Of a DNA stretch of 64,000 bases, positions 1 through 64,000 are shown piece after piece. How positions within the stretch are numbered: the stretch's first letter is position 1; every line of letters begins with the position of its first letter. The position numbers and the translations under genes are program-made. The DNA comes from Coptis chinensis (lineage: Eukaryota; Streptophyta; Magnoliopsida; Ranunculales; Ranunculaceae): positions 33,070,501 to 33,134,500 of the forward strand of contig CM027377.1 of the NCBI GenBank assembly GCA_015680905.1, read 5' to 3'. Below the pieces are notes generated by a model, which ran no database searches, had not been told where the DNA came from, and worked only from the letters and a program-made list of their open reading frames with translations.

Positions 1-1
1 T

Positions 2-317
2 TTCACCTTAGGCGATAAAGCGGCGTCTTGGTTAACTGCCCAAAGCCTAATTACTGTGGACTCGTGGGCCAAACTTGTTCAAATTGTTTATGGAACATTT
101 TACCCACCCCTAAAGACGGATGAAATGCTTTCCAAGATTCACTTTTTCGAGAATCCTCATGAATCATTTTCGTGAGGCTTGGAATCGCTTCACCGATCTC
201 CTTATAAAGTGTCCACACCATCACCTAGCAAAAGACACGTTAGTTCGTTGCCTTTTCAAAGGACTTCTACACCACCATAAAGAAGTCCTAGACATAATGA
301 ATGGGGTAGTTTCCTAA
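2..317 (+). pseudogene. gag capsid-like fragment of element A
   Basis: The first ~118 bases read FTLGDKAASWLTAQ and continue to a WAKLVQIVYGTFYPP segment, the usual retrotransposon gag core (LxDxAxxW, later a long helix). After a frame change near 120 the reading continues with SFREAWNRFTDLLIKCPHH, the classic gag 'F.eaW.Rf..ll..cP.H' motif. It ends at a stop after IMNGVVS. This is the capsid-forming part of a Ty3/gypsy gag, truncated on the left by the window edge and broken by at least one frameshift. No start codon is visible. Confidence 0.8.
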
Positions 318-1300
318 GCAAAGGAGCCTCGAGGCATATAAATTTTTGGAAGATCGGACTAAAGCTGTAATAATAATTGGGGGTAGTGACGATTACTCCC
401 GCTCCCGCTAGTTCTTCTTCAATAGTTAAAATTACCGGTATGTTTGAGGTTAAATCAGATCCCGAGCTTAAAACTCTAATTGAATCCCTCACTAAAAGGT
501 AGAGGCCATTTCTCGTACAACAAAAGCCTATCCCCGTCATGAATGTAAATTCAAATCCATGTAGTTTCGTTGAGTCCCGGAGCATCCCGACTCCCCGTCC
601 CATATAGCCTATGAACATTCTTGTTCCATTAATAGTGAACCTAACGCCCTTTGGAGACAAAATCCCAACTTCGGTTGGAGAAATAACCAACAAGTCACAC
701 CTACGGTACAATAATCAATATGTTAGGTCAACGACGCTTATAACCAAGCTCCACCACAACAAGGATAGGATCAGGGTAATTATAATAATTATAACAACCA
801 AGCGCAACCTCAACAAAGTCAAGCACAAGGTCAATGTAGTTATAATAATTATAATGCTAATAGAGGTATCGTTCCGGTAAATAATAACTATCACAATCCG
901 CCCATAAATAATCAACGCGAGATAGTTCCAGTCACACCACCCGTGACTACTACACCCACACAACCGGATCGTCTTGACACCTTCATACAAGTGAGCCAAC
1001 AACTTTTCCAAACCATGGCTCAATCTAACCAACACATTCTACAATCCGTTAATAATTTAAACCAACAGTTAGCCCAAAAGAAAGCCCAACCAAAAGGCGT
1101 GTTTCCAAGCCACGCGATACCCAACCCTAGAACAGCAAACACAGCCTTTGAGGTAAACGGTAATACTAGTACGGAAACTACATCCGTAGGTCAGCTAAAT
1201 GCCATCACCACTCTCCATTCTGGACGAGTGGTTGATAACAAAGTAACTATGTCTATAGTTACCCCATCGATACTCTACACACCGATATCGAACTAGATAC
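318..1300 (+). pseudogene. gag C-terminal half of element A (Asn/Gln-rich linker)
   Basis: In shifting frames this stretch gives SDPELKTLIESLTKR, then an Asn/Gln-rich linker (YNNYNNQAQPQQSQAQ, around 780-850), then a helical segment with VSQQLFQTMAQSNQHILQ near 985-1050. Near 1200-1230 comes TTLHSGRVVDNK, a variant of the 'TLRSGK' motif that sits just before the protease in Athila/Tat polyproteins. Codon 943 onward is open to 1296 and ends in a stop. No CCHC knuckle is recognisable here, unlike element B. The product would be the RNA-binding tail of gag; the broken frames make it a pseudogene. Confidence 0.65.
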
Positions 1301-1659
1301 CAAAATAGAAACTGAAGAATCTACCCTTTGTAGAGGTACCAGCTTTAAACCACAACCTAAGAAACAGAAAGCCAAGGTTACACATCAAGTCGAGCCATAC
1401 GCTAAATATAGAGCGAAAACCACCGTTCCCTCGAAAATTAGCCATGCTAACCGGGGATACTAACTTTGAGGAGATTAGGAACGTTTTCAAAAATCTAACG
1501 ATAAACCTTCCTTTTCTCGAAGCTATAAAAAGCTACCTAACCACGCTTAAGTTTCTTAAGGAGTTGTGCACTATTAGGCGTAAGACCAACATACTTAAAG
1601 GCGCTTTCTAACTGAACAGTTCCCAACTTTATCCGAAAATAATGGAATTGTTAAGTACA

Positions 1660-1965
1660 AGGACCTTGGTCGCCCTTTGTCGCTAATGCACCTTAGAAGA
1701 TTCTCACACGACGACGATCGGCTTTACTAGACACGGGGGCTAGTGTTAACTTACTCCCATTTTATTTGTATAAACAAATAGGTCTAGAGGAGATGCAACC
1801 TACTAAAATGACATTGCAATTAGTGATCGGTCTATTAAGTATCCTAAGGGTGTGGTTGAAAACGTCTTTGGTTAAAGTCCAAAATTTTTACTACCCAAAC
1901 CGACTTCGTTATCCTCGACCGTAAGTCACTAACGACTCTATACCTATCATTTTTTAAAGGCGTCC
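1660..1965 (+). pseudogene. retroviral-type aspartic protease fragment of element A
   Basis: At 1721 the sequence reads ALLDTGASVNLLP, the active-site motif (DTGAS) of the pepsin-like protease that cuts the gag-pol polyprotein of Ty3/gypsy elements. The residues after it (YLYKQIGLEEMQPTKMTLQL) match the Athila form, but the frame breaks soon afterwards. The catalytic Asp-Thr-Gly is intact. It is followed directly by an acidic ORF rather than by reverse transcriptase, which is the main evidence that this element family is non-autonomous. Confidence 0.8.
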
Positions 1966-1969
1966 CTTC

Positions 1970-2620
1970 TTGGCTCGCCAACGCCTCATAAACTACGCGA
2001 TGGTTCAATGTCCTTGTCCTTTGGCCATCTTTTACGTTGAGGTAAATGTTTTCAAAACAAGGACCAAGATATCCGATTCATCTACAAATGGAGAGGTTAG
2101 CATGATCGAGAGTTTAGCTCAAGATTACTTCAAAAACATGTTTCCGAAGAAACAGATTAACAAATTCCTTTCCTTCGGAAATTCCGACTTTAACAATGAC
2201 TCCCTGGTAGTAGACGAAATCGAAGAAGAATTCCTGCAACTCTTTTGCACCGCTTCTTTACCATTTCGCGAGTCCCCCTTTGCCAACAACCATTCATACC
2301 TTGATGCTATGACGGAAGATGAATTTTTCAATCTCTATCCCAATGATCCTTTTAACCCACCTATTGAGGAATGTCTTGCATATATCAAGATTTCTGATGA
2401 TATGGACTTGAGAGCTCTAACTGAGAATCATTCACCTTCCATCGCCAATATTCCCCACCCTCCACCTTTTCAAAGGAACCTCGAGTTTGCACTCGATCCT
2501 TTAGTTTCTCCTGTGCTTCATGATTTTTTAAATCCACCTAGTAAACAAATACTTTCCAAGGATAAACCACTTGACACCTTCATTTTCAGACTTGAGACAA
2601 ATCCCCTAACTACACCATGA
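1970..2620 (+). pseudogene. acidic post-protease ORF of element A, 216 codons, no ATG-defined start
   Basis: The frame is open for ~216 codons after the protease. It starts with INYAMVQCPCPLAIFYVEVN, recalling the Athila segment after the protease active site ('i.yamG.vp..i..v.vnVF'), so it is probably still polyprotein. The rest is rich in Asp/Glu/Asn/Phe and proline. Its end (RNLEFALDPLVSPVLHDFLNPPSKQ, near 2475-2555) closely resembles a segment in element B (RNLNFALEPIASETIYNFFN). A and B therefore share this non-enzymatic domain. No known catalytic domain is visible and the function is unknown. Confidence 0.6.
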
Positions 2621-4009
2621 ATGAGTTTTGTGCTAAACCCACATCCTCATTTTTTCCATGCTTTCCTCTAAAACTTATCCCAATCCACCATATTTTCCAC
2701 AACCATTCACTTTTCCACACTTATTCACTAGGACACCCTCTCGCTCAAAGATGAAACATAAGGTGCATGCTCGGTTATGTTATAGGTCTATCCGACTTAA
2801 ACTTTCATTCCACTAGGTCTGCGTCGTAGGAAATCTTGGTGCTTGATTGTGTTTGGATATGTTTTCTCATGATATTTATTTATGGAACGATCCACAACTA
2901 TTTTCGGTTGTTGATATATGATAAACTGCATATTCATACATATGTTTAGATAAGTCTAGGGAATCGACTTTAAAAGACCCAAGTTTTAAATCAATACCAA
3001 CGTTAAAGAGTCTAGGGCAAACAAAATTTTCAAACTTAAAAAGAGTTTTCCAATTTTGTTTAGGGGTGGCGATTTTGGTATTCATTTCAAATCATGTTGC
3101 CACCCTAAGCTTTGTAATGTTTACTCCAAGAGAGTTAAATACCCGGTTTAATTGTGCTTCATATTATCGTTATCATCTTTACAATATTTCTCTTCATTAC
3201 AGTCGCCAATTTTTTGCCACGTTTCTATGGTAAATTCTTTCCTTATCTCTTTACACTTTGAGGACAAAGCGTTCGATTGTTTGGGGGGGATAGAAACATT
3301 TGCAAAAATTAGACACTTTTAGGATGTAAATTACGCACTTTTATTTATAAAATGTTAAAAATTATAAAAATTAGTTAGTTACATAATTTAATTGTACTAT
3401 TGAATTGTTTCATGAACCCCTTCTCCCAAATTGTTTGGGGGTGGTATAGAAACACGATGTAAATGTTAAGCACATATTAGGTTGTATATTACGATTATTT
3501 GTCTTAAAAATAATAAAAATAAAAATAAAAAGTTTATGCTATACACTTAGGAATATTGGTATTGTTTCTTTCTCTATGCTTTTAATAATCTAGAAGTCTC
3601 CGTGTAGCTTTTGCATTAGAATAGTTTTTAGAAACTTAGGTTAATATGTAGGTAATAATCTTTGCATCTATCTATAAATATATTACATGAGTATCTATGA
3701 TTGTTTGACAATAAGTTTAAAATCTAGGCTAGAGTACTTATTCTACAAATCCTGTGAGAATATAGCCTAAAGCCTTATATGAGTGAAACATTTGAGAAAT
3801 GACACAAGGGAGAAGTATATTCGAATAGAGAAATCACACGCCCACTTGCTTGACCACTATACCATGTCCTAAGAGAGAATTTAGGCCCTTTTGGATCGAT
3901 ATAGCTAGAAATTCCGACCTAAGTATATTTTTTCGCTAGTAAGCCCCATCGAGCCTTTCATTAGCCCTTTCATAAACCACAAATCCTTTACCCTGTTACA
4001 AAAAAATAA

Positions 4010-4047
<38 letters not shown>

Positions 4048-5004
4048 ACCTACCCAATTTAGATAAGTCTGAGAATAGAATAAGGAAGAAAGAAGAAGAG
4101 AAAAACCTGTGTAAACAAAAGTTAGTTAATTGCTTTAAAAAAATAAAGAAAAGAAGTTTCCATCCAAAGAAAAGAAAAATAAAAATAGAAATAAAATAAA
4201 AACTCCAAAAAAAATAGAATAAAAAAGAGTCAAAAGCCAAAGAAAAAAAATATATATGGCTAAGGATGGAAACAAAGTGTAGAAGCAAAAGTAAATAACA
4301 AGGTTTTCTCTAGTTACATAATATGAAGACTCTATTATCTCAGACTTGTCCCTTTTGAATATCCATTTCCTTCCTTCTTAAACCATCTCCTAATCCCCGC
4401 AACACCTAATAAAGACCTCTAGCTTAATTAGGAATAGGTTTGTGGGATAGTAAGTGGCAGATGTGTTTGATCAACTTCGGCTTCCTTGTGTGTCATTGAG
4501 ATTGTAAGGTAAAGTATGCCCACCGCACAATTTGGAGTAGCAAAACTTGAGTGGAAAAATCGAGTGATTTTTGTCTTGACTTTATGTGAGAACCTACTTA
4601 AGGACGCTTATTCGAAGTTTAAAACGAACCTCGCTAGACATTTCATGGTATTACTCATTGTATATATGTTTATTTTAGATGATTGATTATTATGCATATA
4701 TTAGCTTAGGTTTCGACATGATTATTCTGTATTCATTGCTAGTGAGATGTATAGATAATTGAGACATAAATAAGGAAACAATAGTTGTATTTCTTAGTCG
4801 TTGTAGTATAGATGAAGTTTGTGAGTACCTTCACTGGAAAACTCTCACGAGGCTATAACTCGTCCACTAGGGAATTCCTAGTGGTTAAAGGCCTTGTTGC
4901 ATATGGTCAATGCAATCGCACTCAAATAAAACGAGAGTAGTTAGAACTCCATTTTTGGTCACTTATTCTAATTTCTCATCTTTGCTTGAGGACAAGCAAA
5001 ATGC
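2621..5004 (+). other. long 3' non-coding region of element A
   Basis: There is no open frame with family resemblance here. The region contains repeated PPT-like purine runs of the form TTTGGGGG (near 3280-3292, 3430-3440 and finally 5005-5017), a long A-run near 4007-4044, and AT-rich filler. From about 3425 to 4313 it is the inverted counterpart of 6619-7500. A perfect 8-bp hairpin (CCACTAGG, 5-base loop) lies at 4864-4884. A 15-base match to the 5' end of plant tRNA-Asp lies at 4797-4811. The segment around 2945-3000 is homologous to element B's non-coding DNA at 9600-9660 (minus strand). Confidence 0.7.
3425..4313 (+). repeat. left arm of a ~0.9 kb inverted repeat (element A 3' region)
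   Basis: Read in reverse complement, this stretch matches 6619-7500. Shared landmarks include the CTAGAGAAAACCTTG edge at ~4300-4315, the TTTGTTTCCATCCTTAG segment at ~4258-4275, the GGGTAAAGGA/TCCTTTACCC run, and the GAATATAGCC run at ~3760. Several indels separate the arms, so they come from diverged copies and are not a fresh palindrome. Confidence 0.85.
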
Positions 5005-5019
5005 TGTTTGGGGGTGGTT
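5005..5019 (+). promoter_or_regulatory. polypurine tract (plus-strand primer) of element A
   Basis: A TTTGGGGGTGGTT run lies immediately before the LTR's first bases (TGATAAGAGCC). In Ty3/gypsy elements this RNase H-resistant purine run primes plus-strand DNA synthesis and so defines the left edge of the 3' LTR. Similar runs occur further upstream in the same element. Confidence 0.75.
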
Positions 5020-6541
5020 TGATAAGAGCCCAAAACTGTAGTTTTAACCCTGTAACAGTCATACTATTAGACCAATTATATGAGTAATAATTAAGAGTTA
5101 ACACTGATTACGTGTTTTTATGCATTTTAGGTTTCAAAGTCTATTATGTGCAGAAATGTGCCACTTTAGCGAGATAAAGGAGCAAAAGTTGGTTACTAAG
5201 GAGTTCCGTGATTAAAGGCCAAGATTCAAGAAGATAAAGCCTTTCTAAAGCCCGGTCAAAAGCTGAAAAGTCGGCCTTGGGGCAAAAAAAAGACACAAGT
5301 CGCCAGAACTTCCTCGGAACTTCCGAAGATCTTTAGACTCAGACCTCGGAATGGGGCCTACCTTATGTCAAAACGACCGGCTCGGAAAGAGCTTTCCAAT
5401 GGTCCAAGCCTTGACCCAATCAGAGGAGAAGAAGTAGATGAAAAGTCTGTTGAAGCCAACTGCAGCTGAATAGGCCTTTTTGGACTGAAAGAATTGGGTT
5501 TTGGGCCCGATTTTCCAGCCCAAAACATGGCTCCAAGCCCATGCACGATTTTTGGATCTGAAAGTATAAAAACAAAAGCTTAGCTCTTTGTTAATGGTAG
5601 ATAGTTAGACCTAGATTAAAGATTAGATTAGTAGCCTCCATTAATTAATTCTAGATCTAGTTTTCCTTAGATTTAATTAGTTTAATTTAATTAGTTTCAT
5701 ATCTTGTTTTTATTTAATTCCTTGAATGATTGTTCGTCATTTAAATAGAGAAATAAAATAGTTATTATTATTCAATTTCGATTTTTGTCATTTGCATTTA
5801 TAGATCTAGTTTAAATTCTTGTTCTTATTTTATTCTTAATTAATTAATTAGATTTCAATTCTTGTTTAATTTAGATTAGTAAAGTTAGAATTTTGATATG
5901 ATGTGTAGTTATAATTCAATGGGAAATGATGGGTTGATGATTCGAGGCTAAAACCTCCATTAGAGGGGTTGATGAAGCCTTGATGAAAACTTAGTGGTAT
6001 AATGTAGAAGCATTGTAGAATCTATTCCACTCTAGAAGGTCGTGATTCGCCATGAGAATGGGTGGACGACCTCACATGCTAGTTAGTATTTGGTAGAAAT
6101 GCCATGAACACTAGGGATTAGAACTCGAAATTCTTGCCGTAAGAACGTAAGAATCGAGATATAAGAACCTATGCTAGGTTATCAAGTTGGATTCGAGGTG
6201 GATTCAATTCCCCTATAATCCTTTATCTAGATTCAAAAACAATCATATTTCCATAGCATTCGTAGTTTAAATTCAAATAATCAATTTCATATTACATCGT
6301 AGTATAATTCCCCCTCGTAAAACTCTCATTAGACTTAAGACCGATTAATTAGATTAGAAAACATTCCATGCTAAAGAACTAGGAGTGGAACGAATTTGTT
6401 ACTCCACGCTATTTCGATAGAATTGAGAGTAGAAACTTTGATAAATATAAACATATAGACACGTAAGATAGTTGTAGTTTACTTACGTTTTAAGTTTCAT
6501 CGTTCATTTCATAGGTAGACTATCTATTTTTACGTTTATCA
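5020..6541 (+). repeat. LTR of element A (about 1.52 kb)
   Basis: It begins TGATAAGAGCCC and ends TTATCA, giving a short terminal inverted repeat (TGATAA...TTATCA). It is closely similar over its length to the minus-strand LTR at 12756-14232. A TATAAAA box at 5565-5571 probably marks the promoter at the U3/R border. The LTR has a polypurine tract on its left and a primer-binding site two bases to its right (TGG at 6544), so it is flanked by internal DNA on both sides. A 3' LTR of a single element would not be. Confidence 0.85.
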
Positions 6542-6543
6542 AA

Positions 6544-6617
6544 TGGCACCACTGTCGGGGATCGAACTCGGGTCACCCACATGACAGGCGGGAATACTCA
6601 CCACTATTATCACTAAC
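6544..6617 (-). other. full-length antisense tRNA-Asp-like sequence in the primer-binding position
   Basis: The 74 bases match, with some substitutions, the reverse complement of an entire plant tRNA-Asp (anticodon GTC) including CCA. The 3' acceptor end is at 6544 and the tRNA 5' end near 6617. On the minus strand one can follow the 5' acceptor strand, a D-arm (TGGTGAGTA), an anticodon stem-loop with CCTGTCA, and a T-loop (GTTCGATCC). The T-stem and acceptor stem carry mismatches and the 3' CCA is encoded in the DNA, so this is not a working tRNA gene. A normal plant PBS covers only about 12-18 bases of the tRNA 3' end, as in element B at 12741-12753. Confidence 0.8.
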
Positions 6618-6618
6618 T

Positions 6619-7500
6619 TAGAGAAAACCTTGTTATTTTCTTTTGCTTCTATACTTTGTTTCCATCCTTAGCCATATTTTTCTTTTTCTTTTCTTTGCCT
6701 TTTGACTCCCTTTTATTCTATTTTTGGAGTTTTTATTTATTTCTATTTTTCTTTTTTTTTTCCTTGGATGGAAACTTATTTTCTTTTTCTGAAGCAACTA
6801 ACTAATTTTTGTTTACACAGGTTTTTCTCTTCTTCTTTCTTCACTCATTCTATTCTCAGACTTATTCTAGATTGGGTAAGTTGAATTTTTTATTTTGTTT
6901 TGTTTTTGTAACAGGGTAAAGGAATTGTGGTTTATGGAAGGCTAAAGAAAGGCTCGAGGGGCTTACTAGCGGAAAATAATTCATAGGTTTGAATTTCGGC
7001 TATATCAATCCAAAGAGGGCCTAAATTCTCGCTTAGGATATGGCATAGTGATCAAGCAAGTGGACGTGTGATTTCTCTATCCGGATTTTACTTCTCCCTT
7101 TGTGTCATTTCTCAAATGTTTATTTCATATAAGGCTTTAGGCTATATTCTCACAGGATTTGTAGAATAAGTACTCTAGCCTAGATTTGAGAAACTTATCA
7201 CAACAATCATGAATACTCATGTAATATATTTATAGATAGATGCAAAGATTATTACCTACATATTAACCTAAGTTTCTAACAATTATTCGATGCAAAAGCT
7301 ACGGGAGACTTCTAGATTGTTAAGAGCATAGAGAAAGAAAACAATACCAATATTCCTAAGTGTATAGCATAAACTTATTTATTTATATTTTTGAAATTTT
7401 TAACTTGAAAACAAATTCATATTATATATATATATATATCTATATCTATATCCTAACAGATGTTACACGTGTTTCTATGCCCCCAACAAGAAGCATGCTT
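6619..7500 (-). repeat. right arm of the inverted repeat (element B 3' region)
   Basis: This is the reverse complement of 3425-4313 with substitutions and indels. It starts directly after the tRNA-like sequence (AGAGAAAACCTTG). It contains an AT dinucleotide run near 7422-7450 and, at 7480-7492, a GGGGGCATAGAAACACG motif (minus strand) matching the purine runs of element A. No coding content is visible. Confidence 0.85.
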
Positions 7501-8525
7501 TGTCCTCAAAGCATTTAAATAAAGAGGGTAGAAAAATACCATGGAAACGCATGAAATTCTGGAACATCTGCAAAACAAGGTTAGAACATACTAATATAGG
7601 AAATAAAAAGACTGACGCAACTCTATAAGAGTTCCACCCATTATGGGGTTAACAGAATTAAATTGTTTGGGACATAAGCAGACACTAACTGAAACTAAAA
7701 ACTTACCTCCACTCCAACGTTTACTCGTCATCCTCCTCTTCTATAAAGAAGTGAGGTTCCTTCGCATCCTACCATGCCATTATAATTTGCCAAGCTTGCC
7801 GCCATTTATCATCTACGGATGCTAACCTGTTAAGCGCTACTTGGTCGGATGGGGTGTAAGGTGCAACCTGATGAGGTTGTATCCTCCACCCTTGCCAAGT
7901 CATTGCACGAAAAGATCGAATAATAGAATTGGTGGTCTCACAATGTCGACCCCAACCCAGTCCGTGAAACGGGCACAAAAAACAGGGAAGAAACATAGCA
8001 TAATACGGCAAACTAATATAGGCATAAGAAGATACTTATGCCTCATGCTATGGGCTCATGCTAAACTAGACATTAAGGTCTTAGGAAGGTCATATAGCAG
8101 GCGTTCCTCAGCTAAAGCAAGGAAAACATTGCAAGTGGCATCATTCGCAGAAGAAAAATGTCACTCCCCTAATATGTTTAGCATGATAAAGAACATTACC
8201 GTATCACATTAAGGGACAAGCTACCAAGGGCTACGTTATATGTCCTTTGGTCCTCTACACGGAAAATGCCGGACCCATAATTCTCATGTAAAAGCTCATA
8301 GTTGTAGGCAGAGAAATTATCAACTATGTAGCCCCATGAGTCTTGAATCTTAGCAGGCATAGGAATCTCAATAACAAAAGCCAACAGGGGACTTAGTTAT
8401 CTCCATTGTTTAATCATCAATGTTGATGGAGAACACTTGTTCTCCATCCATCCGATAAAAAGAATGTACAATGGTTATAAAAATACGAGGCAAGTCTGGG
8501 GAGTAAAGTTCATCAGAACTTACCA
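7501..8525 (-). other. unassigned part of element B
   Basis: Short minus-strand frames exist. One at 8196-8384 reads IPMPAKIQDSWGYIVDNFSA, another around 7769-8011 contains MTWQGWRIQPHQVAPYTPSD. They look like decayed coding sequence: amino acid composition is protein-like and the frames follow each other. I recognise no family. They might be remnants of an extra ORF carried by the element or of a captured host fragment. Confidence 0.35.
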
Positions 8526-9014
8526 TTAAAGATTGCCATCCTGTTGTATGATTACTTCGCGAAACCAAGCACCATTACTTTGGAACAAGTCTTCGAAAGA
8601 CTGTTCCGATATGATACGCGGGGATGTCATCACAAAACTACTTTCTGGAACTACTGCAACTATCCTGGAACAACCCACGCAAAAAATCGGAAATTTCGCG
8701 TCTACTGAGTTCTGGGCGCAGGTGCGCTCCACTTGGGTGCAGGTGCGCTCGGGTGTTTTTGGATTTATAGTGTTTTGGGCCTGAGTCGCTTCGAACTTGG
8801 CTTGAGCAGTGCTCGGGGTAGAATTTCGACAGCGATTAGAGGCGCAGCGCTCCATCAGCAAGCGCAGTCTTTGTTGTAGTGCCGGTCGCGAAGGAAAATT
8901 AAGCGAAAATTGGGAGTGAAAAATGAGGGATGGATGTGAGAGATATGTGTGTGTGGAGAATGAATGAAGTTTATATAGGGTTAGGTTTCCAAAAACGAAT
9001 CGGAAAATTTCCAA
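8526..9014 (-). pseudogene. unidentified 162-codon open frame in element B, no ATG start
   Basis: The frame is open but begins at a TTG; the first internal ATG is near its middle. It contains two direct copies of a GGG(C/T)GCAGGTGCGCTC unit (8714-8729 and 8735-8750) that translate into repeated E-R-T-C blocks. Similar units recur at 11832-11847 and 11902-11917. No known domain is visible. It may be non-coding DNA of element B that happens to be open. Confidence 0.3.
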
Positions 9015-9713
9015 AACGTTTTAAGGCAATTGCCGGAAACAAAAATTTCCAAAACCGGAAACGGAAACAACCCATATTCTTGATTCTATAACAACCCTAA
9101 TATCTTTTATACTGGATTTAGACTAGTAACTTCTAAACTCTCTTAGATTTCATCCTACCACCATATCTAGTCATAGGTATCCCAATTACGGCAATATTCT
9201 CAACCTTCACTCCAAAACAAACTCTAAAATGGAGAATCTTCTACAAATCATGATAGAATAAATAATACCACCCCCAAACAATTCGGGAAGGTGGGATTAA
9301 CAATAAAATCCATGCACAATTTGAAAAGAACCACATTATATTAAAATTCAAATTCAAACAACATTTAACTACCAAATTCAAAGTTAACTACGAAATTTAA
9401 CAACGTAACATCCTATCTACTAAAAATAATAAAAAACAACATCAAAACAACAAACAAGAAGAAATCTAGCTACTCTTCAAGGAGCGAGGTGGTGGTAAGA
9501 ATAGGAATTTGAGTGATCAAGAATGGAAAAACCAAACACTTTATTCCCCAAACAAATTTTTGAAAACAGGTTTGTAAAATTTGTTTTAAAACGGGGTCTT
9601 TTAAAGTCGATTCCCGACTTAATGTGGGGTCATTTTACGTTCCGATTCCCTAGACCGTGTGCACCCCCCAAACAAGCATGAAACTAGGGTGGCACAAAGT
9701 GGATGATGCGTGG
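9015..9713 (-). other. non-coding spacer of element B with PPT-like motifs
   Basis: No gene is visible. On the minus strand there are TTGTTTGGGGGTGGT near 9285-9270 and CTTGTTTGGGGGGTGC near 9680-9665. Both resemble the polypurine tract of element A. A segment near 9600-9655 matches element A at 2945-2985 (CTAGGGAATCGACTTTAAAAG region). Confidence 0.6.
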
Positions 9714-11003
9714 TCAACTATAAACAAATAGTCGGAAGAGTTGGGGGTCTAGCCATAAAAACATGATACTAAATGCACCTCCAAACGGAATAATGTTGTA
9801 TAATTGGAAGCAAACATGTAAGCGAAAGCATGAAAACTTATGCATCCTATCAAAGAACATATGCAAACCATCATGTTGTAATTGTTTTAAATAGTTGGAA
9901 TGACCAAAAAGATGAATTAGCGATACTTTAGGTGAGAAGGGAATGAAGTGTGGATCCTGATGATGTCTTTCATGAAGCTCAGATGAGGAAAAATAAGACA
10001 AACTAGGTTTCTCACTACACTCGATCAGAGCTTGTCTCTCAATTACCGGAATGGTGTACTCATGGGATTGTGTGTTAGGCAAACACTCTTCACTGTGAGG
10101 GTTGAAAAAATTATAGATGGTCTCTGAGGCAATTGGCTCAAGGGCAAAATTGAGGTTCCTTTTAAATGGTGGGTAAATGGATGGCTTAGTTGTGGTAGAT
10201 GGTTGGATTATAGGAGGTGGTAACTCAGGTGGATGGTGGCTGGTTGGTGGTTCATCGGGTGGTGGATCCTCACATGCTCTTAAGAACTCTACATCTGGCT
10301 TAGCTGAATCCACAAGGTTGTGGTTCGTGGCTTTATCTTTAAGATTTTCCTCTATTTCTTTCCTTGTTATTTCCTCAGCTGCCAAACTGAATTGAGATTC
10401 ACATTACTCTAAAGATGTAACTTCCTCGTTTTCTTGCACATTAACTTGTTCATGCCTTAGATTTGAATTGTTAATCTCCATGTCATCACCCTCTTCCTCT
10501 AAAACACTACAAGTATCCTCAATGGCCTCATTCGAATGTGTCGAGACATCATCCAGCCGAGTGCGGTTAGCAAACTCAAAGGCCTGGACATGCTCAATAG
10601 GAGGGTCCATATTACGAGAATGTTAATAGTTATCAAATTCTTCCTTCGTCACACCTTTATAAATATCTTCTAAAGTGTCATCATTATATTCATCGTCAGG
10701 TGGATCAGTGGGAAGTTCCTCGGAGACATCGCTCAAGTTTGAGTGGTCATCCGAAACTAGTCCTAAAGAGTCATCTACAAGAATTTCCTCATCCAGGTGG
10801 GGTGTGGAGTTAATATCATGGTTAATGGGAGGGTCTTCGGAAGGTAATGGTTCATGAAATGTAGGGTAGGTGTGAACTAGGTTGACTGGGTTAGTTATGG
10901 GAATAGTGTCGATCTCTGGCATGGTAGAAATGTCTGGCGTAGGTGAACCTAGTATCTTTAGGTTTCGGTTTATTTCCTGAAGTATTATTTTGTTTTGGGC
11001 CAT
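9714..11003 (-). pseudogene. acidic/proline-rich ORF series of element B
   Basis: Three consecutive minus-strand frames (11003-10623 starting with a real ATG, MAQNKIILQEINRNLKILG; 10610-10404; 10385-9714) look like one protein broken by stops. It begins with a short helix, continues with a long Asp/Glu-rich region, then a proline-rich block (PPPDEPPTSHHPPELPPP) and the RNLNFALEPIASE segment shared with element A. No enzyme motif is present. In position it corresponds to the region after gag in element A. The acidic composition suggests a structural or nucleic-acid-regulating role, but that is conjecture. Confidence 0.6.
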
Positions 11004-11020
11004 TATTTCATCGAATGTTG

Positions 11021-11500
11021 TTAGCTGAGGGGAAGCTTGGTGGTGTGGGTTTGGTTGGTATGGTGTTTGATAGTCATAGTTATTGGCATTTGAGTGACTC
11101 TGGTTGATGTCATACTGTGATGGGTTAGGTTGAGGCTGAATGGCTGGTTGATTGTTATTGGTGGAATTACATGAATAGTTTGGATGACTAGAAAACTCTT
11201 GATTGTATGAGTCACTATAAAAATTTGAAAATTGAGGCTCATAATTATTATTATATCCTATAGTAGGCTCAGACTCTTGATATGATGGGCATTGAGAAGC
11301 CCAATGGTCAGGACTACCACAACATGAACATGGTGAAGGGCATTGAGAAGCCTAATGATCAGGACTACCACAATATGAACATGGTGAAGGGTTCCCATAA
11401 TAATTACAAGATTGCTCTTGATATGATGGGCATTGAGAAGCCCAATGGTCAGGACTACCACAGCATGAACATGGTGAAGGGTTTGCATAATTATCATATG
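11021..11500 (-). pseudogene. gag nucleocapsid with three tandem CCHC zinc knuckles (element B)
   Basis: In the correct minus-strand frame there are three near-identical copies of CSCCGSPDHWASQC, each an exact CX2CX4HX4C knuckle, at about 11484-11433, 11395-11344 and 11340-11289. The middle copy has CSYC, and its Trp codon is a TAG stop. They are followed by a Gln/Asn/Pro-rich tail (YEPQFSNFYSD) leading into MAQNK at 11003. Knuckles of this type bind the element's RNA during packaging. The DNA triplication is visible on both strands as a ~55-base repeat, with a longer unit spacing between copies one and two. Confidence 0.75.
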
Positions 11501-12740
11501 ATTGTTGGTCTACATATTGATATGTCATATTGGTTTTTCAAATATATTATAGGGCAACTAATATGCAACCACAACTCTAAGCATACACTTTTAGATAGGC
11601 GTGTGGTATTTCATTTTAAGAAAACAAACCTGATTATACTAGAATTAAAACTCCTCTGACAGAAGAAACAAGGAGTGAAAGAAGGAGTACCTGAATGCCT
11701 CCTTGGTTCGCTTACGAATAGCGTCTTGTATACACGTTCTCAGTGTTTGTATGATGTTAGAAACACTGAATGACTTGAAGAAATGAAAATTTGGAACAAA
11801 CCTGAGGAAATTGGGTAAATTCAGCAGTTTAGGGCGCAGTCGCGCTCTGTTTAGAAGGCAGGTCTTTCGAGTTCCAAGCGTTTGAAGCAAGTCGCTTATT
11901 TGGGAGCAGGTGCGCTCGTGGCTTGGCTCTAATTCCAGTAAGGTTAACGTGCTCCAAAAAATTTGAAATATTTACAGTAGTTTTCTAAGATGTATATCAA
12001 GTAGTCTGTAAAATTTTGATCAATCGGAGCTATGAAAGTCCCTCTACTGCCCTTCAAACTTTGTGAAACAGTTTTCGGACACAATACAAACAACCGAATA
12101 GTTAACTCATCAAAACAAAGCCAAAAATCGCCAATATTTTATAGGAGACTCCTGACAGATCCTACTTGTTCCTATAAAACTTTTAGAGCAATTGGAGTTC
12201 TACAAACTCTCCTTATGAGCTGGTGTTCCAGAAATTAAGTGTTTGCAAAACTGCAGAGACACACTAGAAACACTCCACTATTTAGGAGGTCAAAACAATT
12301 CAAAAACTCGTCAAATTTTTACTGCAAGCTCCTGACGTAGGATAGATACTCCTGTAAAAATTATAGAATTTTTAGAACTGCCTAAGTAACCTTACTCGAC
12401 AGTTTTTCCAAGAACACATGATTTGAAAACTGAAATGCAGCACTGTAAAGATTGTATTTGTTCACAAGGTAAAACAATTAGGAAATTTCTGACAAAATTA
12501 CAGTAAATCAATAACACATTAAGGATTACACCTGTAATTGTTTAGAATTTTTAGAAATTTACAAATACCTTTACTGCAGTGTTTTCCTCTGTGAATCCGC
12601 AGCCCCTATGCCTAAAACAGTGAACAGTTCCGAAAATTCAAGAAATAGGAATGAAAATTTAAAAGGGTGGGTGGGTAGAGAATGGGGGATTGCCCCTTGG
12701 ATTCAATCAATTGAATTCTTGTCTTGAACGAGATTAAGAT
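11501..12740 (-). other. 5' leader and gag start region of element B
   Basis: Between the primer-binding site and the zinc knuckles no gag capsid core can be recognised. Only short frames occur. The sequence holds two more copies of the GGG-GCAGG-TGCGCTC type unit (11832-11847, 11902-11917) and many AT-rich tracts. Absence of the capsid block suggests a deletion, or that this family packages with a helper's capsid. Confidence 0.5.
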
Positions 12741-12753
12741 GGCAGCGACGCCA
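12741..12753 (-). promoter_or_regulatory. primer-binding site of element B (tRNA-Asp type)
   Basis: The minus strand reads TGGCGTCGCTGCC two bases after the LTR end. This matches the 3' end of plant tRNA-Asp (TGGCGCCGTTGCC in complement) at 11 of 13 positions. The similarity stops there, in contrast with the 74-base match at 6544-6617. Confidence 0.75.
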
Positions 12754-12755
12754 TT

Positions 12756-14232
12756 TGATAACTCGTAAAAACTCAATTAGATTACTCTAACCTTATTCTT
12801 ACGGTATCAATATTTCATTTCCTACTCTCACATATAGATTCATGCAATATATATAGAGTCAGGATTCGTTCCACTCTTAACTCTCAAGACTTAAACAAAT
12901 TCAATTGAACAAACACAAAGAACAATGGTGAGAGTAATGTGTTATGTGAAATTTCTATTCTACGATTATACTACGGATTCAATTTATACTAACAAGATAC
13001 GATAATTCAACTACAGAAATACTACGTTGATTCTATGATAAGGAATTAGGGGGGATTTGATTCCACCTTAACTCAACTTAACTTGCTAACGACGAATCGT
13101 CGTAATCCGAATTGAACTGCTTCGCAGAACAATTGGTTCTTCCTAATCCCTAATTACACATGGCATTTCTACCAATTATAACTAGCATGTGAACGATTAA
13201 ACCCATTCTCATGGTGACTAATCATTTTTAGAGTGGAAAGGAATTACGACTATTCTACACTAACACAAATCAAGCTTTCATCAAGGTTTCGCAACCCCCT
13301 CTAATGGAGGTTTAGCCGAGAATCATTCCGCAATCATTTCCATATAAATCTAAACTAAACATAATATCAAGATTCCAACTTTACTAATTTAACAAATAAT
13401 AATTGAAATCTAATTAATAATTAAGAAATGATATCAACAAGAATTTAAACTAGATCTATAAATGTAATGACAAAAAACGAATTGAATAATAATAAACTAT
13501 TGTATTAATCTAATCAAATGAATAACAATAATGTAATACTAAAATTGAACAAGAATTAACAAATGAATTAATGTAAAACTAAATCTAGATCTAAATTATT
13601 CTAATCTAACCCTAGCTACCATTACAAGGAACTAGTTTTCTAAATAAAACTAGATAACTTAAGAACTAAGCTTTTCTTTGTTTTTATATGTTTCAGATCC
13701 AAAATCGTGCATGGGCTTGGAGCCCTGTTTTGGGCCAGAGAATCAGGCCCAAAACCCAATTCTTTCCGTCCAAAAAGGCCTCTTCAGCTGGAGTTGGCTT
13801 TGACAAACTTTTCGTCCACTTTTACTCCTCTGATTGGGTCAAGGCTTAGACCATTGGAAAGCTCTTTCCGAGCCAGTCGTTTTGACGTAAGGTAGGCTCA
13901 ATTCCGAGGTCTGAGTCCAAAGATATGGTCTTCGGAAGTTCTGCTAACTTTGTGCACTGTTTGTGCCCGCATGGACTTTGACTTTTCATCTTTTGACCGG
14001 GCTTTATAGAGGCTTTGTCTTCTTGAAAATTGGCCTTTAATCACAGAACTCCTTAGCAACCGACCTTTGCTCCTTTATCTCGCTAAAGTGGCACATTTAT
14101 GCACATAATGGACTTTGAAGCCTGAAATGCATAAAAACACGTAATCAGTATTAACACTTACTTATTATTCACATAATTGGTCTAAAAGTACAATTGTTAA
14201 GGGGTTAAAACTACAGTTTTGGGCTCTTATCA
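12756..14232 (-). repeat. 5' LTR of element B (about 1.48 kb)
   Basis: On the minus strand it begins TGATAAGAGCCC at 14232 and ends TTATCA at 12756. It aligns through its length with the plus-strand LTR at 5020-6541. Its outer edge abuts Tat-element coding DNA (RNase H end, from 14235), so it was inserted into element C. The candidate target-site duplication on this side is CTGAT (14233-14237). Confidence 0.85.
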
Positions 14233-14830
14233 CTGATTCTATCACATACTTATCCGTGGAAAGTCAAGTCGTCGCTGTCACGATAACACTGAATTAACTA
14301 ATTATGCTGTCAAATGATTCCAATGAGCTTGGCACTGATAATGTCTCGGTATCTACCGACAACGATCATGCAGCTACCGATGCTCTAGAATTCCTGATGA
14401 CCAAAAACTCTATCATAGCAGCATAAGTCTCAGTTATATTCTTCATTATTTGGGCAGAACGAACGATTTACTAGGCCTCAAAGAAATTCATTTATGACTA
14501 TGTAAAACACAACTCACGGGGGCAAAGTCTCGCTTACATAGCAATGACCCAATGGTATTGGTGGCCACACATGCCAAAGGATGTTAAGCATTTGTCCGAG
14601 AAGTGTATGCCTTGTCAAAAACATAATATGTGATATAGGTCAAACTTCCCGCGATGAAGGGTCATTCAATCCATAAACCTTGGTCATTTGCAAAATGGGG
14701 CCTTGACATTATTGGTTTATTTCCGACAGCCCCAACAATGTTCGTTTCTTGCTCATCGTAACAAATTATTTTATTAAGTGAGCGGACAAAATAGACAAGT
14801 TGAACGAAAAACTGGACAACAATTTGTTAG
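14233..14830 (+). pseudogene. RNase H end and integrase fragment of element C
   Basis: It starts inside the RNase H tail (DSITYLS, compare DSLAYLS in D). Around 14515-14630 it reads SLAYIAMTQWYWWPHMPKDVKHLSEKCMPCQ, the zinc-binding HHCC end of a gypsy integrase. This is followed by FAKWGLDIIG, the first catalytic Asp. The frame then decays and the rest of the catalytic core is gone. A coding remnant only. Confidence 0.75.
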
Positions 14831-14939
14831 TCTGTTTCCAGTTCAATAGTTTCTTTTCCATTATTATCTTTACACTTTTCAAGATTTGGTGATCAATAAG
14901 GTATTTCTTTCACTTCAGTTCTAATGGTATAATTTGGTT
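14831..14939 (+). other. short transition between element C integrase remnant and tandem repeats
   Basis: No feature is recognisable except homology to the corresponding stretch before the repeats in D (25420-25545) and E (39010-39140), including TTCACTTCAGTTCTAATGG. This is the start of the element's 3' untranslated region. Confidence 0.5.
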
Positions 14940-16440
14940 TCTATCGCAACATTATTATCGCTACAAAAAAATTTGACAAAGTTACCACGTTTAGCTTCGT
15001 CAGTCTAAGTTTGAACGCTTTTACGCTCGCTTAGTACGTTATTATCGCTACAAAAAAATCTGACAAAGTTACCACATTTAGCTTTGTCAGTCTAAGTTTG
15101 AACGCTTTTACGCTCGCTTAGTACGTTATTATCACTACGACAAAATCTGACGAAGTTACCATGTTTAGCTTTGTCAGTCTAAGTTTAAACGCTTTTACGC
15201 TCACTTCGTACGTTACTATCGCTACGACAAAATTTGACAAAGTTACCACATTTAGCTTCGTCAGTCTAAGTTTGAAAACATTTACGCTCGCTTAGTATGG
15301 TTCTATCGCTACAACAAAATCTGACGAAGTTCCCACATTTAGCTTCGTTAGTCTAAGTTTGAACGCTTCTACGCTCGCTTAGTTCGTTTCTATCGCTACG
15401 ACAAAATCTGATGAAGTTACCACGTTTAGTTTCGTCAGTCTAAGTTTGAACGCTTTTACGCTCGCTTAGTTCGTTCCTATTGCTACGACAAAATCTGACG
15501 AAGTTACCATGTTTAGTTTTGTAAGTCTAAGTTTGAATATTTTTTTTTCTTAGCGAATGCGTTATTATCGCTATTTTACAAAAAATCGGCGGTTACCACG
15601 TTTAGTTTAGGGGTACAAAAGTTTGAACGCTTTTACGCCGCAATTTCGTTACTATCGCTACGACAAAATCTGACGAAATTACCACGTTTAGCATCATCAG
15701 TCTAAGTTTGAACGTTTTTAGCTCGCTTAGTTCATTACTATCGCTACGACAAAATCTGGCAAAGTTACCACATTTAGCTTCGTCAGTCTAAGTTTGAACG
15801 CTTTTACACTCGCTTAGTACGTTACTATTGCTACTACAAAATCTGGCGAAGTTACCATGTTTAGCTTCATCAGTCTAAGTTTGAATGCTTTTACGCTCGC
15901 TTAATACGTTACTATCGCTATGACAAAATCTGACGAAGTTACCACGTTTAGCTTCGTCAGTCTAAGTTTGAACGTTTTTACGCTCGCTTAATACGTTCCT
16001 ATCGCTATGACAAAATCTGACGAAGTTACCACGTTTAGCTTCGTTAGTCTAAGTTTGAACACTTTTACGCTCGCTTAGTTTGTTACTATCGCTACGTTAC
16101 AATCTAACAAAATTACCACGTTTAGCTTTGTCAGTTTCAGTTTTAACGTTTTTACGCTCACTTAGTTCATTATTATCGATACGACAAAATCTGACGAAGT
16201 TACCATGTTTAGCTTCGTCAGTTTAAGTTTGAAAGTTTTTACGCTCGCTTAGTTCGTTATTATCGCTACGACAAAATCTGGCGAAGTTACCATGTTTAGC
16301 TTCGTCAATTTAAGTTTGAAAGTTTTTATGCTCGCTTAGTTCATTACTATCGCTACGACACAATCTGACGAAATTACCACGCTTAGCTTCGTCAGTTTAA
16401 GTTTAAACGTTACGCTCGCTTAGTCTAATTTTGCCAAGTT
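14940..16440 (+). repeat. tandem repeat array of element C, ~87-base monomer, about 17 copies
   Basis: The monomer runs TATCGCTACGACAAAATCTG, then GACGAAGTTACCACGTTTAG, then CTTCGTCAGTCTAAGTTTGA, then ACGCTTTTACGCTCGCTTAG. Copies follow head to tail with point changes; one near 15535-15650 is badly degraded. Each carries an inverted pair CTGACGAAG...CTTCGTCAG able to form a hairpin, and a second pair CTAAG...CTTAG. Tandem repeats in 3' untranslated regions are known in the Tat/Ogre/Retand group and are thought to seed satellites. Confidence 0.9.
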
Positions 16441-19172
16441 ACGTTAGCATTGGGGGCGTTTTTCTCTACATGGGGGCGTCTCATTCTATTCCATTTCTAC
16501 TACGTAAATCAACGACACTGTCAGTTTTCTGCAGGTATGTTCTCTGACACAACAACAATATTCGATAGCAAACACATACTTTATTTTTATTTTCATCAAA
16601 AGGAATTTTAGCTCTATGGTATTACATTCACACAATCACATAATCATTGGTTTGGGATAATCCAATGGTTCCTTACCAGTTTTCAATTATACAACTCAAA
16701 GTCTCTGTCAATTGTCAATTGTCTTACGGTCGCTCGATTAAATCTTCATTTTCTTCTTCGAAATCTACATTCGTTTCGCTTAGCGCTTTCGGTTAAATAT
16801 TTTCCGATAGTTTCATTATTTTTTCTATGGCATTAAGCTGATTTTTTTTAGCGAATCTTTCCGAGCGATTTGAAATTTTTTAACAGCTTCATTATTTCTT
16901 CTAAAGCATTGAGCCGATCTTTCTTGTCGAAACTTCTGTCAGCTTCTTTAATTCTTCTATGGCATTACTTGTCATCTTTCTGCACGAAACTTTTCTCCGT
17001 CGACTCTTTGTGAATATATTTTGCTTGTAAAACTGTCGTTTCTCCGTGCGGCGAAAATTCGCATTACGTCAAATTTCTAAGCGAATTGCAAATTATCTTC
17101 ATCTTCTTTATTTTTTCCAAGGCATTGAGATCATGCAGAACGAAACTTTTCTTCACAGCTTTTTCATGGATTTCTTTCACCCGTAATACCACTGTTTCAA
17201 CCTGCAGCAGAGAGATATCTTGTTTTTCGTCAATCTTTCATATAACCAAACTTTTAAAGATGACTGATAACATATACTAACATACCTGTTTCATGTTGTC
17301 GAAAATCATTCACACCGCTTTGTCATATTCTCTGAAGTTTTTCGTGTTTTAGTAACGCTTAAAGTATATTTCGAACTCTGTTGTGTATGGCACGTTTTCT
17401 TTTTCCTTTGCTTGTCAGATAGTCGACTCCAGATCTACCCCCAACATCCTGTTCCTTTGTATTTTCATTGCATTCTTCGTGTTTCGCGGCTCGGACATAT
17501 TGGGCATTGCTTGTTGCTTATATCTTCTTCCATCGAATTTCCCAACCTGTATCATCCAAGTTGATTTCTCATTTGGATATATTAGTCACTCTTTCCAGAT
17601 TCTAAACGCGACATGTCATATGACACCAAGAAACAACATATAAAACACAACAATATAAGTTTATTTTTAGCCAAGTACATGTTTTTGTACGTCCATTGCT
17701 GGCAACAGTTAGCCTTGGTTTACTAAGTCGTATGCCACCAATCCCACCGCACTCGCTCTTTGCCTTGGATTCCCATAGTTTAATAAAATTAAATCACCCA
17801 TATTACTCCCCTCCACTCTTCCCACACAGTATATTTTTTTCACCTTTGCTATGATCTCAGGCCACTAAAAACGTTAAGGATTTTACAGAGAGGATCCCTT
17901 CTGGCTGTGGGTCAATTAGGACACTCCATGCCGATGCATTACTGCTAGCTGAAGTCAATGGCTCATTGCTTTTGATAGACGACGGGTTTTCACTTTTGAG
18001 GTTAACTGTCCTTGCCCCTCTCTGGTTGGTTGAATGTGTTCACAAACTTCTTGGCTTCTAGTCAGAGACTGACGATGAATCCATTACCTAAAAGACCCAT
18101 CTTGTAAGTATCGCGGTTTTTCTTGTATCACACAAGAAGACAGAATTCTTCCTTATATACACAATCATCAGTCTAGTTCGCAACAAGGGACGAAAGCAAG
18201 GAAGCTCGCCTATGTAGAAGAAATAAAAGTCAAGCTGCACACAATCCAAAATCAAAAGAGAGAAGGCAGTCACGGAACACTTTCTTAATGAAAAAATAAT
18301 AATATGCACCAATTAGTTTTTCACCCCACTACTTTATAAAACATTCATGTTTTTATTTTTTATTTTTCTTACGATTTGTTTGGTTTCATCATTCTTCCCC
18401 AGGCCAATGATTGATTACTTGTTCACACCACACACATCCTCATTAAGAAACGAATAATAATACTAACATTTTCCTTTTCGTTGTCTATACATAAACATCT
18501 CCACCGATTCGAAACTTGATTTCCAATTTCTCAGGGCTTGTTGCCTTGCCACGCCATATCACTAACCTTTGTATATCTTTCTTTTTCCGTCTACTGTTTT
18601 GCATATGGAGATTAGCCAGCACTTATATAATATTTCTTAGATCTAGTTTTACATTGCTGGTTGGATTCTTATCTAATCCGAATTCTTATCTAATTCGAAT
18701 TCTTATCTAATTCGAAGTTCGCATCCAGTTTTAGTCACTAAAGTCTTCACCTTCGAATCCAATTCGTATTTAACTTCATTTTCTTCCTATTATTACTAAA
18801 CTGCCTCTATATTTAATTTTAACTGTCTAATCCTAATATAAATCTTCCACTCGCATGAGTAGTCAAAATCAATTTTATTATTATTACGTAATTATTTCGG
18901 TACAATTTTTGCCATAATTTTCTTTTGCAATTTTTTTTGTGTCAGCCATTTCAATTCTCACTTCAGTCATCTTTCATTTAACTCCATTGCATCCCATATA
19001 AATTAGTTTGACATTATTTCATTCACAATAATTTACGACTTTTTCCCTACAGTCCATTTTCCTATCGTTTACATCACACGACACTTTGTTATGCACTCTA
19101 CTCACTCTTTTTTTATTCCATTTTTTTCTCGATTTTTCTTATCTTCTTTGCCATATGAACTTTGTTCGCATG
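16441..19172 (+). other. 3' region of element C, with antisense-type extra sequence
   Basis: From 16441 to ~17300 the sequence matches the antisense extra-ORF region of D (26340-27250) and E (39935-40900). From 17311 it is the left end of the tandem-duplicated unit and recurs at 30916. A minus-strand stretch at 17830-18310 has gene-like composition (NLKSENPSSIKSNEPLTSA), but I can place it in no family. Three consecutive copies of TTCTTATCTAATTCGAA-type units lie at 18665-18718. From about 18760 to 19170 it matches the pre-LTR segment of D and E. Confidence 0.55.
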
Positions 19173-19212
19173 CCAAAGAGGGGGCGGTGTTTCGACCCCT
19201 ACCTACGTAGCT
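19173..19212 (+). repeat. polypurine tract and truncated 3' LTR start of element C
   Basis: CCAAAGAGGGGGCGG (19173-19187) is followed by TGTTTCGACCCCTACCTACG, matching the first bases of the D and E LTRs. Homology then ends and copia gag sequence starts (AAAATCGATAG). Only ~25 bases of this LTR survive, so a deletion joined the two elements. Confidence 0.75.
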
Positions 19213-19697
19213 AAAATCGATAGTCTCTTGGGATATATGGTGGAAGACACTATCGACAATCCACTGTCGAATATATCCAATAGTTTTTCTATCAAACATC
19301 TTCCAATTTGCATCAGATACTTCTGTCGGTTTGCTTATCCATTCTCAATAGGTTGTGTCAATTTCTTGCAATAAAGCAAGTCTTCCATCTTGGTTTTCCA
19401 AATAGTATAGTTACCTCTATTTAGACTAGTCATGCAAGTGTTTATAGAATTATCCATCTCAACAAGCTATTTCAACTCAAACCTCTAATCCTCTTAGGAA
19501 TTTTATCAAACACCTTTCGAGTAAACTTTGGAACAACACTCTTTGTGATTAATCTAACCACAACTCTGATACTACTTGTTGGAGAAAACGATACCAATCG
19601 ATCCCTACTAAGATAGCTTGCACTTGGACAATCTACTATTCCAATCTAAAAATCTAAACTTTCACTATAACCAACAACCACAACCAAAGCTATAGAA
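19213..19697 (-). mobile_element. Ty1/copia element G fragment: gag start, primer-binding site and LTR end (left unit)
   Basis: On the minus strand the order is LTR end (19697 to 19577, ending in CCAACA), primer-binding site TAGTATCAGAG (19574-19564, initiator-Met tRNA type) and a gag N-terminus. The gag reads SLNRGNYTIWKTKMEDLL, then ANWKMFDRKTIGYIRQWIVD and HHISQETIDF. These are the conserved 'W..k...aw..I...l.d.v..hi...ta' features of copia gag. It is truncated by the stub of element C. The LTR is cut by the F insertion after TTAAC. The right-unit copy is at 32797-33288. Confidence 0.8.
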
Positions 19698-19749
19698 TTA
19701 ACTGTTTGGGTAAGAACTCACCCGAACACGCTAACGATTTTGTTAAGGA
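19698..19749 (-). repeat. left stub of element F's 3' LTR with TTAAC duplication (left unit)
   Basis: TTAAC (19698-19702) is followed by TGTTTGGGTAAGAACTCACC and ~27 further bases matching the end of F's LTR at 47789-47835. Homology stops where Tat gag begins (AATGATTAAAAAAGC). This is the piece of F's LTR left of the nested Tat insertion. In the right unit it is at 33289-33335. Confidence 0.8.
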
Positions 19750-21310
19750 AATGATTAAAAAAGCTCTTCTGGACAGCGATCCTTTTGAATCGACACTAGA
19801 AAATCTTGCAGTTGAAGATGGTATTTTGGACAAATTTTCTCTCGCCGTCCAAAGGGCTACTCATAACAAAGACTTCAAACAACCAGAGTTTGATCAATAT
19901 GATGATGTCGAGGGTTGCCCTATGCTTCATGTGATTTTTTTTTTTTTTTTTTTAAAAAAAAGCTAGGGTTAGGCAGACCCCCACCTGTATTGATTCAACT
20001 ATTCCGTACATATATTTGTCCACTTACATCATCATTTACAATACATTGCAGTCTATGATCTAGTGGAGGGACAAACTGTACAACAAATTTAGATGCATCA
20101 TGATGTGAAGCTAAATAGTCCGCTGCTCGGTTCACTTCTCTATAAACATGGGAGAAGGATATAAAAGTGAACTCCGACCGTTTCATATCTATAGCTTCAT
20201 GTGATTAATTTCACAAACAAACTAGTTTTATCGGGAGGTGATGATGCTTTAAAATGCAAACTTTTCCCTTCTACATTAAAAGGGAAGCGTTGGTATGGTT
20301 TAGCGAATTACCTCCGCTTCTATTCGTCGATTCAAGGACTTAACCGAAAAGTTTTCAAGGCGTTTTCATCATAATCTCAAACGTCCAAATGGAGTCCGAA
20401 GTTCTTTTCAACATCAAGCAACAACGTGAGGAAACTCTCCGTAGTTTTATCGCCCGTTTCCGCCTAAGCAAAATGAGATTTCCGAGCAATCCGATCTAAT
20501 GGTGGTTTACGCTTTTAAAGAAGCTATCTTGTTTGATAAAGATGGGTTATACAACTCTCTTGTTCGAGATATTCCATCTTCCCCGACGTCGCGTTATACC
20601 GAAGTTCAACAATTTATCAATGTTGAAGACGACACGGCTGCTCGAACTTCTCGTGACAAAGATAATAAAGGAAAAGATTTCAATGATCAGCGAAATAAAC
20701 AGAAGAATCCAACTTTTGATCAACAGCAACCCAGTCAGAAGCCTCCGTATAAGAAAGAAGACTCCACGAGTAGGACTGGAAAGCCTTTTACTGATTTTGA
20801 ATTAACTCCGCTTAATACCAAATATGCGGTAGTTTACGACAAAATCAAGGATAAGAGTCTGCTCACTCCGCCGTTTCCCTTGCGCGACGACACTAAAACA
20901 ACTCACGATAAATCATTATGGTGCAAATTTCATAATGATTATGGTCATGAAACGGAGAATTGTCGGTCTTTGCGGGGAAGAATTGAAAAGCTTGTGCAGA
21001 ATGGAAAACTTGATCAATATGTGCAGAAGAAAGTAACAACTCAAGCTTTAACTATCACTGATCACAATGTCATTAAGGTTGGACATGCCATCATTGATTC
21101 ATTGTCCAATACTCAGCGGAAAACTGCTCGTCGTTCTAAAGTCAAATATCTGTCTAATTTGTACAAAGTTAACGGGATCAATTTCGTGGAAGGTTTTCGC
21201 ATGGAGACTATTGAAGATGAACCATTATGTTTCACTTACCAAGATCTAATGGGCGTGCATGTTCCTCATTATGATGCTGTCGTGATAACTGCGTATATCA
21301 GTTGTATGCG
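19750..21310 (+). pseudogene. gag of element D, interrupted by a LINE
   Basis: The part before the LINE reads IKKALLDSDPFESTLENLAV and so on to YDDVEGCPMLHV. After it comes NKLVLSGGDDALKCKLFPST, the typical gag core start. The better-preserved E copy shows ALVWFSELPPRSIRRF and REETLRSFIARFRQAA. From 20499 a long frame holds the C-terminal part, with CKFHNDYGHETENCRSL, a Tat-type histidine/cysteine zinc-binding motif replacing the CCHC knuckle. The product would form the virus-like particle. Frame breaks near 20285 and 20465 distinguish D from E. Confidence 0.8.
19937..20193 (-). mobile_element. 5'-truncated plant LINE (RNase H end) inserted in gag of D
   Basis: The insert starts with a T-run (poly-A tail on the minus strand). 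Its minus strand encodes FSHVYREVNRAADYLASHHD, the end of the RNase H domain of plant L1-type LINEs. It is bounded by the 13-base target-site duplication GCTTCATGTGATT (19924-19936 and 20194-20206). Only the last ~250 bases were inserted, the usual result of incomplete target-primed reverse transcription. The same insertion is in element E. Confidence 0.9.
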
Positions 21311-22050
21311 TGTACAACGTATAATGATCGACACTGGTAGTTCAGCTAAGCGTCATGTTTTCTGGTGTTATCGCGGATTCCTTTTATTGATAACTTGGTC
21401 ACCCCTGAAAATGCGCCTATCGTTGGTTTTGATGGTACCGCTACTCATTGCGTTGGAAAGGTGTCTCTCCCGGTCACTCTTATGTAGAAGGAAGTCAATA
21501 TTGATTTCTTATTGATGGATTGTAAATCCCCTTACAATGTCATCCTTGGCCGAGATTGGATTCATTATATGGAAGCTGTCGTCTCAACATATCATCAAGC
21601 CATCAAGTTCCCATTCAATAAAAAGTCTCAGTAGGTGCAATGATCAACCGCATCTCTAATTTGCCACGACAATGTTCTCGATGATTATAAGAAGTCCGAA
21701 GTTGTTGGATGAACTATTCTCGAAGTTCCAACGCCGTCAAATAGCAATTACAAGATCCGGGACCTTCGGTTTACTCTGCCAATAGAAATGTTGAAGGACC
21801 CCGACAGTTGATCCACTTTTAGAAGTTCAAATTGGCCAACTCCCCGAAGAGACTACTTTTATTTCAAATTTAACTTCCGTAAGAGGAGAGACAAGAGCTT
21901 ATTTTGTTATTGCGAAGAATAATCATGTGTTTGCTTGGCGAATAGAGCAAATGCCTCATAGATCCTTCGGTGGCTTGTCATAAACTTCGACATTGATCCT
22001 AATGCAAAACCAGTTCGACAAAAGCCCCGAAGGATGGCCCCGATAGAAAG
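21311..22050 (+). pseudogene. aspartic protease and linker of element D
   Basis: RIMIDTGSSA starts at 21318, with the catalytic Asp-Thr-Gly at 21330-21338. The following flap-like residues are lost by a frame change, but element E shows SVMFSGCYRSIPFID at the same place. A segment near 21520-21560 encodes DCKSPYNVILGRDWIH, the conserved protease end (ILGRxW) of Tat elements. The frames are broken. Confidence 0.75.
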
Positions 22051-23230
22051 ATGAAAGTGAAAGACGAAATCGACCGCTCTCTTTGTCCGTTAACTTGATA
22101 AGGCACGTGACTTATCCAACATGGATGTCAAATGTTGCAAAGGCCTAAAAAGAACGGCAAATTACGGTTTGTATCGATTTCACAAATCTCAATAAGGCTT
22201 GTCCGGTTCATCCGTATCCATTGCCTCGTTATATCTGAAATGGTCGATGCAACATCCGGTTTCGGCCGTTTGTCTTTTTTGGATGCTTATTCTGGTTATC
22301 ATCAGATTCCGTTATTCATTAAGGACCAAGAGTTCACTGCATTCATTACGGACCAAGGCATTTACTGTTACCAGGTAATGCCTTTCGGTCTGAAAAATGC
22401 TGGAGCCACATATCAAAAGCTAGTCAACACTATTTTTCTCGACCTACTTGGAAAGACAAATTGAAGCATACATCAACGACATGGTTGTCAAATCTACAGA
22501 AGCACCTGATCATCTTACTGATTTGCAAGCTATTTTCGACAGACTCTCCAATTTCAACATGCGATTGAATCTGGCAAAGTGTTCTTTTCGGTTTATCATC
22601 CGGTAAATTCTTAGGATACATGACGACTAGACGCTGAATTAAAGCAAATCGGATCGATTCGAAGCCGCCCTTGAAATGCCTTTCTCGGACGTCAAAGAAA
22701 GAAATTCAACGACTTACGGGATGCTTGGCTGCCCTAAATCGCTTTATCTCTGGTATTACGATCGATGTCGCCCTTTTTCCAAACATTGAAAGATGCAGAA
22801 TTTGGACGGGAGGATCGAACTTGCATTTCGTCATTTGAAAGCATACTTAGTCCAACCTCCAGTTCTTGCCCGGTCTAGCAACGGGGCAGCCTATAGGTCT
22901 GTATTTAGCCACCACTGATCATGCCATAAGTGTCGTCTTATTTGTCAACGGTGGCAATAGGGCGCCCTATATTCTTTGTTAGCAAGACTCTTACAACCTG
23001 GCGAAACAAGATATTCTCGAGTGGAGAAAATTGCATTGGCTTTGGTTCATCTTTGCCTCGACGCCTTAAACCTTATTTCCGTGGGGCGAGTCGTCAAAGT
23101 TTATACGGAATATCCATCTGCGAAAGCTTTTTCGTAATGCTTTCGGGAATCAAATTAAGCCTTGCAGAATGGAAAAGTTACCTTAAGCTTTTATAGCATT
23201 ATGTTTGAAACTTCGCGACAAATGAGAAAG
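22051..23230 (+). pseudogene. reverse transcriptase and gypsy RNase H of element D
   Basis: A central frame at 22132-22464 contains FLDAYSGYHQIP and VMPFGLKNAGATYQ, two hallmark reverse transcriptase blocks. The catalytic box follows in a shifted frame as YINDMVVKS at 22469, where active relatives have Y(V/I)DD. So one catalytic Asp is Asn here, and Gly in element E. Downstream come fragments of the connection and gypsy RNase H (22640-23200, with remnants such as LATTDHAISVVL). Product: RNA-dependent DNA polymerase of the element, inactive as written. Confidence 0.8.
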
Positions 23231-23348
23231 GACAAGCTTTGGCTTCGCTAATGGCTGATTTTCCAATTGAGGATATTCATATGTCCGACGACACTAGATC
23301 GAAGAGAATGTCGTCGACAACACGCCATTACCTCTCAGGGATGATGAT

Positions 23349-23800
23349 TTGCCAAACTTATCAGATGTATCTGCTGATTGTTGGATTGTTTACACTGATG
23401 GTTCGCATAATAAGTATGGCTCCGGTATTGGGTGTGTAATCTTGCAACCGAATGGAGAAAAAATTGAGAAGTCAGTGCGTTTGGGTTTTGACGCTTCAAA
23501 TAATGAGGCCGAGTACGAAGCTGTCATTTGCGGCTTGCGCACTGCTCTTCACTTGGGGGCGACTAAGCTACAATTATTCACAGATTCTAAGTTAGTCGCT
23601 AGCCAGTTTGGTGGATCGTATGCAGCTCGTGACGATAGAATGGCGGCTTATGTGGACTTAATTCATCGGATTGCTCGAAATTTTGATTCTATCAGTATTG
23701 TGCAGCGTCCGCGTCATGACGTGCGACATGCGGATTCTCTTGCATATTTATCCACGCGCTTAAGTCAGATAAGCCTCGCCAGATTACCATTAAATTTCAA
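23349..23800 (+). pseudogene. second (archaeal-type) RNase H of element D
   Basis: The frame reads WIVYTDGSHNKYGSGIGCVI, then SNNEAEYEAVICGLRTAL, then LFTDSKLVASQ and RHADSLAYLS. The four acidic positions (D in TDGS, E in NEAEYEA, D in TDSK, D in HADS) of an RNase H active site are all present. A second RNase H downstream of the first is a known mark of Tat-lineage elements. This is one of the best-preserved domains in D. It is shortly followed by a frameshift into the integrase frame. Confidence 0.8.
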
Positions 23801-23992
23801 AAGGAATCGAGTATCGATCTGTCCATCGAGGATGTCTGCTGATATGTACATCACTCAAAGTTGTTTTTCATCAAGACATTTTCTCGAGGAATCACGCCAT
23901 GCCAATTTGATATCTCCCCGGCGGCGACTTCGAAGCGCGTGATCTTGATAATCAAGCTATCATTGTAGAGAAAACGCTTGATCCATTAACTT

Positions 23993-25375
23993 ATGCTATC
24001 AGATGACCACAATGATCCTGTCAATGATATTGTCTCGGTCCATACCGACGACGATCATGAAGCTGACAATGCTCCAGAGGTTCCTGATATAGAGCTAAGT
24101 TTTCCACTTACACCTTGTGACGAAGATGATTGGCGTCTTCCTTATATCACATATTTACATGATCACATCTTGCCTCCCGATCATAAAGTGGGTGATCGTG
24201 TCAAACGCGATGCTTGGAAATATTGTCTCATATCGACTTCGAACGGTCTGTTGCAACTTTATCGCAAAGGCACAAGTCTTAACCCTATGCTTCGTTGTCT
24301 CAGCAGAGCTGAAGGTTTGCTCGTCCTGGCGGAAATTCATTCAGGCCTATGTGGGAACCACTCCCGGGGGCGAAGTCTCGCTCATAGAGCAATGACACAA
24401 GGATACTGGTGGCCGTACATGCAAAAAGATGCTAAGCGTTTGTCTGAGAAGTGTGTTCCTTGTCAGAAATATGCTAATATGGGAAATCTTCCAGCAACGG
24501 AACTTCATCCAATCTTGAGCCCTTAGCCGTTTGCAAAGTGGGGTCTTGACATCGTCGGTCCTCTTCCGAAAGCTCCTGGAAGTGTTCGTTTCTTGCTCGT
24601 CGCAACTGATTATTTTACCAAGTGGGCTGAAGCTATGCCCTTAGCCCAGATCCATGCTTCAGATGTTAAAAAATTATTATGGCGAGACATTGTTTGTTGT
24701 TTCAGTATTCCAACATCATTGACTTCCGACAATGGCAAACAATTTGATGCTGAAAAAATTCGACAATTTTGTTCTGACTTGAAGATTAATCACAATTTTT
24801 TGGCACCATACCATCCTCAAGCTAATGGACAAGCTGAAGCTACTAACAAATCCATTCTTGCAATGCTCGCTTAATTTACTTCAACAGGCCAAAGGAAATT
24901 GGGTTAAGGAACTTCCTCATGGTTATGTGGGCTTATCGAACCACACCTAAACATTCAACCGATTTTCTCCGTTTAATCTTTTTTACGATGCGGAAGCGAT
25001 CTTGCCTACAGAGTTGATGACACCAACCACACGAACTTCTAACGTGGAATTGAGTCGAATGATCAAGCACTTGCTCAAGCCAAAGCCTTGATAGATGAGA
25101 CAAGAGAGGTTGGTCTTCAACAGCTTAATTAGATTATCAAGCGGATATGAAACGAAAATATAATAAGAAAGTTCGACTTAAAGTGTTTGAGAAAGATGAT
25201 CGGGTACTCTGTTTAAAGATGAGGTTGATATATTCCGTAAATTTGGAGAAAACCGATAGGTCCATACATCATAGATCACCCCGCCACCAAAGGATCTTAT
25301 TTTCTACGAGATTTAGATGGGAATGTTCTCGGTAAGCCGTGGAATCGCTTCATCCGCATGAAGTTCAATAAGTAG
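23993..25375 (+). pseudogene. integrase of element D
   Basis: An acidic linker is followed by the zinc-binding HHCC domain (HSGLCGNH...YWWPYMQKDA...CVPCQ, 24340-24470). A TAG stop replaces a Trp codon at SP-W-PFAKW (~24525, shared with E). Then comes the catalytic core with GLDIVGP (Asp at 24548), TSDNGKQFD (Asp at 24728) and QAEATNKS (Glu at 24836), giving the D-D-35-E triad. The C-terminal GPY/F-like module (WIGPYIID, LRDLDGNVLG) is broken in D but intact in E. Product: the enzyme that inserts the cDNA into host DNA. Confidence 0.85.
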
Positions 25376-25545
25376 ATTTTAGTTGTGTTTTTGTTATCCT
25401 AGAGAAATAAAAATAATACAATATTTTGTTTCCAGCCTCGGCATGTATTTTCCGTTGTTATCTTTGCATTTTTAAGACTTCGGTAATTAATAAAGAAGCA
25501 GCTTCTTTCACTTCGGTTCTAATGGTATAATTTTGGTTTTAGCGA
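25376..25545 (+). other. start of the 3' untranslated region of element D
   Basis: Nothing coding is visible. The stretch aligns with 38975-39140 in E and ends where the tandem repeats start. Confidence 0.5.
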
Positions 25546-26335
25546 ACCTTATAATCGCGTTACAACAAAATCGGTGAAATTACCACGCTTAATTTCGGCC
25601 GGCCTAAGTTGAACGCTTTTACGCTTGCTTAGTCGCTTACTATCGCTATAAAACAAAATCGGACGAAATTACCACGCGTTTAATTTCGGCCTAAGTCGAA
25701 CGCTTTTACGCCGGCTTAGTCGTTACTATCGCTACAACAAAATCCGGCGAAATTACCACGCTTTAATTTAGGCAAATTAAGATGAACGCCTTTTACGCCG
25801 CTTTAGTCGTTATTATCGCTACAATAAAATCGCCCGAAATTACCCGCGTTTAATTTCATGGAGTCCTAAGATAAACGCTTTTACGCCGCTTAGTCGCATT
25901 ATCGCTACAACAAAATCTGGGCGAAATTACCACGCGAATTTAGAAGTCTAAGTCGAACGCTTTTACGCCAGCTTAGTCGCTACTATCGCTACAACAAAAT
26001 CTGGCGAAATTACCACGCTTAATTTCGTCAGTCTAAGTTGAACGCTTTTACGCTCGCTTAGTCGTATTATCGCTACAATAAAATTTGGCAAAATTACCAC
26101 GTTTAATTTCGTCAGTCTAAGTCGAACGCTTTTACGCTCGCTTAGTCGTTAATATCGCTCCGACAAAATATGACGAAATTACCACGTTTAATTTCGTCAA
26201 TCTAAATTGAACGATTTTACGCTCGCTTAGTCGGTTACTCACGCTATGTCAACATCTGATGACGTTACCCCATTTCGTTTCGTCAGTTCTGCGTCGGAGC
26301 ATTTTTTCACTCAATCTAATTTAGCAAGCTTAAAC
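25546..26335 (+). repeat. tandem repeat array of element D, ~85-base monomer, about 9 copies
   Basis: Same repeat family as at 14940-16440, but with GAAATTACCACG...TTTAATTTC in place of GAAGTTACCACG...TTTAGCTTC, so the hairpin stem is changed on both sides. Several monomers show odd GGCC/CCGG replacements of the GTCAGTC motif, which fits the consensus-error pattern seen elsewhere in this unit. Confidence 0.85.
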
Positions 26336-29300
26336 TTAGCATTGGGGGCGTTTCATTCTATTTCGTGTCATCTATACAATTCAACAACATTGTCAGTTTT
26401 CCACAGGTATGTTATCTGACATCACAATGATATTCAATTGCCAACATATACTTTATTTTATTCAAAAAGAATTTTTAGCTCTATGGTATTACAAACGCAA
26501 AATCACATGATCATTGGTTTGGGCAAATCCAATGGTTCCTTACACACTTTTCGCGATATACAACTCGCATAAATATTTGTAATTCATCTTCTCACGCTCT
26601 AGTTCATCTCCCCGCTTTCTATTAAAGTCTCGTCAATTGTCTTACGGACGATTCACAATGTGCCATTTGCACGTGATCTTGGCGAGAGCAGCTTCGCTTA
26701 AATCTGTCATTAAACTTGTTATTTTTCTCTGCCTCTTTTTCGACGCGTTTAAGTTCCTCGATCTTTGGTCGCCACGCAGTGTCTTTAATTCTATCACATC
26801 TGCTTTTAAGTGTTTGTGTTCTTCCATTATCTCACCGTGCTTTCCCAAAGTCTTCGTGCGATCTCTCGCTTCGCGGCTTCTTCCGTCCGGGTTAAGTTTT
26901 TGTTTTCGTCTTCTAACTCTCTCGTTTGGTTCCGCTTTTAATGCTTTGTTTGCCTCTTCCAATTTTTCAGTTGAATCTTTTCACTTTCTCTATTTCTTCT
27001 TCTCACGGCATTGACTTCATTCGATCGATACTTTTCTTCGCGAACTTTTTCATGAATTTCTTTTGGTCCATTACTACGCCGCTTTTAACTCAAGGGAAAA
27101 ATATCTGTTTTCATCAATCTTTTCGGACTTAAACACAAGTTTGCAATAAATGATAAAAAAAAAAAAATACTATCATATCTGGTTCATAATATCGAAAATC
27201 ATTGACATTTGCTCTATCATATTCTCCGATGTTCTCCGTGATTCGTCACGCTTTGATATTTTTCGAGCCCTCCATTAAAGCGTGGTCTCCGGGCGATACC
27301 TTCGCCGTCCGTCCGACTTGAACATCTTTGCTTCATCTACCAATTTCACCGATTTAGTGTCGGACATAAATTTCTTTACCATCCTAACGCAATAGTAAAA
27401 GTCAACGGTCCACTTATCATCAAGCATAACAGATTCGTGGTTTTCCTCCATGAGTAGTATTACCCCTGACGATTCTTGCCGCTGGTGGTTGGATTCTTTG
27501 CTCCCGCATTTTGTTTTGCCGTTTGTTTTCTTTTCACCGACTTTGTGTTCTTCGCTGCACTATCTTTTGTAAAGTATCCGCGGTTTCGTTCTTTTCCCCG
27601 CCATTCTTTTCCTCAGATATACCAAACCCGGGCGAGATATTACATCTCCCCACACTTTTACATATATATGTTTTTTCACGATACATACCTTTTCCTCTTT
27701 GTGTTGAGAATGTACTTTGTTTCGTCTGGGCTGTTTTTGTGCATTGTAGTCTCGCCCTCGAGGCATCATACATTGTAACGCTGGTTGTCTCTCTGATCTC
27801 CGTTCGTCCCGCTTTCTTGTGGAACATCTTCTTTTTACAATTCGCTATTTGTGTTTGGCAAGCTCAAAGACTAATTCTCACCGTGTTAATTCCGCTCCAT
27901 CTTCTTTTTCACTATCGCTATTGCCGCCAAATATTGCATTTCGAATCTTATTCTTCTTCGCCATTTCACTATGTGTCTCCTTGGACCTATCGAAATGTTG
28001 TTCAATACCCCCATAGTGTTGGAAATCAACAATATCATCGAAATAGCTCAGATCTACCAATCTTTCGTCGTAACATTCATGAAAGAAGAAACGGTATAGT
28101 TGTTCTCCACTTCCTTGTCCAATTCAATGTTTGGTAGTGTACTTTCGCATTTTCTCGTTAGACACAAAATAACTCGTGTTAGTCAACGGTTTTTACTCCG
28201 TAGTACACTTTTCAATACTTATGTTTTGGCTTACCTCCTCAAATTTGTTCGGTACTTTAAACTCTATCGATTCCACTTCCCTCAAGCAGTTTGCATAGAA
28301 ATCTATCCCATCCGTGTATACTTTTGGGAACCCTTTAAAAGTTCTCGTTTTGAATCCTTTGAATTCAACTTCAAATTTTATGTACCCTTTCGTCGGATGT
28401 GGCTTTCTGTCAGATCAACGCCAAGATTTCTTGAGCCCCAAATCTTCTTATTATATTCATTTTGTAAACGGTCTTTAAACTCCTGAAGATTAACGAAACG
28501 ATATTGGATAAATGTCCCAGCAATTTGCCACCACTCCAATAATTGCGCAATTTCTTTGTTCAACTTAAATTGTATTCCCCTGCAATTTAATTATGTGTGC
28601 CATTACTACTTCATCTTCTTCAACTTTCGCTTCAAATTCGTGACACTTCTTCCATCTCAAATTTCACGAGTCCTAGTATTTTCTCAGATTTCCTTTACCA
28701 TCGACGCGGTTTCGGGTAGTCGTTGTATTTGTCACCTTCTTTCCACCTCACCAAGTCTCGATCGTCATCGAAGTTTTTTCTTCTCGATTATCTTTCATCC
28801 GTGTAATCTGATGGTTTTCTACCGCACAAAAAACGGGTCGGATAGCTCAAAACCGGATGCAATAGCTCCACAAGGGTGAACCGGGTCGGATCAAGGCAAC
28901 AGGTACGGTGCCCCTCCTTGGCTAGCACTCTGACACCTTATCATGGTTTGTATTTCAGTTCCGATGCACTCGCCATATTAATAAAGAGCGTGCACGGTGC
29001 CTTTATTAGCTTTTGAAGCGACCGTATCATATTGGTTAATATGAGTTTGAATGTGAGCGCCATCTTCGCCAAAACAAATCGGTATGGCCACCTCACCATC
29101 TTCTCCAAACGATCTTCAGAGGGTCTACAAACAAACCAAAGTTAATATGTTTGTCGCCACCTATGTTGACCCAAGCCAAGGTAAAGGTCGTTTTCTTTAT
29201 CTTTTCGCATGCTCGCCTACGATGGTAACGACCCACGAAAATCAGTACCGCCATGCATTTTTCCACACTGGTTTCTCGAGTCGGAGAGAAATCTACCTCA

Positions 29301-30222
29301 TACCACCCGAAGCTCCCCACCTAGACGGGTTGAATCTTCATGGGCGGGGTGTTTGGTGATATCTCCTACTCCCGCGATGCTTTGATGAGTGAGATGTTGG
29401 GGAGCACGCTTCTTACCACCCTCTTCGCATTTACGAGCCAAGGAACGATTGCGGATTGCTATCAAGGTCAAGCTAAGGTTTCCCACTTTCAAAGGCGGGG
29501 CGCCTCTAGAGCCCTAAGTGTGAGTCATCAAGAGCTACCGTGGTCAAAATGAGATATATCGCCAAGATGGTGATGGTGCGATTCGCACTGGACAAGCATT
29601 CTAACACGGTAATCTAGAGCGGCAAGAATAATGAAGAAGACTTTATGCGACTTCAAAACTTCTTGCCTACTACCGTTTCGGCTGATGAGCTTACAATGTT
29701 TTTCGGATTGGGATATGCAGCCCCAAAGACTTATATAGGGATTACGAGCCGGTTTTCCAAAATGGTGGGATTCTTCTCCAACTCCAACTTTATCTATACT
29801 CTCAATTCTTATCTCATCCTAACACTTTGAGTCAAATTCATATTTAACTACCTTTTATTATTATTATTACTAAACTGCCCTACGTTTAATTTTCAACGGT
29901 ATAATCCAAGGCATCGTTATTCCGCTGGCGACTCGCTGAATTCAAATTCGTATTATTACGCACGCTCGCTTGGGTGCAGTTTTAAGCCAATCGATTTTTG
30001 CAATTTTATTTCGTGCATATTTTATTTTTTCTCGCATTTTCGCCATCTTTTATTTAACTGCATTGCGTCCCGTGATAATGTTAGTTTGACATTATTTCGC
30101 TACCGCTAATTCAATGATTTTTTTCGACAAATAATTTTCCAATTATTTCTTTTCGCGCGACACTTGCTATACATTCCGCCATTTTTCTTTCTTCTTTGCC
30201 ATATAAAAACTTTGTTCGCGAT
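26336..30222 (-). other. antisense extra region of element D (coiled-coil remnant) and 3' region
   Basis: The minus strand has a set of coding-like pieces. Around 26962-26642 there are Lys/Glu-rich coiled-coil stretches (HGEIMEEHKHLKADVIELKT). Around 28060-27878 lies VDLSYFDDIVDFQHYGG, and around 28563-28378 lies NKEIAQLLEWWQIAGTF. E carries the same set. Antisense extra ORFs between integrase and the 3' LTR have been described for Tat elements such as Grande. I cannot identify the protein. From ~29830 to 30220 the AT-rich pre-LTR segment follows. Confidence 0.5.
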
Positions 30223-30709
30223 GCCAAAGAGGGGCGTGTTTCGACCACCACCTACGTGGCAAACGCCCATTGGTAGAGTCTCCCCACTTTATTCGCTTAA
30301 TTGATGTGGCTAAAGCCCACTTAACATTATCATGGATCAATGTACAGACCCATTAACTCATGTGGCTACATGGCTTTTGCCACTCATGTACATTGATTTA
30401 TGTCCGATTCGTTTCTTATCAAAGAGATAATTATCAATTGAAAGTTATAGTATATCACAATTACTCAAGCTACAAGATTACTTTGAGCTACAAGGACTCT
30501 ACTTTACCTATATAAATACCAAACTATTTTTTCATTCGGGGACTACGCTCTTGAGACTTGATCCCACTAATAATTTGGGTGCGTGAGGGCAACCGCAAAG
30601 GTACAAATCTCATCATTCCCCGATCACCATCATTTTTCTAATTACTTTTCTATCGTTCTTTCGCCTTTTCATCAACACTTGGTGTTTTGATCATATTTGG
30701 TCGAAAACA
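30223..30709 (+). repeat. polypurine tract and 3' LTR of element D
   Basis: GCCAAAGAGGGGCG ends at 30236. The LTR runs from TGTTTCGACC (30237) to GGTCGAAAACA (30709), about 473 bases, with matching inverted ends (TGTTTCGACC/GGTCGAAACA in E). TATAAATA at 30511-30518 is a promoter candidate. It abuts F-LTR sequence directly, as expected for an insertion into that LTR. Confidence 0.85.
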
Positions 30710-30915
30710 AAACTATTCATTTATCTAAATCGCTCTTTGGAATCAAGTCTCAAATGAACGTAGTTCTTTATTTCAAAGGAATTGAGTATTTATAGGGATA
30801 ACAATAAGAAATATCATTTCATTAATTGCTAGAAAATCTTATGTAATTATGTAAAGTCTTAATATGGAAGCATATCTTGACAAATATGTTTTCTAAATCT
30901 AAACACAATATCTAG
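30710..30915 (-). repeat. fragment of element F's LTR, cut by the duplication junction
   Basis: The sequence ATCTAAATCGCTCTTTGGAA to AATATCTAG matches 44313-44509 and 47880-48080. At 30915 it stops and element C sequence (CACACCGCTTTGTC) begins. This is the breakpoint of the tandem duplication. Confidence 0.85.
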
Positions 30916-32796
30916 CACACCGCTTTGTCATATTCTCCAAGTTTTTCGCTTTTAGTAACGCTTAAAGTATATTTCTCAACTCATGGTATGGCACGCCTTT
31001 GCTTTGTCGGAGAAGTCGACTCCAGATCTACCCCAACATCCCGTTCCTTTGTATTTTCATTGCATTCTTCGTGGTTTCGCTGCCGGACATATTGGGCATT
31101 GCTTGTTGCTTATATCTTCTTCCATCGAATTTCCCAACTGTATCATCCAAGTTGATTTCTCATTTGGATATATTAGTCACTCTTTCCATTTCTAAACGAC
31201 ATGTCATATGACACCAAGAAACAACATATAAAACACAACAATATAAGTTTATTTTTTAGCCAAGTACATGTTTTTGTAATCGCCCATTGTCAAAATGCTT
31301 AGCCTTGGTTTACTAAGTCGATGCCACCAATCCCACCGCAGACTCTTTGCCTTGGATTCCCATAGTTTAATAAAATTAAATCACCCATATTACTCCCCTC
31401 CACTCTTCCCCACACACGATTTTTTTCACCTTTGCTATGATCTCGCCACTAAAAACGTTAAGGATTTTACGTAGAGGATCCCTTCCGCCGTGGGTCAATT
31501 AGGACACTCCATGCCGATGCATTATCATGAATGAAGTCAATGGCTCATTGCTTTTGATAGATCGACGGGTTTTCACTTTTGAGGTTAACTGTCCTTGCCC
31601 TCTGGTTGGTTGAATGTGTTCACAAACTTGGCTTCTAGCTTCTAGATTTACGATGAATCCATTACCTAAAAGACCCATCTTGTAAAGTATCGCGTTTTTC
31701 TTGTATCACACAAGAAGAGAGAAATTCTTCCTTATATACACAATCATCGGCCTAGTTCGCAACAAGGGACGAAAAGCAAGGAAGCTTCGCCTATGTAGAA
31801 GAAATAAAAGTCAAGTCAGCACACAATCCAAAATCAAAAGAGAGAAGGCAGTCAATTTAACACTTTCTTAATGAAAAAATAATAATATGCACCAATTAGT
31901 TTTTCACCCCACTACTTTATAAAACATTCATGTTTTTATTTTTATTTTTCTTCACGATTTGTTTGGTTTCATCATTCTTCCCTGTGCCAATGATTGATTA
32001 CTTGTTCACACCACACACATCCTCATTAAGAAACGAATAATAATACTAACATTTTCCTTTTCGTTGTCTATACATAAACATCTCCACCGATTCAAACTTG
32101 ATTTCCAATTTCTCGTGGCTTGTTGCCTTGCCACCATATCACTAACCTTTGTATATCTTTCTTTTTCCGCCTCTCTTGTTTTTGCATATGGAGATTAGCC
32201 AAAGACTTATATAATATTTCTTAGATCTAGTTTTACATTGCTGGTTGGATTCTTATCTAATCCGAATTCTTATCTAATTCGAATTCTTATCTAATTCGAA
32301 GTTCGCATCCAGTTTTAGTCACTAAAGTCTTCACCTTCGAATCCAATTCGTATTTAACTTCATTTTCTTCCTATTATTACTAAACTGCCTCTATATTTAA
32401 TTTTAACTGTCTAATCCTAATATAAATCTTCCACTCGCATGAGTAGTCAAAATCAATTTTATTATTATTACGTAATTATTTCGGTACAATTTTTGCCATA
32501 ATTTTCTTTTGCAATTTTTTTTGTGTCAGCCATTTCAATTCTCACTTCAGTCATCTTTCATTTAACTCCATTGCATCCCATATAAATTAGTTTGACATTA
32601 TTTCATTCACAATAATTTACGACTTTTTCCCTACAGTCCATTTTCCTATCGTTTACATCACACGACACTTTGTTATGCACTCTACTCACTCTTTTTTTAT
32701 TCCATTTTTTTCTCGATTTTTCTTATCTTCTTTGCCATATGAACTTTGTTCGTGATGCCAAAGAGGGGTGATGTTTCACCCCTACCTAACGAGCTA
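30916..32796 (+). mobile_element. duplicated 3' region of element C (right unit)
   Basis: Copy of 17311-19212, including the TTCTTATCTAATTCGAA triplet of repeats (32250-32300) and the truncated polypurine tract/LTR start (CCAAAGAGGGGTGATGTTTCA near 32758-32778). No independent gene is seen. Confidence 0.75.
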
Positions 32797-33288
32797 AAAT
32801 CGATAGTCTCTTGGGATATATGGTGGAAGACACTATCGACAATCCACCATCGAATATATCCAATAGTTTTTCTATCAAACATCTTCCAATTTGCATCGAG
32901 GATACTTCCACGGGTTTGCTTATCCATTCTCAATAGGTTGTGTCAATTTCTTGCAATAAAGCAAGTCTTCCATCTTGGTTTTCCAAATAGTATAGTTACC
33001 TCTATTTAGACTAGTCATGCAAGTGTTTATAGAATTATCCATCTCAACAAGCTATTTCAACTCAAACCTCTAATCCTCTTAGGAATTTTATCAAACACCT
33101 TCGAAAGTAAACTTTGGAACAACACTCTTTTGTGATTAATCTAACCACAACTCGATACTACTTGTTGGAGAAAACGATACCAATCGATCCCTACTAAGAT
33201 AGCTTGCACTTGGACAATCTACTATTCCAATCTAAAAATCTAAACTTTCACTATAACCAACAACCACAACCAAAGCTATAGAATTAAC
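32797..33288 (-). mobile_element. Ty1/copia element G fragment (right unit): gag, PBS, LTR end
   Basis: Minus-strand gag reads ANWKMFDRKTIGYIRWWIVD and HHISQETIDFS; the PBS-like TAGTATCGAG lies at ~33157-33167. The LTR end runs from 33170 (TGTTGGAGAAAACG on plus) to TTAAC at 33284-33288. After the F insertion the same LTR resumes at 48312 and finishes at about 48876 (ACACCCAACA), giving matching TGTTGG/CCAACA ends and an LTR of roughly 0.68 kb. Confidence 0.8.
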
Positions 33289-33335
33289 TGTTTGGGTAAG
33301 AACTCACCCGAACACGCTAACGATTTTGTTAGGGA

Positions 33336-33520
33336 AATGATTAAAAAAGCTCTTCTGGACAGCGATCCTTTTGAATCGACACTAGAAAATCTTGCAGTTG
33401 AAGATGGTATTTTGGACAAATTTTCTCTCGCCGTCCAAAGGGCTACTCATAACAAAGACTTCAAACAACCAGAGTTTGATCAATATGATGATGTCGAGGG
33501 TTGCCCTATGCTTCATGTGA

Positions 33521-33552
<32 letters not shown>

Positions 33553-34660
33553 CTAGGGTTAGGCAGACCCCCACCTGTATTGATTCAACTATTCCGTACA
33601 TATATTTGTCCACTTACATCATCATTTACAATACATTGCAGTCTATGATCTAGTGGAGGGACAAACTGTACAACAAATTTAGATGCATCATGATGTGAAG
33701 CTAAATAGTCCGTTGCTCGGTTCACTTCTCTATAAACATGGGAGAAGGATATAAAAGTGAACTCCGACCGTTTCATATCTATAGCTTCATGTGATTAATT
33801 TCACAAACAAACTAGTTTTATCGGGAGGTGATGATGCTTTAAAATGCAAACTTTTCCCTTCTACATTAAAAGGGGAAGCGTTGGTATGGTTTAGCGAATT
33901 ACCTCCGCGCTCTATTCGTCGATTCAAGGACTTAACCGAAAAGTTTTCAAGACGTTTTCATCATAATCTCAAACGTCCAAATGGAGTCCGAGTTCTTTTC
34001 AACATCAAGCAACAACGTGAGGAAACTCTCCGTAGTTTTATCGCGCGTTTCCGCCAAGCTGCAGCTGAGATTTCTGAGCAATCCGATCTAATGGTGGTTT
34101 ACGCTTTTAAAGAAGCTATCTTGTTTGATAAAGATGGGTTATACAACTCTCTTGTTCGGGATATTCCATCTTCCCGACGTGCGTTATACCAAGCGAGTTC
34201 AACAATTTATCAATGTTGAAGACGACACGGCTGCTCGAACTTCTCGTGACAAAGATAATAAAGGAAAAGATTTCAATGATCAGCGAAATAAACAGAAGAA
34301 TCCAACTTTTGATCAACAAAGAACCCGGTCGAAGCCTCCGTTATAAGAAAGAAGACTCCGAAAGTAGATTTGAAAGCCTTTTACTGATTTTGAATTAACT
34401 CCGCTTAATACCAAATATCGCGGTAGTTTACGACAAAATCAAGGATAAGAGTCCGCTTCACTCCGCCCGTTTCCGCTTGGCGCGCGACACTAAAACAACT
34501 CCGCGATAAATCATTATGGTGCAAATTTCATAATGATTATGGTCATGAAACGGAGAATTGTCGGTCTTTGCGGGAAGAATTGAAAAGCTTGTGCAGAATG
34601 GAAAACTTGATCAATATGTGCAGAAGAAAGTAACAACTCAAGCTTTAACTATCACTGATC
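33336..34660 (+). pseudogene. gag of element E, interrupted by a LINE
   Basis: Before the LINE it matches D. After it, 33791-34219 is open for 142 codons: LVLSGGDDALKCKLFPSTLK, ALVWFSELPPRSIRRFKDLT, LFNIKQQREETLRSFIARFR. This is a clean gypsy gag core, with the expected W and the 'R..eEsl..F..RF' motif. The C-terminal half breaks after 34346, and the zinc-binding CKFHNDYGHETENC lies in another frame at ~34520-34565. Confidence 0.8.
33523..33783 (-). mobile_element. 5'-truncated LINE in gag of E
   Basis: Same insertion as at 19937-20193, with the same 13-base duplication GCTTCATGTGATT (33510-33522 and 33784-33796) and RNase H tail (FSHVYREVNRATDYLASHHD, one Ala to Thr change). The poly-T run is a few bases longer. 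Confidence 0.9.
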
Positions 34661-34663
34661 ACA

Positions 34664-35160
34664 ATGTCATTAAGGTTGGACATGCCATCATTGATTCATT
34701 GTCCAATACTCGCGAAAAAAACTTTCCGCTCTAAAGTCAAATATCTGTCTAATTTGTACAAAGTTAACGGGATCAATTTCGTGGAAGGTTTTCGCATGGA
34801 GACTATTGAAGATGAACCATTATGTTTCACTGACCAAGATCTAATGGGCGTGCATGTTCCTCATTATGATGTCATTCGTGATAATCTGCAGATATCGGTT
34901 ATTGTATCGTGTACAACGATAATGATCGACAACGGTAGTTCAGCTAGCGTCATGTTTTCTGGGTGTTATCGCAGTATTCCTTTTATTGATAACTTGGTCA
35001 CCCCTGAAAATGCGCCTATCGTTGGTTTTGATGGTACCGCTAACTCATTCGTTGGAAAGGTGTCTCTCCCGGTCACTCTTATGTAGAAGGAAGTCAATAT
35101 TGATTTCTTATTGATGGATTGTAAATCCCCTTACAATGTCATCCTTGGCCGAGATTGATT
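34664..35160 (+). pseudogene. protease of element E
   Basis: The 140-codon frame ends with IMIDNGSSASVMFSGCYRSI and a GKVSLPVTLM end. The active-site triplet is Asp-Asn-Gly instead of Asp-Thr-Gly (34928-34936). D has the normal DTG at the same place. Downstream, ILGRD is visible near 35140 in another frame. Confidence 0.75.
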
Positions 35161-35749
35161 CATTATATGGAAGCCGTCGCCTCAACATATCATCAAGCCA
35201 TCAAGTTCCCATTCAATAAAAAAAAGTCCAGAAGGTCTTGCGCCCGATCAACCGGCATCTCTAATTTGCCACGACAATGTTCTCGATGATTATAAGAAGT
35301 CCGGTTGTTGGATGAACTATTCGAAGTTCCAACGCCACAAATAGCAATTACAAAGATCCGGGACCTTCCGGTTTACTCTGCCAATAGAAATGTTGAAGGA
35401 CCCCGACGGTCGATCCACTTTTAGAAGTTCAAATTGGCCAACTCCCTCAAGAGACTACTTTTTATTTCAAATTTAACTTCCGGAAGAGGAGAGACAAGAG
35501 CTTATTTTGTTATTGCGGAAGAATAATCATGTGTTTGCTTGGCGAATAGAGCAAATGCCCGGTATAGATCCTTCGGGTGGCTTGTCATAAACTTCGACAT
35601 TGATCCTAATGCAAAACCAGTTCGACAAAAGCCCCGGGTTGATGGCCCCCGATAGAAAGATGAAAGTGAAAGACGAAATCGACCGCCTCTTTGTCCGTTA
35701 ACTTGATAAGGCCCGTGACTTATCCAACATGGATGTCAAATGTTGTTGC

Positions 35750-36800
35750 GGTGCCTAAAAAGAACGGCAAATTACGTGTTTGTATCGATTTCACAAATCT
35801 CAATAAGGCTTGTCCGTTCATCCGTATCCATTGCCTCGTAGATATCTGAAATGGTCGATGCAACATCCGGGTTTCAAAGCTTGTCTTTTTGGATGCTTAT
35901 TCCGTTATCATCGATTCCGTTATTCATTAAGGACCAAGAGTTCATCAGATTCATTACGGACCAAGGCATTTACCGTTACCCGTAATGCCTTTCGGTCTGA
36001 AAAATGCCGGAGCCACATATCAAAAGCTAGTCAACACTATTTTTTTCGACCTACTTGGAAAGACGAATAAGCATACATCGGCGACATGGTTGTCAAATCT
36101 ACGTAAGCACCTCGATCATCTTACCGATTTGCAAGCTATTTTCGACTGGACTCTCCAATTTCAACATGCGCGCTTGAATCGCAAAGTGTTCTTCGGTTTA
36201 TCATCCGGTAAATTCTTAGGATACATGACGACTAGACGCTGAATTAAAGCAAATCCGGATCGATTCGAGTCATTCCTTGAAATGCCTTCTCGACGTCAAA
36301 GAAAGAAATTCAACGACTTTACGGGATGCTTGGCTGCCCTAAATCGCTTTATCTCTCCGGTTCTCGATCGATGTCGCCCTTTTTCCAAACATTGAAAGAT
36401 GCAAAGAATTTGACGGAGGATCGTGAACTTGCATTTCGCCATTTGAAAGCATACTTAGTCCAACCTCCGCTTCTTGCCCTAGCAACGGGCAGCCTATAGG
36501 TCTGTATTTAGCCACCACCGATCATGCCATAAGTGTCGCCTTATTTGTCAACGGTGGCAATAGGGCCCCTATATTCTTTGTTAGCAAGACTCTTACAACC
36601 GCTGAAAACAAGATATTCTCGAGTGGAGAAAATTGCATTGGCTTTGGTTCATGCCGCCCGACGCCTTAAACCTTATTTCCGTGGACGAAGTCGTCAAAGT
36701 TTATAATGAATATCCATCTAAAAGCTTTTTCGTAATGCTTTCGTGAATCAAGTCGCCTTGCAGAATGGAAAAGTTACCTTAGCTTTATAGCATTATGTTT
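35750..36800 (+). pseudogene. reverse transcriptase and RNase H remnant of element E
   Basis: PFGLKNAGATYQKLVNTIFF at ~35985-36050 is the clearest block. The catalytic box is YIGDMVVKS (36074), with Gly in place of the first Asp. The finger and palm blocks upstream are frameshifted. RNase H pieces follow. As written the enzyme is dead. Confidence 0.7.
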
Positions 36801-36939
36801 TGAAACTCGCGCATACCGGTGAGAAAGGACAAGCTTTGGCTTCGCTTAATGGCTGATTTTCCAATTGAGGATATTCATATGTCCCGACGATTACTAGACG
36901 AAGAGAATGTCGCCGACAACACGCCATTACCTCTCGGGA

Positions 36940-38980
36940 TGATGATTTGCCAAACTTATCGATGTATCTGGCGATTGTTGGATTGTTTACAATCGATGGT
37001 TCGCATAATAAGTATGGCTCCGGTATTGGGTGTGTAATCTTGCAACCGAATGGAGAAAAATTGAGAAGTCGGCGCTTAGGTTTTGACGCTTCAAATAATG
37101 AGGCCGAAAGTACAAAGTCATCATTTGCATGCTTTGCGCGACCGCTTCTTCACTTGGGGGCTTACTAAGCTACAATTATTCACAGATTCTAAGTTAGTCG
37201 CTAGCCAGGTTTGGTGGATCGTATGCAGCTCGTGACGATAGAATGGCGCTTATGCGGACTTAATTCATCGGATTGCTCGAATTTTGATTCTATCAAGATT
37301 GCGGCGGCCGCCAGCCATGATGCGTCGCGACATCGGGATTCTCTTGCATATTTATCCACAGCTGTTAAGTCAGATAAGCCTCGCCAGATTACCATTAAAT
37401 TTCAAAAGGAATCGAGTATCGATCTGTCCATCGAGGATGTGCGCGATATGTACATCACTCAAAGTTGTTTTTTCATCAAGACATTTTCTGAGGAATCACG
37501 TCATGCCAATTTGATATCTCCTGTGCTGACTCGGAAGCGCAAGCGTGATCTTGATAATCAAGCTATCATTGTAGAGAAAACGCTTGATCCACAACTTATG
37601 CTATCAGATGACCACAATGATCCTGTCAATGATATTGTCTCGGTCCATACCGGCGGCGATCATGAAGTCGACAATGCTCCGTGAGGTTCCCGATATAGAG
37701 CTAAGTTTTCCACTTACACCTTGTGACGAAGATGATTGGCGCCTTCCTTATATCACATATTTACATGATCACATCTTGCCTCCCGATCATAAAGTGGGTG
37801 ATCGTGTCAAAACGCGATGCTTGGAAATATTGTCTCATATCGACTTGAACGGTTCATTTGCAACTTTATCGCAAAGGCACAAGTCTTAACCCTATGCTTC
37901 GTTGTCTCAACAGAGTGGGTTTGCTCGCCCCGGGCGGAAATTCATTCAGCCTATGTGGGAACCACTCGGGGCGAAGTCTCGCCATAGAGCAATGACACAA
38001 GGATACCGTGGCCGTACATGCAAAAAGATGCTAAGCGTTTGTCCGAGAAGTGTGTTCCCTTGTCGAAATATGCTAATATGGGAAATCTTCCAAAGAACGG
38101 AACTTCATCCAATCTTGAGCCCTTAGCCGCTTTGCAAAGTGGGGGGTCTTGACATCGCCGGTCCTCTTCCAAAAGCTCCCCGAAGTGTTCGCTTTCTTGC
38201 TCGTCGTCGAATCGATTATTTTACCAAGCTGGGCTGAAGCTATGCCCTTAGCCCGGATCCATGCTTCCGATGTTAAAAATTATTATGGCGAGACATTGTT
38301 TGTTGTTTCAAGATTCCAACATCATTGACTTCCGACAATGGCAAACAATTTGATGCTGAAAAAATTCGACAATTTTGTTCCGACTTGAAGATTAATCACA
38401 ATTTTTGGCACCATACCATCCTCGCTAATGGACAAGCCGGGCTACTAACAAATCCATTCTTGCAATGCTCAAGCCGACGACTTTCAACAGCCAAAGGAAA
38501 TTGGGTTAAGGAACTTCCTGCGGTTATGTGGGCTTATCGAACCACACCTAAACATTCAACTGGATTTTCTCCGTTTAATCTTGCTTACGGTACGGAAGCG
38601 ATCTTGCCTACAGAGTTGATGACACCAACCACACGAACTTCTAACGTGGAATTGGAGTCGAATGATCAAGCACTTGCTCAAGCCAAAGCCTTGATAGATG
38701 AGACAAGAGAGGTTGGTCTTCAACAGTTAATTCGTTATCAAGCAGATATGAAACGAAAATATAATAAGAAAGTTCGACTTAAAGTGTTTGAGAAAGATGA
38801 CTGGGTACTCTGTCGAAAGATGAGGTTGATATATTCCGGTAAATTTGGAGAAAACTGGATAGGTCCATACATCATAGATCACCCTGCCACCAAAGGATCT
38901 TATTTTCTACGAGATTTAGATGGGAATGTTCTCGGTAAGCCGTGGAATGCGTTTCATCTGCGCAAGTTCAATAAGTAGAT
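36940..38980 (+). pseudogene. second RNase H and integrase of element E
   Basis: RNase H pieces (GSHNKYGSGIGCVILQPNGE) run near 36995-37060 but are broken. The integrase zinc-finger region is frameshifted (37900-38080). From 38325 a 217-codon frame holds TSDNGKQFD (catalytic Asp), then ELPAVMWAYRTTPKHSTGFS, the linker, and the C-terminal module VFEKDDWVLCRKMRLIYSGK, WIGPYIIDHPATKGSYFL. It ends at a stop in WNAFHLRKFNK. The catalytic Glu region (GQAGLLTNPF) is garbled where D reads QAEATNKS. Confidence 0.8.
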
Positions 38981-39140
38981 TTTAGTTGTGTTTTTTTGTT
39001 ATCCTAGAGAAATAAAATAATACAATATTTTGTTTCCAGTTCAGGCATGTATTTTCCGTTGTTATCTTTGCATTTTTTAAGACTCGGTAATTAATAAAGA
39101 AGCAGTTCTTTCACTTCAGTTCTAATGGTATAATTTTGGT

Positions 39141-39905
39141 TTTAGCGAACCTTATAATCGCTACAACAAAATCTGGTGAAATTACCACGTTTAATTTCGT
39201 CAGTCTAAGTTGAACGCTTTTACGCTTGCTTAGTCGTTACTATCGCTACAACAAAATCTGACGAAATTACCACGTTTAATTTCGTCAGTCTAAGTCGAAC
39301 GCTTTTACGCTCGCTTAGTCGTTACTATCGCTACAACAAAATCTGGCGAAATTACCACGTTTAATTTCGGCCGAGCCTAAGTGAACGCTTTTACGCCGCT
39401 TTTAGTCGTTATTATCGCTACAATAAAATCTGGCGAAATTACCACGCGTTTAATTTACCCTAAGATAAACGCTTTTACGCCGCTTAGTCGATTATCGCTA
39501 TAACAAAATCTGGCGAAATTACCACGCGTTTAATTTCACGCCTAAGTCGAACGCTTTACGCCATTTTAGTCGTCGTACTATCGCTAAACAAAATCCGGCG
39601 AAATTACCACGCTTTAATTTCGTCGATCCTAAGTTGAACGCTTTTACGCCGCTTAGTCGTATTATCGCTACAATAAAAAATTTGGCAAAATTACCACGCT
39701 TAATTCGGTCTAAGTCGAACGCTTTTACGCCGCCTTAGTCGCAATATCGCCCGACAAAATATGACGAAATTACCACGCTTAATTTCGATCAATCTAAATT
39801 GAACGATTTTACGCCGCTAGTCGTCGGTTACTCACGCTATGTCAACATCCGATGACGCACCCCCATTTCGCTTCGTCAGTTCTGCGTCGGAGCATTTTTT
39901 CACTC
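39141..39905 (+). repeat. tandem repeat array of element E, ~85-base monomer, about 9 copies
   Basis: The first monomers are the cleanest of the D/E type: CTGACGAAATTA, loop CCACGTT, TAATTTCGTCAG, a perfect 12-base stem. Later monomers show the CCGG/GGCC replacement pattern. Copy number equals D's and is about half of C's. Confidence 0.85.
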
Positions 39906-42900
39906 AATCTAATTTAGCAAGCTTAAACTTAGCATTGGGGGCGTTTCATTCTATTTCGTGTCATCTATACAATTCAACAACATTGTCGGTTTTCCACGTG
40001 TATGTTATCTGACATCACAATGATATTCAATTGCCAACATATACTTTATTTTATTCAAAAAGAATTTTTAGCTCTATGGTATTACAAACGCAAAATCACA
40101 TGATCATTGGTTTGGGCAAATCCAATGGTTCCTTACACACTTTTCGTGATATACAACTCGCACAAATATTTGTAATTCATCTTCTCACGCGTTCTAGTTC
40201 ATCTCCCGCTTCTATTAAAGTCTCACAATTGTCTTACGGACGATTCACAATGTGCCATTTGCACGCGATCTTGGCCGAGCCGCCGTTTAAATCACATTCG
40301 CTTGTTATTTTTCTCTGCCTCTTTTTGCGCACGTTTAAGTTCCTGATCTTTGGTCGCCACGAGTGTCTTTAATTCTATCACATCTGCTTTTAAGTGTTTG
40401 TGTTCTTCCATTATCTCACAGGCTTTCCCAAAGTCTTCGTACGATCTCGCCTTCGGCTTCTTCCGTCCGCTCGGTTAAGTTTTTGTTTTCGTCTTCTAAC
40501 TCTCTGTTGGTTCCGCTTAATGCTTTGTTTGCCTCTTCCAATTTTCGGTTGAATCTTTTCACTTTCTCTATTTCTTCTACGGCATTGACTTCATTCGGAT
40601 CGATACTTTTCTTCGCGAACTTTTTCATGAATTTCTTTGGTCCATTACTCTACCGCCCGTTTTTAACTCAAGGGCGAAAATATCTGTTTTCATCAATCTT
40701 TCGGACTTAAACACAAGTTTGCAATAAAAATGATAAAAAATACTATCATATCCGTTTCATAATATCGAAAATCATTGACACTGCTCTATCATATTCTCCG
40801 ATGTTCTCCGTATTCTGGTCACAGTTTTGATATTTTTCGAGCCCCTCCATTAGCGTGGTCTCTGGCGATACCTTCGCTTCGTCATCCAGACTTGAACATC
40901 TTTGCTTCATCTACCAATTTCACCGATTTAGTGTCGGACATAAATTTCTTTACCATCCTAACGCAATAGTAAAAGTCAACGGTCCACTTATCGCTAATCA
41001 GATTCGTGGTTTTCCTCCATGAGTAGTATTTACCCCGACAAGATTGCCGGTGGTGGTTGGATTCTTTGCTCCTCGCATTTTGTTTTGCCGCTTGTTTTCT
41101 TTCACCGACTTTGTGTTCTTCACTGCACTATCTTTTGTAAGTATCACGGTTTCGTTCTTTTCCCGCCATTCTTTTCCTCAGATATACCAAACCCGAGGCG
41201 AGATATTACATCTCCCCACACTTTTACATATATATATGTTTTCTACGATACATACCTTTTCCTCTTTGTGTTGAGAATGTACTTTGTTTCGTCTGGGCTG
41301 TTTTGTGCATTGTAGTCTCGTCCCTCGAGGCATCATACATTGTAACGTTGGTTGTCTCTCTTGATCTCCGTTACCCGCTTTCTTGTGGAACATCTTCTTT
41401 TTACAATTAAGCTATTTGTGTTTGGCAAGCTCAAAGACTAATTCTCACCGTGTTAATTCCGTTCCATCTTCTTTTTCACTATCGCTATTGCTGCCAAATA
41501 TTGCATTTCTGAGAATCTTATTCTTCTTCGCCATTTCACTATGTGTCTCCTTGGACCTATCGAGCTGTTGTTCAATACCCCCATAGTGTTGGAAATCAAC
41601 AATATCATCGAAATAGCTCAGATCTACCAATCTTTCGTCAGAACATTCATGAAAGAAGAAACGAAGGTTGTTCTCCACTTCCTTGTCCAATTCAATGTTT
41701 GGTAGTGTACTCGCATTTTCTGTTAGACACAAAATAACTCGTGTTAGTCAACAGTTTACTCGTAGTACACTTTTCAATACTTATGTTTTGGCTTACCTCG
41801 AAATTTGTTCGGTACTTTAAACTCTATCGGATTCCACTTCCCTCGCAAGCGGTATAGAAATCTATCCCATCCGGTGTATACTTTTGGGAACCCTTTAAAA
41901 GTTCTGTTTGAATCCTTGAATTCAACTTCAAATTTTATGTACCCTTTCGTCAGTATGGCTTTCTGTCGTATCAACGCGAAGATTTCTTGAGCCCCAAATC
42001 TTCTGTTATATTCATTTTGTAAACGGTGCGCTCTCGTAAAGATTAACCAGAACGATATTGACAGTTGTCCCAGTGCAATTTGCCACCACTCCAATAATTG
42101 CGCAATTTCTTTGTTCAACGAAATTGTATTCCTGCAATTTAATTATGTGTAAGCCATTACTACTTCATCTTCTTCAACTTTCGTTTCAAATTCGTACACT
42201 TCTTCCATCTCAAATTTCTCGAGTCCTAGTATTTTTCAGATTTCCTTAAGCGACCATCGACGCGGTTTCAGGTAGTCGTTGTATTTGTCACCTTCTTTCC
42301 ACCTCACCAAGTCTCTGATCGTCATCGAGTTTTTTTCTTCTCGATTATCTTTCATCCGTGTAATACAGTCGTTTCTACCGCGCAAAAAACGGGTCGATAG
42401 CTCAAAAACCGGATGCAATAGCTCCACAAGGGTGAACCGGTCGATCAAGGCAACACAGTGCACGGTGCCCCTCCTTGGCTAGCACGACACCTTATCATGG
42501 TTTGTATTTCAGTTCGGATGCACTCGCCATATTAATAAAGAGCGTGTACGGTGCCCTTTATTAGCTAAGCTACCGACCAGATCATATTGGTTAATATGAG
42601 TTTGAATGTGAGCCATCTTCTTCGCCAAAACAAATCAAGATGGCCACCTCACCATCTTCTCCACCGATCTTCGAGGGTCTACAAACAAACCAAAGTTAAT
42701 ATGTTTGTCGCCACCTATGTTGACCCTTACAAGCCAAGGTAAGGTCGTTTTTTTATCTTTTTTCGCGATGCTCGCTCGCTGATGGTAACGACCCACGAAA
42801 AATCAGCACCGCCATGCATTTTTCCACACCTAGTTTCTCCGAAGTCAGCGAGAGAAATCTACCTCATACCACCCGAAATTCCCCACCTAGACAGTTGAAT

Positions 42901-43822
42901 CTTCATGGGCCAAGGGGTGTTTGGTGATATCTCCTACTCCCGCATGCTTGATGAGTGAGATGTTGGGGAGTACGCTTTGTCGCACCCTCTACTATGCTGT
43001 TTCTGCAGACAACGTAGCCAAGGAACGGATTGCTATGGCACTGAAGGTCAAGCTAAGGTTTTCTCCACTTTCAAGGGCAGGACGTTCTAGAGCCCTAAGT
43101 GTGAGTCATCAAGAGCCTACCGTGTCAAAATGAGATATATGCGAAGAGCTGATGGTGAGAGAGCCGTGCGATTCAATGACCGAATTTAAACACGCCGTTC
43201 TAGAGCGGCGGTAATACGGAAGAAGACGAGCTTTATGCGACTTCAAAACTTCTCTTGCCTACGGCTGTTCTGTTGGATGAGCTTACAATGTTTTTTCTGG
43301 ATTGGGATATGCAGCCCCAGCACTTATATAGGATTACGAGCGGGTTTTCCAGTGCTGGTGGGATTCTTCTCCAACTCCAACTTTATCTATACTCTCAATT
43401 CTTATCTCATCCGAACACTTTGAGTCAAATTCATATTTAACTACCTTTTATTATTATTATTACTAAACTGCCCCTACGTTTAATTTTCAACGGTATAATC
43501 CAAGTATCGTTATTCCGTTGGCACGCATCGTTGAATTCAAATTTCGTATTATTACGTGACGCGTTCGGTACAGTTTTCGCCAATCGATTTTTTTTTGCAA
43601 TTTTATTTCTGTGCATATTTTATTTTTTTCTGTGCATTTTCGGCCATCTTTTATTTAATCAGATTGGCCCCGTGATAATGTTAGTTTGACATTATTTCGT
43701 TACCGCTAATTCAATGCGATTTTTTTTTCAACCAATTTTCCAATTATTTCTTTTTCGCATCGACACTTCGTTATACATTCCGCTCATTTTTCTTTCTTCT
43801 TTGCCATAAAAACTTTGTTCGC
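39906..43822 (-). other. antisense extra region of element E
   Basis: Minus-strand pieces: 42463-42236 (MTIRDLVRWKEGDKYNDYLK), 42118-41774 (NKEIAQLLEWWQIA; FKGFPKVYTGWDRFLYRLRG), 41732-41445 (HECSDERLVDLSYFDDIVDF; SNSDSEKEDG) and 40628-40416 (EEIEKVKRFNRKLEEANKAL, a strong heptad coiled coil). They keep the same order as in D and read like exons or frame-broken parts of one antisense protein ending in a coiled coil. I cannot name the family. AT-rich DNA precedes the LTR. Confidence 0.5.
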
Positions 43823-44302
43823 ATGCCAAAGGGGCGTGTTTCGACCCCACCCACGCGTGGCAAACGTCCATTGGTAGGAGTCTCCACTTTATTCGTTTAA
43901 TTGACAGGGCTAAAGCCCAATTCGCAATATCATGGATCAATGTACAGGCCCATTAACTCATGTGGCTACATGGCTTGCCACTCATGTACGTTGATTTATG
44001 TCCAGATTCGTTTCTTATCAAAGAGATAATTATCAATTGAAAGTTATAGTATATCACAATTACTCAAGCTACAAGATTACTTGAGCTACAAGGACTCTCT
44101 ACTCTACCTATATAAATACCAAACTATTTTTCATTCAGAACTACGTTCTTGAGACTTGATCCCACTAATAATTTGGGTACGTAGGCAACCGCAAGGTACA
44201 GTCTCATCATTCCCCCGATCACCATCATTTTTCTAATTACTTTTCTACGTTCTTCGTCTTTTTCATCAACACTTGGTGTTTTGATCATATTTGGTCGAAA
44301 CA
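43823..44302 (+). repeat. polypurine tract and 3' LTR of element E
   Basis: CCAAAGGGGCG is followed by the LTR from TGTTTCGACC (43837) to GGTCGAAACA (44302), about 466 bases. TATAAATA lies at 44111-44118. F-LTR sequence follows directly. Confidence 0.85.
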
Positions 44303-44768
44303 GCTATCTACGTATCTAAATCGTTCTTTGGAATCAAGTCTCTCAAATGAACGTAGTTCTTTATTTCAAAGGAATTGAGTATTTATAGGATAATAATAAG
44401 AAATATCATTTGCTTAATTGCTAGAAAATCTTATGTAATTATGTAAAGTCTTAATATGGAAGCATATCTTGACAAATATGTTTTCTAAATCTAAACCTGC
44501 AATATCTAGCTTATGGTGCCATAATTTTGGGCAGGGCAGGCACGCCATAATTTTGGGCAGCGCAGGCATGCCATAATTTTGGGCAGGGAAGGCACACCAT
44601 AATTTTAGGTAGGGCAGGCACGCCATAATTTAGGGCAGCACAGGCACGCCATAATTTTGGGCGGCGCTGGCATTCCATAATTTTGGGCATCGTGCCTAGT
44701 AGTGAGTGGCGCTATAATGGTACCCAACAATGATTGTTTATAGGGGTGCAGATATGGTGGCACATACA
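44303..44768 (-). repeat. element F 3' LTR, right portion, with 25-26-base minisatellite
   Basis: It matches the intact F LTR from 47866 to 48311. Within it (about 44515-44700) a unit of the form CCATAATTTTGGGCAGGGCA plus ~6 bases is repeated about 7 times. The LTR start on minus is TGTATGTGCC at 44768. The intact LTR at 47789-48311 carries the same array (48085-48235). Confidence 0.85.
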
Positions 44769-44784
44769 CTGCCCCCTCTTTGCC

Positions 44785-46500
44785 AGCTAGTTCTTTGTGG
44801 TGAAAAATAATAAAAAAAGTTGGTTCAAAAAGGATGCGATAGTGGAAGTTATAGATGGAGGTGAAGATTGTGAAGAAAAAAGCAACCAAATGTTGTTTGC
44901 TTGACACGAATGCCTAAGGCTGTTTGTATAGCCATGAAATATTGATCGTTGTTTTTGTTCGTTGCTTAGTTTAGGCAACACCAGTGGTATGAAAACACTC
45001 GATACTAATGAAATGGAGAAACTTTTAAGCATTAATGTTGAGGTCCTTCCCAATTTTTGCCTAGTTAGTTTCCATGCATCAATGATCTTAGATTTTCTGC
45101 ATAAGACCCAGTCACCCAGATGAAAAGCTTTCAAGCGAAACTTCTTGTCATATTGCTTCTTCATTGTTGCCTGGTAATGGAGCAGACGAGCAATACATTC
45201 TTCACGTACTTTATCTACATTGGCTTTTGAATGAGCTAGTAATTCTGCATTAAGACCAGCGTCTAAGGCTACAGTGCGGATTATCCCAGCAAAAACTTTG
45301 GTAGGTAATACGACTTCTGCTCCAAAAGCCAGGTTAAATGGTGATAGTCTTGTTGAGTGCTTTGGAGTGGTTCTATATACCCATAGAACGGCTGGTAGCT
45401 CTCTTGTCCACTTTATTTTGGCTTGCTCGAGTCGACGTTTGAGGATTGCTAAGATGGACTTGTTTGTCCCCTCGGCTCCCCGTTCGCTTAAGGGTGATAG
45501 GGTGTTGAAAAATTGTGTTGAATATGGAGACTAACATAGAACTTGTGTATTTCTTCTGCATCAAAATGTTTTCCATTGTTTGATATTAACTCAGCAGGGA
45601 CACCAAAACATCACACTATATCCTTCCATAGGAACCACTTCACGTCGGAAGCTTGTATGTGCACTGAAGGTTGTACCTCTACCCACTTGGTAAAGTAATC
45701 AGTAGTAACCAGCAAAAAACAGACATTCCCCAAAGCTCTAGGGAAAGGCCCAATGATGTCTAAACCCCATTTTGCAAACGGCCAAGGTGAGAAAATTGGA
45801 TGCAGCTCATTTGCTAAATCCGCTAAGTCCAAAGTTGTGTGCATGGCATAAAGGACGACTTCATATTCTGCTACATTGTTAGAGGCCTTGAACTTGGAAT
45901 GAACTAAGCTCTCAATAGCCAATTTATCTGGCTTAATGAAAAGCACATCCTAATCTAGAGCCAAATTTGTTATGTGAGTCATCCATGTAAACAATCCATG
46001 AATCGGATGAAGAGTCAGTATGCTTTGGCAAGGCTTCCTTGCCCCCAACTGTGGCTGATTCACTAAAGATACCTTCGTCTTGGTTGATTTCGGGGATGAA
46101 ATCGTCGATAGGGAAATCTGTCATTAGGGATGCAAGTGCATAACCTTTTTTTGAAATGCAACGTTCGAAGGTAATGTTATAAGCACTCAAGTAGATGTCC
46201 CATTCCACGAGTCTGCTTGATTCCTAAGCACTTCGGAAAACTTTGCGAAGAGGATACTTCGTATATACTTTAACCAATCTTCCTTGGAAGTACGACTTAA
46301 GGCGCCTGGCAGCATGAACCAATGCTAGAGCAATTTTTTTTCAATTCTCAAATATCTGGTTTCTGCCTCCGTTAATGTCTTACTAATGAAGAAGATTGGT
46401 CGACCGTCTTCTCCATCGACAAACAGTATTGCACTTACTGCAATATCTGTAGAGGCAAAGTAAGCTCCAATAGGTTACCCTGTAGTGAGGCTGGCCAAGA
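44785..46500 (-). pseudogene. RNase H and integrase remnants of element F
   Basis: Minus strand, in order: an RNase H end (YLSAYNITFERCISKKGYAL, then DSWIVYMDDSHNKFGSRLGC at ~46050-45950), then SNNVAEYEVVLYAMHTTLDL joined by an internal deletion to an integrase piece WPFAKWGLDIIGPFPRALG ... LLVTTDYFTKWVEVQP (45770-45620). Then, after another deletion, TNKSILAILKRRLEQAKIKW, ELPAVLWVYRTTPKHSTRLS and KKFRLKAFHLGDWVLCRKSK (45490-45080). The zinc finger and the second catalytic Asp are missing. The family is related to D/E but distinct. Confidence 0.75.
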
Positions 46501-47556
46501 TTGGCGGTGAGACTAGGTATTTCTTGAATATCTAGTTTGAATCTTTCTTGATGTTCTGCATTTTGTATCTTCAGAGAAAATCACCCAACAACATCTTCGT
46601 TTACTACAAGGTCTTTCCATCATGTTTTAGCCACACCCACATTGCTCATTATTTTCTTGATAATGTGTTCGATTTACTGTTTCGTGAATGGTGCCCCTGC
46701 AACTTCTTGATTTTCGACTTTAGGGATAACTTCACTATGCTGCATCTCATGGTGTGGTCGCCCCCAGTTGTTTCTTCCTTCTAGATTTCACTGGTTTCTT
46801 GTATTGCGGGACCTGTGCTGATAATATGGGCTATGCTGTTGAACTGGGGAGTAGTTTTTTCGGTGTGGTCGCATTCTGGGCTGTCTTTTTTTAAATCTTC
46901 TATATTTGTTTGCTGCATTCCAGCCACGTCTCATCTTCCTCCATTATACATCGTTATTCCATCACTGAAGCCTAGGGATAAAAAACCAAAAAACTAAACA
47001 AAAAACAAAAAACAAAAAAAAAATGGAATTTGAGACTGTAAAAGTCTAGATCTGCATTGTTAATTAGACGCTGGAGGATGTAAAAGTTGTGTCTTATAAC
47101 TTATAGTCTCTTGATCCAGCGAGTTGTTATGTTAGACTTATGAACTCTTGTTTGCATGTTTCTATGAGATCGAGTAACAACCATTGATTGAACTTGAAAG
47201 TTGTAAATCTGTTGGGAAAGAGCACTTTTATAGGAACTATGGCATATGAAACCACTTATGTTTGTGCGACACAGTTTCTAGTTGAAACTTGAATATATTC
47301 TTGTTGAACTTCTTCAATTAGCTTTTCGCCATGGTTGACTTCGGTGTTCTTCTCAGTAAGGGTGTGAGATTTGATAACGTCTTGGAGCACTTGTGGAAAT
47401 TCTCTTGTGTTTTCGCCATTGTTGATAGTTGACATTTTCGTCTTACTTTGTTTAATGGATCTCTATATTTTCTGGAACTGCCTCATTTGGATTTGTAGCA
47501 TCTAGATCTTGAGGATGAGTTATTGGAGCCTGAAGTCGTGTACGTCTAGATCTGCA
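46501..47556 (-). other. degenerate internal DNA of element F
   Basis: I see no convincing gag, protease or reverse transcriptase domain; short frames only. An A-rich tract lies at 46978-47025. It is probably the scar of large internal deletions. Confidence 0.45.
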
Positions 47557-47725
47557 CTATCGTGGCACTTGGAGTTTTGAAAGCTGAGCTTGCAGATCTG
47601 GGGTGGCTAGTTGATTCATCAAGGCCTGATTAGTCGGAACTTCGGGATTGGGTAAGTTGTTTTCTTCTTGTTGGTGTAATCTTGCATTCTTACTCACTTG
47701 AGATCTTGTTGTTTTTGCCATTACC
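47557..47725 (-). pseudogene. gag N-terminus of element F
   Basis: Minus strand from an ATG near 47721 reads AKTTRSQVSKNARLHQQEEN, then NQALMNQLATPDLQAQLSK, ending at a stop after QVPR. It lies just downstream of the LTR and primer-binding site, where gag should start. A short hydrophilic N-terminal piece only. Confidence 0.55.
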
Positions 47726-47769
47726 GAATCTTGGAAGAAAGAACGTGGAAGGAGGTCCGTTGGTAAGAA

Positions 47770-47785
47770 CCACAGACGGCGCCAA
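47770..47785 (-). promoter_or_regulatory. primer-binding site of element F
   Basis: The minus strand reads TTGGCGCCGTCTGTGG four bases after the LTR end (CCCAAACA). This PBS form is common in plant gypsy elements. Confidence 0.8.
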
Positions 47786-47788
47786 TTA

Positions 47789-48311
47789 TGTTTGGGTAAG
47801 AACTCACCCGAACACACTAACGATCTTGTTAGGGAGATTGTTGTAGAATTGTTGAAACTGTACCTTTAATGGCTTCCTACGTATCCAAATCGTTCTCTGG
47901 AATCAAGTCTCTCAAATGAACATAGTTCTTTGTTTCAAAGGAATGGGGTATTTATAGGATAATAATAAGAAATATTCTTTCCTTAATTGCTAGAAAATCT
48001 TCTGTAATTATGTAAAGTCTTAATATGGAACCATATCTTAACAAATATATTTTCTAAATCTGAACCTGCAATATCTAGCTTATGGTGCCATAATTCTGGG
48101 CAATGCAGGCATGCCATAATTTTGGGCAGGGCAGGCATGCCATAATTTTGGGTAGGGCAGGCACGCCATAATTTTGGACTGGGCAGGCACGCCATAATTT
48201 TGGGTGGCGCTGGCATGCCATAATTTTGGGCATCGTGCCTAGTAGTGAGTGGCGCTATAATAGTACCCAACGATGATTGTTTATAGGGGTGCAAATATGG
48301 TGGCACATGCA
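47789..48311 (-). repeat. 5' LTR of element F (about 523 bp)
   Basis: Starts TGCATGTGCCACC at 48311 and ends ACCCAAACA at 47789 (minus). Contains the GGCAGGCACGCCATAATTTT-type minisatellite (48085-48235, about six units). The adjacent TTAAC (48312-48316) equals that at 33284-33288. Confidence 0.9.
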
Positions 48312-48876
48312 TTAACTATCACAAACAAGTAATAACAATGTAAAATAACTTACCACAATGAGACAGAAGATGTAACGTAGTTCGACTAATGATGTCTACT
48401 TCCACAAGAACAAATCTTTTAATAATGTGGGAATGAAGATTACAATCACTCCTCTCAAGTCTCTCCAAACTTACTAGATCTCTCTTCAATAATCTCTCCT
48501 TACAAGCTTTTTTTCTTTGCAAGGGTTTCCTCTCAATTTTGGTTGCTCTCAAAATTGGGTTTCTCTCAAAGACTTTTTCTTACTAAAAACCTAACTTTGG
48601 TTTTATAGTAATCTGAAATTTCAGCGCGTCTACGAAATTTCAGTTCACTGGAGAAAAATCAAAACTCAGTATGTAGAGGCAAAGGCGTGAATGCCCTTTG
48701 GAATAGGCATAGGAGGGCGCACGCCTCCTTCTTTACCAAATTCTAGTAATATTGTTTCGCGAAAGGGAGAAAAAAAACTATATTCTTTTCTTAGGCAAGG
48801 GCACTCGCGCCTTCTTCTCTTCACATGAACAGTACCTGTTTTGCCAGTCTTTCTCATATGAAGGATAACACCCAAC
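48312..48876 (-). repeat. right part of copia element G's LTR
   Basis: On the minus strand it begins TGTTGGGTGTTATCC (near 48876) and contains GTGGAAGTAGACATCATTAG and TCGAACTACGTTACATC, a U5-like pattern common in plant copia LTRs. It continues across the F insertion to 33170. The ends TGTTGG and CCAACA match. Confidence 0.65.
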
Positions 48877-50448
48877 AGAAGCAAGCCTTAGAGAGCCAAG
48901 GTTAGAGAAAGGGTAGTGCGAGCAAAGAACATAGATCAAGCAAAAAAAAATAACGACACAGCAAGACTCGAGTTAACCAGGTTCAAATATTAGTAGAGTT
49001 TGAGAGCATGAGATAAGTTCCTACGCAATTATTGTGAAGAAACTTCTAAGAATAAAATTTTCTTTTTGATTGTTGCTTTAGAACATATTCCCTATTAGTA
49101 CTTTGAGAGAGTTTTCATGGGAGTTTTCATAAATTGAATGTGCTTTGTTGGAAGATTTCACTAGGAAGTCACACCTCAACCTAGTTACTCTCTATCCCAA
49201 ATGATTTCTCTTGGAGCTCACACCAAGGAAATCACCCACCCAAGACTCTGGTAGTTATCACAACAAACACGATAGAGCAATAAAGGCTACTACTTAATTC
49301 ACAAGCAATCCATAGCAAGCAATAAGTATAAAAGTAAATGCAAAGAGATACAAGATTTAAGCTGGTTCGGTAAATGTTACCTACGTCCACACAAGAGCCA
49401 AGTTTCCTTTATAGTAAAGATTGGAGAGTTTACAAGAGTCAACTAGAATCAAGAACAAGAAGCCTCACTCAAACCCCAGCTCAATAGAGCTCCCACAATT
49501 CCTATGAAATGAATCTCTCAAAAGTTATCTCAAAACCCTAATCTATTTCCTTTATATAGGTACACATAGAGAAAGGTGAGAAAAATGGGCTTTGGGCCGA
49601 AATATTGAGCAACTATCGAAATTCCGAAAAAATCCAGACAAAATGGGTCCAAACGATCCAAGCAAATCGTTCACTTCTTCTAGACGACTTCACTAGGTCG
49701 CTCGAGTTGATTCCAACCGACTTCAACAGATTGTTCAGCTTTCTTCCCAAACGATGCCCACATGTCGTTCAAGCTATTTCCTAGAGTTTTCCCTCCTAAC
49801 GACCTCGTCAGATCGTGAGGGAGCTTCAACCACGACAAGACATGGTCGTTCAAGCATGTTGGTCGAACACCAGAGTGAAGCTCGACGGTTCCATAACCCA
49901 ACATGCTTAATGTAGAAGTCACAGCATGATTATGTATGCAGTCTGCTATGAGAGAGTGTTACAGTATATGTGACATGTCACATATAAACTAGATTCAATC
50001 AGATCTTTTTGTAGTTCAGTAATGTAATAATAGGTTTGATTAAAAAAAATTCTCTGTCTCATCTTCATTTGGGTATACTTGTAGCCGGATAGGAGTCTAT
50101 CACCTTCTACCGACTTCTTCTACCACCCAGTGTGGTTGTTGATCTCCCCTCAACTTGATGACTAAGTGGGAGATTAGATGCAAACCAAAGGTGTGTGAGT
50201 GCTACGCTGTTTGTAAAAATCTTATAGGCTTATCTCAAAAATCATAACTCCAACTCTTAGGCAACACTGTCACGTCCTTCACACATTGCACGCTAGATAT
50301 GATGGTAATTCTTGTTTCCTTCTATTATCCAGTCAATAGTCCATAGTTAACAGAATCTATTTATTTTTTTTTTTTTTTTTTTTACTCAAAACAGAATTAG
50401 TTAAATGTAATAGAATTAGTTAGATTTGTTGTACAAGAAAATAGTCCA
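48877..50448. other. LTR-derived repeat remnants without genes
   Basis: A copia-LTR-like motif on the minus strand (GTGGACGTAGGTAACATTTA followed by CCGAACCAGC, 49365-49405) suggests another decayed LTR at about 49200-49560. At 49943-49990 GAGAGAGTGTTACAGTATAT with a TGACATGTCA palindrome resembles a copia polypurine tract and LTR start on the plus strand. AAGTGGGAGATTAGATGC (50164-50181) is a second such tract. A poly-T run lies near 50347-50382. No coding frame is convincing. Confidence 0.4.
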
Positions 50449-51420
50449 GAGGACCAATTTGGGGAAAAAGTAACTATAGAGAACACTGTTTTTTGTGAGT
50501 AACTCACAAGGACAAATTTTGGAGAAAAGTAATTCACGAACCCACTATTTCAAAATTGGGAACTCTCAAGGACAAAATAAGTTGGCCCAGCCCTTTTACT
50601 TTTTTTAAATACCAGTTATACCCTTCCGTGAAAATAACCCTCAAGGACAAATGGCCCGGATTTAAAATAAATATTTTTCGATTTTACCCTTTCTGTCATT
50701 TTACTATGAACAATTAGTGTTCATACCTTCTGCTGGTCTATGAACAATGATTGTTCATATCCAAATAAATGAATGTACCTTATATAATATATTGATGTAT
50801 GAACATTGAATGTTCATACCAAAAGGACTATGAACATTCAATGTTCATACCCAATCAATGTTCATACCTAAAAGACTATGAACATCGAATGTTCATACCC
50901 AATCAATGTTCATACCCAAAGGACTATGAACATTAAATGTTCATACCCAATCAATGACTATGAACATTGAACGTTCATACCCAAAGGACTATGAACATCA
51001 AATGTACATACCCAAGGACTATGAACATCGAATTTACATACCCAAGGACTATGAACATCGAATGTTCATACCCAATCAATGTTTATACCCAAGGACTATG
51101 AACATTGAATGTTCACGTATGGACATTGAATGTTCAATGTTCATACCCAAAGGACTATGAACATTGAATGTTCATACCCAATCAATGTTCATATCCAAGA
51201 ACTATGAACATTGAATGTTCATACTAAATACACCGGGTCCCGTTTCGTCTGGGCCGGGCCGTTAATTATTTCGCATCAGGGGTATACTTGATATTTCATC
51301 TACCCGATCCATTTTTTATTTCGCGTCAAGGGTATACTTGACCATTCATCTACCCGGTCCTTGTGAGTTACGAAAAAAAAGAGGTGTCCTTGAGAGTTAC
51401 TTTTTCAGCAATTTTGTCCT
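50449..51420. mobile_element. DNA element with terminal inverted repeats (~1 kb, non-autonomous)
   Basis: The left end GAGGACCAATTTGGGGAAAA-AGTAACT is matched in reverse at the right end (AGTTACTTTTTCAGCAATTT-TGTCCT), an imperfect inverted repeat of about 25 bases. Second-order copies of the AAGGACAAA motif lie just inside. There is no coding capacity. The centre holds a palindromic minisatellite. No clear target-site duplication can be called, so the superfamily is open. Confidence 0.55.
50690..51225. repeat. palindromic minisatellite
   Basis: Roughly ten copies of a unit built on TGAACATTGAATGTTCA, an 8-base perfect inverted repeat around one spacer base, are joined by CATACCCAA-AGGACTA linkers. 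Some copies have an extra ATCAATGTTCATACCCAA half-unit. The spacer base and the adjacent pairs vary (ATTGAAT, ATCGAAT, ATTAAAT). Confidence 0.85.
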
Positions 51421-52041
51421 TGAGAGTCAACCATGTAACTGCCTTCAGATCACATGATGAGCATGATCATTGCATCTATAAATACTTGTTGTAACCTCAT
51501 TTGAATTGATTGTAATGAAACTTTTCTCATTTATTCAATTCAAATTATTTCTCTCATCTCATTCTCTATGTTTTGTAATACCTTCAATGGCTCCAAATTT
51601 TAAGGAATCTAGATCTTCGTATATATATATATATATTAATGAAAACCTAGATCTTTGCATCCATGTGAAGGTAAAGTTTTGGAATCCTATACTTTTGGAA
51701 TTAGTTTCCTTATTTGTCAAAACTCTAGGTCTCTAGAATTCTTTGTTTTGTAGCTATCAACAAAAACAGAACTGCAAAACAATCTGCAGCCGTGTACTAT
51801 TATCTCTGTATTGACAAAGGTAAACATTTCGTTTTGGGCTCTTTAATTCCTAAAACTAATCTACGGTACTCCTTTTTCATGATTTTCCACTTCTCTTAGC
51901 CAAAGAGTAAGAGTCCCATTTACCTTTTTTAATTGAACAAGATCAAAAGGTTATTGTTTCTAATCTCTTTCTAATGCATATAATAGTTTAGCCATTTTGT
52001 CTTTTAAATGGTTTTGTGATATTCCTTAGCGTGGTTTGAAA
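51421..52041 (+). other. LTR-like AT-rich stretch, no gene
   Basis: TATAAATACTTGTTGTAACC at 51477-51496, with a T/C-rich tract downstream, resembles the promoter/R region of a plant copia LTR on the plus strand. If so, the TIR element at 50449-51420 was inserted into that LTR. No coding sequence is visible; a short AT microsatellite lies at 51620-51635. Confidence 0.4.
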
Positions 52042-53112
52042 GGTTTTGTGATACCCCTGGGTAGCCCAAAGAGGGGGTATGATGGAAAGGCACCTAACCC
52101 GGGTTTGGGTGACGGTTGCGCCATGGTGTGATCTCACTTCTCTTAGGCGGCTGTCCAAGATCCTAGCTATGTGTAATTGATCCTCCAAATTCTAAAGTCG
52201 AGACTTTTTCCAGATCGTTTGGATATTGGATTCCGTAGAAACTTTGCAATTAAGGGTGCTCGGGCGGGAGTAATCCAAAGATGGGTGACCTCCTGGGAAG
52301 CTGCTGTTTAGAGTCCGAAAATCCCACACTGTCGGATGTACTTAAGGTGGTGGGATTGGGATACCCCTAGGTGTGGCCAAGGAGGTGTATGATGGAAAGG
52401 CGCCTAGCCTGGGTATGGGTGATGGTTGTGCCATGGTGTAATCCCACTTCGCTTAGGCGGCTGTACATCCAAGATCCTAGCTATGAGTAATTGGTCCTCC
52501 AAATTCTAATGTCGAGGCCTTTTCCGGATCGTTTGGATGTTGGATTCCGTAGAAACTCCGCAGTTAAGGGTGCTCGGGCGGGAGTAATAATCCAAGGATG
52601 GGTGACCTCCTGGGAAGCTGCTGTCTGAAGTCAGAAAACCTCACACTATCAAATGTCCACAGTGGCTAAATGGGGACAGTATTGGCTTGTTAGGATGGGG
52701 CAGGTCGTTACAAATTGTATCAGAGTCGAGGACAACTCGTTCTTAAGGTGGTGGGATTGTGATATACCCCTGGGTGTGGCCCGAGGAGGTGTATGATGGA
52801 AAAGTGCCTATCCCGGGTATGGATGACGGTTGCACCATGGTGATCCCACTTCACTTAGGTGATTGTAAAGATACTAACTATAAGTAATTAATCCTCCAAA
52901 TCCTAACGTCGAGGCCTTTTCCGAATCATTTGGCTATGGATTCCATGGGAACTCTACAGTTAAGCATGCTCAGGCAGGAGTAGTCCAAGGATGGGTGATA
53001 TCCTAGGAAGCTGCTGTCCAATTCGTAAACCCCATACTGTCGGATGTCCGTAGTGCTAAGTAGGGAGAATATCAGCGTGGTAGGGTGAGGCGAGGCGGGT
53101 CGTTACAGGTTT
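52042..53112 (+). mobile_element. Cassandra-type TRIM with three LTRs
   Basis: Three direct copies: LTR1 52047-52338 (3' end deleted), LTR2 52357-52712, LTR3 52758-53107. Between LTR2 and LTR3 is only 45 bases: a primer-binding site AATTGTATCAGAGTCGAGG (initiator-Met type, from 52713) and a purine-rich tract AAGGTGGTGGGAT. Each LTR carries 5S-rRNA-like sequence. The whole unit is bounded by GGTTT (52042-52046 and 53108-53112). Cassandra elements are known for 5S sequence in their LTRs and for lacking any protein gene. Confidence 0.85.
52227..52305 (+). other. 5S-rRNA-like segment in Cassandra LTR1
   Basis: GGATTCCGTAGAAACTTTGC, AATTAAGGGTGCTCGGGCGG and GATGGGTGACCTCCTGGGAA follow the 3' two thirds of plant 5S rRNA, including the internal RNA polymerase III promoter region (A-box and C-box). 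Equivalent segments lie at about 52540-52625 and 52940-53030. It is not a genuine 5S gene: the 5' part is divergent and it sits in an LTR. Confidence 0.8.
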
Positions 53113-53258
53113 AACTATGATGACCATGACAACGAGGAATTATGAATAAGTAGATTGAATTCTCCATAACATAGAGTTTGTGATGTGTACAGGTTAACCA
53201 CTTCATCCAAAAGGATGCAAGATACACAGAGTGGGGGTGGGGTGGAAACTTTGTCAAA

Positions 53259-53663
53259 ATGAATTTTCAGGCGCCAGATCTTCCCTTGGTTATAATTTTT
53301 GATATATTGTCTAGGCTTCAACTCGAGGATATCATTCGATATAGATGCGTTTCTAAGAGTTGGTGTGACTTGACAAAAGATCCTTTCTTCATCGACATGC
53401 ATCGGACTAGAGGAACCCAATTACAACTACTCCTCCTTCAAACTCGCATTCATTACTCCAACACCAGAGAGAATCTGCATTTAGTGAAGCCGAGAAACAA
53501 TGGCACTCCTTTGCTGGCCCTACCCTTTTTCATAGGATTAGGACTGCATGCTTCAGCTACGTCTCTTCCATTGGCGTGTTCATTATCAGCTCCACATACT
53601 GATATCAACTCAGTTGCCAAGGAACTAGGACAAATAAGGCTTGGAACAAAAAAGGTTGCATGA
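53259..53663 (+). pseudogene. F-box domain half of a broken F-box gene
   Basis: The ATG at 53259 opens NFQAPDLPLVIIFDILSRLQ, then LEDIIRYRCVSKSWCDLTKD and PFFIDMH. This is a textbook plant F-box of ~45 residues (LP...i.diLsRLp...l.r.r.VsKsW..l...p.F...H), the part that binds SKP1 in SCF ubiquitin ligases. Past residue ~65 no F-box-associated domain follows and the frame ends. The missing C-terminal half lies next door on the opposite strand. The gene cannot make a complete receptor. Confidence 0.8.
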
Positions 53664-54601
53664 CACAGCGACTTAGATATTGAAGTACGTTGAGAACAAT
53701 ACTGTATTTCTTCTCTGGAATGTAGAGGGTGAGATCATGTATGATCGTAAAGTCTGGATCAGATTCATAACTAAAACACTCACTTGCTTGAAGTAAGAAA
53801 CTGCCATCAGTTAACGTGCCCAACAATTTGCAACGCATGTTTCTACTCAAAACGGACGCATCAAACTTGTACTTACAGATCCATCTGCCATCATTATTCT
53901 TAACTAAAGCTAGCGACCCACCCAAATCCATTGGCTCGTCAAAAAGAGAATGACGTAGTTCAAAATCAGGTGGGAGCTCGAAGGATTGAAATATTTTGTT
54001 GCTAATGTCCAGCCCAATTGGAGTTGGAAAGTTACGGATTTGAAACTCCTCGTTGCTAATGTCCAACTGAAGGATAGCATCCAAATTGTGCAACCGAGTT
54101 TCACTGTGAGTCTGTGAATCAGCCAATGAAAATCCCCATTCAAGAACACTGGCCTTACACTGGAACCGTCACTTTGCACTTTGCATGGAAAATGTAAAGT
54201 TCTCCATGATCTTTCACCCAATGTTATAATGTTACCCTTTGTGATAAATTCGAGGTAATTAGTATCATCACATTGCTGATTGTATATTAAAACCACTTTA
54301 TATTTCTTTTTGGCTTGATCAAAACCAAAACCAAATTTAAATTGAGAATCAGCATTCGATCCGTTGATGCAGTACCATAGAAATGAAAATTGTCTTGTAA
54401 CTCTGGCAACTTCAAATGATCTTTGGTAAGTGGATTGTATATGAATATGTGGTTCACTCCTTCTGACGGGACCATACAAAGCAAGCCATTGCAAGAACTT
54501 ACGCTATGCAGTTTCTTTAATTGAATGCCTTGTATTGGAATCAGAAAGAAAACAGAAAAAAGAGGAATGGCCACCGCAAAGCTCCAGGTAACAAGTTCCA
54601 A
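53605..54601 (-). pseudogene. F-box-associated domain half of a broken F-box gene
   Basis: Minus-strand frames, in order: KKLHSVSSCNGLLCMVPSEG, HIFIYNPLTKDHLKLPEL (54530-54390), then KYKVVLIYNQQCDD and WRTLHFPCKVQSDGSSVRPV, FLNGDFHWLIH (54310-54120), then LDISNEEFQIRNFPTPIGLD, LGGSLALVKNNDGRWICKYK (54050-53860), and LTLYIPEKKYSIVLNVLQYL. This is the usual order of the plant F-box-associated interaction domain ('sCnGLlc', 'NP.T....LP', 'fvnG.lhWl', 'l..f...P'). At least two frame changes occur and there is no F-box upstream. Confidence 0.8.
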
Positions 54602-55538
54602 ATTCTAGCAGAGCTAGAGAGTGAGACTTGAAGATTTTATCACAGCAGGTGTCATTTGTAAGAATCTAAGCTTTCTTTCTCCGAGGGTGTTAACTATGTT
54701 CAATGCCTTGATTAAACTTATTCCAGAAATGGCCCATCGCTAATAAATTTGGTCACACATTATTTATAGTTTAGTAATTGAAATGAAGCAATCTTTTCAT
54801 TCAACCTTTCATGTTTATGGTAGTTGGATCATCTACATTTTACCCAACAAATAAAACTCCTAGAACAAATTTTCATTCTGAGTTCTGGAAACTATGTAAT
54901 ATAGAGATCCAAATTCTGTAGAATGAAATAAAGCATCAGCGAAAGCGTAAATTTTGCATCTGCTCTGCTCTGTAGAAATCAGCTGATTATTTGAAAATGT
55001 GTTAGAAAAGACATGATGTGGCATTTGGACGTTTGAGAATTGATATAAAACAAGCTCTAAATCTCTAATAATAATTAGATATGAGTATATGATGACAACA
55101 AAACTGCGAAAGAAAGAAGGGAGATACAAAAGTTTGACTGGTGGAACAAAGATTCGGTGCGTAGTTGTTCCAGTTTTTCCAAACTTTTCGGCAGCATTCA
55201 CGCTTATATTAAGGGCAACGAGTACTCAGGTGCAACTGCGCAGGCCAATATGTACGGTACTTAAAATTTTGAAATTTGTGCATGACGTGTTAAAGATAAG
55301 TTTAGATTTTTAATTCGGATTTGGTAAGAACTTAGAATTCTATTTCATCATGGAGTGGGAATCAGATTCAGATTCAGATTCGGATAAGAAAAAGAAACGT
55401 CCCGATTAAAAGTAGCATATGTGAACAATGAAAAAGCTCTTTACCTGCTGCACAATTGTTTCCTTTTTTTAGCGTACTGGTTCTTCTATCTCTGTTTAAG
55501 AAAAGGGCAATTGTATTGGTTGGTTGAAGTTTTATTTG
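54602..55538 (+). other. intergenic region and presumed promoter/5' leader of the TRP1-like gene
   Basis: No gene is seen. A short (CAGATT)n-like repeat lies at 55362-55383. The last ~100 bases before the start codon are T/C-rich (55455-55500). I cannot point to a TATA box with confidence. Confidence 0.4.
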
Positions 55539-56726
55539 ATGGCAACATTTTCTTCTTCCCTATGCTGCAGTCCCAAGCCTTTGCAAAATAGTTTTGGGCA
55601 AAATCGTGCCGGGGTTCAAAACAGCTTCTGTACATCGCAATCTAGTGCTTATCCGGTTAAGCCAATAACACTAACAGCTAAGGCCACCAGTTCGCCTCTT
55701 GTTCCTGGAACTTCTTTCAATCAGTTAGTTGAGTCGCTTATAAGTCGGGTGGATTTATCAGAAGAAGAGGCAGAAGCGTCTCTTGATTTTTTACTGAATG
55801 AAGCAGACGATGCTTTGATTAGTGCTTTTCTTGTTCTTTTAAGAGCCAAAGGAGAAACGTTTGAAGAAATTGTAGGATTGGCTCATGCGATGATAAAAAA
55901 GTGTAGGAAGGTTGAAGGACTTGGTGATGTCGTTGATATTGTTGGAACAGGTGGTGATGGTGCAAACACTATCAACATTTCAACTGGTGCTTCTATTCTT
56001 GCTGCAGCTGCTGGTGCCAAAGTTGCTAAACAAGGAAACCGCTCTAGTTCTTCGGCATGTGGAAGTGCTGATGTTTTGATAGCATTAGGAGTTGCCGTAG
56101 ATTTGGATCCTGAGGGGGTAAAAAGGTGTGTGGACAAAGCAGGCATTGGATTTATGATGGCCCCCAAGTACCATCAAGCCATGAAAATTGTTGGTCCTGT
56201 GAGAAAAAAACTAAAGGTGAAGACTGTGTTCAATATCTTGGGTCCTATGTTGAATCCTGCACGGGCACCTTATGCAGTGGTTGGCGTGTACAAGGAAGAG
56301 TTAGTTGAGAAAATGGCTAATGCACTACAAAGATTTGGTGTGAAAAGAGTTTTAGTTGTTCACTCTGAGGGTTTGGATGAAATGAGTCCCCTAGGTCCTG
56401 GACTAGTCCTTGATGTTACTCCTCAGAGAATTGAGAGATTCCCCTTTGATCCACTGGAGTTTGGCATTCCTCGCTGTACTCTAGGAAGCTTGCGAGGGGG
56501 AGGTCCAGAGTTCAATGCTGAGGTACTGATGCGTGTTCTCTCCGGTGAGAAAGGACCCATAGCAGATTCATTTGTTCTAAATGCAGCAGCGGCTCTCTTA
56601 GTCTGTGGGCGTGTGAGCAGTCTAACTGAAGGAGTAGACCTCGCCCGAGAAACACATTTATCTGGAAAAGCTCTTACGACACTAGAATCTTGGATTAGTA
56701 TATCAAACAGGAGTTTTACCAAATAA
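55539..56726 (+). CDS. TRP1: anthranilate phosphoribosyltransferase, chloroplastic
   Basis: The enzyme transfers phosphoribose from PRPP to anthranilate, the second step of tryptophan synthesis from chorismate, in the plastid stroma. The frame opens at ATG 55539 ([14 protein letters not shown]) for 395 codons; the upstream in-frame TTG is not a likely start. Residues ~1-50 are Ser/Ala/Lys-rich and acid-poor, a typical transit peptide. From ~60 a complete TrpD fold follows: helical N-domain, [17 protein letters not shown] (PRPP loop, GTGGD at ~136), [20 protein letters not shown] (~164), [20 protein letters not shown] with [13 protein letters not shown] (~206-240) and GLDEMSP (~278). Family members normally have KHGNR; here it is KQGNR. 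No intron interrupts it, although the Arabidopsis orthologue (PAT1/TRP1) has introns as far as I recall. It is either a functional gene or a retrocopy. Confidence 0.93.
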
Positions 56727-57642
56727 ACTGAAAGATCAAGTGATGGCAGAGGCGCTGATGTAGGACAAGAAGGGTACAAGTACAATCACCAATATTTTTA
56801 GGGCCGGATTTTATTTTCATAGAATTAGTAAGTTAATTTGTTTAGTAAGATCTTGCTAGTTTAATTGGTTTTCTTTCTTGCTTTACAAGTTTAGCTAATC
56901 TATATGAGGCCAGCTAATGTAATGTAGAGACATTTAGAAGTCAATTATGCTATCAATTTTATTATGGAATTATGGAATACCTCAAAACCTACTCGGCGTC
57001 TACAATAATACTTATTTAATCTTCTTTGTTCTCAAATTCTTGTTCGTCTTATTCATTCATCTCTCTTCGTCTATTCTTCTTTCAAGGATCTTTGTATGCT
57101 AGCTTTTTTCTAAATCTCCACCCTTGTTCCACATTACTCGCTTGTGTTTAAGCACCTTCTCTATGACAAAATGAGACAGGAATTTATTTACCTGTTAATT
57201 TTTCTTTTTAGCGTTTTCACCTTTAACAATGTGTGTAATGCAAAAGTGATGAAGTTGAAGTTAACAATGATATCATTGTCCTGTCAGTCTTTTCTTAAGC
57301 AAAGCTAGGGGCTACATTCCCTACCATTTTATTTGATAAAGGAAAAGAAATTACAAGATAGTTATAGAAACGAAGCCAACAAAAAATTCCCCGTCTTTAG
57401 ATGAAAAAGAGCGCCTGTTTGGAAGGTATCTTTTGCAACTTTGACAGAATAGGAGTAAATTAATGCCTTCTTCACTTAATTACTCCCAAATGACATTTCC
57501 CAATATGGAGGCACAACAAGCATTCAATTAAACTAAATCAGCACAGGTCATGCACTGAGCTGTGATCTTTCATAACATATTACCAACTGATGCATGAGTT
57601 CCATTCACTTTCCTCCAAGTAGAAGTGATAAAGCTTCTCATA
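56727..57642 (+). other. 3' flank of the TRP1-like gene, no further gene seen
   Basis: AT-rich. Possible plant poly(A) context follows the stop codon within ~250 bases (repeated TAATGTAATG-type motifs at 56915-56925), but there is no A-tail that would mark a recent retrocopy. No other feature is recognised. Confidence 0.4.
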
Positions 57643-57652
57643 ACATGTTACT

Positions 57653-57866
57653 CAGACTTTCTCTTAAACGGACTAGTCTGTTAACGGACATGTTCGTGGG
57701 GCAGCTTATATAGTGTCTTGAAATAGCTTATATAGTGTACGTCTTGAACATATTTTTAATTTACGTTTATATATAACACTTTATGAACTGTGCAAGACAC
57801 TATATAAACTGCTCAAGACACTATATAACATGTCCCTAAATGGACATCGGTTTAAGAGAAAACCTG
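57653..57866. mobile_element. MITE of MULE type (214 bp) with 9-base duplication
   Basis: Inverted ends CAGACTTTCTCTTAAAC (left) and GTTTAAGAGAAAACCTG (right) are near-perfect over 17 bases. Direct copies of ACATGTTAC flank it (57643-57651 and 57867-57875, with one extra T on the left). A 9-base duplication is typical of Mutator-like elements. Inside, GACACTATATAA-type motifs recur in both orientations. No coding sequence. Confidence 0.8.
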
Positions 57867-57875
57867 ACATGTTAC

Positions 57876-59220
57876 CAACTTACCATCTGCTTCTTAGTAC
57901 CCAAGGTGCACTACTGAAGTTGAGTCTAATTCAATCAAAATTTCTATGCACCGCAGACAAGCAGCCCCATTCAACACCATCGACTAGAGCAAACAATAAG
58001 GTTCCGGCATGAGATTTGTTATCCAGTGCCCAAGACTTTTGCATCACTAGAGCTCGTAGAACTATATATACCAGTCTCATCTCTGCAGTATACCAGCATG
58101 ACCCTCGATCCAGAGGTTTTCTTTGCTGCTCTATCACAAGTCTGTAACAAAGCCTGTTGCAGGTTTGTGGAACTGTAGAAGGTAGCGTGCCATCCCTAGA
58201 TATTTTAAAACAATAAAGTCGCTCAACGTACGGTTCCTGTAGACAAGTAGACGGATAACTAGCACCTGATATCAATATTCTGATTCTAAATGTGCGCTTG
58301 TAGCTGCTCATTTTGGAGAAATAAAAAAACTTCCGATCCTGTTCCTATTTTTTCATGCATATCACAAGGGAATCTACTTTTTGTTCCTTTGGCTGTGTAA
58401 TGTTCTATGAGTTTGTCTCATTCTGCCATGTGTGCCACGACTCTTGATTTGGCTCTTAAACGCAGCTGAGTCTATTTCAATACTCTCAGTAATGGCTAGT
58501 ACTTTGACCATGTCATTTCAAAAGCAAGCACCAGTTCCTGCCAGACCTGGATTACCCCTAGCTTGATGAGCCGTCTACGTTAGTAAAAGATAAAAATTGC
58601 TTCATTCTTTCATCACATACATACTTTCAAGTTTCAACAATGAAGACCAACTGAGTATGCGATTGAAGTCGATTGTAACAGTTTCTCCTCCAATTTAAGG
58701 TCTACCAGAGGAAGCCAACTTATGTGGTTTAATTCTAGTAGCTCAAAAGCATTGGAGTATAAAATCCCAGAGATACCCTGCTTCCAACTCATTGTAGGCT
58801 GTGCCCATATAACCCTGTGCTTGATATGCTTTTTGTTGATCCACAATTTGTTAGTATATAACAAGAGACAAGCAAATTGGATGATACTCTTGGTTTAACA
58901 TACGCTTGCGGTGAATGTGGGACTTTTTTCTATAACTTCGGGTATGCACAGAAACATCTAAGGGAATTAATGATCATCCGGTCTTAAGGGATAAACTTTT
59001 GTTTGGTGGTAGACATTAGATGATTTTATGTTGTTAATTTTTTTTGTGTGCACCCAAGTGGGCTATGTTCATGAGTTTCTCATGATTGTAAGGCTTAGAT
59101 CCTAGTATTGTTGAAGTGATGATTCTCCCTCTAATGATCATACTCTTAGGGAGGTATGTAACTCTTTGAAGTTTAATCAACAGGATCTGCCTTAACTCCA
59201 TAACTTTTTCAAAAAAAAAA
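57876..59220 (-). other. intergenic region with one unassigned 126-codon frame (58311-57931, minus)
   Basis: The minus frame starts with an ATG at 58311 (SSYKRTFRIRILISGASYPS) and ends after LLFALVDGVEWGCLSAVHRN. Composition is protein-like, but I recognise no domain. It has no partner exons that I can see. It could be a chance frame or a decayed exon. Nothing else is visible in the remaining ~900 bases. Confidence 0.3.
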
Positions 59221-59853
59221 AGTTTTTAAGACTTACCCCTCCCCTCAATTCTTCACTATTTAGACTTCCCCCCTCATTTTCACAGCATGACCAAGTACAC
59301 GACGTTACTGTTTGATCCCACAGTTTGGGCATGACGAAATGTCCTTTCTATCCTTTCCAATGCAAAATTACTCAATTAACCCTTGACTCTCTAAAGACCA
59401 AAACGTTTTCAAATGGACACTTGTCAGCATCTCGTGAGTTTAATCGAACGACACAAATTTTTTTACGAATAAGACCTCTACTACCCTTGGTCACTTTTTT
59501 ACCAAAAATTATTCTAAACACTGGACACGTGTCATCATCCTAACGACCAAAATCGACGGTTGATAGCACTCATGCATACAACGTCTCATATTTGCAATTT
59601 CTAGCCGTTGCACTGTTAGACATTATAAATTACAGTATAAATTAACCCATCAATTAAGCATCCAAGTCAAAATTCAACCGTTGCAACACAAGTTATTGTA
59701 ATGGGTGGTGGGGGATTTGAAAACAACTCATCAAAGGAGACGGTGGTGAAGGTTCCTTCTCTTCTCCCTCATTTTTCATTTTGGTTTATTGTTAATTTAA
59801 TTACAGATGGGGGTGAATACTAAAATGTTTTTTGTGTTTCTCATAATATTGGA

Positions 59854-60236
59854 TGCTTCTTATGTGGTTTGAGTGATCACTGGGCAAGCTCTTGCCCCTT
59901 GAAAGACTCTCCTTGCTTGAGTTGCTCCACAAGTCGTGTTGTGCGAACTTCACGTAAACCACATTCATTGGGACATAAGTTTTTGTCTTGCTCAAATTGT
60001 AACAATTTTCAATGGGTGAAGGATGTTGTGAAAATGTTAATGGAGCGTAGGAATTGGATGAATGATGGTATGAAAGGTGCAATAGAGCCTAGGAAATTGC
60101 AGTTTGAAAATGGTGGGAGCTCGTCATTGGTGAGGAAGGGGAAGAGAAAAATCAGTGTTGAAGTAGAAGTGGATGAAAACTTGTGTGAAGGGTTTGAGGC
60201 CAAGGTTACCGTCAAAGGAGGTTTTTCTACTGACAA
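59854..60236 (+). pseudogene. zinc-knuckle plus GRF zinc-finger protein
   Basis: The frame reads CFLCGLSDHWASSC, an exact CX2CX4HX4C zinc knuckle (59854-59895), then CLSCSTSRVVRTSRKPHSLG and HKFLSCSNCNNFQWVKDVVK, which follows the GRF-type finger (C..C...tS.....n.GR.Fy.C....C.fF.Wvd), although Gly-Arg is Gly-His here. A short basic tail follows. The knuckle frame is closed upstream by a TAA at ~59820. A candidate first exon begins at ATG 59701 (GGGGFENNSSKETVVK) with a splice acceptor TTACAG at ~59802-59807, but the frames do not join cleanly, so it may be broken. GRF fingers bind nucleic acid. Confidence 0.55.
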
Positions 60237-60636
60237 AAATCATACGCAATTTTTATTTATTATTAAGTGTATGTGTATTTTGAATGTTGGTAATGTTAAT
60301 TTGAGTGTTAGTTTCAATCAATTTGATTGCATTTTCCAATCAATTGTTATGCAGTACTGATTGTTATGTTTGACAGAAACGAAAACAAGCAAAACTTTAA
60401 TAAACATTCAATAGTACTGAACATTAAAAGACCTTGACAAACACTTAATTCAACATACCCTACTAACAAACACTTGATTCAACCCTACTAACAAACACTG
60501 ACTTAAACCATTGGACTAGAACACCAATCCAACACCAATCCAACAAATCACTTCTTACTTTTCATGCACACACTAGCAGCAGCTAAAGCAAGCACCACTT
60601 CCTTAACTTGAGTCTTAGTTGGACCTGTTGGTGGTG

Positions 60637-61056
60637 TTAGTGGTGGTTGCGTGTAGAGAGCCTTGGTGACCTCCTAACATGGTCAAAGGTTGGTGGAGTT
60701 GATTGGGAGGGCAGTTTAGAGAGCTTTGGTGTCATTCTAACATTCACAAATTTTGGTGGTGAACCTGATGGTGGAGTCTTCCTAACATGCTCAAATCCAG
60801 GTGGTGGACTATCATCTGTGTGTGTATGTGTAGATGAACTTGCCTCTCCTCCCTCTAGCACTACCATCTCCATTAAACACATTTCACCGCAAGCCTTACA
60901 AACACGTAAACACAAGTCTTCATCCTCCATAATTACCTCAGCAAAAATCCTCCTATCTTGCCTACTTTTCATCATATTGTGCTTCACATCATATCCATTA
61001 TCAAATTTACCAATTTGGCAGTAAACGGATTTCATAGAGACTTTCCCCTTCGCCAT
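60637..61056 (-). CDS. small hypothetical protein, 139 aa, MULE-associated
   Basis: A proper ATG at 61056 opens MAKGKVSMKSVYCQIGKFDN. A charged middle contains CLRVCKACGEMC (four closely spaced Cys, possibly a metal site). It ends with three to four imperfect repeats of the form PP-x-F-x-x-VR-x-TP, finishing RRSPRLSTRNHH. It is intact in frame and lies between the GRF gene and the transposase tail with convergent neighbours. I do not recognise the family. The repeat tail suggests a disordered basic region. Confidence 0.5.
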   Translation of the reverse strand: MAKGKVSMKSVYCQIGKFDNGYDVKHNMMKSRQDRRIFAEVIMEDEDLCLRVCKACGEMCLMEMVVLEGGEASSSTHTHTDDSPPPGFEHVRKTPPSGSPPKFVNVRMTPKLSKLPSQSTPPTFDHVRRSPRLSTRNHH

Positions 61057-61607
61057 ATTGTAGAGTGTGTGAAATTAGAGAAGAGTGTGATATTAGAGAG
61101 AGTGGTTGGCTTGTTTTATAGCAAAAGAACTAGCAAAAGAATTGATTTTTGGTATTCAATGTTAGTGGTGTAGGGAATTGGTGTTTCAGACTAGAGAAGA
61201 GACCCCTAAGCTTTCCTGGAACCGAGGTGTTGATCCCTTTGTTGCTTTCTTTTTTTCGTAGTGTACATCACCCTAACATTAGCAACATATGTGCACTAAA
61301 CTTGACATTTTGTTTTTTTGCCTTTTGCAAGTGCACTATGTAACTACAGATGTAACTATTAAGCACATTATACTGTAGTTTGATTAGAATTTTCAATTCA
61401 ATGAATAGCACACTATACTATTACGCACCCAATTCATTTTGTACAACTAGCTTAACTCCAAAATCATTTCCAAAATGGCATTACATAACAAAATAACATT
61501 TTCTTATATGTCAAGTCTAAATCATGTCCAAAACACCAAATCATTTCCTCACCACTTTGAATTTTGGTCTTGAGTTTTCAGTCAGCCTAGGTGCAAGTGG
61601 AGGGATG

Positions 61608-62572
61608 TTAGTTCTTTTTGGTTGCAACTTGCTTATGAAGTGCCTTTAGCTGTGGAAGCTCATCTGCAGTACCTTTAGACCTTGTCACAACTACTGGAGT
61701 GACAAATGGCTTCACTATTGCCTTGACAAGTGGCTTCTCTGCTAGAGTGACAAATGGCTTCACTGCTGCCTTGACACATGGCTTGACAAGTAGCTTCTCT
61801 GCTACCTTGACATATGGCTTGACAAGTGGTTTTTCTGCTGGCCTGACAATTGGCTTCTCTGCTGGAGTGACATATGGCTTCACTGCTGCCTTGACACATG
61901 GCTTGACAAATGGCTTCTCTGCTGCCTTGACACATGTCTTGACAAGTGGCTTCTCTACTGGCCTGACAATTAGCTTTTGTACTGGTTTGACAAGTGGCTT
62001 CTCTACAGGCTGTGTTGATGGCTTGACACATGACTTGACAACTGGATGCTTGGATGTTGGCTTAACAGCTACCTTGGATGCTGGAGTCTCTGATGGCTTC
62101 ATAGCTGGCTTAACTGCTGGCTTATCAAGTGCAATAGATTTAGACCTTGTCACAACTGTAGATGCCTTGAAAGCCATGTTTGCAGCTACCTTGGATGCTG
62201 GAGTCTCTGATGGCTTCACAGCTGGCTTAACTGCTAGCTTATCAAGTACAACAGATTTAGACCTTGTCATAACTGCAGATGCCTTGAAAGCCATGTTTGC
62301 AGCTTGTAGCACATCTGCACTATTTCTTGACCCCTTTGCTTGGTTTTTAATCAAATCTCCCATACTATGTCTTTGCTCTGGTGCCATGAAGATAGGTCTA
62401 CTGTTTGTGTCTTGCTTGGTATGGTCATGTCTTGGTGGTCCAACTCTTGGTGGTGCATTGTTTGGTGGTCCATTGCTTGGTGTTGGGGTTGTTGTATCAA
62501 CAACACCTGCAAGTTTCAATGCTCTCTTCTTTGCCTTTTTCATCCCACTTTTAGTCTTCCTCACAATTTTCC
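61608..62572 (-). pseudogene. lysine/proline repeat exon, probable C-terminal part of the MULE transposase gene
   Basis: A splice acceptor AAATTGCAG|G (62574-62582, minus) precedes KIVRKTKSGMKKAKKRALKL. The frame then runs 318 codons to a stop after HKQVATKKN, with no ATG near its start, so it is best read as a last exon. It contains two long direct repeats (ANMAFKAS-V-TRSKS...LDK...KPSETPASKVA) and then about fifteen copies of a (V)EKPxVKP(CVK)A motif. The highly basic, low-complexity tail could bind DNA or be disordered. A mirror frame on the plus strand is an artefact of the repeat. Confidence 0.55.
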
Positions 62573-62790
62573 TGCAATTTTATACAGTTAAAACATGTAA
62601 GTCATTTTAACTTCTTAACACTTGCAGAAATTCTAAACCACAAAACACTTAAAACAAATCTTATTTGGTCCTGTCCATCAAAGTAGATTCCCCAGTGACA
62701 GTTCTAGACCTTGTCCAAGGTTTAGTCTTCACTCTTGGTGTTGCATTCTAATGGCTTGCATTGCTTGCTATTTCTGATGTCGATAAACCT
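62573..62790 (-). other. probable intron between zinc knuckle and lysine/proline repeat exons
   Basis: No coding signal. It is bounded on the 3' side by the AAATTGCAG acceptor. Frame remnants such as PWTRSRTVTGE near 62690-62720 may be eroded coding sequence. Confidence 0.35.
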
Positions 62791-63780
62791 TTGCATGACC
62801 TTGTATTATGTCATATTCCCTTACATTTGATGCAAGTCATTTTTCTATTCTTTTGAATGTGACCATTTTCATTTTCATCTTCAGCCCTCATCCTTTGCTT
62901 TCTAGGCCTACCAATCCCCCTTACCAAAAGAGGTGGTTTGACATGTTTATTTGGATCCTAAGAAAAGTGCACAAGTTAAAAAATCTTACACATCAACAAA
63001 CAAACAATTAATTGAACTTACACATAACCAAATTGAACTTACAGGTTTAAGCCAATCTTTCACATCTTTCATGGGTTTCACATTACTCATGTAAGCTAGC
63101 TTGTATTCTGAGACCCAAAAGTAAGAGTGACAATATTTAACCCAATCAACTCTCCTAGGTAACAACACTCTTACAGCATGGACACAAACAATTCCAAACA
63201 TCTACCACACTCTACAGTCACATTTTTGGTCCACTATGTTCACAACCTACCTATCACCATGAAAATTCTTAACCACAAAAACGACATCATCTGAACCATC
63301 AAATGTGTAGTTTGGACAAATATCTATCATCTTCTTTATATGCTTAGTCACTCTATGGACCAAACCATTCTCATCCCATTCTTTACAGGCTTGCTTCCTC
63401 TTGTACCTCAAACTCATCAACAGAATATGATATTTGTCTACGAAGCTTACAATTGGAAGGTCCCTAAGATCCAAGATCCAGCTATTGAAAGATTCAGAAA
63501 AATTACTGCATACTTATTCAGCTTTGATTTCTTCAGCAAAGTGAAACCTTGCCCATGTTTCATATTCCTCCTTTTGCAACCACTTATGTGCTAAATCATT
63601 TTCTTTCTCTAGCACTGCCATCCACCTCTTAAAATCTTCTTTCTTATATGATTTGGCAGCAGCCCATACAAGTTGTTCCATGTACTCACCCTTGAAAATC
63701 TTTTTGAAGTTCTTATATATATGCCTAAAACAAAACCTATGTTGTGCTCTAGGAAAAGTTTCTTTCACAGCTTGAATTAA
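62791..63780 (-). pseudogene. MULE transposase (C-terminal core, SWIM finger, zinc knuckle)
   Basis: Minus strand: FISDRQKGLIQAVKETFPRA (from ~63812), QHRFCFRHIYKNFKKIFKGE, AAAKSYKKEDFKRWMAVLEK and WARFHFAEEIKAE, the transposase core end. Then SFNSWILDLRDLPIVSFVDK leads to the SWIM finger CDCRVW-stop-MFGIVCVH at 63222-63178, and KLAYMSNVKPMKDVKDW. After the basic GRPRKQRMRAEDENENGHIQ comes the knuckle CIKCKGI-stop-HNTRSC (62834-62792). In-frame stops before the SWIM, inside it and inside the knuckle make it a pseudogene. The zinc-finger order (SWIM, then CCHC) is standard for plant MULEs. Confidence 0.85.
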
Positions 63781-63812
63781 CCCTTTCTGCCTATCAGAAA
63801 TGAAGTTAACAG

Positions 63813-64000
63813 TAACTTATATTGACATGGAAAACTCTCATAATTTCTTCTTTTATGAATGCAGAACTCATGGTTTTGAAATGAACCTTGCACAAAAATA
63901 AAACAAAAAAACAAAGGAATAATATTAGAAAAAAAAAAAGTTAAACATCATAATATATGAACTTTTAAGACTTATACAAGTTAACTAACCTTCATTTGCT
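63813..64000 (-). other. probable intron or upstream part of the MULE transposase gene
   Basis: No MULE catalytic block is recognisable upstream of FISDRQKG. The sequence is AT-rich with an A-run near 63930-63942. The rest of the transposase lies beyond the window. Confidence 0.35.

Follow-up and report, generated by a model that had tools for sequence, protein, structure and literature searches.

The window analysed here is a stretch of 64,000 nucleotides from the genome of Coptis chinensis (contig CM027377.1, positions 33,070,501 to 33,134,500), and its left part holds two LTR retrotransposons, A and B, in opposite orientations. Element A (plus strand) ends within the window. Its polypurine tract (GTTTGGGGGTGGT, 5006..5018) lies directly before the 3' LTR, which extends from 5020 to its ordinary end TTATCA at 6541 and is 94.9% identical to A's 5' LTR, found ~0.9 kb to the left of the window (C1:33068090-33069581). 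The spacer AA (6542..6543) joins this LTR end to a block antisense to tRNA-Asp nt 75-12 (6544..6607), an extended U5 of A whose first 13 bases are the short primer-binding site (PBS) of the family. The block is followed by TATCA (6608..6612), which repeats the LTR end and forms the 3' terminus of A, and then by the target-site duplication CTAAC (6613..6617), whose partner is GTAAC at C1:33068085-33068089 (4/5 bases equal).

Element B (minus strand) is split by A. In a BLAST comparison its internal part (6618..12740) gave pieces that mostly follow the order of A on the opposite strand, with the 3' region at low coordinates, then the ORFs at 9717-11351 and the leader. Beyond these lie the short PBS (TGGCGTCGCTGCC, 12741..12753), which is followed by the leader ATCTTAATC with no more tRNA, the 5' LTR (12756..14232, 95.7% identical to B's 3' LTR at C1:33064637-33066116) and the target-site duplication CTGAT (14233..14237), of which the partner CTGAG (4/5 bases equal) lies left of B's 3' LTR. 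To the left of the window (L073) we found B's 3' LTR, further B 3' region and then A's 5' LTR. Because the remainder of B lies on A's other side and 5-bp duplications are present, A is nested in B by normal insertion; both elements are ordinary insertions, with the two halves of each duplication differing at one base. The presence of B on both sides of A, together with the target duplications, excludes a single tail-to-tail recombinant cDNA and equally the entry of a cDNA end into B by end joining. A 1.25-kb stretch of B's 3' region (C1:33066252-33067504, in L073) had no match among the pieces compared.

Both elements have LTR pairs, a PBS, a polypurine tract by each 3' LTR and 5-bp duplications, as expected of LTR retrotransposons. 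The PBS is complementary to the 3' end of tRNA-Asp, which agrees with the Ty3/gypsy OTA/Athila group, defined in this respect by tRNA-Asp or another non-Met tRNA. The B ORFs at 9717-11351 are gag-like by a CCHC motif recognised by eye; no Pfam family was found in these two ORFs, nor in any of the four ORFs of A and B at E 0.01, and one B ORF had no homologue at E 0.001. Extra PPT-like motifs occur in the 3' regions of A and B (3256-3287, 3433-3445 and 9279-9267), and A compared with B shows what looks like a deletion between two of these motifs. Elsewhere in the window, two tandem 13.6-kb units (17311-44510, 92% alike) carry arrays of 87-base repeats, and their ORFs encode RNase H, integrase and gag domains. 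B inserted next to a partial and more diverged match to these units at ~14483-17374. A plant anthranilate phosphoribosyltransferase is encoded by the ORF at 55500-56723; leaving aside the window's own protein, Tetracentron, Macleaya and Aquilegia are among its best matches.

The block at 6544-6607 aligned in antisense and without gaps to nt 75-12 of a reference tRNA-Asp (56/64 identical, scored against a reference that may differ from the host's own tRNA). Identity was 14/18 within the first 18 bases and 42/46 past them. The score beyond the PBS (72) was matched by 0/10,000 dinucleotide shuffles (shuffle maximum 30), and BLAST of tRNA-Asp against the window gave E = 2e-18, which together rule out chance similarity as the origin of the block. 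An earlier note on this DNA had claimed an LTR end TTATCA (6536-6541), a 2-base spacer AA and then tRNA-Asp complement, all of which are present, and the comparison with shuffled sequence beyond ~20 bases that it proposed came out far in favour of real similarity. The locus thus combines an LTR end, a spacer, the CCA complement and more than 18 bases of tRNA complement, the arrangement expected of primer-tRNA read-through. The note had followed the antisense tRNA over all ~74 nt, and this part did not stand: nt 75-12 can be traced, but nt 1-11 fitted 6605-6622 no better than shuffled letters (3192/5000 shuffles equal or better), and the last of the supposed 74 bases are the LTR-end repeat at 6608-6612 and the target-site duplication at 6613-6617.

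Six of the eight mismatches in the block are G>A or C>T changes at CG or CCG sites, a pattern suggestive of methylated-DNA decay. The other two, at nt 20 and nt 67, are near-universal in sister copies (62/62 and 91/93) and therefore probably mirror the host tRNA. The copy in the window, which is decayed and does not include the tRNA 5' end, scored only 15.1 bits with the general Rfam tRNA model, below the cut-off of 29, and no tRNA was called in the window by ARAGORN or Rfam, each at its own cut-off. A search for long antisense tRNA-Asp in viral_contigs and genome_contigs gave 0 matches. Two LTR-PBS pattern matches in viral_contigs (L001, L002) were dropped as chance, no tRNA following the match.

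The genome assembly of 935.6 Mb was searched for similar LTR ends. A first similarity search within this genome yielded 30 loci, 24 with an LTR end and a tRNA block. Pattern searches at <=3 mismatches then gave 187 tRNA-Asp read-through LTR ends (90+97; reversed-pattern control 0) and 10,549 ordinary LTR-PBS-leader sites (5237+5312; control 0), a ratio of about 1.7% between sets that overlap slightly, some ordinary sites being the second PBS of read-through elements such as A. Further LTRs of the family with long tRNA complement, which the earlier note had suggested looking for, are therefore present in number, and its proposal that the primer is copied past the usual stop before a template switch has many distinct examples in the genome, although the whole tRNA was not copied at this locus. 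We read 100 listed ends of the 187; 59 of these fitted the pattern exactly and 41 at one mismatch. After the merging of two pairs 98 events remained, among which parentage was traced for A's two LTRs and the two merged pairs only. End-point counts use the pattern-picked loci alone, leaving out the similarity-picked loci, which favour long tRNA matches.

As a control, we searched for the initiator-Met PBS word TGGTATCAGAGC, which had 3,594 exact occurrences (reversed control 24). The long tRNA-Met pattern matched nine times, once with the TGG of the CCA complement and eight times without it; seven of these eight were exact from the fourth base on, like tRNA genes, which lack CCA. The single match keeping TGG (C6:73471854-73471885) is a possible lone read-through in another family. 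Read-through was enriched at tRNA-Asp over initiator-Met sites with an odds ratio of about 64 (Fisher p 2e-22), a rough figure, because the tRNA-Asp pattern extends to nt 51 and the tRNA-Met pattern to nt 44, and the denominators were counted differently. This suggests that LTR elements of this genome do not share read-through in general, in a comparison where an effect of tRNA-Asp and an effect of the family are not separated.

The end points of copying were strongly clustered on the tRNA. Under a flat model that ignores chance matches of ~1 base at each end point, nt 10-14 held 42 of the 98 listed events (9.8 expected, p 3e-17) and nt 1 held 12 (2.0 expected, p 7e-7); nt 20-35 held nine against 31.4 expected. 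The remaining end points of the listed events fell at nt 36-50 (15), nt 15-19 (9) and nt 2-9 (10), with one at nt 51, the shortest product that the pattern can catch, as it is blind to copying halted before that position. The peak itself lay at nt 11-12 (30/98 listed events), nt 10 accounting for 4/98, and 77/98 carried 54-75 bases of tRNA complement. In the accessible text of a review, the normal stop on the primer is m1A58, an in-vitro transcribed primer tRNA is copied in full, plus-strand synthesis goes beyond A58 in A58-methyltransferase mutant cells, and tRNA-Asp is not among the m1A58 primer tRNAs named (PMC13191261). Misreading at A58 was seen in 0/93 copies, at sites that had been chosen at <=1 mismatch in a 33-base pattern that includes A58, and this is compatible with an unmethylated A58.

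If the polymerase passed an unmethylated A58 and halted just ahead of m1A9, ends at nt 10 would be expected; the observed peak falls 1-2 bases short of this, so trimming, a pause at G10 or a hybrid with a 15-mer of the family may account for the peak at nt 11-12. The 15-mer, which lies in A's 3' region (4797..4811, plus strand) ~200 bases before the polypurine tract, is identical to tRNA-Asp nt 1-15. Such a match is expected 0.0023 times in the window by chance, and chance was rejected as its origin, as it occurs in other family copies (10 places in the DNA examined, eight exact). In one event (L016 = L075) a full-length tRNA is followed by antisense 3' region, with a switch through this 15-base identity. 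A barrier at nt 10-14 formed by a hybrid of tRNA nt 1-15 with the complementary 15-mer in the family minus strand would fit these occurrences, and the edge of the hybrid at nt 15 is near the peak. We nevertheless regard it as unlikely: the peak at nt 11-12 lies inside the hybrid and off its edge, and 12 of the 98 listed events were copied as far as nt 1.

A second possibility is that the tRNA sequence came from a nuclear tRNA-Asp gene through DNA repair, with a broken PBS end invading the gene. The absence of misreading at A58, albeit at pre-selected sites, is what a DNA template would give, as would unmethylated RNA. A gene template explains neither the nt 10-14 cluster nor that at nt 1 (together 54/98 listed events), however, and it gives no reason for the rarity of read-through at initiator-Met sites, so that we hold this origin to be improbable.

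To describe what follows the tRNA, we took as the sequel the best match starting within the first 40 bases, comparing up to 170 bases. Among the 98 listed events, sense sequels came from the LTR (27), the leader (23) or other internal sequence (6), antisense sequels from the LTR (13), other internal sequence (6) or the leader (1), and 22 had no family match. Sense sequels thus outnumbered antisense ones by 56 to 20 (p 4e-5), and in 50 of the 98 the tRNA was followed by the element's own LTR or leader in sense. The PBS and leader reappeared within 170 bases in 27 listed events, at distances of 2 to 108, which we read as a tail that slipped back into U5 and made a second attempt. The antisense and no-match sequels (20 + 22) may be target DNA, namely the flank of an inherited extended 3' LTR as in A, and so give no individual proof of a switch.

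Hairpin-like junctions were found in three of the 98 listed events (L071, L103 and L105), and their form would fit hairpins self-primed by the tail. L103 has a full tRNA followed by GCCA-TT and an inverted LTR. In L105, 28 bases of antisense tRNA precede a sense tRNA-Asp that is almost complete and keeps its 3' CA; TT and an inverted LTR come next, which makes an inverted junction around a whole primer tRNA. The search for inverted LTR ends, which begins past the junction and so overlooks L103, gave L071, L105, L043 (antisense leader, then inverted LTR) and, weakly, L089.

Element A carries the insert in both LTRs. Its 5' LTR (L004) reads TTATCA-AA-tRNA(64)-TATCA-AA-TGGCGCCGCTGCC-ATCTTAG, and its 3' LTR TTATCA-AA-tRNA(64)-TATCA, followed by the target duplication; tRNA and U5 have TAT in common at the switch point. 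Had the 3' LTR received its tRNA by fresh copying in the latest round, no TATCA would stand after the tRNA. As the same switch product stands in both LTRs, both the read-through and the template switch onto the end of U5 took place in an ancestor of A, and under the standard strand-transfer scheme the next round of copying would have turned the insert into part of U5.

These LTRs bear directly on the event that the earlier note had placed here, in which the polymerase copied the tRNA up to and beyond its 5' end and then took a sense RNA of the element itself as template, so that the inverted junction arose directly. An inverted 3' region does follow the tRNA block (3504-4316 against 7403-6614, 87%), and L016 = L075 shows a full tRNA followed by antisense 3' region. 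At this locus, however, copying ended at nt 12-14 with a switch to the element's own U5 (TATCA), the same tRNA-TATCA product is present in A's 5' LTR, and A is flanked by a 5-bp duplication (4/5) with B, including its 3' LTR, on the other side. The inverted 3' region belongs not to A but to B, the target of an ordinary insertion, and is no switch product; run-off at this locus is accordingly very improbable. That the block is a long PBS inherited by the family we consider hardly credible: it is common to both LTRs of A, and the note's counter-case of an inherited block followed by sense leader does hold inside A, but across the family the short PBS occurs at 10,549 sites against 187 read-through ends, whose lengths and sequels vary among the copies read.

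Taken together, we consider it probable that a tRNA-Asp-primed family over-copies its primer, undergoes aberrant transfer and, in A, has inherited the insert. During plus-strand strong-stop synthesis, the polymerase would fail to halt at tRNA nt 58 and continue to a second barrier around nt 9-11, or as far as the tRNA itself extends. A tail of such length would be unfit for a clean second strand transfer and would be extended wherever pairing is possible, most commonly on the minus strand of the element itself, within U5, the PBS or the leader, giving the sense outcome, sometimes on a sense template, giving the antisense outcome, and sometimes on itself, giving a hairpin. When the tail lands back in U5, the PBS would be copied again and the transfer would succeed, so that an insert comes to separate the LTR from the PBS and, one round later, is copied as part of U5. 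The descendant of such an event would be element A, inserted normally into B. From the tRNA copies, their end points and sequels, the inheritance in A's LTRs and the target duplications, we infer the order of the strand transfers, an under-methylated A58 and a modified nt 9 or 10 as the second barrier. The wider reading, that this genome is a natural record in which A58 is often unmethylated, a modified nt 9 or 10 is the real barrier and tRNA was repeatedly written into LTRs, is tentative, and we would put it slightly below an even chance.

The stop at primer nt 58 is a textbook step known chiefly from laboratory retroviruses, and the 98 listed integrated failures, all from one plant family, reveal where this step breaks down under natural conditions. 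Their junctions yield single-base predictions on the modification of plant tRNA-Asp, and failed second strand transfers would lead to LTRs with tRNA inside; if true, this is a direct route for tRNA sequence into mobile elements. We found no report of primer-tRNA read-through in an LTR retrotransposon in a search of literature titles, with subscription papers mostly outside its range. According to one hypothesis, tRNA-derived SINEs arose from primer tRNA and strong-stop DNA; it has tRNA joined via CCA to antisense U5, like the minus strand here.

The closest mechanistic parallel is HIV-1, where, in the accessible text of the review, tRNA-Lys3 with unmethylated A58 is likewise copied beyond nt 58 and the fully copied product is described as an inactive transfer template, which we liken to the present case (PMC13191261). 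Those results come from in-vitro and cell assays, whereas the products described here are integrated in a plant genome, involve tRNA-Asp and show a second stop at ~nt 10. Provirus-host junctions of HIV-1 in Mre11-deficient cells also carry tRNA-complement bases at the LTR end, as far as the accessible text goes 2, 4, 11 or 15 in number (PMC2797772); here, by contrast, the complement reaches 54-75 bases in most listed events (77/98), often followed by the element's own U5 or leader. Inherited tRNA sequence within the LTR, as in A, is also a feature of the short LTR retrotransposons named Helenus, whose tRNA part, in the portion of that work available, keeps its Pol III boxes and has no complementarity to the PBS (PMC10886601). 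Unlike Helenus, the insert described here runs antisense to the primer of the element itself and lies at the end of U5.
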